Source: Anadara kagoshimensis (Eukaryota; Mollusca; Bivalvia; Arcoida; Arcidae). From it: DNA of 64,000 bases. A model generated the notes under the pieces. It was not told the DNA's origin and did not search any database. It saw only the letters and a program-made list of their open reading frames with translations. Positions 1-64,000 of the stretch are shown here, piece by piece. The stretch is from NCBI GenBank assembly GCA_021292105.1, contig CM037874.1, positions 36,692,185-36,756,184 on the forward strand, in the 5' to 3' direction. How positions within the stretch are numbered: position 1 is the first letter of the stretch; each line of letters begins with the position of its first letter. Both the position numbers and the translations under genes were made by a program.

Positions 1-680
1 GTTTTTGTTGCTTCACGACGGGACACAGATGTATCAAAGAGTGAAATTTACGATCCGTTGACAAGAGGAGTTCAGTTTCTTTATGGGACACGGATGTATC
101 AAAGAGTGAAATTTACAATCCGTTGACAAGTTAGAGGTTAGTTTCTTTGCGAGATACGGAGGTATCAAAGAGTGAAATTTACAATCCGTTGATAAGAGGT
201 TAGTTACCTTACGGGATACGGATGTATCAAAGAGTGATGACAAGAGGAAGTTAGTTTCTTTACGAGATACGGATGTATCAAAGAGTGAAATTTACAATCC
301 GTTGACAAGAGGTTAGTTTCTTTACGGGACACGCATGTATCAAAGAGTGAAATTTACTCCGTTGAAAAGAGGAGGTTAGTTTCTAGGTATCAAAGAGTGA
401 AATTTACAAGCCATCATACATTTTGAAAAGTGAAATTTACAATCCGTTGACAAGAGGAGGTTAGTTTCTTTACAAGATACGGGTGTATCAATGTTACATT
501 TTGAGAGTGAAATTTACATCTCTATCTGTTTCTTGACAGAATACGGAGGTATCAAAGAGTGAAATTTACAATCCGTTGACAAGCCATCCGATGAACCAAA
601 TATATAAATTTGAAAAGTGAAATTTACAAGCCATCTGTTAGTTTTTTGACGGGCACATGCTATATTATAAAAAGCCGTTG
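1..680. repeat. degenerate minisatellite, ~60-70 bp unit
   Basis: About nine imperfect copies of a unit containing 'tatcaaagagtgaaattta' followed by 'atccgttgacaaga' and 'ggttagtttctttac'. Starts of 'tatcaaag' at about 31, 93, 163 and 222 give a 60-70 bp period. Copies become more truncated to the right. Spacing and sequence vary and there is no constant spacer, so it is not a CRISPR array. Confidence 0.85.
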
Positions 681-1149
681 ACAAGAGAATTATGTCATTC
701 GCAATTACCTTGGCGCGATACGGAGATATGCATTTTTCAATTTGTTGAGAGAAATTAACAAGCTGCTGAAAAGATAATTGTCACGCATTAGTTTATCTGT
801 CATCTTAACAAAGGTAAATTATTGAATTTCAGAAATATATGAATAGATCTGTTTTTGTGTGTTAAGTCTGGTACAGTTGTTCTACAGTGCTAGCAGTTTA
901 ACGTTTTAAGGAGTGAATTGTTGATGAGAGAATGATTCGATCTGCTAATTCAAAAACTAAAAGTGGAATATATAGATGTGCCAGGTTGTTTTTAATGTCC
1001 GTTACCATGGATACGTAAATAACTAAATGCACATTGGGAGTCTTGACATCGACTTTGGTATTATAATTATAAACTGCAGTTACTTATCTTAAATATTACG
1101 GAGACATTTTTATGTAGCCTATTATTTATAAAAGTACAAGCCAACTACT
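681..1149. other. region upstream of the GPI mannosyltransferase gene
   Basis: AT-rich sequence between the minisatellite and the first coding ATG. It must hold the 5' UTR and promoter of the + strand gene if transcription starts nearby, but I see no clear TATA box, GC box or open frame in it. Transcription start unknown. Confidence 0.3.
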
Positions 1150-1408
1150 ATGAAGGCCAGAAAACTAAAGTCAGAAAGGACACGCAACCATGGAAAAAAT
1201 AGAAAAGAGAATTTAAATACAAACGGCAAAAATTCAATAGAAGGCAATCCATTTAGGGACGAATGTGCTTGTGGATTAGACGCACTCATTCCGTCCTGTA
1301 CACCGTGGATTATTTATGCTTGTGTATTTGCATTCAGGCTTCACCATGTCAACCAGAAAGAAAACTGGTGGATTCTCCACCCGGATGAAATATTTCAGTC
1401 TGTTGAAG
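1150..1408 (+). CDS. PIGZ: PIGZ exon 1
   Basis: Basic, polar N-terminus of about 40 residues, then a hydrophobic segment (WIIYACVFAFRL) and the catalytic-loop signature ILHPDEIFQSVE. Donor GAAG|GTTTGT ends the exon in phase 1; the split codon becomes valine on joining to 5438. Confidence 0.85.
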
Positions 1409-4400
1409 GTTTGTATTATTTGAATTCATAATGGCTTTTGTGAGTCTAAATTGGCGAAATGATAATCAGCTAAATTTTTTTTCAATATGTAAAATTAAAA
1501 TCCTACAAAATCCCAACACAAAAGAGTGTACACGTGGGTGACAATTACGTCTCTCTCACTCTCTCTCACACACATACACACACACTTTGCAGGTAAATTG
1601 ACCTTGGTTTTATATGATAGCGTGTGAATTTAAAAATTAACATAGTGACCTACGGAAGATGTATATATCTTTGCCAAAGGTCAACATTCAACTTCTTGTG
1701 GCTCGGCAATGTTTTGGTCAGAATTCGAAGCCTAACTTGATCACACATGTACATAATATATTTTTTTCGATGGGAAGTTCTTTACTAAGTGCATTGCCAT
1801 GTACTGCATTTTCAAGAATGCATTATTTCATAAAAAAAAGTCAGTTGGTAGAGTCCTCGCTCGTAAGTGGGAGGTCGTTGGTTTGAACCCCGACCGGGTC
1901 TGACCAAAGACTTGAAAGTGGGTAGGTAGTGATTTTTCTCTCGCTAAGCTCTCGGCATAATGAAATGAAAGCTACTGCTCTGTAGAATGGGAAACTAGAA
2001 TCAAACCAGCTCCGTGTCAGGGTAGGCATGGCACGATGAAGAACCCCGTTGTAAAATGCCATCAGCGCAACGCACAGGCAAAATTTCTGCAACTTCGCAT
2101 ATAGCTATAGCTGGCGACATCTCGATATCAGTGAAATATTCTTGACTGGGACGTTGAACACCATTACTCAACTCAGCTCATAAAAAGTTAAAACAAAAAC
2201 CAAATGCACAACTAACAATATCATATAAACCAGTTTCAAAATCCGCCATTTAAACGAATTTCAAAAAAAAAATAAATCACATTTTGGTGTAGGAATAGTT
2301 CACATATAATAATTGTTTTTATCAACCATTTTGAATCGACAAATAATATCGATATTTATAATGTGTTAATGAGATGCCTGCGGTAATGTCATTGCGATGT
2401 TATGTGTGATTGACTTCACATGTACATGTATGTTACTGATTTTTTTCTGATATTTATCGTTCATTATGGCAATGTCGCCTATATGTGTAAAAAATAATAA
2501 CCAATATGCAAGTTATTGAACTTTGCCGCAAAACGGAAACCTTTTCATTGCATTTATGAAATCACATAAAGTGATGCAGGGGAAAATGGGGTTCACGTGT
2601 AAGATCCCAGCGTGTTGATAAAGATTGTGCATCTTATGCATCTTAACCCATAGCATTTTCATTACATTATCAAACTGTAAGGGCCAAAGAGACTCTGTAG
2701 CATCTCAAAATAAGGACTACATTAGGCGTCGAAAGTACAACGCCTAATGAAGTCCAGACGTCATTAGGCGTAGACATCTTCGACGCCTAGTGGAGTCCAA
2801 AGATTAAGGCTCAACTTTTTGGTATTACACAAAATATTCACAGAAATTGAATGATTGTCCAAAGATCAAGGCTTTAGACGAGGTCTTTTTGTATTACATA
2901 AAAATACTCTTAAAATTGAACAACTGTATTTGACTTCTCATCTGGGCTCTCAAGCTTTGGACTTACTAGGCGATTGTCAACACCTAATGAAGTCCGCAAT
3001 TGTAATTTCGACGCCTAAAGCTCCTTTCACAATTGGCACATGACCAGAAGCGACAAAATATTCGTGCGATCGATAAACTTTGATTTGGATCGTAAACTGT
3101 TGCCGAAATAATCGCATATGAAAAATTATTTGTACGAAAGTAGCACGATCTAAAGCGACCGTTGCGCGATGCAAACGCATTAAATCTTGCGATATATCTT
3201 GCGTCTATATACGACTGTTGTACAATGAAAGTGAGTGTTGTAAGATAATGCGATAGGATCGCTCGAGTGATCAGGTGATCGGACGATTGAACGTGCGCCA
3301 AAACGATGGGACGCGCGGTGCTCATGCGTTCCATCGTACGAATGCTCGTGCGAGTCAGAGGGAGTGTATATACCACCTGTTTCCGACGTTCTTCATTTGA
3401 CATAGTTGAATGCGTTAGAAGATGCCACCAAAGAAGTTATCAACCAAGATAAACCGTAGAAAGAGGAGGAGGAGGAGGAGGAGGAGGCAAAAGACGCGCC
3501 GCAGCAGCCGATGATTCGCCGGAGCCTGGTGACGAGGGGACAGAGTCGCCAGAAAGTCGCTAAGACAGAGTATATATACCGGTGGTAAACCATGGCGAAA
3601 AGAAGCTGATAAATCGTGCAATGGTAGTAAAACGTTGCAAGATTACATAAGACACGTTGAGTAAAAGTCTCATGGTCGCAAAACACACGCATTGGCAGCC
3701 GTGATTCATCTTACGACCTTAAAAATCGTGCATCATTCTTGCGAGCGCACAAAACGTTGCAAGACGTCCGTGCGAATGTTCGTGCGTCGCATTGCGATAA
3801 TTTGGATCGCATTTGGTCGCGTCTGAATAGTGTGCCTGTCCATTATTTTTTAGAAGACTTGATGCGACCACTAAAACGCATGCAACGAATGCGAGGCATC
3901 GTGCAATGTATGCGAGAGCTCGTGGGAAGCTAAAAACTTCTGATTGCAAAGTGTTGTAAAGTGGTCGTGTGCCAATCATGAATGGGGCTTAAGGAAGTCT
4001 TGACTACGGTAGGCCTTGGACTTCATTAGGAGTTGCTACAAGACTCCAGGCATGACAAGGGTTCTTTTTTATAAACTAACCCCTATGATATTGTGTAAAA
4101 AAATATTTTTAAAAATCTGTGGAAATGACTTTAAAGATCTAGTCATTTTCAGTTTTTGTCAAGAAAATTTTAACTGGGGGCACAACAGCAAACCTTGCAC
4201 ACACCGTTATATAGCAGACCTTTTACAGTACAGACTGTCGAAAGTTTAACATTGGCTAACGAAATATGTCGTGTTTGGCCGCGGAGTGACTGAGACGATA
4301 GCTGGTAAATAAAAAGCTGCAGACACATCACAGCCATAGGTAATGAAGGGCCTAGATAAGCTGCCGATTCGGTACTAATTTGCTAGCTTAGTGTTAAACT

Positions 4401-7400
4401 TTTGACAGGTCTGTACCCTAATTGGTTAAAGTCAGAACTTCATTTTATTTTCAATTCTTATTGAACACGTGTCCGTCCTCAATTGAAAGCTTTATGATAC
4501 GATAAGCATAAAAAACGTTAGAATACAAAATAAACCTATTTCAATTTTTCAAAACAATGTGTCGTCTTTTGTATTTCAAGTCAAATCCTCTAGTATGGCT
4601 TAATTTTTACTATGTCAATATCCGTATTGTCAAAATAATAAAAAAATATTACAAGAATGAAAAATTTTATGGTTAAGAGACGAAGTGACCGGAATTAACT
4701 TGTCACCGGTTAAACAATTCTACTTTGGTTTTAATCATGTTGAAAAGGAAAGATTTGAATAGAATATTTTGTTATAATTAAAGAGATAGTATGATAACGA
4801 CTCGCTACCACTTAAACCTATTTTATTAGTCCCCCACCGGTTTACTCACACATGTACGGTAATGTGCTGCCCAGGCAACTCCTCATGTAGATTTCTAGCA
4901 ATTACAGGAGGTACATGTATCTACTGTTGTGCGTGTGATCAGGTTTTTATCCCCCCGGCCTTTCAATGAAAGAGGAGGTTATTATAAAATTCGAGTTTCT
5001 ATCCTTTCTTCCTTCCGTCCGAAATTTTTGTCTGCGCTCATTCTCCAAAACTATGAAGCCCTATTTCACAAAACTTGGTACAAAGCATCAACATAGATTG
5101 TATATGCGCATATCGTTTTAGGTCAAACCTTGGTTCAAACCAAAGACCTCACATATACAGAGCGAGCACTGTACCAACTAAGCTACCGTATTGTAGGTAT
5201 TAGAAAGTTAAAGTATACGCGCATGTAATGAATCTTTTAACTTTTTTTAAGTCTTGGTCAGACCCGACGGGGTTTCGAATCCCGACCTCCCACATATGCA
5301 CCAGCAGTCTGAAATAATGTAGTGGTCTGGACAAAAAGGCTAGCTGACCGCCACCTCATGATGAATGACGCAAATATGTAACCATGGTAACTAATATCTA
5401 TATATTACTGAGTCGTTTTTATCATTTATCTTTTCAGTTGCATTCTCGGAAGTTTTTGGGTATGGTTTCAGAACGTATGAATATCTTCCACCGCCAGTTA
5501 ATACTACGACATTTGTAGAAGAACAGGAGCTAGCCAATGGAATGTTTAGTCTGAGATCATTTTTGTTTCCACGGTTTTACATATTCTGGTTCCAGATTGC
5601 TAACCTTCTGGAATTCCAGTATAACCCATATTTGGTAGGTATTAGAATGTTAAACTTGCATCTTTTCTTTGACAGTACCGACCTGTCGAAAATTTAACGC
5701 CAAGATAACGGATTAGACTAGTACCAAATTGGAAGCTAATCTCGGTCTCGCTTAGATTAAAATTTTAATAGAACGGAAGTCCCTCCTTCAAATTTCTACC
5801 CGTTGCCATACACATGGGTCTTTTTTTAAATTTCAATATTTTTTCATAATTTCAATACACGTACAGTTATATCCGTGGACATACTTGCACCTGTTTATTA
5901 CTTTATTATGGGGCATTAGAATGTGAAGTTTTTAAAGCCCATGGAGTGGAGAATGAAGTAACATTTATACGCCCCAGTTAAGATTCGTTTACTTATATCG
6001 AGACAGTCAGTACTGGGATGACGGAGGAAATCCGAGTGCCAAGTGAAAACCACCAACCTAAGCTAACTGACAAACTTGTGTTGAGATCTGTTTGAGCGGG
6101 ATTCGTGCCCAGGCAGTACGAGACCATGTAATCTATTAGCGCTACTTAAGACCAATCGGTCAGTGCTATTTATTCATCTATTAGATGGTGATAGATTTTG
6201 ATACAATATGACATATATTGTTTACTTAATGTACTTTCTTTTTTTTTTTTAGTTTGCACGTCAAATTCATGTGTTTGTGACATCATTTTTACCCGTCTCC
6301 ACCTACTATTTAACGAGGACGTTATACGGATGTCGGGGAGTTTCAACGATGTCGTCCATATTGGTTGCTTTTTCTGTACATCTTACTCAATTTGGAACAC
6401 ACACATTGATAAACAGCTTCTTGTCGCCATTTCTTTTTATAGCCATGACGCCATTCATATCTTACGTTGTCAAAACGGAATATATATACCTTTGCGAAAT
6501 GAATAAACGCAAAAACACAGACACGGCAAAAACTTCAGAAAACAGTGATGAAATGAAGGAAGAGACACAAGAAGAAAAAGCAGAGAAAGAGAAGAAAAAA
6601 GAGAAAATGCCGAAAAAAATTTTCAGCCGGTCACACAGAAATGAAACCAGTTTCACGCTGCAATCAGAAGTCAGTTGGATTAGGCTATAGCAGATATAGA
6701 TGCGCGTTTTCTAATTGTGTTGGTGGTCTTGTACTTGGCGTCGCCATCTATATACGATTTGACTTGTGTTTACTGATTGTACCTCTTTATTCGGGATACC
6801 TCTGGTCTTTTACCAGGATTAACAGGAAGGTATTAATTCTAGTGACACAGTGTGTTGTATTTTCCGTGATTGGTGCAACGCTAGGATTCGTTATTGGGGG
6901 AATGGAGGATCTATATAGATACAAAATATTTTTCATGTCGCCATGGCAATGGTTTAGATTTAACGTCCTGTCTAACAAATCAAGCGTTCTTTTTGAAATG
7001 AATAACTCGGGCGGCTATTTTAAAGATATTTTCTGCTTGGATATTATGACAATTGTGCTAAATGTTATCACTGTAATTGGTGTTCTCGTCTGTTATGGTG
7101 GCGGCAAAATCAGAACGTTTCAGGAACACATCGGGAAGATAACAACGCTTGGTTTGTTATTTGTCTGTGCCGTCTCATTCGTGTGTTATTCTACTCTAGC
7201 TCACCAAGAAACTAGATTTCTGCACAATTTTATCGTTTTGAGTTTAATTATAACTGCATTTGGAATTCATTGTTTGATGCCATATATCAGGTACTACTTG
7301 GGAAATGCTTCGTCGAGCCTTATTCTATGTGGAACTGTTGTCTTATATGTACTTAATTGTTACAATAAAACTCTTCCATCCGGGTTAGTCAGGTGGAAGC

Positions 7401-8143
7401 TACAGAAACCGGAAGTGATATCAACAGCGGATATTAATAAATGCATTAATTTCATTGGTCAAAGAAACGACGTCACGGGGGCGTTTGTTGACTTTGGTAT
7501 TTACAACACTGCTGGATTTTCCTTACTACGCAAAAATGTACCATTAATAATTCTTATCCATAATGAGTACCACGAATACAGAAGTAACGTTAATACGTCG
7601 ACATCCATTGATCTTCGAGTTATCAACCGGTTCTCGGATTTCATTTCGGTGTTTAACCTGGATTATCTCACTAAATTGTTAAATAGCACTCGAGATTATA
7701 ATTATTTGGTGACAAAGTCCAAACGAAAACATGAATTCACTAACATCGGATATACCCAGGTATACAAGTCTGGAAATTGTATTGTTCTTTCAAAAAAGTT
7801 GCAAAGCAAAAGAACACAAAATATCAAGGACTTTGAACAAAAAATATACAGTGGTGAAAATTCTACACTTCTTGAGTATGAATCAAATTGGTTGTTTACA
7901 GCTGGGGTCTATGATAAAGTCATCGAACGTTTAGAGGCCGTGTTGAAGTTTGACAGTTCCAGGGTTAGAATTTACCAAATGCTTATTGCTTCGTATGTTA
8001 GCATCAATAATATGACAAAAGCTTATGAAGTAGAAACAAACTGTTTCAGGCGTCATGGAACAGAAAAATGTACAAAGCCACAACCTAAAATTGTAATCCA
8101 TAATGAATATTCCAGATTTGATAGCTTGGGTCATAAAAACTAG
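1150..8143 (+). CDS. PIGZ: GPI mannosyltransferase 4 (PIGZ/SMP3-like, GT22), three exons, one frame break
   Basis: Exons 1150-1408, 5438-5634 and 6253-8143, all with GT-AG borders and compatible phases (1, then 0). The protein is an ER multipass dolichol-phosphate-mannose-dependent mannosyltransferase of the GT22 family (PIGB, PIGZ, ALG9, ALG12). Seen: the family signature HPDE at residues 77-80 at the first luminal loop, then EVAFSEVFG; a RSFLFPRF segment; THTLINSF in a membrane segment; and AHQETRFLHNF near residue 468, matching the family H-Q-E-x-R-F-L motif. The segment before that motif resembles PIGZ/SMP3 more than PIGB, so addition of the fourth mannose to GPI is the likely role. About 781 residues if the frame is restored, against 579 in human PIGZ; the excess is a K/E-rich insert near 6500-6620 and a TPR-like tail. 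The frame changes by +1 within 6600-6690. Start chosen as the first ATG of exon 1. Confidence 0.85.
1838..2182 (+). repeat. tRNA-headed SINE, sense copy
   Basis: tRNA-like head with 'cagttggtagag' (A-box region) and 'ggtttgaacccc' (B-box region), then the family body 'gacttgaaagtgggtag' and the tail 'cttgactgggacgttgaaca'. It lies in PIGZ intron 1 and its start is truncated. Confidence 0.8.
3019..3989. mobile_element. PIF/Harbinger-like DNA transposon relic, 971 bp
   Basis: Terminal inverted repeats of about 27 bp: left begins 'agctcctttcac' and contains 'attggcaca', right is the reverse complement with about 5 mismatches ('tgtgccaat...atggggct'). It is flanked by TAA on both sides (3016-3018 and 3990-3992), the 3-bp target duplication typical of PIF/Harbinger. 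The inside is unusually CpG-rich, full of 'tgcg' and 'cgca', with a TATA-like 'gtatata' near 3366 and a short frame at 3422 starting MPPKKLSTKINRRKR that runs into a purine repeat and stops. No transposase is visible, so it is non-autonomous or decayed. Confidence 0.7.
3463..3486. repeat. (AGG)n purine microsatellite
   Basis: Run of 'gaggag' triplets inside the Harbinger-like element; it encodes an arginine run in one frame. Confidence 0.9.
4231..4413. mobile_element. MITE family 1 ('cagacctgtcgaaag' ends)
   Basis: Left end 'cagactgtcgaaagtttaac', right end 'gttaaacttttgacaggtct', inverted repeats, flanked by TA. Related copies lie at 8305-8510 and 59925-60127, and a partial left end near 5678. 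Confidence 0.75.
5225..5320 (-). repeat. SINE head fragment, antisense
   Basis: 'aagtcttggtcagacccg' followed by 'ggtttcgaatcccgacc' is the reverse complement of the tRNA-like head and first body segment of the SINE family. The remainder is missing. Confidence 0.6.
5438..5634 (+). CDS. PIGZ: PIGZ exon 2
   Basis: Acceptor 'atcttttcag', donor TTG|GTAGGT. Starts by completing valine in E-V-A-F-S-E-V-F-G, then YEYLPPPVNTTTF and the LRSFLFPRF segment that matches the RS.hFP motif of GT22 GPI transferases. 197 nt, phase 1 to 0. Confidence 0.85.
6253..8143 (+). CDS. PIGZ: PIGZ exon 3 (terminal) with internal frame change
   Basis: Follows an 11-T tract and AG. Frame 1 reads from FARQIHVFVTSF through THTLINSF and a K/E-rich loop to a stop at 6688-6690; from about 6690 the family homology (GGLVLGVAIYIRFD onward) continues one base later, to the TAG at 8141-8143. 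Length 1891 nt is one more than a multiple of three, as expected for one extra base. Several A runs (for instance 6613-6619) are likely sites. The last part includes AHQETRFL and, near residues 696-750, two helices resembling a tetratricopeptide unit. Confidence 0.8.
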
Positions 8144-8304
8144 TATCTGGGCATTTTGAAAAAGATTTTGAGATCATTCGAAAACCGCTCTTGTAGGCCG
8201 AAATAATATTTGATCAGAAGAAAAACAACTTTGGGTCGGATGGTGTCTTATTTATACATGTTCAACTGCATTTAACCTATATTGAATCAGTGCAACATGC
8301 GGTG

Positions 8305-8510
8305 CAGACTTGTCGAAAGTTAAAACATCGAGCTAACGAATTAGTACCGAATCGGCAGCTTATCTGAGCCCCTCATTATATATATAGACACCTGGTACCT
8401 ATCTCCCGGTAGCTGTAGTAAATAGGACACTAGCTATCCATATTTCCGTCACGTGACAGTCCAGTTTCAACTCCTTTTCCTAACTTCTATGTTAATTTTT
8501 CGACAGGTCG
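8305..8510. mobile_element. MITE family 1, second copy
   Basis: Left end 'cagacttgtcgaaagttaaa' and right end 'tttttcgacaggtcg' are inverted relative to each other. It lies in the 3' flank of PIGZ, before a possible poly(A) signal AATAAA at 8575-8580. Confidence 0.65.
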
Positions 8511-8574
8511 GTAGGTTTTAAAAGAATTATATCATGTCTGTTAAGTCTATTGAATAATTTATTGTTTAGGTGAA

Positions 8575-8580
8575 ATAAAA
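8575..8580 (+). promoter_or_regulatory. possible PIGZ polyadenylation signal
   Basis: AATAAA about 430 nt after the PIGZ stop codon. Such hexamers are common in AT-rich sequence, so this is only a candidate. Confidence 0.3.
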
Positions 8581-8734
8581 TACAGCAATTTGTAGAAGAA
8601 AAATAGATTTGTCAATAACCAATACAACCAAGAACATGAAACAACCGAGAGTGGTGTTTTACGACCAGTCAAGATTACTGACCGTTTGTATCGAGGCGGT
8701 CAGTCCTAAGATGTTGAACAAAACTAGATTACCC

Positions 8735-8935
8735 GGATAAAACCGCCAATCTTCTGCAAACAAAATGAAAAACCGTCTTGCGCCAAGATCTGTCCCGAGT
8801 GGGATTCGAACCTAGGCAGTGACTGGCACTGAAAGAAAACCACCAACCTTCTGCAAACAAAATGACAAACCGTCTCGCGCCAAGACCTGTCCTGAGTGGG
8901 ATTTGAACCAAGGAGGTGAGAGGCATTGTGATTCG
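8735..8935 (-). repeat. two tandem SINE-head copies, antisense
   Basis: A segment with 'cttctgcaaacaaaatga', 'gcgccaaga' and 'gagtgggattcgaacc' occurs twice about 95 bp apart. The 'gggattcgaacc' part is the reverse complement of a tRNA B-box, so these are tRNA-derived heads in reverse. Confidence 0.6.
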
Positions 8936-9424
8936 TCTATGGGAGCTTTACACCACTTGGCAACCAAGACCTAATGAAACAACAAACAAACGAAACATTA
9001 AGCAAGCGAACTGACAAACTTTCTTGCACTAAGATCTGACCAATTGGGATCCGAACTTAGGCAGTGACCAGTATTAAGAGCTTTATGCGATTTGGCTTCT
9101 GACCCAACTCAATTGTTGATTCATGTGTGAATATTAAGTTCTTTATCAAGCAAAACTTTTAAAACCGCTAGGAACATTTCTTTTATTACAATGGGCCCGG
9201 GGTCCGCAAGTATCGTCTTAAAATTTTGATTTTGTTTCCATCGGATTGAAACTATTCCACATGCTTTTACGTCAGAAAACAAACTTACGTCATTGATAGG
9301 ACTTACCCGAAACATATGAATGAGTAGTGCTTTGAAAAAGAAAAGCAACTGTCAATTTTCAGACCAGGAGTCGGATCCTGTATTGGATCAAACCTACACC
9401 TTTTATGAATTCTAAGTTATTCAC

Positions 9425-9715
9425 TCAAGATATTTACAATTTAAACAAGAACTGTCAGTGATTCTGACTTGTATTGTTACATCCCCCGCGTATGTTCCTG
9501 TCATAAGGTCATGACCTTTGACATATGCACCTAAACTAGATTACAGAGCATATGTTGTGTCATTGGGCCTTTACCCTTGACCTAATTGGTATGTGGCATA
9601 TCATCCCGTATTTACATTTGTGTCAAGATTGATCAAAATCCATCCGTAGACATGGAAAATATCACCAGAGCAGATCTCCGAGACAAACGGACAAATAGAC
9701 GGTGAACAATAATAT
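9425..9715. repeat. dispersed 'gaccttgacc' repeat family, decayed copy
   Basis: Contains 'aactgtcagtg', 'aaggtcatgacctttgaca' and 'gagacaaacggacaaatag', matching related copies near 19545-19800, 23475-23625, 31190-31470 and 45620-45880. These copies share a start 'ctagaactgtctctt' and an end rich in 'acagacag'. Confidence 0.6.
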
Positions 9716-9900
9716 TCTTATACTCAACCATTAAACTTCGTTTTTCAGGAGGTATAATTAACAAGAATGGAATAAGACTAGCTCTTTAGTCACCATAAGG
9801 CTCAACTTTGAGCTTAAAAATACAACTTTCACAATTAGAGTGGGATAGAGTGTTGAAATAGAGTTTTACGTCCAGGCCAAGATTCTTTCACTTATATTAA

Positions 9901-10888
9901 GGGTCATTTAAGTAGGAAAATTCAAGTGAAAACCATTCGGTTGAAAAGCGTGAAAGAGGGGTATAATTATGAAATTACCTACACAAGTATGAAGATTTAT
10001 AAAAAAAATACAGCAGGAATTGATAATTTAAGATATTTCAAAATATTTGTTGCATGTTTTTATGAAAATAGAGCAAAAATACACGTGTTGGGGAAAATAG
10101 TTTACACCGTGTATAACGAATTAGTTTTAAAAAATGAAAAGATATTAAGATAATTAACATCATAAAGCAGTGCAAAGGGACCAGAGTTTGCTAAAGAAAT
10201 ACGAGGTTTTTGAAAACTCGACAATTTACGGTTGATGTTATCTACGATTTATTTTCCTTTTAAAAATGCGTGTACCAGGCGTGATATTTATATTCTAAGG
10301 CCACTAATAATCCAAAATACAACAAGTCACTAAAAGTGCACGGTCACGCAATACTGTTCTATTTGAATTGAGGTGAATATTGTTTGGTGTCAACAATGTT
10401 GAACTATATAAAGCCGAATATGCCTCAACAATAATCAAGTAATATACAAACTTAGCTTTTATAATCTTCCCTTGGATCGTTGGTAGCCTTAGAACATGAA
10501 CTATCACGCCTGGTACACGCATTTTTAAAAGGAAAACAAATCATAGATAACATCAACCGTAAATTGTCGAGTTTTCAAAAACTTAGTATTTCTTTAACAA
10601 ATTCTGTCCCCTTTGCACTGCTCTATGACGTTGACTATACTAATATCTTTTCATTTTTTAAAATTAATTCGTTATACAAGGTGTAAACTATTTTCCCCAA
10701 CACCTGTATTTTTGCACAATTTCCTTTAAAAAATGCAACAAATATTTTAAAAACACATACAATTATTAATTCCTCCTATATTTTTTTTATAAATCTTCAT
10801 ACTTGTGTAGGTAATTTTATAATTATACCCCTCTTTCACGCTTTTCAACCGAATGGTTTTCACTTGAATTTTCCTACTTAAATGACCC
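9901..10888. mobile_element. fold-back element, 988 bp, ~400-bp inverted arms, TTAA-flanked
   Basis: Left arm (9901 to about 10305) and right arm (about 10480 to 10888) are near-complementary over roughly 400 bp, e.g. 'gggtcatttaagtagg' against 'cctacttaaatgaccc' and 'gcgtgtaccaggcgtgat' against 'atcacgcctggtacacgc'. The spacer is about 175 bp. TTAA occurs immediately outside both ends (9897-9900 and 10889-10892), as expected for a piggyBac- or Kolobok-type insertion. It interrupts a SINE-like sequence that continues on both sides. The short frames in the arms show no recognisable domain. Confidence 0.75.
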
Positions 10889-10892
10889 TTAA

Positions 10893-12141
10893 GGAAATTA
10901 ATTCAGGGATAAAGTAGAAGATATCAGTGTCAGGAGAAAATTACACACCTTCTGCAAACGAAATGAGCCAAAGCTTTCTCACACTTGGATATGTCCCAAA
11001 TGCCATTCAAACCAAGAGGTAAGATGAACTGTGCTCCACATGTGTGCACCTTAGACCACTTGGCCACCAGAGCTTGTCTTACATTTAGACATACCTACAA
11101 CAAAGGTAATGTCGCTGACACAGAAAAAGTAAAACGCAATCTAATGCCAGGTATAAGGTGGGGTTTGGGCGTCTCACCGTCCCATGTTCTGGATCGTTTT
11201 TCAGTCTCTATTACCCATTAGATATATAGGTGTTATGTGTTTAGTTATGTTCACTATTCATTACACTTGCATTAATCAATCAAGTTCTTGTCTGTTTTTA
11301 TAAACAAAAATTTTCATTAACCAAGAAAAACACTGTTTTCATTTACATGCATTAGCATGATGTATAACAAAAATTACTAAATAAAAACAAAGAGTCATTG
11401 CCATGCTTATTTTATTCATAAAATATTAGCTGATTAACAGATCAAAGAGAATGGTTTTAATAACAATTACATGTATATAAATTAATTTACATATTAAAGT
11501 ATTAGAATTCAACTAAATGAATTGGGTTTGCCGCTGTACCACGTGATTCATATAACTATTGATAAAATTGTAAAAGTTGTTTCCGTGCATATAACAAATT
11601 GATTAACCAGTTAATCCTCAAGTAACTGAATCAAGGATTTTAATTGAATCATACATCAAAACAGTGAGTTCATGTGTTCGAAATGGTGTATATGAATTCA
11701 TGTCAAATCTTAGTAAGAGTATTACAGTGGTTTACAAAATATGCTCACTATTAAAACTGTAATACTAGTTAATAGCGCAAAGTTCTCATAGAAGGTTTTT
11801 TTTTACCGGAATAAATGCTAAATTCTGGAATAGTTAGGCATTTTCCATAATTTTAGTGAAAATTCTGAATAATCTGTCAAAATCCGATATAATCAGACAA
11901 AATCCGGAATGATCTGTCAAAATCTGAAATAATTAGATGATTTTGACAGAGTAAATTTTCAGGAATCTTAAAAATTCTGGTGTCTGATTATTACAGTAAA
12001 AGTCCGATTATTCTGGTAAAAAAAGTCTGATTATTCTGGTGGGCTGTTACACATGTTACATGTAAGTATAATCACCATATCAAATTTCATTAATAAAATT
12101 GAAATATTCTAGTTATTGCAGTATATGAAAGTGAGAACTGA
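10893..12141. other. intergenic, no gene seen
   Basis: SINE-like remains at about 10910-11070, then AT-rich sequence. About 11790-12050 holds many short 'aaatccggaat' / 'taatcagac' repeats similar in style, though not identical, to the segment duplicated at 31890-32230 and 36402-36742. No supportable coding region. Confidence 0.5.
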
Positions 12142-12347
12142 ATTGACGTATCGCTGACCATGCCCACAATGTTCTGACAAAGGTCTGGCATGCTTGAATT
12201 TCACAAAAAGAATGAAAACTCTGTCTGAATTGCGCCGTTTAATGACGTTACTGACACTAGTACGTCATTAGTTGCCGTGACGCTTCTTTGATACCGTGAT
12301 GGCGGCCTTTGTCGGAACATTGTGGGCGTGGCCGACGATCCATCAAT
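12142..12347. mobile_element. MITE family 3 ('attgacg...cgtcaat' ends)
   Basis: Ends are inverted repeats: 'ccatgcccacaatgttc' on the left and 'gaacattgtgggcgtgg' on the right. It shares its interior ('gaatgaaaactctg', 'gtcattagttgccgtgacgc') with copies at 28974-29187 (opposite orientation) and 56650-56858. Confidence 0.8.
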
Positions 12348-13026
12348 CATCTAAACGGTGCATCAAAATTGTTTTTCTTAAATAAACATTTCCTTGGAAT
12401 TTTTTTTTGATTTTTTAAGAAAAATATAAAAATGTGGGAAAAATATATTTCTTAGAGACAAAACACTATTTGGTCTGAAAAGCACTAAGCTTTAGTGAAA
12501 TGATGTTTTTAGAAAATTAATTTTGTGAAAATTTTCAGCCTGAAATCATTATTATACAATGTCTGAAAATGTATGGATGACATTGTACACATATATGTGT
12601 GAAAATCACACATTGTACACAGTATGGCATGTACACATTCACATATGTACATGACTTAAAACATAGCACATAGATACAAAACAAAACAAAATTTTATATC
12701 AAAGCATAACAAAAACCTTTAACCAAAATATGTTATTAAATAAGTCATGAAACTGAGATACAATGTCATTTCACATGTATCCCATAAACCCCAGCTGGAA
12801 AATCAATGTTTTCCCAACTTGAACCATGTCCAAGATCAAAATGTTAAAAGCTGATTGCACACACGAAAGAATGTTTCTGTGACTTTTCATAAAAATCTGT
12901 TAAATATTTTTCAAGAAAAAGTGACAGACAAAATGTTCATGGAAGAAATATAATCAGATTCTAACTTATTTAGTAGCTTAAAAGATAAGTTATTTAAAAC
13001 TTCATTATGCAGAAGACTGTCTGTGA

Positions 13027-13068
13027 TTATGATTCTTCCAATTTCACATTTGAAGTCAAAAACCAAGC
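13027..13068 (-). CDS. BRIP1: BRIP1 exon 27, terminal
   Basis: Acceptor 'tttctgtttcag' on the minus strand, then [13 protein letters not shown] and TAA (13027-13029). Joins in phase 0 to the exon at 18047-18207. The choice of this exon rests on phase, acceptor quality and the short in-frame stop; no homology search supports it yet. Confidence 0.65.
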   Translation of the reverse strand, partial: AWFLTSNVKLEES

Positions 13069-16000
13069 CTGAAACAGAAAGATATCAGACAATTAATTTT
13101 TGAATGCAAATTGGTTCAATATTGCCAGTATAACATTTATAGAAATTACATTTAGTTTATGAAGATCTATATATATACACACACATAACCTTGACTTTTA
13201 TATATAGGTCACTGCAACTTAAGTTTCTTGTACAATCACACTTGTCTATAAAGGCCACCCAAGGGAAACAGTAAAAGTGGCCTTTGTATACAGGTTCAAA
13301 TAATATGAATAAATCAAAGTACTGAAGGTACTGAAGCATCAGCTACACTGAGCAATTTGATAAAAAAATATGTGCACTTGAAACTGAGATTTGTCTAATG
13401 AATAAGTAACAAATGAAAATCGTGCAAATAATAGATACTGTGATCGGGAAGCTTCTAACAACAAGTCTGCTTTTTATGCAAGTTGTTAGGTTCTAACATA
13501 TAGATATGTTACAATGGTCAAAATGGACATGCCACGCAATGTTTATCAATTGAGTAAACTAAGTAATTCGCATAAATATAAATTTTCAATTTTTCAAAAA
13601 CCAAGAGAGGCTACTAAAGACCCGACCCCAAATCTGAGTGATATATCTCAAGCGTAACTGAAAAAAGTCCAGAGAAACCATCATTTTGATAAAATTCACA
13701 AAGTGAAAGGGGCATAACTCCACTAAAACGCAGTTGACTGGAAGAAAACCCAAACTGGATCTGTAATCATCACCATCATCATCATTATCACTTCTCATAT
13801 CACATTTTGATCATCAACATGAAGATATCATCATCATCATCATCGTCGTCATTAGCAGCAGCAGTAGAACCCATGCCATGACAATCACCACCACCATTAT
13901 ATTAATCATTTTCAGAAATCCTCATGTTACATCATTAATATGGTCACATCATCATCATAGCTCTTCGTGTCACATAATCATCATCATTATCAGCAGCAGC
14001 AGTACTGAATGTCATCATCATCATCATGTCACATCATCAGCATGAAGACATTGGCTTTGTCATCATCATCATCATCATCATCGTGAATTATTATTATCAA
14101 CAGCAGCAGAACTGAATGTCATCCCCACCACTCATCATCATCATCATCATACTATCGGCAGTGCTCAGCTGTACTGAATGTCATCATTTCCACCATCATC
14201 ATCATCATCATCGGTACCAACAGAACTCATATCACCATCATAATCATCATCATAGTTTGTCAAGTCACATCGTCATTATCACCATCACCATTCATAGCAG
14301 CAGAGCTTATTTTCATCACCACCATCACTATCATCTTCTTCATCACGATAATCATTATTATCATCGGCATCAACAGAACTCATGTCATCACCATCATCAA
14401 CATCTTTATCATATCTCCTCGTGTCACATCATCATCATATCTCCTCATGTCACATCATCATCATCATTATATCTCCTCATGTCATATCATCATCATCATG
14501 GTGACATCATCATCATCATCGGCAGCAGCAGAACTGAATGTCATCATAATCATTATTATTGTCATCATCTTCACCAGATCATCATGCCACATCATCATCG
14601 ACATAGTGTCATCATCACAAAAAAAATTTCACCATGACCAGCTATTTCCCTTGACTTGCAATTGACAGATTAACCATTGTTGAAGTCATTAATTTTATTC
14701 ATTGAATTCACAATTAATTTGAAAAAAAAAAAAAAAAATAAAAATAAAACCTTTGTTTTAGAAATAATTTAAATGTATTTAAAATTATTGTTGAATATAT
14801 ATAAATTGTCCAAGTGAGCTTCAAAAGCCTGAATTGCTATAAACCATCCTGACACAATAAGCTAATAATCTGTACCTCCCAATTACAGAAGTTGTCCAGG
14901 CAACTGTCTCTTTCAAAAAAAGTTCGTTGACAAGAATTGAGTACAAAAGGGGGAAATATTTCTGAATAGGATTAATTGAAAATTAATTGATTATTATTTA
15001 GACAACTAAAATGTTACAATAAAATTACTTTGAATTTAAGAGAAACTGTAAGAGCAGTTGAGTTCACAAAGTAGGTACCCCCATTCTAATACTTGCTAAA
15101 AAGTGACTAAGTTTCAAAGTCTGGAAAAATGGAGAAAAAATCTTGAAATATTTCCATAAAGTCAGGTGCACATCTTCAATATATATATAAACATTCTGTG
15201 AAGTTTCAAGGCTTTTGGTTGAAAACTGTAAGAGGAGTTGAGCTCACAAAGTACCGGTAGGTACCCCCATTCAAATACTTGCTAAAAAGTGACTAAGTTT
15301 CAAAGTCTTGAAAAATGGGGAAAAAATCTTGAAATATTTCCATAAAGTCAGGTGCACATCCTCAATATATATAGAAACATACTGTGAAGTTTCAAGGTTT
15401 TTGGTTGAAAACTGTAAGAGGAGTTGAGTTCACAAGATTGGTACCCTATTTTCCCGCCCTTAGTTTCTGATCTACTTCACCAACGGTGCTCTAGAAATCG
15501 GAAGAACTTAAGAAAGCACAATAACTGTTTTGTTGGTTTTCCTGCATGCCCAGTGGTCACATCATATTTGTTCATTTTATGTGAAATAAAGTAATGTGGC
15601 TTCATGAAAAGAAATAAAAGGTTGTAAAAACCATGGATTAAACTACTGACAACTTTAATTGGATATCCACTGTAAAAACGATCTAATAAGGACTTATAAG
15701 AAGGTAAATAAATTTTATCTGAAAATTTTAAAACATCGTTTTTTTTCAGTTTTGTTTAGATTTTGATTTCAAGTTGTTCTTTCTTGCGATTTATTTTGTT
15801 GATTCAAAATAAACAACTGGAAAAGGTATTTAAATGAACATTGATGATGAAATTGTCTGTCTCGGAGACATATGGTGAGAAGTGGAGTGTGTGCGGAAGA
15901 TCGGAAGTATTTGCAGAGATTCGAGAATAAAGCATGTCGTTTTTATATTAAACTGATAACTGAAAAGGACAGGGTGTCATGATCATTTTAAAAGGGGCAA

Positions 16001-19000
16001 GGGTGTACTGGACTAAAAAGGTCAGTCACTACGCTATGTGAATACATTTGAGCAGGGGCATCGGGTGTCAAATGCCATGTCCCCAAGCACATGGCTAATT
16101 TGCATACGAACTACGGTATCGATATCCGTCCTACACAACTTCACGAGTCACAAACGATTTATCAACATAGCCATTAACTTGTAAATAAACTTCTTCTTTC
16201 AGTTTCGTATCACATTTTTGGGAATAATCTTTGATTTCTTCTTTTTTTGTTATGCATAATTTCGCTACCGGCAAACTGACAGGAAAGAATTTTAATACCC
16301 AATGAAAGCGGGAAAATCCTCGTGACGTTATGATGAATATTAATGAACCAGGTCGGGATATCCCAAACACGAAATATTATTGACAATCAATTTTTCATAA
16401 ATATATATAATTTATCATCAAATGTGATCCATGTTTAAAGTTATTTAAGTTAAAAATTGTTTAATGAGCATACTTTGTGTTTATTTATCGATGTCACTTT
16501 GCGTAAATTAAAAAAATCCAATATGGCGGCGACTGTAAAACAACCACATGTACAGCACTGTAGGTCAAAAAGAATAACGTCGGCGCCAACTGACAAGATC
16601 GTCATTTTTGTTGGGTTTTCCGAGGGGCGTATACTTTATGGATTTTTATGGTTTTTATCTTAAAATTATCATACAAAAGTGAAGAATTAAAATATAATCC
16701 AGCAATATCAATTACGGACTAATACGCGTATGAATACATTTCAGATCGGCACATGTGTCCATGATAAAAACATTGCTTTCGCAACTTTCCGGGAGACCCA
16801 ATCACTCAGATTAGAGTTTATACATACCTGGGATACCGTATATGGAAATTCCCGTAATTTCAGTCGAAACAAAGGATTTGATTAGCTGTCAAGGTGAAAT
16901 GAGAGCGGCGCTAAATACGAAAAAATCCAACGATCGCTATAAAGCATTCAGCATGGCTGATGCTTTAAAAACAGAAGAGATACAATTCTTCTGGCCTTTA
17001 TAAACAAGTAACCCTTATATGGAGGTTGCCTTTAAGGCAGGTTGGACTGTATATACTTTCAAGACTGTCAAATACTTAAAGTACCTTATTCATCTGAACT
17101 ATGTTTTTCATCCACAATGTTGCATTTCAGTTTCACTTTTTTAATTTGATGTTTTTATTTTGACTTATTTTCAATGTTAAAATCAAGAACCCTTGATTTT
17201 TACTGAAAACAATCTCAAAAGTTCCCATCCCATTTCAAACAATTTTATTCCTAGGACTACATGAAATATCAATCCAATGATGGAATCAAAACCAAACATA
17301 CCAATCCATGTCCAAATCCCAGTCTTAACAGCAAAATAACAGAAACTGGCTAATTAAAATAAACATGTGAACTTTCAACAGAGACCCGAGGCTGGGTAGT
17401 CTGGGTTAGCACCTCCTGTTTAGCTATCTTAAATTCACGACAAGAGTTGGTTATATAATTACATGTATATCATAGCATAATGTGTTTGGAGTTAAAACTT
17501 GCAGGAATATACAATATGTTCAATATACATTAAAATTTTCAACCAGTCCTTGTCTTGGTATTTTCTAATGTGTATGTGTGTGGTTTTTTTTATGTTTTGT
17601 TTTTTTTTACACTCAAGTCAAATATTTTTCACTTATATTGAGATGGACAGGTCAGAACTGGTGGAGGAAACAGGAGAGGTTCGAAGAAAAGCATCAACCT
17701 TGAGCATGCAAACTGACAAACTTTCTCACATCGTGAGTGGGATTCAAAGCTAGGCAGTTCGAACCACTGTGATCCATAATTGCCTGCTTTAGGCACCACT
17801 AGGCCATAGTGGCCCCTATTGTGGTAAAGGAGACTCTTGAAAAAGGAATGGGTCATTCCCAAAAGTAAGCAGTTTTGGACTCTGGGACTGGCTGTTAGTT
17901 TGAACACAGAGGCACCTATTTTTGGTACATGTATAATAAAGGAGACTCTTAAAAAAGTAAGAGGTCATCCCTAAAAGTAACCAGTCTTGGACTGTGGGAC
18001 AGGCTGTTAGTTTGAACACTGAATGAAGTAAAAAACATCATTTTACCTGTCCAGTTTGTATGTCTTTACCAGAATCTGTTGAATATTTAACATATACACC
18101 AAGTGGTTGACCAGAATCACTCTCTGACTTCTTGTTACAGACGGTACACTGTAGATATTGTATAAAACACTCTGTAACAGGATCCCAGGTACTGTTTAAT
18201 GTCACCCCTATAAGACAATTTACAAAAGCATTGTTAAAAATATTTCACTGCAATTCATCAGAACATTGGGGATACAGGAGTGATTTAATGAGGTTTAGTG
18301 TCCCAGTCAAGATTTTTAGTAATATTGATTGAGGAAATTGTTTTATCTAGAGAAAACCATGGACCCGCAGCAAGCAAATTAAACTTTTTTTTCACATTAG
18401 GTCCGTTAAAATCTAGATTTAAACTTAGGCAGTTAGAGGCATTGTGGTTCTTAAGGGCACACTTTAACCACTCTCCAACTTCTGTTTACAGACAGTAGAT
18501 ACTGTATAAAGCACTCGGTAACAAGATTCCAGGCAATGTTTAACATCACGCCCAAAGGCATAGGACTATCACTGTATAGTTGATTGAATAGAGTTTTATG
18601 TCCAAGTCAAGAATATTTCACATTTATCAAGATGTCACCAGCTAAAGGTGCAGTGGAACAATTTTTACCATTAAGCTAGGTTTCCACAAATTTGAAATCA
18701 TTAGTAGCCAAATTTCCAAAATTTGTGAAAATATAGTCCTTTTTAAAGTATTTTTCCATGATTTTGCTAAAATAGGTTACTTTTTGAAAGAATCTCTCAA
18801 AAATTAGTAGCCAATGGCGATTTTGGCTACCAGGAATGGAAACATAGATTAAGTGCATTCTGGGCAATGTGCAGGGAGGAATCTTTAACGTGCCTGGACA
18901 TCCAGGACACAGGACACCAGTTTCTAAGGTCTCTTCCAAAAGAACCGTGATTTTTATTTCCAAATGCTGAGTGCTTGGCTAAAGAACAGTCACTACTTAT

Positions 19001-19831
19001 TTCTTGGTAAGACCTAGCCAGGATTCAAATCCAAAACTCCTAAATACAAAGTGAGCACTCTTCCAACTGAGCTACCATAGTGGCAAATCACTCTAAAAAC
19101 TACACTGTGATTTATAAGAACAATGCAAATAAAGTCGAGTGGAGTGGGGTAATGGTGTTTTATACCCGAGTAAAGATTATTTTACTTCTATCAACATGAT
19201 CAAGGAGGTCAGTTCAGAGATGATGGAGGAGACTGAGTTCCTGGAGAAAACCATTAATGTTTGGCAAGAGAAAATTATTATTTCTATGAAGTTCAATGTA
19301 AAGCTCATGGGCGATTTTCTGGACACAAAAATTTGATGGTAAATATTAAACTCCATATCTCAGTAACTCACTTTCCCACATGTGGTCCGAGCTGGACTTG
19401 AACTCACAGCAGTGAAAGATCCAGGATTTGTAGTCTGACGTCTTATTCATTAGGCCAATGCAGCCTCTAAAACCACTGCCAGTGGTATTAAGGTAATCTT
19501 ACAACAAATTACATACATGTACATGAACCTAACAAAACTAGAACTGTCTCTTAAGAGACAAATACCCTCCGCCCCCAACATTTAAAGTTTTCCTGTGACC
19601 TTGACCTTTCCGATATGACCTTGGTTCAAGGTCATGACACACCTTTGGGCCATGAAGATTATTCATGTGAAGTTTCATGAGAGTCGTCCAAAGCATGAGA
19701 TATGGCCCGGACACAATTTTACACGGACAGGCAGACAGATGGACAGACAGACATGGTGATTCCTATATACCCCCCTAAAACTAGTTTGCAGGGGGTATAA
19801 TCATCAGCAAACCACAATAGCTCACTTGCAT

Positions 19832-19874
<43 letters not shown>

Positions 19875-22800
19875 ATTAACTTACCGTCCACAGAATATTG
19901 TACCACAGCCAATGCTTCTGTTACATTCAAATCATTAACAAAAATTACTGAAATATTCTTCTGCTTAGACAGGGGCTTTACAAACTCAGGATAGCGCCGC
20001 CTTCTTTCAAAACCTAAAGAAAAGGAATAAAAAAGATATTATGCTCCAAGTTGTCAAAACTAAACTATACTCATTATTACTAAAATCCTGTTTTCCTGAG
20101 ATTGTGGCCACATTTTTTAAAAAAAATTATAATTTATTCTAGGGGTGTGCGATATTACCGGTATATTGCGGTATGGCAGGGACGATACAATATACCGGTA
20201 CGCAAAATAAAAAACCGGTATACCGCGGAAATTTTAAAAAATCAGTAGATTATGCTTTACGGTCATTACTAAAAAGGCTGTAATATAATTTTTATCTCGT
20301 AAGTGTTTGTCAACTACATACAAAATAAAGCGCGTCTGAGATACAGACATGTATACATGTTATAACCGATAATGGCAGACGACGAAGTAAAACTTGTCAA
20401 AAACAAACGAGCGAAGGCAAAATTGTGGGAACATTTTAAATTTAGGCAAATAGTGGGGACTATTAATGAAAATATAGCAGTATGCACTGTCTGTAATGCA
20501 GACGTTAAATATGCTGGGGGTACAAGTAATCTTACTTCGCACATTTGCCGCCATCACCCAACTTGGATGCCGGTTCGTTTATCTTTTAAGCATTCATTAA
20601 CGTTGCAATATATTGCAATATGTATTGCAATATTTTCTCAAATATTGCAATATATTGCAATATGCTCTTTTCCCCAATACCCACCCCTAATTTATTCCAG
20701 TTGTGTAAATTTATTAGGAAGTGACCTAATGTACAATTTAAGTCTTTGCTCAAAATCTTATTTCAAAAAGTCTGTTAAATTTTCAATTTTATTTCAAACT
20801 GAAAAATGTCTATTCTCAACAACACCACCTTTTTATCCTTAAAAGGGATGATGTTACAACAATTGTGTGACATCATAAATGGCGGTGTCGATGTAACAAA
20901 GCTTGCAATATGACAAACTGATTCTGGAAACCTAGCACTGGATCAAAGTTTGTGTGCAAATATTGCAACATATTGCATGCTAACACCTCAGAATTTATTT
21001 TTAATTTCTATGCAAAGCATATATTGACACAGACCTTTTGTTAATTCTTCATCCTCTATGTGTGTTTCCATTATTTTTTTTACTACATCATCTCGTTTAT
21101 ATTCTTTCAATTCCTTAAAGAACACTTCATATGCTTTCTGCTTGTTCTTTTTCAGAAGCGTGTCTAGGAACTTTCGGTTTTTATTTTCCGTCGTAGCTTC
21201 GTGTAACACTAGTTCTCTATCATTCTGATCAAACGCTCCTTCAGAGTACATGCCGTCTAAAAGTTCTACTAAGTTTGTGTCTTTAACAATCCATTTGTAA
21301 TTTTTAGTTATTTTTTTCTTTAAATTCTTTGCAGCAGTTGTAGCCATTCCACCTGAAAAATGTAAAGGTAACCCCAGTCAAAATTCATTCACTTGTAATG
21401 GGAGACCAGTTCTCAGATGGTGGAGGAAACTGGAGTGCCGGGAGAAAACAACTGATCTTTACCAAGCAAATGGACAAAAAGTGAAACCAGTATTAACATG
21501 ATCATCACTAAGCAAGCAAATTATCCTGCAAGGTTTTTTTTTCAAATGATTATTTTGGCTAAAACAGCAAAATAAAAAAAACCCCAGAATTCCTTGACCA
21601 AATAATACACAGATTTGATTGAACCTGACCTGTATTTAATAAATTATGAAAAATAGAGTTATGGTCCTTGTTAACTGCATTAATCTTTATCAGGATCTAG
21701 TTTCATGTTGATATCTCGAATAGTTTTTGTGTTATGCTTCAGACAAAATTATGATGGACGGACAAATGAACGGACAGACAAAGGGGCTGCGATCTTCATG
21801 CTCTCCTTTTGAGGAGCATAAAAAATATGAAAAAGTTATTGCTCATAAAAACAAAAGCATGATGGATAGTCATGATGAACAAAGGTGTGTGAAGTAATGG
21901 TATTTTATGCCCTAATTCAGATTCTTTCACTTTTATTCAGGAGTTCGGCTCTCAAATGCTTTTGAGCTGCTTCTTAATAGTACTACTGTATTTCCATAAA
22001 TTGAGTGCACATGGTTTTTATTATTTATTTCTTTTAATTCAAAATGTTTCCATTAAACTATCAATAAAATGCATTTAAAATGCACTGACATAACCAAATT
22101 ATATTTTTAATTAAAAACAGCATTGTTCAGTTCTCCTGTACATAGAGAAATTTTGGAAATTTGATCAAGTTTATACACCAATTGGCCCTCATTCAAAGTT
22201 ACATCAGCGAAAATTTTGGAAATTTGATCAAGTTTATACACCAATTGGCCCTCATTCAAAGTTACATCAGGGCATTTAGGGTCAGGTATGTCATTGTTGT
22301 TCGTTTTTTTTTTCCAGGTGTGATTATCATGAATATTCTAATTATGACATAACGTTTATAGTTGTTCCAAGTAAGAAGGTACAGAAGGGATAATTTTGAC
22401 ATAGTCATATTTGTTGTTTTGTTAAAAAGTTAAAAAATTGCTATGTGAACAGAATTAATTTTACTTTTGGATGACTAAAAAGTATTTTTTCCTATTACTA
22501 ATAGGTCAGTATATTTTGTATTAAGTTTTTATAATTTTTGTGAGTTTGTTGGAAAATACGACTTTATTCTTGCATTTTTCATGTGCACTGAATTTGTGGA
22601 AATACAGTCGCAGGACATTTTACTGATTACATTTAAACAGCCATGGTTCCCACACTTGACTTGATTCAAAATTCTCTGGACCCAGTTCTTCAGAGCTTGA
22701 TTAGTTTAATTAATGGATTTGTCAAAATTTTAATTTTTTTTTAAAATTGAAATTTTGACAGCCATCTATTGAGTCCTGTTTGCCATATAACATCATCAGG

Positions 22801-25800
22801 TGTGATTTTTACATGGAGATAAACCTCTTTTTTAAAACAGCAATGTTCAAATTGATAAAAATTTCAAAATAAAATTCTGCCAATGTCTTTCAAAGCCCCA
22901 TGTAAACTCATATTTACCGTCAAGGTGAGGTACTAAAATTTTCCCACACAGAGAACATGTTAACTTCGTCTTCTTTTCTGCTACCTACAAAATCATAAAG
23001 AATCATATCAAAATCAAACACACTGACCGTGGTCAAACCACAATCCCAAAGCAAAGTAAAATCTTTGAAGTTGGCAAATTACATGTAAGTTAAACACATG
23101 GACTTTCTCCAGGGAAGTGAGGCTGGGTGGTCCAGAAGGGTAAGCACCTCTTGTTTAGCTAGCTACACCCACCACACATGTAATACAAACTGAGAATCAA
23201 TTAGTCAGTTTTGAGATGCTGGAGGATACTGGAAAACTCAGACCAGTGACTTTGTTACATTTTTACAACAGATTAGTAAATTGGTGGGGAGAGAAGCTGT
23301 GATTAATGTATATAAGCAATGATAAATACGGGGAACAGTTATTTTAAGCAGAAAATGGTCTAATACTACATGTACTTTTGTAAGACCCATATGGTGAACA
23401 ATGATTTTGGGTAGAAAAAGTACTCATACCCAATGTACCACTATTTGGACAATTTCAAAAATTTTACAAATGAAACTAGAACTTTCTCTTGAGAGCCCCA
23501 CCACCCTGACCCTTCCTATATGACCTTGGTTCAAGTTCATGACACACCTCTGGACCATGAAGATTATTCATGTGAAGTTTTATGATAGTCGTCCCAAGCA
23601 TCTATGAATCACACATGAAGAAAAGTTGGTTTTCAGTAACCACCAGCAAAATTAACAAATCTTGACATGATTACCTTATTCTCTTTTGTATTATCAATGC
23701 CGTCAAGGAAGTCCACGCCTTTCACTCTTTTTGCTTTCCCTCGGTTCCGACTCAGTGTTCGTCTTTTCACACCTCGCCCACTTCTTCTTGTTTTCAGCAG
23801 CATTTCCTCCTCTATTCTGGTCTCGACCTCATCATGTTCCTCTACACCAATTCCCTCCCCTGCTACAGACTTGTTGATATCACCGGAGTTAATTTTTTCA
23901 TCAGACGTTTCAGTTAAAACATTAGAATTATCTATATTACCATGGTTACTGATGTCAACAGATTCACAATAACCCTGTTTAGTTTCGATTTTTCTATCTT
24001 CTTTTTTTGACAATGAAACTTCATGTATTTCCTTTAATGACTTTGGTTGCAGGTCAGTTCCAATATTTAATTTTGCCTTAGCTAGACATTTTTTAAAGAT
24101 GGGTTTCTTTTGAATACGTACAGGATTTCCTTTACCGATTCTTTTTTCTTTCTCTCCTCCTGTTACATCATTTTCCACAGTCAAATTACCATCAATCTCC
24201 ATGCTCTTCTGGCTATCAGAATCAAACAAGTTCGGAGAACTACAAGATGGCACATTCAACGACCCAGAACTCGTATCTGTCGCTGCAGATGTATCCGACT
24301 TAGTAGGGGTAGTTTTATTTGGTAATTTACAGAATTTGAAAAGCGAACTAGATGTGGTCCCTGATGTGTCTAGTTGTGCCAAACTGTCATTTTTGGACAA
24401 TTTGAAAAGGGAACTAGATGTGGTCCTTGATGTGTCTAGTTGTCCTGAACTGTCATTTTTGGGCAATTTGAAAAGGGAACTAGATGTGGTCCTTGATGTG
24501 TCTAGTTGTCCTGATGAACTGTCATTTTTGGACGACATGTCAGAGTTTGAGGTTTTTACAGAATGGCTACCCGCAGAACTGGTGGGTTGGACAGCTGGAA
24601 GTTTGGCATCTATTTCCTTGGTGGAGAGGTCTTGATTAGTCTTGCTGGAATCTAAATGTATAAAGTATGAAAATATAATATTTACAAAACCTTTTGTATC
24701 ACTGAGACCAAATGTAATTATAGCAGTATCATTACCATTGCTAAAGTGACGTCACCAATTTCTTGCTCAGGTCTATATGCATGGCGTCATTGATTGGCTG
24801 TTCCAGTAACTGGGAATGCATGTTGTGGCCGCCAGTATTTTAAAGTTATTTCTAGGATTATAAAACCAAAATAAGATTTTCAGATTTAAAAAATATATCT
24901 GAAATGTAAATTTCACTGTCCAGATATGGCATTTATAGTGCTATAACCTCCATCAATTATAACCTTCTAGTGTGCATTATTCAGTTTACTTACCCCAGTT
25001 ACATTTGTAATGTTTATATAATGTTTATACTGTAAAAGTATTAAATTTCACATGTATTTATTTTCGTGGTATAGGAAATTTAGACATATCCGCATATTTC
25101 AATTTTCATTTTTTGAAATGTGCAACAATAACACAATAAGCATAATATAATTTTCGCACAAAACAAACGACCTTGGAATAGGCAAAAATTAGTCCACCAC
25201 GAAAATAAATAAGTTTACAGTACAGTTGAATCTCGTTATCTCGAACTCGGATATCTCGAACTACCGGATATCTCGAACTTTTTAAAAAAGTCCGAACAGA
25301 GTTGTTCTTTATTAAACCAAAATCACTCCGGTTATCTCGAACTCGGATATCTCGAATTATCGGATATGTCGAACAATATTTTCGTCCCCTTGAATGAAAA
25401 TCCTAGGAAAATTACACTCGTTAATTCGAACAAAAAATTTAGGAAAATTAAATTTGTTAACTCGAACAAAAAATTTAGGAAAATTAATTTGTTACTCGAA
25501 CAAAAAATTTAGGAAAATTAATTTGTTACTCGAACAAAAAATTTTGAGAAATCAAATTTGTCAGCGCCTACAGATTTTTTGGTAGAAAAAACACATTCCG
25601 AGTCGACACAAATAAAATATTTGACTGTCGGCCTCGTGTTGATTTTAAAATTACAACATTGCACTGACCTCCCAATTTCCTTAAGCCCTTAATTATTATC
25701 CCTTGCATAAGCAATTAAACCATCATGGGGATTAGCAGGTGTTATAATTACTGCCAAGCTGAACATGGCTTCCGAAAACGTGTGATGTGAACATTACTCA

Positions 25801-28800
25801 ATACAACCGGAAGCTTGGGATGATTAAAGTACACAAAGCGAAACTGGTATGGAGACCAAAGCGGACTCCACTATTTGTCGGCTAATAACAAGTAACAGAT
25901 AATCTCCCGATTTTTTTATACTACATTCTCAATTATAAATGCAAATAATAAATAATGCAGTTTTTTATATCATGTTTGAATACATACGATATAGGAGAAA
26001 CGGGCAATATACAGTTTGACCAGATAAAACCGAAAGCGACTTCCGGTAGGCGTGTACGAGTTACTTCCCTTTTGTTGTCGTTTTTAACATCGGTTATCTC
26101 GAACTCCGGATAAGTCGAACTTTTTGCATTTCCCCGTCGAGTTCGAGATAACGAGAGTCAACTGTATTTAAAAATACTAGTACACAAAATTCTTAATCTT
26201 GGCTTTGCCTTTTTTCTGATGGAATTTCTTGCAGTCACGATATGGACTGTCACCCTATCAGGAATGTAACTTTTTATAATATCTCATTAATTAATATAAC
26301 CACTGCAGTAGCTTAGTTAGTAGAGTGCTCGCCCCGTAAGTGGAAGGTAGTGGGTTTGAACCCCGATTGGGTCTAACACAAGACTTGAAACTTGGTAGTG
26401 ACTGTTCTTTCGCCAAGCACTGGGCATTACAAAATGAAATTCACGGTTATTTTGGATGGGAACTTAAAATAAACGAGGTCCCGTGTCACGGTGGGCTTGG
26501 CACGCTAAAGAACCCTGCTGTATAATGCCATCAGCGCAAATTTAGGAAAAATTTCTGCACCTTAACCTACAGCTGGCAGTGTATCGATATAAGTAAAATA
26601 TTCTTGACTGGGACGTTAAACACTGTCTCTACTTCACTCATTAATTAATATTTTACTTAATATATACTCACCTTTGCAGACTTTTCCTGATAAAAGTGAT
26701 ACAAACTGCTTTTTTGGATCGTCTTTAGTCCCCTGAATGGGTACCTTATCGGGCGTTGTTGTTGATGGTAAATTAGATGCCACAGGTGTGGACTTTAGAT
26801 CTGATGGCTGGATTAAGTTTGTCAATGCTGTAGGTGGAATGGGCCGCTGATCTGGTAGTTTTGCTAGTGTAGAAACACATTCTTTATTCTGTATTTGAGC
26901 TGCTGGTTGAATAGATTGTGTCAATGTGGGGACAGATGTCTGATTTTGTAACTGAACTGTTGGTTTGACAGGAGGTTGCTGAATCTGTGGTTGAGCCGCG
27001 GCAGGGACAGGTGGTGGTGGTAGTGGCTGCTTGGGTGGTTCAATCAAAAACATCTGTTGATTAGGCAATCCTTCATTCACAATGATATAGTAAGGCTTAT
27101 CTTTTGGTACATGTGGAGAATTCATTGTCTGCAATATGTGCTTGTAAACTGGGTCAAGGCTGACTGCTGGTACAGCAACCTGATCTTGGTTGCCTGGTGC
27201 CAACAACAAAAGTTGATTCTGTTTCCCAGGCTGTGCCTGAACCCTTTGCTGAGATGCTGAAGCCTGTTGCAATTTTGGATTCTTTTTAATTTCTGTTGGC
27301 GACATCAATGTATATTCCTTTTTGGATGTGGAACGTGTCAGCATTGTCTGTGGTGAATTTAAAAAGCTTCCCCCAAGATCAGGAGGTGCATTCTGCTTCA
27401 AAGGTGTAATGAAATTAGGTGATATCAGTGGTCTGTTTTCTGAATTTTTCGGTGTAGAGGAAACTGGCGATTCTTTGAGCTCTGAACGTCTGGACATCCC
27501 GGGTGTGACAGGAGTACATGGTGTAAAAGAAGTCTCAGGACTGACAAAATAAAAAAACAACTTTTCATTACAAAAAACATTTTTGGCTGAAGTAAATGCA
27601 ACATTTAATTTTTGCATAATGGCCCAATTGGTTGTGAAGCTGTGCAATGTAGTAGTAAAGCTCTCAGGTCATGGGTTCTAATCTCAGCAGGGAAGCAGCC
27701 TTGTGGTACTAAGGTACATGTATGTCCTTTAGTAAAATATTTAATTTCACACCACAAAAACATACAAACCAAATACATGTATATACAGCTGAAACAGGTG
27801 TGTGTAATGGAACAGCAAATAGTCTGTTAAATGAAAATGTTAACCTTGACATTGCAGAGAACCCCATGAAAAAGGCTGTCTTAAAACCTAAATGTAAATT
27901 ACTACATTCATTTTGTCAATATTGGGCATTGGTGGCTGAATGGTTTTAATGTGCCATTTTTGGAATCACGTCATCTTTCACCCCCTAGGTTCAAATTCCA
28001 CTCAAACATAATGAGGAAGTATGTTAGTTCCCATGTTGAAGGTTGATGGTAGGCGATTTTCTCTGGAACTCTGAATTTCCCCACCATCTAAAAAGCTGAC
28101 CATGTTGATATATATGTCAAGGAATCTTGATTGGTGCAGAAGACACTCCAATCCACTCATTCCAACAATACTTTGACAAGCTCGGGTTTGACAAATCTTG
28201 ACCTTGAAGACAGGGTTTTTACATGTACATTATCTATGTAAAATTTAGTTTTGCAATAATAAAAATTCAACTAAAACTAACAAAGACTGTGATTTATAAT
28301 CTTATACCCCCAAATATGTTTGATCATTGGGCTATGAGAATCTTTTATCATTAGACAACTTCAAGTTTGGATCAAAGCAGAATTGGGTGTGTGTGTGTGT
28401 GTGTGTGTGTGTGAGTGTGTGTGCACAATTATTTAATTGGTTATACAGAAAAAACTTACTCAACTACTGGCATATCTATCTGTCTGTCTTTAGTAAAAGT
28501 AACAAGTGATTCCATACTCAGATTGAAGTTGTTAAAAGGCTGCACCTTATTCCTAACCCACTTTGACAAACCTAAACATAAAAAAGCAATTTGTTATGCG
28601 TAGATAAAATATACATGTATGTGTATGACAAAAATCAGTGTAATTTTCAGGACTGATTGATGATTGAACCCAGTCAAGAATATTTACTCATATTGAGACA
28701 TCACCAGCTATAGATGAAGTGGCAGAATTTGTTATGCAGTGTGCTCAGGGCAATATGCAGAGAGGGTTCTTCAATGTGCCATGCCTGCATTGACAGAGGG

Positions 28801-31800
28801 CATTGGTTTTTATGATCTCTTCCATTCTTTTATTTTTCTAATTACCAAGCGCTTGGTGAAAGAACAGTTACTACCTATTTTTAAGCTTTGGCCAGATCTG
28901 GTAGGGGTTCAAAGCTACAACCTTCCACATACGGAGCAAGCACTCTACCAACTAAGCTACAGTAGTGATGTGTAATTGATGTTACGCCGGCCATGCCTTT
29001 TATGTTCCGACACTGGCCTCCATCACCGTACCAGACCAAAGCAGTCTCACTGCAACTAATAACGTACTAGTGTCAGTGACATCATTAAATGGCACAATTC
29101 AGACCGAGTCTTCATTCTCTTTGTGTGTAATTCAAGCAAGCAGGCCTTTGTTAGAACATGGTGGGCATGGCCGGTGATCTGTCAATTATCAGGAAACATC
29201 AAACAACACAAACACATAGAGCAACAATTAACAGTGAAAATCTATTGAGTGACAATATGCACTGTCAACTTCAAAAGAATGAATAGGCCATCAGCGATAT
29301 CTCTGCAGAGTGTTTATAAACATAGGCGAGTCTAATATACACAACTAGGTAAAGTCCAATCTGCCTTAAAGACCAACTTTATATAAACACCACCTACTTA
29401 TAAAGGCTAGTAGAATTGTATCCCAATTGTTCTTCATTCATATTATTTGAACCTGTATATGAAGGCCACCTGCCCATAAAGGCCACTTTTACTGGTTCCC
29501 TTGGGTGGCCTTTATAGACAGGTTTGACTGTATTGATACAATGTTATCATATGCATTTATTCATGCAATCATTGGTCAAAAATATATGACCTTATATGAA
29601 CCCATTTACTGTAAACCGCTTTATATTGGCGCATACTTATTTTAGCGATTGATGAATGGTAAACATATTAGCGCAGTTTAATTTTAGCGTAATCAATTCC
29701 AGACTGAGACATATAATACGTCTTTATATTACCGCAACTTTTAGCCAAAAAACCCCAAAATTTAAGAAGGGGTGCCAGTATTCGTCAAGTTAGAAGAAAA
29801 AAATAAAAATAACTATGTAATAAATGGTGTTTTAATTTGTTTGACTTTTACAGAGAGAAAATCTCGGTTCATACCCGTTGTAAGTGCTGTACAGTACCTA
29901 TTTAGTTTGAAATTTTAGCGACAGTTTTATTTTAGCGCCTTCACTCTTATCGCCAATTGCGCTAAAATAAAACTGCCGCTAAAAAAACGGTTTACAGTAC
30001 ATAAGATAGACTATTCCATGTTTATATACCTTCTGCTAAAATATCGCTGATGGACTATAATATTTTTATTCACTGTTCATTCAAGAAGGGGTCATGGGGT
30101 TATTGATCCCTTATATTGCGAAATGATCCTACTGTTAAGGCCTAGCTTTAGTGGGCCATATTTAAAATTACATGAATGCAAAAATACTGATATTATGGTA
30201 CATGTATTGTAAACATAATTTTGAATTTTCAATTGAGTTTACCGCTGTACTATGTGATCACTACCTGTAAACTTTTGTGCGGAACGTTTCAGAAAATGTT
30301 AACGTTGCAAATTCCCGGAAAAATGTCATTTTTATGGGAAAATGTCATCTTATGCGATTCCATATCCATTGGGAATAAGTGTTCTGCACAAACGTCAGAA
30401 GGTCAACGTGGTACAGCGGCGAATCATATTAAAACTTCCTTGAAATTTCTAACCTTTTGTATACTTCTGATTATCGCTCCTTACAAATCTCTCATCTACT
30501 AATATCAAAGCACCCCAGTCTTTCCTAAAACATAAATCATACATGCATATGTGACACATCAAGCGGAAACCATACCTTTTTGTTTCTGTGACAGTCTGAG
30601 GCATTGGTGCTAGAAAATTGAAGATGTTTGCTCCAAGAATGAAAGCACCCAATGCCATAATGTACAATATTTATCTTGGAGTTCAGTATTGCTGCCCATA
30701 CTGTAAAGGGGATTAATTTTACGGGGTGAAAATTTCGCAATTTCTGAAATCTCGCATTTCGCATAGGTGTAATTTTCGCGTAACCAATATAAGTGAGTGT
30801 ATATACTATATATATAATATATAAACCTGTATGGTAGACATTTTCGAGTGGGTAAAATTTTCACAGTACAGGTAATTTCTTTAGCTCGAAATAAGCGAAA
30901 ATTTTACCCATGCGAAAAATTTCCCCCTTTACAGTATTTATCAGAAATCCACAAACTTCACAATCAAATGAATTAAAGTTGAAGTGGATATGACATTTAT
31001 TAAGTAAAAATGGTCATTTATTTTCTCAGAAGATGATCTGATGTTGCAAAAACTGTGCATACCACCAAAATCATTTTGGTTTTTCAATTGTTGGTACATG
31101 AATGTTTAGGATGATTCTGCACACAGTATTATTTTCGCTTCATTGGATGATTTTCTTGCAAATGCAAGTAAGTAATATCAAAATCAACTAGAACTGTCTC
31201 TTGGAAGCCAAATACCCCCACCCCTAACATCTACAGGGTTTTATGTTATCCCACTACCTTAATCTTTCCAAAGGTCATGATATATCTTTTGACCATGAAG
31301 ATTACTCATATGAAGTTTGATAACAGTCATTCAAAGCAATTATGAGATATGGCCCAAATATGATTTTACACAACAGACAGACAGATACTATTATCTGTTA
31401 GACAGACAGACAGACATACAAGGTGATTCCTATATACACCCCCCCTTAACACTAGTCTACGGGGGAATCAATATTTACAAAGTTTTTTTTTTTCTTGTTA
31501 CTCTCGTGAATTATTTACCATAAATAAATTATCATAAATTTTATGATTTACATTACATGTTACATTATTTGTGCTGCAAAATCTATCTATTATTCTCACT
31601 CTCACCTGTGTCTAATACACCTGCCTAGTGCTTGGTTTAACGCTCTAAAAGCCTGTATCTCATACCAATCAGATCCACTCAGTAATCCTCTCTCTGTCTT
31701 GTGTTTGTCATTGTATTCTCGCTTTAATTTAACCTTAAATTTAGAAGAGTCAAAGTACATTAGTAAGTGAGCTCATAAACCCATGTTTGCAAGATTAAGG

Positions 31801-34800
31801 TCTGTCATTACTCCCCACCCCTCCAAAAAAAAAAACCCTGTTCAAATCAGTGGAGCAGAATGAATGAATCATGGACTTGATCTGTAACGCTGGATAATTA
31901 GACACTTAGCAGTATAGTTAGACCTTTACCAGGATAAGAATAATCAGACACTCACGGGATTTTTAGACTCTATAATATTTACCTTAAAAAAATAACCTAA
32001 TTATTCTGGATTTTGAAGAATTATTCCAAATTTTGTCAGCTTATTCCGTATTTGGTTAAAAATTCCGGATTTTTAGATTATTATTCCAAATTTGGTCTTA
32101 ACATTCCTGATTTTCGTTTAAGATTACAGAAAGTGTCTAACTATTCAAGAATTCCGCATTTAATCAGGTGAAACCCCGTTCTAGTGGATCTGCAATTCAT
32201 TGTGGTTGACTCACATTCCAAAATTCAGCTCAGATCCACTCAGTAATCCTCTCTCTGTCTTGTGTTTGTCATTGTATTCTCGCTTTAATTTAACCTTAAA
32301 TTTAGAAGAGTCAAAGTACATTAGTAAGTGAGCTCATAAACCCATGTTTGCAAGATTAAGGTCTGTCATTACTCCCCACCCCTCCAAAAAAAAAAACCCT
32401 GTTCAAATCAGTGGAGCAGAATGAATGAATCATGGACTTGATCTGTAACGCATTGATTGTGTAAGACTCACATACTAAAAATTAGTTCATTAGCCTTTAG
32501 GCTAAAAGTGCAAAAACTGTTATTGCAGTATAATTATAAAATAATAAGGGCTGTAATTTCATTAGAAATCAACAATCAACAGAGAAGGACATTTTGAAAT
32601 GTAAACTTGATCTGCAACTCATTGTGGTTGACTCCGACTCTGTACTACTGTAGATTTGGACATTTTTCGCGTCATCCAATTTTCGTGTGAACGCACTTTA
32701 ATATTTATTCTCGTCTTTTAATTTTTTGCATGATCTGTAGTTATAATTTTAATTACTGCTTATTTTTCGCGAAACTTTTGTTTTGGCGACTCGATTCACT
32801 CTGGAATTTACGCCAAAATAAAACGAGCGCAAAAATTTTCCAATCTACAGCATAAGTACATGTAACTGAACTTCTTAAACAAAAAAAAAAAACATGATCA
32901 TGAAAAATATTTAGTCCGACTAATCAGACCACTAAACCCCCATTTTAATTTTTGACTTGTTGGAGGTTTGTGGTCCGACAGCTTCCATTATTGAATTCTT
33001 GAAATGTCTGGCGAAAACAGCAGAAACGAAAACATGCGTCGATAACTTTCAGTATTTCCTTACCTCCCTCTTGCTAACAACATGGAACACTTCCTAAAAC
33101 ATTATTCTACCGATACATGCTTAACTTTTAATTAAAATCCATCAATATCGGTAGAAATACAAGGTTTTCTGATGTCTCTTCAGCTCACTGTCACTTTCGC
33201 ATCGTGAATACATTACTAATCTGCATTGACCAATCAGATTGTGCATTGCATTTGGATGGTGAAACTCGCAATTCTATCTCTAGAAAGCGTGTGTTTTCGT
33301 TTCTGCTGTTTTCGCCAGAAATTTCAAGAATTCAATAATGGAAGCTTCAACAAGTCAAAAATTAAAATGAGGGTTTAGTGGTTTGATTAGTCGGGACTAA
33401 AAAATATTGATTTAAAAGTAGTATTACATCATTTGCATAACAATCAAGAATATTTCTTTATGTCAAGACGTCACCAGCTACAGGTAAAGCATTAGAAATT
33501 TACTTTGCAGTGCACTTAGTGCAATGTGCAGGGAACGTTCAATAGTGTCTAAAACCTCCTGCAACAAAAGGAAAAGATTTTCAAGGATTTTTCTTAAGGA
33601 CCCTATAACTTTCATTTCAAGAGAGAGAGAGAGAGAGAGAGCACTCTTCATACTGAGCTACTGTAGTTGTGTCATCAATTTACATGTTATTACCTGTACA
33701 TCTTTAAAATTGGGATATGGAATTCCAACCTGAAACCAGACAAAACATTGATTCATAATAAAAATGTTGGAATATGTATATACAGTCAAACCTGTCTATA
33801 AAGACCACCCCAGGGAACCAGTAAAAGTGGCCTTTATGGGCAGGTGGCCTCTATACACAGGTTCAAATAATATGAATAAAGAACAATTGGGATACAATTC
33901 TACTGGCTTGTATAAGCAGGTGGCCCTTATATAGAGGTGGCCTTTAAGGCAGGTTGGACTGTATACTACAAAGACATATTGCAATTGATTGTATTAATTT
34001 TAGAGATGAATTTACTTTATCAATTTTTGATACAGTATTGCTAATTTATTGTAGATTCATTAATATTTGTGGAGCTAAAATTTTGTGAATTTTTAAAAAT
34101 TCTCTGTCTATACTAAATTCTAAAAAAAATTCTAAATTCTACACGTAGTTTCAGTCTACGTTTAATGAATGCTACATGAAAATATTCATTTTGTATCCAA
34201 TTTTGTGCTATAAAGTTTAACCGCGAAAAAAGCGAAATTGAATCCCCAGTGAATAAAACCAACTGCACACTAAGTAGCTCTATCAATGAGTGAAATAATC
34301 ATAATTTATGGGCGGACATGGCCGAGTGGTACTGTCACTGGCTTCCGAAGTCAAGGGTTGTGGGTTCAAATCTCACCCATGCCTTGGAAATTTTCTGAGT
34401 TGATTTTCATCTCCTGCCTATACCAGAGCCGTAAAAAGTTTATTACCAGAATAGTCTTTCGGATGAGACTCAAAACCGAGGTCAAGTGTCTCAGTGCATG
34501 CTAAAGACACCTCTGTAGAGTTGAAAAAGAGTAGGCCACTTGTTGCCGCTATAGAGGATGCTTACAACTAGAAGCGAATGAAACAGACTGAGCAAGAAGA
34601 TAAGACTAATCATGACTGGTTCGTGATCAATGCTCCTATCAACCAGGGAACTTATCATGCTTTTTATTTAAACTTACAGTGATAACTGCTCTTGCATTAT
34701 TATCTGCAAAGTCGAGTCCTTCACTGACTTTTCCTCGACAGACAGCTATAAACAATGCCCCACTTATATCGACGGCATCATCTGTAGTATCAGAAGAACG

Positions 34801-37800
34801 TGTATTATTAGGTTTGTAAAAGATAAAATTCAAATGATCCTGTCCTCACATACAACAGTCAGAGTAATATCTGTTGAATCTAAACAAGAGGCCCATGGGC
34901 CTTAACGCTCACCTGTGATCTTTAAACCCATGAGCTTCATTCAAATATCAAAATGATAATTCGACCAATATTCTAATATATATCCCTATACAAAAAGTTT
35001 ATAATTTTTAAGATAAATAAACATCTCAGTACTTGTTTGTATCTGTGATCTTGAAATTTGAACCCATGCTCTTCATTCATATATCAAAGTGACCACTGTG
35101 CCAGTGCCAACAATATTCTAATATACATGCCTATACAAAAAGTTTATAGTTTTCAAGATAATTAACCATTTAGGTATTCATTCGCATCTGTGACCTTGAC
35201 CTTTGAACCCATGACCTTCATTCATATATCAAAATGATCATTAGGATAATACCTAAATATTCTAATATACGTGCCTATACAAAAGGTTTATAGTTTTTGA
35301 GATAAATAATCATTTCAGACCTTGTTCACATCTGTGACCTTGACCTTTGAACCCATAACCTTCATTCATATATCAAAATGGTTGTTAGGCTAATACCTAC
35401 AATATTCTAATATACATGCATATACAAAAAGTTAACAGTTTTCAAGATAATTAACCATTCAGGTATTCATTCACATCTGTGACCTTGACCTTTGAACTCA
35501 TGACCTTTATTCATATATCAAAATGACCATTGGGCCATTACCTACAATATTCTAATATGCATGCCTATACAAAAAGTTCATAGTTTTGCAGATAATTAAC
35601 TATTTTGGTAAACTTGTACATCTGTGACCTTGACCTTTGAACCCATGAACTTAATCGATATATCAAAATGATCGTCATGTCAATACCTACAATTAACCAA
35701 AAATCCTACATCATTATCACCAGAAATGTTTAAAAAATAGCATTTTTTTTTAAAGGTCAAAAACTGGGACATGACCTTGACCTTTGACCTTGACATCAAT
35801 CGGAAGAAAATCGCAAGACAAGATCACCAGTGAAAACTCCATACAATTATCTTCAGCCATTATGAAGTTATAACAATAAATGTCTCATTTTAAAAATTAC
35901 ATAATTTTACGCAAAAAACGTGTAACCTATATTTCGTTCAATTTTCATGAAAAACACAATTGTAGTGTATCTAGGTATCCTGAATCCAAATATCCAATCA
36001 AAATTTGCCTGCACCTTTTGGTTTCAGAGAAGAAGATTTTTTTGTCTTTTGGCTATTTATAGTAACGCAGCCATATTGTTGGGCGTGGTCAAACCCCGAA
36101 CACAATTTTAAAAGCCTGTTACCCAGGCATAATAATCACCAAGTTTCATCAAATTTGGCTCAGTAGTTTTGGAGGAGAAGATTAAAATGTAAAGTTTACG
36201 CACGACGGACGACAAACGACGAACGACGGACGACGGACGGTGATAGATAGCAATAGCTCATCTGAGCCTTTCGGCTCAGGTGAGCTAAAAAACCCAGAAA
36301 GGTCTGATTATTTTGCTAAAAGACTGATTAGTAAGTTAATTTAAAAAAAAAAAAATTAATTAATTTTTTTAAAATGCTTTACTATAGTAATTGGACTTTT
36401 TCTGGATAATTAGACACTTAGCAGTATAGTTAGACCTTTACCAGGATAAGAATAATCAGACACTCACGGGATTTTTAGACTCTATAATATTTACCTTAAA
36501 AAAATAACCTAATTATTCTGGATTTTGAAGAATTATTCCAAATTTTGTCAGCTTATTCCGTATTTGGTTAAAAATTCCGGATTTTTAGATTATTATTCCA
36601 AATTTGGTCTTAACATTCCTGATTTTCGTTTAAGATTACAGAAAGTGTCTAACTATTCAAGAATTCCGCATTTAATCAGGTGAAACCCCGTTCTAGTGGA
36701 TCTGCAATTCATTGTGGTTGACTCACATTCCAAAATTCAGCTGAAAACCTACATTCCAAAATTCAGCTGAAAACCTGCAAGTGTTACGAAATAAACTTTG
36801 GAAAACTTATGAAGGACTGATTGACAGATAGGTCATAACAGTTGTGTGGGGTTTAATAATATCAAAATGTATAACTTGCCTTCGTCTTCCTCACTACCAA
36901 CATTTCCTTCAATAGCATCATAAAACCGTCTTAATAACCCATCAAAATCTACCCTCTCTGAAGCTCTAGGTTCTGTGAATATTTGCTTCTTGCACTGTAT
37001 TTGATCCCACAATCCAGTTGACTACAAAAGAGTATAATATACAACTTTATCATGTATTTTAAATACATGATACTGATGCAAACTACAAATCAATATTGAC
37101 CCACCCCTACCCCCTCCCTCCCCTATATCACACCTTATCCTGAATTTATCGTGTTTATATTTACATCCCAATTAACTTTTAAGTTACTGACTAATTTTTA
37201 TTTCTCATATATGTGTGATGACAATTTTCATAAGCCCTCAAAAAATATCAGATTTTGGGACTAATGCCCTCTGTTTAACAGCCAGCCATGTGCATGATGT
37301 GAAGCATGATAATATAGTAGATTTCAATTTTAGAAATTTTCCGTTGAATTTGAAATGATTATCTATCAAAAACGAACAAAATTGTCTTTTCTAATTATTT
37401 TTAAGAAAAACTGCAACAAATTTTACATTTAACAGTGAAAAATTTAATGGAATTTGACCAAGAAATAAATTTTTGAGAATTTTTTAAAAATATTGCACCA
37501 CTCTGTATTACAATTCAAAATTTCTCAGATTTTCCTTTCATTTCAGTTTATGTAGATTTTTTTTTGTAACATATATGTTACACCTTATTTCAGACAAATA
37601 AATTATATTCAAATGTGTTATTTATATTATAACTCATGTGACAAACATGTATGTTAAATATGAAATAAAAAGAACCAAAAATGAATGAATGAATGAATGA
37701 ATGAATGAATGAATAATTAATAAATAAATAAATAAAATAAATAAATAAAATTTATCATGCTTTCTATCTTTCCCGAAATAAATAATTAATTAAATAAAAA

Positions 37801-39395
37801 ATAAATAAATAAATAAATAAATTGATCATGCTTTCCATCTTTCCCGAAAGAAAGAAAGAAAAATGATCATACCTTCCATCTTTCCCGAAATCTGTCCAGT
37901 GACCTGTATGATGGCAAAAATAACAATACACCTTTTGGTACTTTCTGAAATAACCAATATTGATCTTATGAGGTCAGGGTTTTACGGGACGCGCAATTAT
38001 GCGTTTTTAACGCAAAATAAATTATGTTGGACGCAAAAAATTATCATATGCGTACAGAACTTAAGGCGCAAACAAATCTGTAAACCAATCTGAATTCAAT
38101 GGGAAAACGTGTTTGATATTCTGTTAATATAGACAAGGATTTTTCGAAAACCTTCTAAATGTTGGAATTTCCCGCGTACTAAAAATACATTGGTGTGGAA
38201 AAAAATAGTACTCGTAAATTTCCGGCAAAATTTTGATTATTCGCTTTGAATTGGTAGACACATGATGCTGATGTCCTTGACATCAGTAGCTTGCATGAAC
38301 TGTTGTAATGGCTAAATGGTAAAGTAATATTGGCGATTTTCTTAAGTTTACACCAAAAGAAAAACACACACGATTCAGAGCCTTTGCAGTCGGGCTCGTC
38401 TGACTTGACATTTAAAAGAGAACAAGGGTTTTTAACAGCATGGTTAACGTGGTATCCATGGGTGGAATACAATTGCACAAAAAAGGTGATGTCGTGTGAT
38501 ACATACATCCGTGCATCGAAAAACAATGCAGTCAGTTGTAACAATTTTCAAAATTCAACATTATCGCAACACCAAGACTATATATAATCATAATTATATA
38601 ATCAAAACAAACATACTAATCCATCAGTCCATGTCCGAATCACAATCCAGAAGCAAAGTAAAAACTTTGAAACTGACAAGTTAGGTTAGACACGTGAACT
38701 TCCACCAGGAAATCGAGGCCAGGTGCTCCAAAAGGGTAAGCACCTCCTGTTTAGCTAGCTACACCCGCCGAGTGTGTAATTAATACTTTTAATTTAATTC
38801 AGTTATGGGACCCACATTTGTAGGTTTGGACCCCATTTATTTTTTTAGTGGAGTCCAAAAAACCCACATTTTGAAAAGTTGTGTAAAACCCTGTATGGTA
38901 GACAGGATAAAGCTTAAAGTCACATTACATATCTATGTAAATTCCAGGGTACATGTAAATCTGTTGTGATTAACTTCACTATTTGCATATTTCTGATACA
39001 ATTCTCTCAAATATTCAGCTTTTTTCTTTCTCTACCTTTCATACTGAAGCAGAAAGTAGATTAAAACTGTGGCGCAAATGTCCATTGTAAAAAACAGGTA
39101 ATGTTTAAAATCTGTCGCTCAAATGTCCAATAGCAGTTTTTGAAGTTTCGCTCAAATGTCCTGCACCCTTTGAAAGGGATCTTAAAACTGATGTTCGGTG
39201 TCACGGAAAACGTAGCATGTTAAAGAACCCTGGTTGCAAATTGCCCAGAGTGCACTGCAAAGGTAAAAATTTCTGCAATCTCACCTGTAGCTGGCGACAT
39301 CTCAATATAAGTGAAATATTTTTGACTAGGATGTAAAATCCCATTAAATCAATCCATTGAAAACTTCGACATTGGTCATGTTAATTGTCCACTTT

Positions 39396-39445
<50 letters not shown>

Positions 39446-42400
39446 TTGTAAGCTTTTTAAAATTAATCATATAGTCTTTCAAACAATTTTTTTTTTTTTG
39501 TAGAAATAATGGCATTAATTTCAATTCAACTTCTTTTCACATGTACAAATTAAGAATAATACTTTTATGTTTTCAAAAATATTTTGTGCAACGCATCAAT
39601 TCAATTTACTTGGGCTAGAATGAAAATTTTTCTCTAGCTTTAACAGTTTCAACCATCCACTTCAAAATTAGCATGTTTTGCAGACACAATTGGCAAAATA
39701 TGACACATCAATTTTGAAATTTCCTTGACTCTCAACCATCACTCTTGAACATCTAGACAGGGTTTGACACTAACTTTTTTCAACAGTAGCCCACAGGGAC
39801 AGTAGCTGTTTGAAATCACAAGCCCTGCTTGAAAGTTGAGTTGTCTGTCTGGGTCATGTCCTGTTCCCCCTTCGACCCCCGAAAAAATTGGAAAAATGGA
39901 GCAAAATCCTGCAATCTGGAGAAGTTTAGATAATGATTATATATTCATTGGGTCTAAAAAGATCTGTATTGAGAATATGATCTAATTGTTTTGAGATAAA
40001 CTACTAGCCTATTAGGCTACTGGTAATACAAGAATCACCAGTCCTGACCAATTTTTACTAGCCTCAGGCTAGCGGGCTAGTGTTCATGGTGTTATTGTCG
40101 ATCCCTGCTAGATGTTATTTTGCTTTAGTTCAGTGTTTTTCCTAGAATTCCAGTACTGATACCTCAATCTAAGAGAACTAATCTGTAGAGCTGTCATTGA
40201 TAGGAATTTAAATATTGATGTATCAAAAAATATATTGATAAATCAATATATCAAAAATGTGATTAAAATAGTTTACTTTTTTGTTGAATCTTTTATAGAA
40301 AAATTATTTTTCACCAATATTTGACATGTCTGGTGTCATCTTAAATGTTTCTAATATTATATGCACTCCGTTTTGTATGTCAGTTGGTTTTGAGATACCT
40401 TGAAAATATAGGTTGTAATTATAATACATTTACAACAAGTTTAATCTATGTGCCATCAACTACTCCAACCATGGCCATGAACTGGCGGCCATTTTTGTTG
40501 ATATTGATACTCAAAAAATGTATTGATATATCATATCAATTGCTTTTATCGATGATACATCAATATATAAATCTATCAATGACAGCCTTACTAATCTGAA
40601 TGGTTAAAAATACAAGCAACAGAGAATGGCATTTTTTATAAATATAAAATACCTCACAAACATTAAACACTAACATCCCAGCTCATCTTGAAAACTATAA
40701 GATTCCATGGTCTTGTAAACTGCTTGTAATGACCCATTGTTAGGTCCTCTACCAATGGCACCAACCCAAACCTGTATCACAGAAAAGTTTTAAATTACAA
40801 ACCTGTCTATAAAGGTCATCCAAAGGAAGAAGTAAGAATGGCCTTTATGGGCAGGTGGCCTTTATATACAGGGTTAAAAAAATATGAATAAAGAACAATT
40901 GGGATACATTTCTATTGGCTTTTATAAGCAGGTGGTCTTTAAGGTGGGTCGGACTGTACTAAAATTATGAATTAGAAAATGGAATTAGGTCAAATGTCAA
41001 GGTCATCACTGCCATCAGGTTATATTATATATATGTGTGTGCGTGTTTATTATAAAAATGTAATAATGTTTCCATTTTTTTTCATTTCCATCATTTACTT
41101 GTTGATTACAACTTACATTATCAGGTATGAACATGGTTTGTAAAATAATTGGCACTAGGTCAATTGTCAAGGTCATAGGTATTACTGTATTGTGAAACAT
41201 GGACCTTTTTATATTATGATAATAGCTAGCCTCTAACACATAAGAAATGACACTAGGTCAAATGCAAATGCCAGGTTATCACCTTCATTTGCTGACCTGT
41301 TTATCTTGATAAATATAAATAGCATCCAATTGTATGCAGATGACATAAGTCTTATCTCCCACAGACACCAAGATGCCCAAGAAAAGTTAAGCCGTCTTTC
41401 AGAAGAAGCAATGAAGACTGGCCTCCAAATCAACATCAGAAAGACCCAAGTCATGAGGATTAACAACCAAACAGAAGACCCAGTGCAGCTACACCAAGAA
41501 AACATCAAGGAAGCCGACAAGTTTGTTTACCTGGGCAGTGTCATCAGTAAAGATGGGGGTACAGACAAAGACATCAAGTGCCGCATCAACAAAGCCAGAT
41601 TCACTTTCAACTCCCTTCGACCAATCTGGAGATCAACAGCACTCTCAATAAGAAACAAGATCCGGATCTTCAATACCAACGTCAAGTCCATCCTACTATA
41701 TGGTTCAGAAACCTGGAGGGTAACCAAGACCAACACCAACAAACTCCAGTCATTTATAAACAGATGCCTCAGGAACATCCTCAACATCAGATGGCCTGAA
41801 GTTGTCTCAAACCAACAACTATGGGACAGGACCAGACAAGTTCCAATCGAGGCTGAAATCAGGAAACGAAAGTGGGGATGGATTGGCCTGTATCAAATGC
41901 CACCAGGCAGGCTCTTGACTGGAACCCTCAAGGGAAAAGGAAGAGAGGCCGGCCTAAACAGACTTGGCACAGGAGTATTGACACATAGGCACAAACAGCG
42001 GGAAAGACTTGGGCTGAACTGAAGAAGATAGCCCAGAACCGTGTCAGATGGAGAGGTGTTGTTGCAGCCCTTTGTTCCCCAGGGAATCAAGAGGAATAAG
42101 TCAAGTGTATAAGAAATGGAACTTGGTCAAATGTCAAGGTCATGGTCATCAGTGTCATTATGTAATACACTGACCTGTTTATCCAGTATGCCATGGTTAC
42201 TGTAGATGCATAAGAAATGGAACAAGGTTAGTGTCATCATGTAATATACTGACCTGTTTACACTGTAAAACATGGTTAGTCTGCAACTGTATAAAAATGG
42301 AACTAGGTCAAAGGTCAAGCCCATCACTGTCATCATGTAATTCACTGACCTGTTTATCCTGTATGACATAGTTAGCCTTCAAATGTAAGTAGTAAAGACA

Positions 42401-45400
42401 CTAGGTCAAATGGCAAGGTCATCACTGTTAAAATATAATACACTGGCCATTAATCCTGTGTTACTAGGTTAGGTTTCAACTGTAAAGGGACTTGAATTAG
42501 GTCAAAAGTCAAAGCCATCACTGTTATCATGTTATACACTGACCTGTTTATCATGCATGACATGGTTAGCCTTCAACTGTATAGGAAATGAAACTAGGTC
42601 AAAGGTCAAAGTCATCATGTAATACACTAACTTGTTTGTCCTGTAAGACATTGTTAGCCTTCAATTGTATAGGAAATGCTATTAGGTCAAATGTCAAGGT
42701 CATCAGTCATCTGAATGGTAATGACACAAGGTCAAAAGCCAAAGGTCAAGGTTAATAGCTGTCAACTCTAACCTGTTTATCTTGTATAACATGGTTAGCC
42801 TCCAACTGTATGGGAAATGGTACACCTAGTTCTGACTGGAACGATCCCATGGGAGACAAAGTACCACTAGTTAAAATCACATTCCTAGCTTTGTTAAAGT
42901 CTGAAAAGGCCTACAAAAATAGAAATAAACGTTACTGAGCATGTGCATGCAAATTGCTGGGATGATGTTGGCTGAATGATAATGCCAACTCCAGAACTGC
43001 TAAGATAAAAAAACTCAAAATTCATGTAAATGTAATTTTTAAATATTATGTATACATTTGTATGTCTTGTATTCAATGTCTTCTTTTTATGATAACATTG
43101 GTAAAGATAGTTTACTGAAACTCTTATTAAGAAACCAAGTTTGAGCTGGAACAAACATGGACAGTGGCAGACATGACTACTTCTGCCATACATGGCAAGT
43201 TATAAGAATTACTCTAGAATCATCAATATTCATGGGATAAAAAGTGTGTGGTTCTGTAACTCAAAATACATGTAAATAAATAAATAAATAAATAAATAAT
43301 TAAAAATAATAAATAAAAAAATAAAAAAAATAAATAAACATATTGTAAATAAATAATACTTATAAATAAAATAAATTCCCATTGATGACCTTGTTAAAAA
43401 AAAACTTGTTGACATTAGGGAAATTACAAACCCTAAAATGAATATTCATAACTTTTTTCTGAATGTGATTATAAGTTCTACCTACCACACCTGGATTCAT
43501 ACACCAAAAATTTAATGAACATTCCACAGTGGGTACAGCAGCTCTACCTACAACAAATATAAAATATACCTTTAAAAAAATCTTACATGTATGCTCTTAC
43601 ATGTCTTAGGCCTCAATGGCCAACTGGTCTAAATATCTAGCTTAGAAATGGTATCGTTTCTCATTGTCTAGGTTAGTCTACCACTGCGATAGCACAGTTG
43701 GTAGAGTGCTCGCTCTGTAAGTTGGAGGTCATGGGTTGGAACCCCGACCGGGTCTGACTCAAGACTTAAAAGTGGGTAGTGACTGTTCTTTCGCCAAGCA
43801 CTCTGCATTACGAAATGAAAGTCACGGTTCTTTCGGATGGGAACTTAAAATAAACAAGGTCCTGTGTCACGGTAGGCTTGGCACACTAAAGAACCCTGCT
43901 GTATAATGCCATCCGCAATGCACAGGCAAAATTTCTGCACCTTCGCCTATAGCTGGCGAGGTCTCGATATAAGTGAAATATTCTTGGCTGGGATGTTAAA
44001 CACCATTACTCACTCTCATTGTCTAGGTATTATTCCCTCTTGGGACACAATTTAGCATGAGAAAGTTTGTTTCAGTTTGCTTGGTTGGTGTTTTTTCAAG
44101 ACACTCTGGTTTCAGCAACAGTCCCTGAACTGATTGCATTGATTGAGTGAAAGAATCTTGACACCATTACCGGTACTCAACACCACTCTTTACACACACA
44201 TATATATATATGTGTATAAAATTATTGTATTCAACAACAGGTGCCAAGAGTTAATAAAACATACATTTTAGAATCTTTAATTTCTTTAATCTGTTTTGAT
44301 AATTGATAAGTGGTGAGAGACCCTGGATTTGGAGACTGATGTCTTATCCATTAGGCTGACGCGGCCTCAACTAACAATCAGCAATAATCAATTATGTAAT
44401 AAATACAAAATCAGTGCCATTCTAGAAGAGGCCATTGATCCCTTATTTTGCCAGGCCACTGCGGTAGCTCAGTTGGTAGAGTGCTCGCTCCGTAAGTGGA
44501 AGGTTGTGGGTTCGAACCCCAGCCGGGTCTGACCCAAGACTTGAAAGTGGGTAGTGACTGTTCTTTCACCAAGCACTCGTCATTACGAAATGAAAGTCAC
44601 GGTTCTTTCGGATGGGAACTTAAAATAAACAAGCTCCTGTGTCACAGTGGGCTTGGCATGCTAAAGAACCCTGCTGTATAATGCCATCAACCAACGCAAA
44701 GGCAAAATTTCTGCACCTTCGCCTATAGCTGGCGAGGTCTCGATATAAGTGAAATATTCTTGACTGGGACGTTAAACACCATTACTCACTCACTCCTTAT
44801 TTTGCCAAATGACCCTATTGTTAAGGCTTCAGTAGGCCATATTTAACATTACATGAATACCAAAATATTAATGTTATGGTGTTTTAGAAGAAAGTTCCTG
44901 GAAATGACCCCTTTCAAGTTTGAAAAGTCCTATATTGAGCACTGCAAGGACAATATCATTTTTTCCCCAAAAATATTCTTGACCTTAACTCTTATTACAT
45001 CAATACAAACAATATTCTAATATATATGCCTATACAAAAAGTTTATAGTTTTTCAGATAATAAATAAAATCAGAAAGGTAAAAAATTAGGTCATGACCTT
45101 CACAATTAACCTTGACCTTACCTCCTCTCCTTTTCTTTGAACCTAACCATGTAGCATTCTGTAAAAAGAAATACGTAAATAGCTCAAATAGTTTTATGTT
45201 CCATTTTCCATGCCGGTCTTACTAAAAAGATTTTCACAAAATGTATATACAGGTTTGAAATCCTGACCAAATATGTATCTGTTAAAAATATCAGCTACTT
45301 CTCGCCTGTAAATTGAAGTTGAATCAAGTCTGATGATACAAAACAAAAACGGTTATTTGACATACACTGTTATTTTTTAAACAAGATGCTCATACATTTA

Positions 45401-48400
45401 TAAAATATTTGATTTTTTGGCGATTTCTTAATTTGCATAAAATTTATATCCTGAAAGTTCAAATACTGACTAGAATTGGACCTTCCTTAAAAGCCAACTC
45501 TATATAAGGTCAACGGCCCATTGTTCCTAGGAGAATTTAAAGCAGGTTTGACTGTACATAGTAACATGTATGATAAAGATCTTCTGAGATTCTGAGTCTT
45601 ATTACAATTAAAACTAGCAATGAAGGTGACTTATAAACCATGTATTGTTGTTGGGTCATGACCCTTGCTTGACCCATATGCACCTAAATTTGGTATTCAA
45701 CCCATCGTCTTATATTGGTGGTACATTTGTGCCACATTTGATCTAAATCTGTTCATATTAGACACATTGTCTCATGTTGGTTTAAATTTGTGCCACATTT
45801 GATCAAAATATATTCATAGACATGGAGTAGACACCATATTAGGACAGACACACCAGATGAACTGGGTTTTTTCTATACCAGTTTGTCATTTTTTTTGGCT
45901 AAAAAAATTAGGAAATCGGGAGGGTTTTTATTTAAAAACTACAAAAAAAAAAAAAAAAAAAAATGCCTGCCTTCCTCCACTCTGAGCAAGACCTTCAGCT
46001 TATATGAAATTAGGATAAATCAGGAAAATCAGGAGTCGCTTGGCAGACTGCTATACACCAACCTAAACTTTATTTGTAAGGAGTATAATGAGGATTTACT
46101 TACTGTGTCTGTATTGGTTTTATACACAGTAGACTTCACAACTGCCACTCTGAAATAATTAAACATTGTATTTCTCATTCTGACCACTAAAATTCCCAAA
46201 AGAACACAGTGACTGATACACCTGCATTTTAAACTTTGTTGTCCTTTATAATCATGTTAAAGGTAAAGAAAAAAATGCAGCGGCCAAACTGGGACTCCAA
46301 CCCAGGACCTTCCCAATACTAGCAGGATGCTCTACTCACCAGGATTCAACCTAGGACCAATCTGTTGGTCAGTCACCACAAAGGGTTTGACGAGCCCACA
46401 AATGTAACAGAATAGGGAAAAATGCAGGGGCCAAATTGGGATTTGAACCCAAGACCTTCCCAATACTAGCAGGACTCTCTACCCACTGAGCTACCCAGAC
46501 ACCTATTGAGCCTGGTCTACCACAATCTCATAATATCAGATATTTTAAAAGGGTTTAGTGATAAATCAAAGATAATATTGAGGTCACAGACTTTGGAACT
46601 TCAAAATACTGTGGTGATAAGCGAATTGGCAATATTATCGAGGGTCATTATAATGAGGTTTTTCTGTACTTACCTATAATCAGGAACAAACTTCAGATCT
46701 TCTCTATAAAGGTAATCCAGCACCTTAAATATTTCCTTCAGCGTCATGGTAACGGATGTGTGAAGTTTTACTTCCTTACCAAATGCGTCTCTGACATTTC
46801 TATTCTCCTCCTCAGAATCATCACTGATTTCTGTGTAACACCTCTAGAAAATATAAAATTAACAGATGCAATCCTGGAGCGGATTAATAAAGTTGAGTTG
46901 AGTAATGGATGTTTAGCATCCCAGTCAAGAATATTTCACTTATATAGAGACATCACCAGCTATAGGCATAGGTGCAGAAATTTTGCCTGTGCGTTGCCCT
47001 GATGGCATTAAACAGCAGGGTTTTTTATTGTGTCCCATCTGCCATGACATGGGACCTCGTTTATTTTAAATTCCGATCCAAATGAACCGTGATTTTCATT
47101 TCGTAATGCTGAGTACTTGGCAAAAGAACAGTCATTACCCATTTTCAAGTCTAGGGTCAGACCTGGTCAGGGTTTGAACCCACGACCTTACACTTAGAGA
47201 GAGCACTCTACCAACTGAATTAATGGAGTTTTAAGCCCTAGTTAGGACTTCATCACTTATATCGAGGTGGCGAGTTATTGCAAGGCCTTACTAATAATAC
47301 ATGCTGTTTCAAAAATGGGCACATACATGTAATTAAATGAAAGTGTTATAGTTTTATCAGAAAGAAACAAGAAATCTGTGACCTACTGCTGACTAAGTAT
47401 TGCCCTGCTAGATTTGAAATCAATACCTGCTGTACTGGACCTCATACTGAACTGACATAAAAAATTTCATGTGGCTGTGATTAGTAGTTGCTGAGAAAAC
47501 TAAAAAAAATCTTTGTTTCCGACAGATGGACAGAAGGACAGAGTAATGCAGTATACCTCCCTCTCCTTGGAAGTGTGGATATAATTAATCCAAATAAACC
47601 TCTCAAAATATATGACAGGTTGGATATTTTTACAAATAGCATTATATCATAGTATGACAGTACCTTCAGCTCGTCAAAGTGTTCAGGTCCAAGACCCTCT
47701 TGTTTCAGTCGGACTATGATGTCATACCCAGACCAAACACTGTAGGACTGGTCGTAATCCGTCTGGTTTAAATTATCTGAATTATCTTGTATTATCTTCA
47801 CTAAACCACTACACTGAAAAATAGATTACCAATAATTACCAAGTACAAAACAAAGCAAAACAAACCAAACTGGCCCGGTTTCACAATCATTCCTTAGCTA
47901 AGATTTTCCTTAACTAAAATTTTGCAAAATTTGGTTATCTCTTTTTGGAACTACTGTTGAATATTTTTGTCAAAACTAAATTCAAATGTTTTAATCTAGA
48001 AGTGATGTAAAAATGACACCTTAAATTGCTAAACATGTTGAAAATTAACAAAATTATAGAGATTTGAAATTTTGCAAGATAGGTTAAGGAAAGTCTTAGC
48101 TAAGGAACAAGAGGAATGATTGCGATACCTTGTAGTGCAAACTATAAGTGACCAAAATCACCAAGGGCTGCATATTTTTAGGAATTTCTTTCAAACAGTA
48201 ACATATTTTAGCAAATTTGTTAAAAAAATGTTTTAAAAAGGACTATATTTTCACAAATTTGTGGGGACAATGTGGGTGTGAGGAAGGGGAATAATAAGAC
48301 TAAATGGAAAACCAGTATCTAAAAGAATGTATAAAAACACTCATTTTTTATAACCTTTTTTTTCTAGCTCATCAAAAATCTTTAATAACAGTGGCTCACA

Positions 48401-51400
48401 GACATTAATATACATGTAGATGGTTATACTAAACTAAGGGCACGGTGTGATTGTTTGTGCATTGTAAGATGAAACAAGCAAATTCAGTGAATTTTTGTGA
48501 TTTGTACTTATGTTCAAAGGGCAATAACTCCCAGGAAAATGAGCAAACCAACTAGGGTTAACAATATGCACATCTTCAATCTTGATGCTTTGCACCAATA
48601 TTATGCACCAAGTTTCGTGATATAGTGCTTTATAGATTTGGAAAATTTTCACAGACAAGACTTTGGGACGGACAGATAGAAAACTGATTTTAATATCCCT
48701 CTTGTTCTTTGATACGGGTGGGATAACAACAAGTGCATGTGAAGTGTGTAGCTCATATTGTGGAATGTTAAGACTTGAGGCTCTACAATTGCAAATTTTT
48801 TCACTAGCCTACTGGCTAGTAAACCTGAGATATTTAATAGCCAGAGCAAAAATGTTACTAGCCACATATTTGTTTTATAAATACAATTTAACTGGGATTC
48901 AATTACACTGGAGCAGATGGGCCCAATGTTTTTAAAAAATATTTTATGATTTAAAGCGCTTTAAAGATTAAGCTTGATGAGAGTAATTTTGTTGTCCAAA
49001 ACGGAAAGGAAAATCCGGATTTGACTTTCTACTTTATACTCGCACATGGGTGAGTGAATTTGACATATCCACTCGCATTTACAAATAATTACTCGCAAAC
49101 TAGAGACTACAGATTGTCGGTTCGGTTCCCAAAGGAAGCATGCTATGACTTTAAGCAACTTACTCAATTTCACATTAATGCTGACTTACATGTCAGGATA
49201 ATGGACCAGAGGGTCTGCAACTGCTGCATTCTATGATCAAGCACTTAAATGTAAGCCTGAGTGTGTTCTAGTACAAAGCAGGCTTAAGAATAATATACAC
49301 TACAGAACATCGGGGTAGCAAAGTGTGATCTGGCAAACACTAGCACCATAGTACAAGGATTAAAATGCACCCCAATAAGGCTAAGACTTACTAAAGGTGT
49401 CCAATAAAGTGGAAAGTCTTCATGAAGTCTTTTTATGCTGTTATAAAGCACTATATCACGAAACTTGATATAATCAAATTTTAATTTGTACAATATCTAA
49501 ACAAAATCCATTTTCTTGAAAAATAACTTACCATTTGTCTAAGTCGTAAATGTTCTGGTGTCTTTAGGTTATTGGCAACTAAAAATACATGCACATAAAT
49601 TAAAAATTTGTTTTATTAATTCAATCAACATACAGGTAGTTAACTACAAAAAAAACCTGATTTATAATAATTAAAAGTACCATTACAATTTACATACAGT
49701 ATTACTTGCCTACCCTTTTTTGAGACTACAAGTAAGTTTGGGTAAGTTTTGATCCTAAGTTTTACAAAATAAGTCATTAAGATTCCGGTATTTTACTTGA
49801 CAAAACATGTATATGCTGTATAATATTGGGGTTTGAATATTTGATTCCTTTGTATCTTTCCTCATTTCCTAAAGATCCTGATTGGTGGCTAAAGATTGTC
49901 ACTTTCATGACAATGATGTTAAAAAGCCATTTGAAACAAATGTACAATACTGGATCCCTGTCTTGCACACTTACAAAGTATTTACACATTGACCTGTGCT
50001 AAATTGAATTGAAGGAAGTTGGCATTTAATTATTAACATGGACTAGAAAACAGTTTCAACTCAAATTTCTGGATTTTTAAGTTTTAACTGGAAATCGTCA
50101 TCCGTAGTTTCAAACTTCAAAATCATATAACTTATGCCAAAACTGTAAAGGTGGGCAAGTATGCATTTAAAGAAGAAAAAATTATGCACAATTTGAACAA
50201 GAGGCCCATGGGCCTGATACGCTCACCTGATAACTAATGGCTAGCTGATAGATTTAAAGAAAACATAAATACTAAACCCCAATGACTTTTTTCTTTACAT
50301 CATGATAACCATTGTATCAATACCTACAACATTCTAATATACATGCCTATACAAAAAGTTTATAGTTTTCGAGATAATTAACCATTTCGGTATTGTTTCA
50401 CATCTGTGACCTTGACCTTTAAACCAATAACCTTTTTCTATACATCAAAATGATCGTTGTATAAATACCTACAACATTCTAATATACATGCCTATACAAA
50501 AAGTTTATAGTTTTCGAGATAATTAACCATTTCGGTATTGGTTCGCATATGTGACCTTGACCTTTAAACCAATAACCTTTTTCTATACATCAAAATGATG
50601 GTTGTATAAATACCTACAACATTCTAATATACATGCCTATACAAAAAGTTTATAGTTTTCGAGATAATTAACCATTTCAGTATTGTTTCACATCTGTGAC
50701 CTTGACCTTTGAACCCATGACCTTTTCTATACATCAAAATGATCGTTGTATCAAAACCTACAACATTCTAATATACAAGCCTATACAAAAAGTTTATAGT
50801 TTTCGAGATAATTAACCATTTCGGTATTGTTTCACATCTGTGACCTTGACCTTTAAACCAATAACCTTTTTCTATACATCAAAATGATCGTTGTATCAAT
50901 ACCTACAACATTCTAATATACATGCCTATACAAAAAGTTTATAGTTTTCGAGATAATTAACCATTTCAGTATTGTTTCACATCTGTGACCTTGACCTTTG
51001 AACCCATGACCTTTTTCTATACATCAACATGACCGTTGTATCATACCTACAACATTCTAATATACAAGCCTATACAAAAGTTTTAATTTTCGAGATAATT
51101 AACCATTTCGGTATTGTTTCACATCTGTGACCTTGACCTTTGAACCCATGACCTTTCTCTATACATCAAAATAATCGTTGTATCAATACCTACAACATTC
51201 TAATATACATGCCTATACAAAAAGTTTATAGTTTTCGAGATAATTAACCATTTCAGTAATGTTTCACATCTGTGACCTTGACCTTTGAACCCATGACCTT
51301 TTTCTATACATCAAAATGATTGTTGTATCAATACCTACAACATTCTAATATACATGCCTATACAAAATGTTTATAGTTTTCGAGATAATTAACCATTTCG

Positions 51401-54400
51401 GTATTGTTTCGCACCTGTGACCTTGACCTTTGAACCCATGACCTTTTTCTATACATCAAAATGATCATTGTATCGATACCTACAACATTCTAATATACAT
51501 GCTTATACAAAAAGTTTATAGTTTTCGAGATAATAATTATAATCAGAGGTAAAAAAAATTAGGTCACGACCTTCACAATTGACCTTGACCACATTTTGAA
51601 GATACTAACAAGAAGATGTCAAAACTGAAAACCCCATGTCATTATCTGGTCAAATAGTCAAGTTATAACAATTTGAAGTTATTTTACGATTTTTTCAAAA
51701 TTAAACGCAAAACGCGTTACCTATTTTTTATCCGAATTTCACAAAATGAACAAACTATAGGCTTAAGACCCTAGAGAAGCCAAATATCACATCAGATTTT
51801 TTCTCCAATCAGTACTTTCGGAGAAGAAGATTTTTTAAGATTTTTGCACCCCTAGGTCACTTGACCTAGTTATGGTAGCCATAGCAACACCATGAACAAA
51901 TCTGAATTGCACCGGCCCATATATACTTCTAACAAAGTTTCATTAAAAACTGTCCAGTAGTTTCAGAGGAGAAGTCGAAAACAGGTGTTAACGACGCACG
52001 CACACACGCACGCACGCACGCACGCACGCACGCACATACACACGCTGCGCTATGCCATAAGCTCACATGACCTTCGGTCAGGTGAGCTAAAAACCAAACT
52101 GACTGTGAATCAATTGGGTCTTGTTATAATTTCAACAAATAATATTACAGTGTAAGCAATAGTATTAACTGTGAATTTCATATAATTAGGTGTGGGATGA
52201 TATATCGATAATCAATAATAATCAATAGTTAAAATTACAATTGCAATAGTTACTTCTTTATTCCAAATACTTTCCTAAAGATTTTACCTTTAGTTGACAT
52301 TTCACTAGAGACTGAAATTTCTATATTACCCATTTCATCAAGTTCCTTGATGGCTGTATTGAGCTGGTCCATCTTCAGACTACCACCAGCAGCTTCTCTA
52401 GAGGAGTCTTCTATATTATGGGCTTCATCAAGTATAACTATCTGATCTTTTAACTCTATCTCCATCTGAAATAGACAATTATACATAAGAATAAAATTTT
52501 AAAAGAATGAATAAGTTGTAACTGAAATTGGACACCATTTAAAAAAGTGTCCCGCTAACTACCCCAACTGGAAATTCATGTTTTCCCAAAGATGTGCATG
52601 AACAAAGATAAATAAGCTAGCCAATGACACATCTTCTCACCCAAAGATTATTTCTGTGAAGTTTTATAAAGGTCTGTTGAATAGTTTTTGAGAAAAGTGA
52701 CTGAAGAAATGGAGTAAACATAATACATGTATGCCCCCCCCCCCCAACTTTGTTTGAGGAACAACAAAGAGTCACTGTCATGGGTTTTGATGAACATTTG
52801 TGTTTGGTTGTCATACGGAGTGTTAGAAACATAGGAATCAAATAACAAAATACCAATTCATGTGCAAATCATAATCCCAAAGCAAAGTAAAAACTTCAAA
52901 ACTAGCACATTAAGATAAACCGAGGGAATAGGGTTAGCCGCTGTACCATGTGATACCCTCTAACGTTTGTGTGGAACACTTATTTCCAATAGATATGAAA
53001 TAAGATGACGTTTTTCTGGAAAAATGGTATTATTCAGAAAATTTGTGATACTAATATATTCTAAAACGTTCCATACAATCGTTAATAGGTATTGATCACA
53101 TGGTTAAGCGGCGACCCCTATTGAGGCCGGGTCAAGCTGAGAAAGCCAGGGACACCTCCAACATTCAGAAACTGGCCATCTCTAATTAATATACCAGTAA
53201 GTGAAAGAATTATGATTTGGGGATAAAACCCTATTATTCCACTGCATTCTAAGAGATAATAAATCTATATTTGATAAATATAGAAGATCAGAGTAGATTT
53301 CCTTAAATTACTTGCTATTGTCAAAACAATTTATATATTTGAAAATGTTACCCTCAATAGGCAAATCTTTTCTAACATTATCAATAATCTGTTCAATTGT
53401 TTTGGTTCAAAACCAATGTTGTTGATTATTTCAAAACCCACAGGGGTTTGAAACCTGACCAGCCACATATAAAATAATCCCTCCTCTTACAAACGAAACG
53501 AGCCCGCTACCAACTTATCTACTGTAGCGGTTCAATCATAGAAGGACCATTAGCATTAATCACACATTAGTTGAATCGAGTCAAGTTGAGTTGAGTAATG
53601 GTGTTTAACATCCCAGTCAAGAATATTTCACTTTCATTGCGACATCACCAGCTATAGATGAAGTTGCAGAAATTGTGCCTGTGCATTGCGGTGATGGCAT
53701 TATACAGCAGGGTTTTTTATCGTACCAACCCTAACCTCGTTTATTTTAAGTTCCCATCCGAAATAACAGTGACTTTCATTTTGTAATGCCGAGTGCTTGG
53801 CAAAAGAACAGCCACTACCCACTTTTAAGTCTTGGGTCAGACCCAGCCAGGGTTCAAACCCATGACCTCCTACTTATGAAGCGAGCACTCATTAGTTGAC
53901 ATATTAGATTTATCACTTACAGCTTCTCTGATAACAGGATCTACTAAGTAGTTATACGGACAAAATATAATATCAGCGTCCTTCCTCAGGGACCGACTTC
54001 CAAAATATGCACAGGCCTAAAACATAGAAAAAAAAAATTTAAACATGGAAATAAGAAAGAAATATAAAAGCTTTGTAGAAACTGTGAATTGGAAAGATAA
54101 TAATTTGACTGTGAGGTTCGCCACTGTACCAATCAAAAACAAACACACCCATCAATATCCAAATCACAATCCAGAAGCAAAGTAACTGACAAGCTAGGTT
54201 ATCAAAAGATACCCCCTAATGTTTGTGAGGTATTATTATTTCCATTGTACATCAGTTCACGTTTTCTCTTAAAATTGATGCAACTCTGCTCAAATGTCCA
54301 CTGTGAGGTTTTTAATTTTCGCTCAAATGTCCTGCGTCCTACCAGATATAAGTATGGTTTCCTTTGGAGGAAAAATGACTGAAATTCCCCAATTTGATCA

Positions 54401-57400
54401 TTAAAATTCCCCAAAACATAAGTAATACACAAGCAGATTGATTCAGTTGACTTTTGCCAACAAAAGAAAATTTCAAATATTGTCACAATAGAACATCTTT
54501 GCATTAAGGAACTTAATCATTGCAAACCAATGGCATACCCATAATGCAATTTGCTATATTTTAGAGTTTTAACCTTTCCAATTCTAAATATCATTGAATA
54601 TATTTTCACAATTTTGTTTGTTTTAATACATTGGTTACATCTTCAGTTTTGCTAATGAACTCAAATGGTTATAATATAGTTCGTCAACGATATTGTGGCA
54701 GAGTGTTTACAAACATGGGCAAGTTTATTATACACGTAAGGTATTAATACCATGTTATAGTATACGTCTGATATCCATGCCTTCATGCGTTCATTTGTCA
54801 ACCCCACCTTTATATATATGCCTATCTACATTATTAGACTCCCAGTGTTTATAAACACTCTGCCACAATAGTACTGATGAACAATACAATATAGATGAAT
54901 GACATACGGTATATAGTGCTCATACAAACCTTTTTAACTTTACAGAGATTAACAAGATCTTCAATATCCCAGGCTTTTGACAAACCATGACTTCTAAACT
55001 GTTCTTGGTTAGGAAAACATCTCTTCACTCGATCATTGTATTTACATCCAGGTCCCTAATTATAAAATATAATATTTTCGTATGACTTCGGTTATGAAGG
55101 TTACCTCGGTGGCCATGTTGTCTTAGGTATGTGTTTAGGAACCACACTAACCTATCACTGCCTAGGTTCAAATCCAACTGTGGCAGATTTTACTGTGATA
55201 ATGTTTATCAGTTCCAATGTAGAAAGTTGGTGATGTTCTCCAAGCCACTCTGGTTTCCTCCACCATACTTGAGTTAAGTAATGATATTTAATGTCCTAGT
55301 AAGAATATTTCACCTATACCAAGATGTCACCAGCTATAGGCAAAGGTGCAGAAATTTTACCTGTGTGTTGCGCTGCAGGGATTAATCAAGGGCCTATTTA
55401 CGTTGATTTTTTCCAAAAATCGGCTGAAAAAATTCCAATTAAAAAATTGTGTTGTTTTTAAATGAAAGCGAAAGTAAATTTTGTGAAACCCCCCAAATCA
55501 GCAAAATCAAATAAAAGATTCTAGATTATTTTAAAACAACATCTGCCAAGGAAGATGAAGATACTGCTTCTACATCAAAGGCTTCTGATGTCATGAGTAA
55601 ACCAACTTCTGACATGAGGTTTTCCCAAAATGAGCAAAAAGTTGATAGTTTTTCCCAATTTTTAGTTTAGGACTTTTTCCCAAAAAGACCCTGATAAATC
55701 CCTGTGCCGATGCCATTATACAGCAGGGATCTTTATCATGCCAAACCTACCGTGACATAGGACCTTGTTTATTTTAAGTTCCCACCTGAAAGAACCGTGA
55801 CTTTCATTTTGTAATTGTGAGTGCTTGGCTAAATATCGGGAATAAGTCTAGGTGGCTAAGTGGTCTAAATTGTGGGCTTATTAAGGATCACAGGGCCAAT
55901 CCAGGGATTCATCTAGGGCCTATTTAGGGCCGAAATTTGGCCCCATTCCAATGAAAAAAATGTTGATTTTTTCCCAAAATCGGCTGAGAAAATTCCCAAT
56001 TAGAAAATTGTGTTGTTTTCAAACCAAAATTTTGTGAAACTCCCTAAATCAGCAAAATCAAATAAAAGATTCTAGATTATTTTAAAACAACTTCTGCAAA
56101 GGAAAATGAAGATACCGCTTCTACATCAAAGGTTTCTGATGTCGTGAGTAAACCGACTTGTGACATGAGGTTTTCCCAAAATGAGCAAAAAGTTGATAGT
56201 TTTTCCCAATTTTTAGTTCCTTTAGGTCCTTTTCCCAAAAGACCCTGATAAATCCCTGCAATCATTGCCTAGGTTCAAATCCAATTTGGGTAGATCATAC
56301 TGTGAGAAAGTGTATCAGTTCCAATGCTGATTGCTGAAAGTTGGTAGTTTTCTCCAAGCCACTCTGGTTTCCTCTATCATCCCTGAAATTACTGTCTCAA
56401 TATGAGTAAAAGAATCTATCCTGACTGGAGTGTAAAACACCATTACTCCACTCCACTAATTCAATTACTGTGTCAAATTACTTAGTACAATTTTTATCAT
56501 TTCATCTAAACATACTTTTAGTTTAAATGTATTTTACAAGTCTGACTTTGTTACCCCCACCCAACCTATTTATGATTCCAAAATGTAAAGTTAACAACTG
56601 GTGCTGGATAAACCAAGTTTCTGTTATGTTTAATGACAATATAAATGGTAATTGACGGATCGCCAGCCACACCCACAATGTTCAGACAAAGACCAAGCAT
56701 GATTGAATTACACACAAAAAGAATGAAAACTTGGCCTGAATTGTGCCATTTAATCATGTCACTAACAATAGTATGTCAATAGTTGCCGTGACGCTGCTTT
56801 GTGCCGTAATGGCGGCCAGTGTTGGAACATAAAAGGCATGGCTGGCCATACAACAATTTACTTGGTACAAAACTTTTATGCTTTTCATTTTATTAAACAA
56901 CCATGTTAATAATTCCAGTGATTATCATTTTTGTGGTTTTCAGACTTACAGCAGTTTTACAATACTTACATCCAGAAGCTCCTTACAGCCCTCAGGCTTA
57001 CTACCCATCTTTGATACAGCTGGGTGTATACAGGTGTGTTCTCTACTGGCCAATATTGTCATTCTGTGGTAAAGAACAAAACAGAATACAATTTATTTAC
57101 CAATCATAAAGAGTAAATCAATAAGTCGCCCCAACTATGTTGAGGTTGACTTAAATACAGCTTATGTACTAAACTAACTGAGGAAAATGATAAATTTTCT
57201 TGCATATGAAAATTATTCTTGCATGAGTTATCTCCCTTACACCATAAAATCAGATGTAACTCATCTCTCAATTCACCCACAATTTTAGGTTATAGACAGA
57301 TTTGAAAAAAGTAGCCAGCATGATAACCTTACACCCCCACTAAGTTTGAGTATGATAACCTTTTCCATGAAACATGGATTGCCTAACGTCCCCTACAATT

Positions 57401-58355
57401 TTTATTTTGGAAAATCCTAGAACTTATGAATTTATTTTTCATAGATAAAAAAAGAACTAAGTATTTGCACTTTAGGAAAAGTAAAAGAAGCTGATTGTAC
57501 TGTCTAAAACTGAGAAAGCAGAAAATAGTTTTTGTCAGGCTTCTGTTGAAACAACTGAATTACTGGATTTTCCAATCAATATATATTTTTAACCTTTTGT
57601 AAGCGGCCGACATTGGTATAGTTTTTATGTTCTTCTGTTTTTCAGTCTGTTTCAATGGCCTCTAAATGTAAGCAATCTCTGGAACAGCCACAGATGGCCT
57701 ACTTTTTTTCAACCACTGCGGTAGCTCAATTGGTACAGGGCTCTCTCCGTAAGTGGGATGTCGTGGGTACAAACCCCGGCCAGGTCTGACCCAAGACTTG
57801 AAAGTGGGTAGTGACTGTCCTTTCGCCAAGCACTCAGCATTATGAAATGAAAGTCACGGTTCTTTCGGATGGGAACTTAAAATGAACGAGGTCCAGGCAC
57901 ACAGGCAAAATTTTTGCACTCTCGCCTATAGCTGGCGACGTCTCGATATAAGTGAATTATTCTTGACTGGGACTTTAAACACCATTACTCAACTCAACTC
58001 CTATTCTTTTTCAAACTTTAAAGCTGTCTTTAGCATGCATGGAGACATTGGGCCTCAGTTTTAAGTCTCATCCCAAAGACTACTCTAGTAACAAGCATTT
58101 TACACCTCCAGTACTGGCAGGAGATGAAAATCATCTTAGGTAATTTCCAAGTCTGGAGTGAGGTTCAAATCCACAACCCTTGACTCTGAAAGTTAGTGAC
58201 AGTACCACTCAGTATTGTACACCTATTAGTTTTTTTTTATACTGTGTATCATTATCTGTACTTACTTAACTTCTCTGTAGGCTGTTTTGTTTAACTCCCT
58301 GACTATCTGGGTGATCTGTTTGTGAGTTCTTGTACCAAAATATATCTTTGGAATT
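13027..58355 (-). CDS. BRIP1: BRIP1/FANCJ DEAH Fe-S DNA helicase, 27 exons, 5' end outside window
   Basis: FANCJ is a 5'-3' superfamily-2 helicase of the XPD/RTEL1 class, nuclear, acting in interstrand-crosslink repair, G-quadruplex unwinding and BRCA1-linked repair. The 27 exons (listed separately) join in frame over 1526 residues plus stop, with one 1-nt defect at 40653-40771. Seen: [14 protein letters not shown] (motif Ia); four Fe-S cysteines (57030-57032, 56985-56987, 55044-55046, 54011-54013); DEAH at 52418-52429; [60 protein letters not shown]; a long disordered tail; and a C-terminal CxxC...CxxC module ending in a TAA stop. A CARD exon lies in that module. The Walker A exon, expected upstream, is not found in 58356-64000. 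All but one donor are GT; one is GC. Confidence 0.93.
13768..14635. repeat. (ATC/CAT)n trinucleotide array
   Basis: About 870 bp dominated by 'atcatcatc' triplets with recurring interruptions such as 'agcagcagcagaactgaatg' and 'tcctcatgtcacatc', so part of it is a higher-order repeat. The long frames inside encode His, Ser and Ile runs and are by-products. Confidence 0.95.
15047..15435. repeat. two tandem ~190-bp units
   Basis: 'gtacccccattc', 'cttgctaaaaagtgactaag', 'aaatatttccataaagtcag' and 'tgtgaagtttcaagg' occur twice in the same order, with few differences, and a third partial start 'ctgtaagaggagttgagttc' follows. Confidence 0.9.
17820..18020. repeat. ~120-bp tandem duplication
   Basis: 'taaaggagactctt', 'aaaagtaa.cagt.ttgga' and 'ggctgttagtttgaacac' are repeated at a ~120-bp offset, close to the donor of the exon at 18047-18207. 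Confidence 0.85.
18047..18207 (-). CDS. BRIP1: BRIP1 exon 26, second CxxC of the C-terminal module
   Basis: Reads [20 protein letters not shown], then C-T-V-C (cysteine codons at 18146-18148 and 18137-18139), then [20 protein letters not shown]. Acceptor 'cttatag', donor CAG|GTAAAA. The layout (CxxC, then a short loop, then LG) resembles the second half of Mis18/Yippee-type zinc folds. Phase 1 to 0. Confidence 0.85.
18582..19088 (-). repeat. SINE, antisense, with a small inverted-repeat insertion
   Basis: From 'gagttttatgtccaagtcaa' to 'gagctaccatagtgg' the reverse strand follows the SINE family from tail to tRNA-like head. About 18672-18850 is foreign: it starts 'ctaggtttccaca' and ends 'tggaaacatag', an inverted pair. 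Confidence 0.7.
19545..19800. repeat. 'gaccttgacc' dispersed repeat, well-preserved copy
   Basis: Runs from 'aactagaactgtctcttaag' to 'tttgcagggggtataat', with 'ccttggttcaaggtcatgac', 'gaagattattcatgtgaag' and an 'acagacag' stretch in between. Same order as the copy at 31190-31470. Confidence 0.8.
19833..19871. repeat. (CA)n microsatellite
   Basis: About 19 uninterrupted CA units, ending some 14 bp short of the end of the exon at 19885-20013. Confidence 0.97.
19885..20013 (-). CDS. BRIP1: BRIP1 exon 25, linker of the C-terminal module
   Basis: Reads [19 protein letters not shown], then [19 protein letters not shown]. Acceptor 'ttctttag', donor GACG|GTAAGT. 129 nt, symmetric phase 1-1. It supplies predicted strands between the two CxxC pairs. 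Confidence 0.8.
20140..20689 (+). mobile_element. hAT-type element, 550 bp, carrying a BED-finger exon
   Basis: Starts 'taggggtgtgcgatatta' and ends in the inverted 'aatacccacccct' plus A. The 8-bp sequence 'atttattc' flanks both sides exactly (20132-20139 and 20690-20697), the target-site duplication length of hAT elements. The interior has 'accggtat' palindromes on the left and a 'ttgcaatat' repeat on the right. Only a BED finger remains of a possible transposase. Confidence 0.85.
20372..20580 (+). pseudogene. BED zinc-finger fragment of a hAT/ZBED-type transposase
   Basis: Begins [20 protein letters not shown] and contains C-T-V-C followed by [12 protein letters not shown] and RHH, which fits the BED pattern Cx2C-xn-Hx3-5H. 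Beyond about 20580 the frame runs into repeats with no transposase catalytic domain. Confidence 0.85.
21035..21352 (-). CDS. CARD-domain exon, phase 1-1, within BRIP1 (or nested gene)
   Basis: Acceptor 'catttttcag', donor AAAAG|GTCTGT, 318 nt, phase 1 at both ends. It reads GG, then ATG at 21347 and [20 protein letters not shown], then [35 protein letters not shown] and so on. The alternation LL..MY..G.F...D.E, then LLDxLL-type helix 4 and AYE.FF..L helix 5, matches caspase-recruitment domains. Upstream and downstream BRIP1 exons end and start in phase 1, so the exon can be included or skipped without a frame change. If read through, the frame stops at 20988-20990. Alternatives: a nested CARD gene on the same strand, or an alternative terminal exon. 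The donor is weaker than its neighbours'. Confidence 0.8.
22145..22270. repeat. 60-bp tandem duplication
   Basis: 'aaattttggaaatttgatca' through 'ccctcattcaaagttacatc' occurs twice in direct succession with no differences I can see; a recent duplication. Confidence 0.95.
22918..22984 (-). CDS. BRIP1: BRIP1 exon 23, first CxxC of the C-terminal module
   Basis: Reads VAEKKTKLT, then C-S-L-C-G-K, then ILVPHLDG. Acceptor 'ttttgtag', donor GACG|GTAAAT. Phase 0 to 1. CxxCG followed by hydrophobic residues is typical of a zinc knuckle. Confidence 0.85.
23675..24651 (-). CDS. BRIP1: BRIP1 exon 22, disordered tail with 22-residue repeats
   Basis: 326 codons of Ser/Thr/Lys/Asp-rich sequence, probably disordered. 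Three tandem copies of a 22-24 residue unit ([20 protein letters not shown] type) are encoded at about 24338-24535. Near the C-terminal side, a basic stretch [20 protein letters not shown] could act in nuclear import. Acceptor 'atacatttag', donor AAG|GTAATC, phase 1 to 0. Confidence 0.85.
25030..25220. mobile_element. MITE with 'ctgtaaa' ends
   Basis: Starts 'ctgtaaaagtattaaattt' and ends 'aataaataagtttacag', inverted, TA on both sides. 'attttcgtgg' and 'ccacgaaaat' inside are also inverted. The right-hand TA is also the left-hand TA of the neighbouring pogo-like element. Confidence 0.7.
25223..26164. mobile_element. pogo/Tigger-like element, 942 bp
   Basis: Ends 'cagttgaatctcgttatctc' and the inverse 'gagataacgagagtcaactg', flanked by TA (25221-25222 and 26165-26166). 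The 'ttatctcgaac' motif recurs inside both ends. A block of four ~35-bp tandem units around 'cgaacaaaaaatttaggaaa' (25425-25560) follows the left end. No DDE transposase frame is visible. Confidence 0.75.
26300..26640 (+). repeat. tRNA-headed SINE, full-length copy
   Basis: 'cactgcagtagcttagttag', 'tgggtttgaacccc', 'agacttgaaacttggtagtg' and 'cttgactgggacgttaaaca' in family order. It ends about 30 bp from the donor of the exon at 26672-27540. Confidence 0.85.
26672..27540 (-). CDS. BRIP1: BRIP1 exon 21, Pro/Gln-rich tail with SPNF motif
   Basis: 290 codons. Starts [19 protein letters not shown], then SPNF (codons 27411-27422) followed by ITP, then a Gln/Pro-rich, probably disordered region with a PLPPPPVP run. 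Ser-Pro-x-Phe is the phospho-motif that BRCT domains of BRCA1 bind in human FANCJ (SPTF). Acceptor 'attttgtcag', donor AAAG|GTGAGT, phase 2 to 1. Confidence 0.88.
28387..28423. repeat. (GT)n microsatellite
   Basis: About 18 GT units with one interruption, just downstream (in transcript sense) of the exon at 28460-28571. Confidence 0.95.
28460..28571 (-). CDS. BRIP1: BRIP1 exon 20
   Basis: Reads [20 protein letters not shown], then ESLVTFTKD, matching the GLSKWVRQQ segment just after the helicase core. Donor GTTGA|GTAAGT, phase 1 to 2. Confidence 0.9.
28655..28970 (-). repeat. SINE, antisense
   Basis: From 'cccagtcaagaatattt' to 'actctaccaactaagctac': the reverse complement reads as the SINE from tRNA-like head to tail. 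Confidence 0.75.
28974..29187. mobile_element. MITE family 3, inverted copy
   Basis: Same inverted ends as 12142-12347, but with the interior in reverse orientation. Confidence 0.75.
29352..29530. mobile_element. MITE family 2 ('cagtcaaacctgtctataaa' ends), reverse copy
   Basis: Reverse complement of the copy at 33783-33961, including 'ggtggcctttatagacaggt' at the right end and flanking TA on that side. Confidence 0.75.
29609..29997. mobile_element. MITE, 389 bp, 'ctgtaaaccg' ends
   Basis: Starts 'ctgtaaaccgctttatattg', ends 'aaaaaaacggtttacag', inverted and TA-flanked. 'ttttagcg' and 'cgctaaaat' motifs recur inside. Confidence 0.8.
30228..30428. mobile_element. MITE family 4 ('accgctgtac' ends)
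   Basis: Left 'gtttaccgctgtactatgtg', right 'cgtggtacagcggcgaat', inverted. Related to 52926-53122. Confidence 0.65.
30454..30524 (-). CDS. BRIP1: BRIP1 exon 19
   Basis: Reads [17 protein letters not shown], then DNQKYTKG: the segment after motif VI in FANCJ. Acceptor 'tatgttttag', donor AAAG|GTTAGA, phase 2 to 1. Confidence 0.93.
30701..30934. mobile_element. MITE, 'ctgtaaaggggattaa' ends
   Basis: Starts 'ctgtaaaggggattaatttt', ends 'aaatttcccccttta' plus cag, inverted, with TA outside both ends. 'aaaattttcgc'-type palindromes inside. Confidence 0.75.
31190..31470. repeat. 'gaccttgacc'-type dispersed repeat, decayed
   Basis: 'ctagaactgtctcttgga', 'accatgaagattactcatat', 'gagatatggccca' and 'gattcctatatacac' in the same order as 19545-19800. 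Confidence 0.7.
31606..31733 (-). CDS. BRIP1: BRIP1 exon 18, motif VI
   Basis: Reads [20 protein letters not shown], then [20 protein letters not shown] and RHR. QxxGRxxR is motif VI, the arginine-finger region of SF2 helicases. Acceptor 'aaatttaag' (poor polypyrimidine tract), donor ACAG|GTGAGA. Its first 64 bases are also present in an identical partial copy at 32231-32294. Confidence 0.95.
31670..32450. repeat. A-B-A composite duplication overlapping BRIP1 exon 18
   Basis: A = 31670-31889, B = 31890-32230, A' = 32231-32450. A and A' (220 bp) look identical base for base, including an 11-A run. B (341 bp) is identical to 36402-36742. A begins inside exon 18, so A' carries a second copy of that exon's acceptor and first 64 bases without its donor. 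Confidence 0.95.
32648..32850. mobile_element. MITE, 'ctgtagattgg'-type ends
   Basis: Starts 'ctgtagatttggacattttt', ends 'aaaaattttccaatctacag', inverted. 'ttttcgcg' motifs inside. Confidence 0.7.
32900..33400. mobile_element. inverted-repeat element, ~490 bp
   Basis: 'tagtccgactaatcagacca' and 'ttttaatttttgacttgttg' near 32915-32960 recur inverted near 33350-33400 ('caagtcaaaaattaaaatg', 'gattagtcgggactaa'). 'aattcttgaaatgtctggcg' and its inverse 'cgccagaaatttcaagaatt' follow. Arms are about 120 bp; no coding potential seen. Confidence 0.7.
33437..33665 (-). repeat. SINE, antisense, partial
   Basis: 'atcaagaatatttctttatg' to 'tactgagctactgtagt' follows the SINE in reverse with an internal deletion and a (GA)n run at 33620-33640. 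Confidence 0.6.
33694..33729 (-). CDS. BRIP1: BRIP1 exon 17 (12 codons)
   Basis: Reads [12 protein letters not shown], matching IGIPFPNVKDLQ of vertebrate FANCJ. Acceptor 'tggtttcag', donor CAG|GTAATA, phase 0-0. Confidence 0.92.
33783..33961. mobile_element. MITE family 2, complete copy
   Basis: Left 'cagtcaaacctgtctataaa', right 'aaggcaggttggactg', inverted, TA on both sides. 'gtggcctttatgggcaggtg' and 'gaacaattgggatacaattc' are shared with 29352-29530 and 40798-40956. Confidence 0.85.
34309..34590 (+). repeat. second SINE family with Ser/Leu-tRNA-like head
   Basis: 'ggacatggccgagtggtac' and 'gtgggttcaaatctcaccca' resemble the A- and B-box regions of a class II tRNA. The body continues with 'tttcatctcctgcctatacc' and 'tcggatgagactcaaaaccg'. 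A reverse copy lies at about 58010-58215. Confidence 0.7.
34678..34781 (-). CDS. BRIP1: BRIP1 exon 16, motif V
   Basis: Reads [20 protein letters not shown], then [24 protein letters not shown] is helicase motif V of the XPD-like group. Acceptor 'gatactacag', donor ACT|GTAAGT, phase 1 to 0. Confidence 0.95.
34885..36290. mobile_element. Helentron/pearl-like element with ~145-bp tandem repeats, copy 1
   Basis: Starts at the palindrome 'ggcccatgggcc' followed by 'ttaacgctcacctg', and ends with the hairpin 'gagcctttcggctc' followed by 'aggtgagctaa'. 'gctcacctg' and 'caggtgagc' are inverted subterminal repeats. Between them are about five units containing 'gtgaccttgacctttgaac' and 'ctatacaaaaagttta', then a unique segment. 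The terminal hairpin, subterminal repeats and internal tandem array match the layout of DINE-1/pearl-type non-autonomous Helentrons. No Rep/helicase coding. Confidence 0.7.
36402..36742. repeat. 341-bp segment identical to 31890-32230
   Basis: Base-for-base match as far as I can compare by eye, in the next-but-one intron. Rich in 'attccggattttta'-type repeats. It is followed by a 22-bp tandem repeat ('attccaaaattcagctgaaa'). Confidence 0.95.
36880..37021 (-). CDS. BRIP1: BRIP1 exon 15, GC donor
   Basis: Reads [20 protein letters not shown], then [20 protein letters not shown] and so on, matching the STGLW...DAI region. The only donor that keeps the frame is GAAG|GCAAGT, a canonical GC-AG junction. 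Acceptor 'tcttttgtag', phase 0 to 1. Confidence 0.92.
37673..37872. repeat. (GAAT)n/(AAAT)n array with two exon-end copies
   Basis: 'gaatgaatgaat' at 37681-37713 and 'aaataaataaat' blocks to 37822 are interleaved with two copies of 'catctttcccgaaa' preceded by 'tatcatgctt' or 'gatcatgctt' (about 37757 and 37825). This is the antisense of the 3' end and donor of the exon at 37873-37944. Confidence 0.9.
37873..37944 (-). CDS. BRIP1: BRIP1 exon 14
   Basis: Reads [20 protein letters not shown], then ERWK, matching GILCFLPSYKLLEKL. Acceptor 'gttatttcag', donor AAG|GTATGA, phase 0-0. Confidence 0.93.
39176..39360 (+). repeat. SINE 3' portion
   Basis: 'cggtgtcacggaaaac', 'taaagaaccctgg', 'ctgtagctggcgacatctc' and 'tttttgactaggatgtaaaa' follow the 3' half of the SINE. 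Confidence 0.7.
39397..39443. repeat. poly(A) tract, ~47 nt
   Basis: Uninterrupted A run, beginning about 35 bp after the partial SINE ends; possibly a retroposition tail, but a gap-prone assembly site. Confidence 0.97.
40653..40771 (-). CDS. BRIP1: BRIP1 exon 13 with a 1-nt deletion
   Basis: Reads [20 protein letters not shown], then [12 protein letters not shown], then a stop (TGT TAG). One base later the frame reads GMLVFNVCE, exactly where family members have GALLLSVCQ. Borders (acceptor 'gtgatacag', donor GAG|GTATTT) give 119 nt; 120 would keep phase 0-0 with both neighbours. A G missing from the run in 'ctgggatg' explains it. Confidence 0.9.
40798..40956. mobile_element. MITE family 2, copy lacking its left tip
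   Basis: 'aacctgtctataaagg', 'gtggcctttatgggc'-type sequence (here 'atggcctttatgggcaggtg') and the right end 'ggtgggtcggactg'. Confidence 0.75.
40975..42772. repeat. tandem array derived from the end of BRIP1 exon 12
   Basis: About eight degenerate ~95-105 bp units: 'gacctgtttatcctgtatga', then 'catggttagccttcaactgt', 'ataggaaatggaactaggtc', 'aaaggtcaaggtcatcac', 'tgtcatcatgtaatacact'. Unit starts at about 41293, 42173, 42251, 42347, 42443, 42541 and 42630. The first ~50 bp of each unit is the reverse complement of the 3' end and donor of the exon at 42773-42910. A LINE fragment splits one unit. Confidence 0.85.
41310..42099 (+). mobile_element. 5'-truncated non-LTR retrotransposon (LINE), reverse transcriptase C-terminal part
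   Basis: Reads [11 protein letters not shown] (the YADD active-site box), then [36 protein letters not shown] and W-G-W-I-G: the thumb and C-terminal region of endonuclease-type LINE reverse transcriptases. The frame continues to 42022; from about 41925 homology moves to another frame ([15 protein letters not shown], then [11 protein letters not shown] and a stop near 42097-42099), so at least one frameshift is present. The N-terminal endonuclease and palm start are absent. It splits the exon-12-derived tandem array, so it is younger than the array. Confidence 0.85.
42773..42910 (-). CDS. BRIP1: BRIP1 exon 12
   Basis: Reads [20 protein letters not shown], then [20 protein letters not shown] and VIQDKQ, matching the highly conserved LTSGTLSPM helicase segment. 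Acceptor 'tttttgtag', donor CAG|GTTAGA, 138 nt, phase 0-0. Confidence 0.95.
43273..43372. repeat. (AAAT)n-rich tract
   Basis: 'aaataaataaat' interspersed with 'aaaaaataaa'. Low complexity. Confidence 0.9.
43486..43547 (-). CDS. BRIP1: BRIP1 exon 11
   Basis: Reads [20 protein letters not shown], then V; LNFWCLNPAVAF is the family sequence. Acceptor 'tttgttgtag', donor GTG|GTAGGT, 62 nt, phase 1 to 0. Confidence 0.92.
43681..44017 (+). repeat. tRNA-headed SINE, full-length
   Basis: 'agcacagttggtagagtgct' head, body and 'cttggctgggatgttaaaca' tail, as in the neighbouring copy at 44456. Confidence 0.85.
44456..44797 (+). repeat. tRNA-headed SINE, best-preserved head
   Basis: 'gcggtagctcagttggtaga' (A box) and 'gtgggttcgaaccccagcc' (B box) are intact, so it may still bind polymerase III factors. 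The body ends 'cttgactgggacgttaaaca' and 'ccattactcactcactc'. Confidence 0.88.
44975..45120. repeat. fragment of the Helentron/pearl-like element touching an exon donor
   Basis: 'tctaatatatatgcctatac', 'aaaaagtttatagtttttc' and 'ttaggtcatgaccttcacaa' match 51490-51590 in the element at 50198-52093. The fragment reaches the donor of the exon at 45122-45158, whose GTAAGG is the reverse of 'ccttac' in 'gaccttacc'. Confidence 0.75.
45122..45158 (-). CDS. BRIP1: BRIP1 exon 10, 37 nt
   Basis: Reads [13 protein letters not shown] across the junction, corresponding to the basic KNKKRSRQK stretch of vertebrate FANCJ. Acceptor 'ctttttacag', donor GGAG|GTAAGG, phase 0 to 1. The short length makes phase agreement the main evidence. 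Confidence 0.8.
45472..45556. mobile_element. MITE family 2 fragment
   Basis: 'gaattggaccttccttaaaa' and the end 'aaagcaggtttgactg' followed by TA. The middle is largely deleted. Confidence 0.5.
46104..46149 (-). CDS. BRIP1: BRIP1 exon 9, 46 nt
   Basis: Reads [16 protein letters not shown] across the junction (family: DYKIAIQQTYSW). Acceptor 'aattatttcag', donor ACA|GTAAGT, phase 2 to 0. It is required to reconcile the phases of the exons at 46674 and 45158. Confidence 0.88.
46265..46505 (-). repeat. tandem tRNA-like heads, antisense
   Basis: 'ggaccttcccaatactagca' occurs twice (about 46307 and 46462), each after a reverse B-box ('ccaacccaggacc', 'tttgaacccaagacc'). These look like a third SINE-type family. 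Confidence 0.5.
46674..46843 (-). CDS. BRIP1: BRIP1 exon 8
   Basis: Reads [20 protein letters not shown], then [18 protein letters not shown] and LKFVPDYR, matching the LKGLFMVLDYLFRQ...DDYK segment. Acceptor 'tattttctag', donor ATAG|GTAAGT, phase 0 to 2. Confidence 0.93.
46891..47222 (-). repeat. SINE, antisense
   Basis: 'gagttgagtaatggatgttt', 'cccagtcaagaatatttcac' through 'ggtttgaaccca' and 'ctctaccaactgaatt' trace the SINE from tail to head. Confidence 0.8.
47664..47813 (-). CDS. BRIP1: BRIP1 exon 7
   Basis: Reads [20 protein letters not shown], then [20 protein letters not shown] and [10 protein letters not shown]. It aligns with the IWSGNEMLLNLHRMGIT region after the DEAH exon. Acceptor 'tatttttcag', donor AAG|GTACTG, phase 0-0. 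Confidence 0.9.
49532..49578 (-). CDS. BRIP1: BRIP1 exon 6, 47 nt
   Basis: Reads [16 protein letters not shown] across the junction. Acceptor 'gtatttttag', donor ATG|GTAAGT, phase 1 to 0. Weakly conserved region; support is from splice sites and phase. Confidence 0.75.
50198..52093. mobile_element. Helentron/pearl-like element with ~145-bp tandem repeats, copy 2
   Basis: Starts at the same 'ggcccatgggcc' palindrome followed by 'tgatacgctcacctga', ends with the hairpin 'tgaccttcggtca' and 'ggtgagctaa'. About eight units with 'gtgaccttgacc' at 50406, 50551, 50696 and 50840, giving a 145-bp period. Unit-to-unit identity is high. A (CGCA)n run at 51998-52032 precedes the end. Confidence 0.75.
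52288..52465 (-). CDS. BRIP1: BRIP1 exon 5, DEAH box
   Basis: Reads [20 protein letters not shown], then [20 protein letters not shown] and so on. DEAH (52418-52429) is the Walker B / motif II of the helicase. Acceptor 'tctatttcag', donor AAAG|GTAAAA, phase 0 to 1. Confidence 0.96.
52926..53122. mobile_element. MITE family 4, second copy
   Basis: Left 'aatagggttagccgctgtac', right 'ggttaagcggcgacccctat', inverted; interior 'aacgtttgtgtggaac' shared in inverse with 30228-30428. Confidence 0.7.
53577..53898 (-). repeat. SINE, antisense, near full length
   Basis: 'gagtaatggtgtttaacatc' to 'tatgaagcgagcactcatta', ending about 20 bp before the exon end at 53921. Confidence 0.85.
53921..54016 (-). 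CDS. BRIP1: BRIP1 exon 4, fourth Fe-S cysteine
   Basis: Reads [20 protein letters not shown], then [12 protein letters not shown], matching [20 protein letters not shown] of the family. Cysteine codon 54011-54013 is the fourth cluster ligand. Acceptor 'tgttttag', donor GCT|GTAAGT, phase 0-0. Confidence 0.96.
54930..55055 (-). CDS. BRIP1: BRIP1 exon 3, third Fe-S cysteine
   Basis: Reads [20 protein letters not shown], then [20 protein letters not shown] and KK; KAWDIEELV is family sequence. The cluster ligand is the cysteine at 55044-55046. Acceptor 'ttataattag', donor AAAAAG|GTTTGT, phase 0-0. Confidence 0.94.
55265..55840 (-). repeat. SINE, antisense, split by a hAT-like insertion
   Basis: 'gagttaagtaatgatattta' to about 55375 and 55705 to 55840 together follow the SINE; 55376-55704 is foreign. 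Confidence 0.7.
55376..55704. mobile_element. hAT-like non-autonomous element, copy 1
   Basis: Ends 'cagggattaatcaaggg' and the inverse 'ccctgataaatccctg'. One frame reads [20 protein letters not shown], like the 'LDFFK'-type N-terminus of hAT/ZBED transposases. A second copy sits at 55912-56258. Confidence 0.65.
55912..56258. mobile_element. hAT-like non-autonomous element, copy 2
   Basis: 'cagggattcatctaggg' to 'gaccctgataaatccctg', with the same interior as 55376-55704 plus about 18 bp. The two copies are 208 bp apart in the same orientation. Confidence 0.65.
56650..56858. mobile_element. MITE family 3, third copy
   Basis: 'attgacggatcgccagccac' to 'ggctggccatacaacaatt'. Same interior as 12142-12347. 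Confidence 0.75.
56970..57063 (-). CDS. BRIP1: BRIP1 exon 2 in window, first two Fe-S cysteines
   Basis: Reads [20 protein letters not shown], then [11 protein letters not shown], matching MTILSSRDHTCVHP...C.ELLDG. Cysteine codons at 57030-57032 and 56985-56987. Acceptor 'ttaccacag', donor GAT|GTAAGT, phase 2 to 0. Confidence 0.95.
57713..57998 (+). repeat. tRNA-headed SINE with internal deletion
   Basis: 'ccactgcggtagctcaattg' head and full tail; about 50 bp between 'gaacgaggtcc' and 'caggcacacaggcaaaattt' are missing relative to other copies. Confidence 0.85.
58010..58215 (-). repeat. second SINE family (Ser/Leu-tRNA-like), antisense
   Basis: 'agtctcatcccaaagactac', 'ggcaggagatgaaaatcatc' and 'gaggttcaaatccacaaccc' are the reverse of the element at 34309-34590. 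Confidence 0.65.
58266..58355 (-). CDS. BRIP1: BRIP1 exon 1 in window, motif Ia
   Basis: Reads [20 protein letters not shown], then [10 protein letters not shown], near-identical to [20 protein letters not shown] of vertebrate FANCJ. Acceptor 'atattgtag', donor GTTAA|GTAAGT, phase 2-2, so at least one earlier coding exon exists. Confidence 0.96.
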
Positions 58356-59924
58356 CTACAATATAATATTCAGAGTATTAAAACGCATCAAATGTCACTA
58401 TAAGTTCAAGATCAGGGTTTAAAATTTAGGCTGACCTCAAAGCCTTTATAACTCATCCCATTTGCGAATTCAAATATCACGCGATTATTTCAAGCGGGCA
58501 GATATTTCTATGTTAACATACATATGTTGTATTCAAGAAAATTCCAAACGTGAATTCAAATAAATCTAAGATGCTCTTGATGCGAAATTTTCTACTCGCG
58601 AAAAATAAGTGATCTACAGTACTCTCTTGTCTAAAACGAGCTTCGCAGAATTCTGGACATAAAAAATGATTCATGTTTTTTAAATATGCACTATAACAAA
58701 ATAAACATAATATAATTTTTGCACTGTATTACTTTTCACACAAACAACCTTTTTTATCTCTATGGATTAATCTATGAACAAGTTTGTGCATGCATGTGAA
58801 GCGCGAGTGTGTTTTATGGTCTGCCTTGTACCAGCACGCACTTAGGGCAACTGTAAGGTGCTAGCTAACTGAGTCAGTATGCTGCAGAAAAGCGTACCAC
58901 TCCCCAGTTCACACTACTCCTACAATTTGAATTCCAACTTTTTTTCACTAAAAGAAAGATATCCCTCGATATCCAGGAATATCCCTCATTTCACCAACCC
59001 AGAAAAAGTAGGAATAAGAGGGATATTCAAATCACTGAAAATCACATTTATTCCCACAAAATCAAAGTAGGATAAAGCAGGGATAATTGGGGTAAATTGT
59101 GTCCATTGTTATCCCTCATATTCCTGCTTCTTTTGGACATTGGAATTTTCAAAAATTTTCTGGACTTTTAACACATTCTAAAAATTGTTTTCTATACAAG
59201 AGGGAAAAACCAGGACTTTTTATTTAAAAAAAAAGACTGCTTATTCCTTCAAAATCCATATCATTATGAACATAAGAATTTCAAGGATTTTTCAGGGCTT
59301 TCAAAAGTGTCAGTATCAGTATAGCAGTAGGATAGCCAAGTCCAAATTGTGCGTTGGTTTTAAAATTTGAGACCTTCCGCGGTAAATAAAAAGGGATTAC
59401 TTTTTGGCAAGTGTCTGAAGCCGAAAAAAATTCGCCATTTTCAGAATCGTTTTTATACCATAAAATTAACATTTCTAGCTACGAATATGATGCAAGCGTG
59501 TGAGGAATTAACTAAACTTGCTACATGTATCAAAAAGTCCGAGATAAAACGCCACATTTACTTTAAATTACTGATGTCCCGACGATAACCGATTTCTCTT
59601 GAAAATCAACAGAAATTTCTTCTCCATTTTTGAAACTGGTACGTTTTTTGTGTAAAGAATACTTTTCCTAGAAATTTTAATACAATGCCAGAAAATTATT
59701 ATAGTTTACGCCAGTAAATTATCGTACCTGGTGCATGAGGGTTAAATATGCGAAAATCGCAAAAATCCAACAACATGATTTCAGTACGTCTTGTTGTCAA
59801 TGAAAACAAATATGGCCGCGACCTTGATAAGCATTGTTCCAACGTAGTGACGTAAACAACGTTCCCCGTGTCAAATATATAGGTCAACTGTCTACTGTAT
59901 ACACAGTATACGCAATGTACAGTA

Positions 59925-60127
59925 CAGACCTGTCGAAAGTTTAACACTAAGCTAACCAAAATAAGTCAAAGCTCAACTGCCGAGTGCCTAAGTATGGAAA
60001 GGTAGCGGTCGAAAAGCTGCTGAGAGATAGATGGCAACTGCTGTCGATATTTATAAACACCAAACGAGGACCAATATGGGCTGTCGCACTAATTCGTTAG
60101 CTGGATGCTAAACTTTGTACAGGTCTG
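59925..60127. mobile_element. MITE family 1, best-preserved ends
   Basis: 'cagacctgtcgaaagtttaa' against 'aaactttgtacaggtctg', inverted, TA on each side within a longer 'gta/tac' palindrome. Confidence 0.8.
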
Positions 60128-60247
60128 TACTGTATTTATCGATTTTTTTTTGCAACAGGCATCCTCATCTGGCACACATCATATGACGTGTGTTTGTTGA
60201 TGGAGATACTTTAGGACCCCAACAGGAATAAATAAATAGGGCCTACA

Positions 60248-60272
60248 TTAAAAAAATAATAATAATAAATGA

Positions 60273-60315
<43 letters not shown>

Positions 60316-60399
60316 CGAAATTCTACAGAGAAATAAGTTAGAGCTGGGACACAGTATGTTGAGCAGGTTACAAAATGTCTAGCAGGTTAGAGATGATAA

Positions 60400-60438
<39 letters not shown>

Positions 60439-60765
60439 ATGAATCAGAAATTGTTCAGAGAAATAAGTTAGAACTGGGACACAATATGTCAGCAGTTATA
60501 AATAAATAAATAAATAAGAAATTCTACAGAGAAATAAGTTAGAGCTGGGATACAATATGTCAGCAGTTAATAAATAAATAAATAAATAAATAAATCAGAA
60601 ATTCTGCAGTGAAATAAGTTAAGAGCTGGGACACAGTATGTTGAGAGGTTACAGTGTCTAGCAGGTTAGAGATGATAATAAATAAAAATAAATAAAAAAT
60701 AAATAATAAATAAATAAATAAATAAATAAATAATAAATAAATCAGACATTCTACAGAGAAATAAG
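60248..60765. repeat. compound VNTR: (AAAT)n blocks alternating with a conserved segment
   Basis: Five (AAAT)n blocks, each followed by a copy of 'attctacagagaaataagtt' and 'agagctgggacacagtatgt', some also with 'tctagcaggttagagatgat'. Unit length varies with the microsatellite from about 75 to 170 bp. Confidence 0.9.
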
Positions 60766-63700
60766 TTAGAGCTGGGACACAGTATGTTGAGCAGGTTAGT
60801 GATGATAAACAGGGTAAATACATAAAAAGAGATCCAAATAAGTGCATTTTGTCTTTCCTCAAGGTACTAACATAAAATGTGGCATGGGTACCATGGAAGT
60901 AACCTCAGATATTTTTTGGAAAAATAAAACAAATATTTTTATATGAACAAAATTAACATTTAAAAAATAAAAGATATTGAATTACTAAAAAGTTTTAAAA
61001 AAATTATGAACAGGCAGATAGTTAGAAATTTTGTCATACTGTTGTTTGTTAAATGAATGACAAGTGGGCCATAATAGCATTTAAAAGATCTAAAATTGTC
61101 TAAATTATCAAATTTAATTTAGAAACTACACAAACAGGTGATTTTATGGGGGACAGGTACTTTCTAGTTGTTCTGGCTGTGATAAATAGATAAATCATTT
61201 ACAAATAAATCAAAATCTATGGGATCATATGGCAGTGTTCATTCTAGAAAGGGGCTGTTGATCCTTTATTTTGCCAAATGGCACCATTGTAAAGGCCATA
61301 GTGGGCCACATTTGAAATTAGATTTCAAATGCAAGTTCAAAATATTTGATAGCATTGTCATATATAAAAGCTACATTATATGAAACTTTTAAATACTTCA
61401 TTACAAAAGCTTTTACATCAACCTAAAAGACTACAAGTCACATCAAACATTAGATGTATGCAAAATTATTTATGTTTTTCAACTTGTTATCAGAGGAATT
61501 TTATTAGAAATGAACCCATCTGAAAAAAATCCTAGAATGAACACTCTTGGTGATTACTGTTTACACATAATGGAACATTTTTCAAAGAAAAATGCATTAT
61601 GTGTGACTAAACCAACTTTGTAAATTGTAATAATGTTGAATGTCTCATTTCATGTAAAATTAAAACATAACAATATCTTTAATACACTAGGAATAGATAT
61701 CATGAACATTTATGAATGTTTCATTTTATATAGAATTAAAAAATCAACACATATCAATATCCTTAACATACTGGGAATTATATACCATTACACATTTATG
61801 AATTGAATGCTTCTCTTGATACTGAATACCTACTTTTTCACCACATGAAATGCTTTTCATGCACCCTTGTCTGAAGTGTAGCATACAGGTAACAGCATAG
61901 GTTAAAATCTTACTATGTCAGAAAGTTTGCCAGTTCTCTTGTTGAGGGGTGTGTTTTACCTCAGGGATGAAGCCTAACTATTTTGAGTTTGGGGCCAGCT
62001 CACTTCATAAAAGAATTTGTAACAGTAATAATTGGCTTAAATGTGTAAACATTAAGTGACCCACACTCGATTTTAGAAGCCATTGCATTGGCTACTGGGC
62101 CCCTGCATATCTTCATCCCTGTACCTAGTTTCCCCCTTTATCTCATTTACCTGATTATAATTGAAATAATCTTGAATGGAGTGTGTATACCAACCAATCA
62201 ATTCTAAATTTAACTGATAAATCAATAAATCTGGAATAGGCCTAGTGTGTTACAATTATTTTGAATTCTTTCAAACTAATAATGCCCATTTGGATACACT
62301 GTGTCATGAATTTCACTGCATTTGCATAAACTTAATTCTAATGTTATTATCAAACCAGTTCCTATGAATTTCCTGAAAGAAGGTGATATTTATTTATAAG
62401 AATTTTACAATTTTACAGAAATTACTGAAATTCCTAAATATTTTACAGATCTGTATTTAATCATTATAATATGGAGTTAAATTTTTAACCAAGTCAAATG
62501 AAATCCACATGATTGGTATTCATTTTTTCTATTTCCTACTTCCACATAGGCTATTTTAAATGTTATTTGTGCTATGTCAAGTTGACTTAAAACTTTTAAT
62601 GAAGCAAAATAATCAACTTTTCATGTCTAAATTGTACTAAAATAATAATGCCGGGGTTATTGGCATCAGAACAGAAACAAAAATTTAAATAATAAAGACC
62701 AATGTTGTTTTGACTCTGGCTAAACTAACATGGGAGATGTTTCCTCATTTTGGGAAATATTTCATAAAGAAAAATCCAGTCTAACCCTCTTTAATGATGT
62801 TAGCTTATTTATCCAATGATATGTACTGATATGACAGACAGGTCCTGTTTATATTTTGCCAGCAAAGCAAAATCAGTTGGTAATTTTCAGTAATTTGAGT
62901 CCCTAACTAGCCCTACATAGCAGGTTGCACTGTACACTGTATTGGTACAGATCCCGAGTCCATATGGGTAAAATTAGAACACATGCGTATCTAATGTGTT
63001 CGACAGCCATGCAGATCGACCATACATGACAAATAAGGCAAAAAAGCTTGACTATTTTGTCCAAAATACACGATGACATTTTCTGCATGCTAAAATTGTG
63101 ATCGAAGCGGGACGAATGCTAATCAAATATGTCCGACTGGAAGTAGTTCCAAAAAATCGGCAGATTAGACGAGAAATGGAGTGAAAATACAATATTTTTA
63201 AGGAAAAACTTACTTTATTTTAACAAAAATATCTCCACAGTCTCTTGATTATCAAATTTATACATTACATACAATAAGGAAGCTGTCTTAGCATTTTTTC
63301 TGTGTCAAATTAGCCGGAAAGGGGGCGGCCCATGATCGAGAATCCGGCAATGTCATCGATTTTTTCGACATTTGAAACTGGTACGTTTTTTGTGTAAAGA
63401 AAATTATTTGACAAATTATACATCAAAATAACCGTGAGAAAAAGTTCTTTCCATTCATGTAAAAACATCTTTGGTGCATGAGGAACTGCGTACACCGAAT
63501 GATATTTTTTAAAGTTTCAATTTTCAATTTTTCGCCGGTGCCTAACATTCAATTACGATTTAAATTGTTAAATTCTCACCGACTTTGATAAAAATCGTCT
63601 TTAATGACTTACTTTTGTCCCAAAAGACGATAAAATACTACAAATAGTATTAAAAACGCGCAGTGAAATAAATATTATGTAATTTTACCGCCTCGAGTCA

Positions 63701-64000
63701 ATTCAAATTTTTGACAATTTTTTCACTTTGTCTGCGCGTGAAATTTTGTTTGATGAATCAATGCGCTGGCCGGGTTGGCTATCCTACTGTAGTACTTTTA
63801 ATAAAAACAGTCCATTGCAATAAAATTCTAAAGTCTCGCTTTTCTTGAGTAAATGGGAAAAGGCCGGACTTAAGTTTTGGAAGCTGAAACAGTCATTACC
63901 TGCTTTAAACAGTCTTTGAAGTTTTTAGTCTGAGTGGAAAAAAGTTGGAATCTCAGTTGATATGGTTAACACAATTTTATTGCGTTAAGTTAAATCTGTA

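Follow-up and report, generated by a model that had tools for sequence, protein, structure and literature searches.

A reading frame for a caspase recruitment domain (CARD) lies in an intron of what is probably the gene of the DNA-repair helicase FANCJ (BRIP1) in the bivalve Anadara kagoshimensis, and this raises the question whether the domain belongs to the helicase or to a gene of its own lodged in the intron. We know of no CARD in FANCJ. The literature search found no paper naming FANCJ together with 'caspase recruitment domain', and the papers retrieved with BRIP1 and 'CARD domain' were on cancer, obesity or toxicogenomics. The window, i.e. the whole 64,000-nucleotide stretch that was analysed, is G000:C18:36692185-36756184, from a genome of 1.115 Gb in 36 contigs.

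The host gene was recognized by its helicase exons, which are on the minus strand. The DEAH exon near 52.4 kb matched the Fanconi anemia group J protein (PDB 9ej9, E=5e-9), and the GRCIRH exon near 31.6 kb matched the Pfam family Helicase_C_2. From the helicase the exon phases, read by eye, chain through exons at about 30.5, 28.5 and 27.5-26.7 kb and then continue, in order of descending coordinates, through the four tail exons of Table 1. These were assigned to FANCJ because they lie on the same strand as the helicase exons and continue their phases. Profile and protein searches gave no significant match for the exons at 22918 and 20013, relatives of the last tail exons could not be recognised, and a protein search with the tail, meant to show whether other bivalves have the CARD, yielded no FANCJ homologue at E<=1 among 217 candidates. 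A terminal FANCJ exon was looked for and not found. The tail (18047-22984, minus strand) carries two CxxC pairs distributed over three exons and has no Pfam match above the cut-off; it may be an undescribed zinc-binding domain. Within the FANCJ exon span, at 41237-42022 on the plus strand, there is also a reverse-transcriptase-like fragment with the motif YADDISL, which we take to be that of a reverse transcriptase, the fragment presumably being the remnant of a non-LTR retroelement. Rfam, used at the gathering threshold, reported two tRNA matches elsewhere in the window.

Table 1. Features of the CARD locus in the window (position 1 is the first letter of the window)
Feature	Position	Strand	Evidence
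FANCJ-assigned tail exon, S/T-rich	23675..24651	-	strand and phase
FANCJ-assigned tail exon upstream of the CARD	22918..22984	-	strand and phase
Splice acceptor (GTTACCTTTACATTTTTCAG)	21353..21372	-	sequence and weight matrix
5' leader and ATG (GTGGAATG), first bases past the acceptor	21345..21352	-	GTGGAATGGCT common to 6/6 C6 relatives
CARD-only reading frame, ATG to TGA, 119 codons and stop	20988..21347	-	ORF; Pfam CARD at residues 12-92, E 2.8e-11
CARD domain proper (PF00619)	21072..21314	-	residues 12-92; genome search, G000:C18:36713256-36713498
Phase-1 donor AAG/GTCTGT	21029..21037	-	weight matrix; split glycine codon same in 7/7 aligned CARD frames
BED zinc-finger fragment, same intron as the CARD, treated as unrelated	20372..20596	+	Pfam zf-BED, 4.5e-10
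FANCJ-assigned tail exon downstream of the CARD	19885..20013	-	strand and phase
Next FANCJ-assigned tail exon, second CxxC (LQCTVCNKK)	18047..18207	-	strand and phase

Judged by its sequence, the frame at 21035-21352 on the minus strand is a genuine CARD. The first-pass annotation had proposed this from the pattern of the translation, and a Pfam search bore it out, with 43.7 bits for PF00619 against a cut-off of 23.9. The same annotation had placed the frame on the FANCJ strand, which agrees with the flanking exons chaining in phase to the helicase exons. Between the exon borders 22918 and 20013 a frame of 129 codons is open from 21377 to the stop at 20988; at the base composition of the intron, a frame of this length has a probability of about 3e-5 per start point, and this value and the Pfam score rule out a chance open frame. 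From the ATG at 21347 to the TGA ending at 20988 the frame has 119 codons, with a start and a stop of its own, and it encodes little beyond the CARD. In a search of the PDB the best solved relatives by sequence were the CARDs of CARD8 (E 0.005); matches to glutathione transferases (E 0.05 and above) were taken as chance. A weak structure model, built on a two-sequence alignment and having a mean pLDDT of only 51, placed helices at residues 4-23, 26-35, 41-50, 54-67, 69-76 and 85-94, which would have a CARD-like spacing, and a seventh helix at 100-118.

The coordinates, the splice motifs, phase 1 at both borders and the location of the ATG 5 nt inside the acceptor were all found as first described. 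The acceptor at 21352 reads TTTTTCAG/GTGGAATGG, and the donor after 21035 reads AAAAG/GTCTGT. With a simple weight matrix of our own, the acceptor obtained 6.1 bits, above 99.8% of the minus-strand AG sites, and the donor 1.4 bits, above 94.7% of the minus-strand GT sites. The FANCJ exon end at 22918 and the exon start at 20013 are both in phase 1, and if FANCJ, CARD and FANCJ are joined, the 1-1 phases fit and the frame contains no stop.

A family from which the CARD could have been derived had been thought plausible, and kin were indeed present in the same genome. A profile search listed 92 CARD places across the genome, and 25 places were reached at E<=1 when the CARD frame itself was the query. 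The nearest kin are three exons on contig C6 (type C6-B), 62-64% identical over 106 residues (E 2e-37 to 2e-36), followed by three C6-A exons at 49-50%, four exons on contig C12 at 32-34% and then weak ones. The C6-B exon starts with gtag/GAAGTGGAATGGCT, and its frame reads EQG/GTTTGT. About 1 kb past the C6-B CARD, in 3/3 C6 copies, there is a Death-domain frame (GASGNSWR...) with a phase-1 acceptor (AACAG/GTGCC), which alone scored 22.9 bits with Pfam Death (cut-off 22.6). When the C6 CARD and Death frames were joined, with three read-through residues left between them, the scores were 44.1 bits for CARD and 26.4 bits for Death. The joined protein matched, weakly, the CARDs of CARD8, NOD1 and RAIDD (E 6e-5 to 7e-3) and PIDD Death domains (E 0.001 and 0.0055) in the PDB. 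With this predicted splice structure, the C6 genes look like a CARD-Death adaptor of the RAIDD/CRADD kind, and the window exon is thus kin to what looks like the first coding exon of such an adaptor. On C6 the exons form three CARD-A, CARD-B, Death clusters, at 63.64, 63.84 and 64.39 Mb (L032, L036, L035, L046, L069-L071). In 2/3 copies the CARD-A exon contains an in-frame TAA. A tblastn search revealed no Death frame between CARD-A and CARD-B in L032 and L036. The C12 exons, at 12.2 and 13.5 Mb (L028, L029, L030), are tandem pairs of seemingly internal CARD exons in phase 1 on both sides, and for one of them the protein collection contains a close relative, P0002.

The ends of the exon proved informative. 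The window and 6/6 C6 CARD exons of both types have the leader with the start codon and the following alanine codon (ATG GCT), GTGGAATGGCT, in identical form, although 50/99 third codon positions differ between the window and C6-B. The ATG is offset from the acceptor by 8 nt in C6-B and by 5 nt in the window. Because of this identity the window ATG is most simply seen as an inherited start, and what had been taken as a phase-1 acceptor is most simply an untranslated 5' leader, as in C6-B. At the other end, the glycine codon split by the donor is identical in 7/7 aligned CARD frames (the window, P0001, two C6-B, one C6-A and two C12, the second C12 row being trimmed at the glycine). The window donor, at 1.40 bits, scores no worse than that of C6-B (1.09 bits, same matrix), and its weakness is therefore no argument against its use.

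The 1-1 symmetry had been read as the mark of a shuffled internal cassette. This is not supported, as ATG and leader are common to the C6-B exon: with the acceptor phase accounted for by the leader, the symmetry reduces to one coincidence, that the donor phase equals the phase of the host intron, and this match could easily be due to chance. The frame has an N-terminal CARD and an ATG of its own, which would serve as start, and it looks like a first coding exon, probably with its own start, rather than like a spare part of the helicase. Against a first-exon reading, internal 1-1 CARD exons seem to exist in this genome, namely both C12 types, whose two ends are in phase 1 and which lack an ATG close by. 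Among 24 CARD frames of the genome that were looked at, several carry an ATG soon after an AG resembling an acceptor. With its strong acceptor and a donor no worse than that of C6-B, splicing at both ends of the window frame is plausible. Past the donor glycine, the frame runs into a stop after 14 codons.

A Death exon that could partner the window CARD was not met in searches of the window and the genome. In the window, tblastn with the Death exon gave a best E of 0.62, with a stop inside the match, and Pfam detected Death in 0/7 of the frames submitted (7 of the 49 frames listed on the minus strand below 21000, each 55 codons or longer). The genome search with the C6 Death exon yielded, among the best candidates scored, nine places at E<=10, none of them on C18. 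None of the three routes thus found a Death exon for the window, and as far as searched the window CARD exon is an orphan.

The window and C6-B sequences differ at 24, 19 and 50 of 99 codons in codon positions 1, 2 and 3, respectively, corresponding to a pN of 0.19 and a saturated pS of 0.82. When C6-A (L046) was used as outgroup and one gap codon was left out, the changes found only in the window numbered 15, 10 and 32 at the three positions (binomial p 3e-4 against equal shares). Because these changes are mostly in third positions, the window lineage must have evolved for much of its past under constraint on the protein. Among 5.8 billion proteins only one was close: P0001, with 114 amino acids and 91% identity, from a single 999-base contig (source 'lgn'). 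Within its first 113 residues it has 10 differences from the window frame, which all fall into the stretch from residue 37 to residue 99; it has the same start ATG and continues past the donor with an identical LCQYMLCI. The tail past the donor is conserved for only these 8 residues between the two and is not conserved with C6. P0001 was not found in this genome when searched with the CARD frame, and must therefore come from another species or strain; since it reads through the donor, its source is genomic DNA or unspliced RNA and not a spliced FANCJ message. A rough yardstick is provided by the C12 pair L028/P0002, which differs in 4/96 CARD residues and in 8/73 residues of the read-through intron in front, although P0001 and P0002 may be of different origin. 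By this yardstick the 10/113 of P0001 is nearer to the intron figure, though its difference from 4/96 is not significant (p 0.27).

The rest of the intron has little in common with the CARD loci. In a blastn comparison of the intron with 68 loci, the C6 match was confined to the exon stretch 21029-21313, and there was one 56-base match elsewhere. Origin of the CARD from a tandem repeat or transposon was rejected: after 25 of 26 inverted-repeat pairs had been judged, those spanning the CARD were short, A+T-rich and at most 88% complementary. The BED zinc-finger fragment (Table 1) is presumably the remnant of a hAT-type transposase. The intron also contains an exact 60-nt tandem duplication at 22148-22270, with a start-to-start spacing of 63.

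Our preferred reading, to which we assign a probability of roughly 45 per cent, is that an orphan CARD exon from a CARD-Death adaptor is nested in the FANCJ intron and most likely encodes a stand-alone CARD-only protein. The first-pass annotation had mentioned a nested gene as the alternative, and the shared ATG leader now makes it the better reading. The first coding exon of a RAIDD/CRADD-like adaptor would long ago have been copied, in sense orientation, into the FANCJ tail intron and would have kept its ATG. Reading through the donor to the stop 14 codons on would yield a 119-residue protein, translated either from a transcript of the exon's own or from one of FANCJ. This protein might touch the adaptor, or the caspase that partners it, CARD to CARD and act as a decoy or modulator. 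The exon could also be a decaying orphan, functional for long and now an unexpressed intron relic. That only one copy of this similarity exists outside C6 and no Death exon was found near it, that homology to the compared loci is almost confined to the exon, and that P0001 differs at a near intron-like rate would all be expected of a relic, and the TAA in 2/3 C6-A exons tells that decay occurs in this CARD family. Yet nothing in the frame, the ATG, the acceptor or the donor is broken, the window lineage has its third-position bias, and a second source, P0001, keeps the frame open; we regard a relic as rather unlikely.

Two further readings bring the CARD into a FANCJ product. As a cassette exon it would in some transcripts be joined to 22918 on one side and to 20013 on the other, and the tail of the resulting helicase isoform would contain a CARD. 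The common strand, the strong acceptor, the fitting 1-1 phases and the joined frame without a stop are in line with this, as are the weak donors elsewhere in this FANCJ gene model and the C12 CARD exons that look like internal 1-1 exons. The ATG leader common to the C6 CARD exons speaks against it, and so does the location between the CxxC pairs LTCSLCGK and LQCTVCNK, where 106 additional residues would split a possible zinc unit; moreover, no FANCJ sequence adjoins P0001, although the contig of 999 bases that carries it may be genomic. A cassette therefore appears quite improbable. Alternatively, a promoter in the intron could drive a transcript that starts at the CARD ATG and is spliced from 21035 to 20013, giving an N-terminal CARD joined to the FANCJ tail without the helicase. 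This arrangement would explain both the shared ATG leader and the shared phase-1 donor glycine, the downstream acceptor at 20013 is in phase 1, and the frame was under selection; of the splice models it best fits the two shared ends. Considering that P0001 reads through the donor and that the first CxxC pair would be missing from the FANCJ part of the fusion, we give it only a small chance of being right.

RAIDD links PIDD to caspase-2, and in mammals this route is tied to DNA damage. The PIDDosome has been described (PMC7836458), and RAIDD/CRADD homologues are reported in a mussel (PMC7836458) and in Aplysia (PMC9334734). The window exon resembles RAIDD/CRADD in being a CARD exon with a start codon and a phase-1 end, and its C6 paralogs carry a CARD and a Death domain that matches PIDD Death domains. 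It differs in that the window copy had no Death exon in our searches, and the likeness of the C6 genes is one of domain matches. CARD-only proteins are familiar from vertebrates, where CARD16, CARD17 and CARD18 are derived from caspase-1. Like these, the predicted product would be a small single-CARD protein from the duplicated first part of a CARD signalling gene; in contrast to them, the window CARD is kin to a CARD-Death adaptor and lies inside a helicase gene, one that shares with FANCJ/BRIP1 the identified helicase exons. That FANCJ gained a RAIDD-type CARD, as an alternative first exon or a cassette, and thereby coupled the helicase to a caspase-2-type death pathway, we consider rather unlikely; if true, a repair helicase would be physically coupled to a death pathway that itself responds to DNA damage. 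In any case, an intact, long-constrained RAIDD-type CARD exon inside what is probably a DNA-repair helicase gene is a concrete case of CARD exon dispersal.
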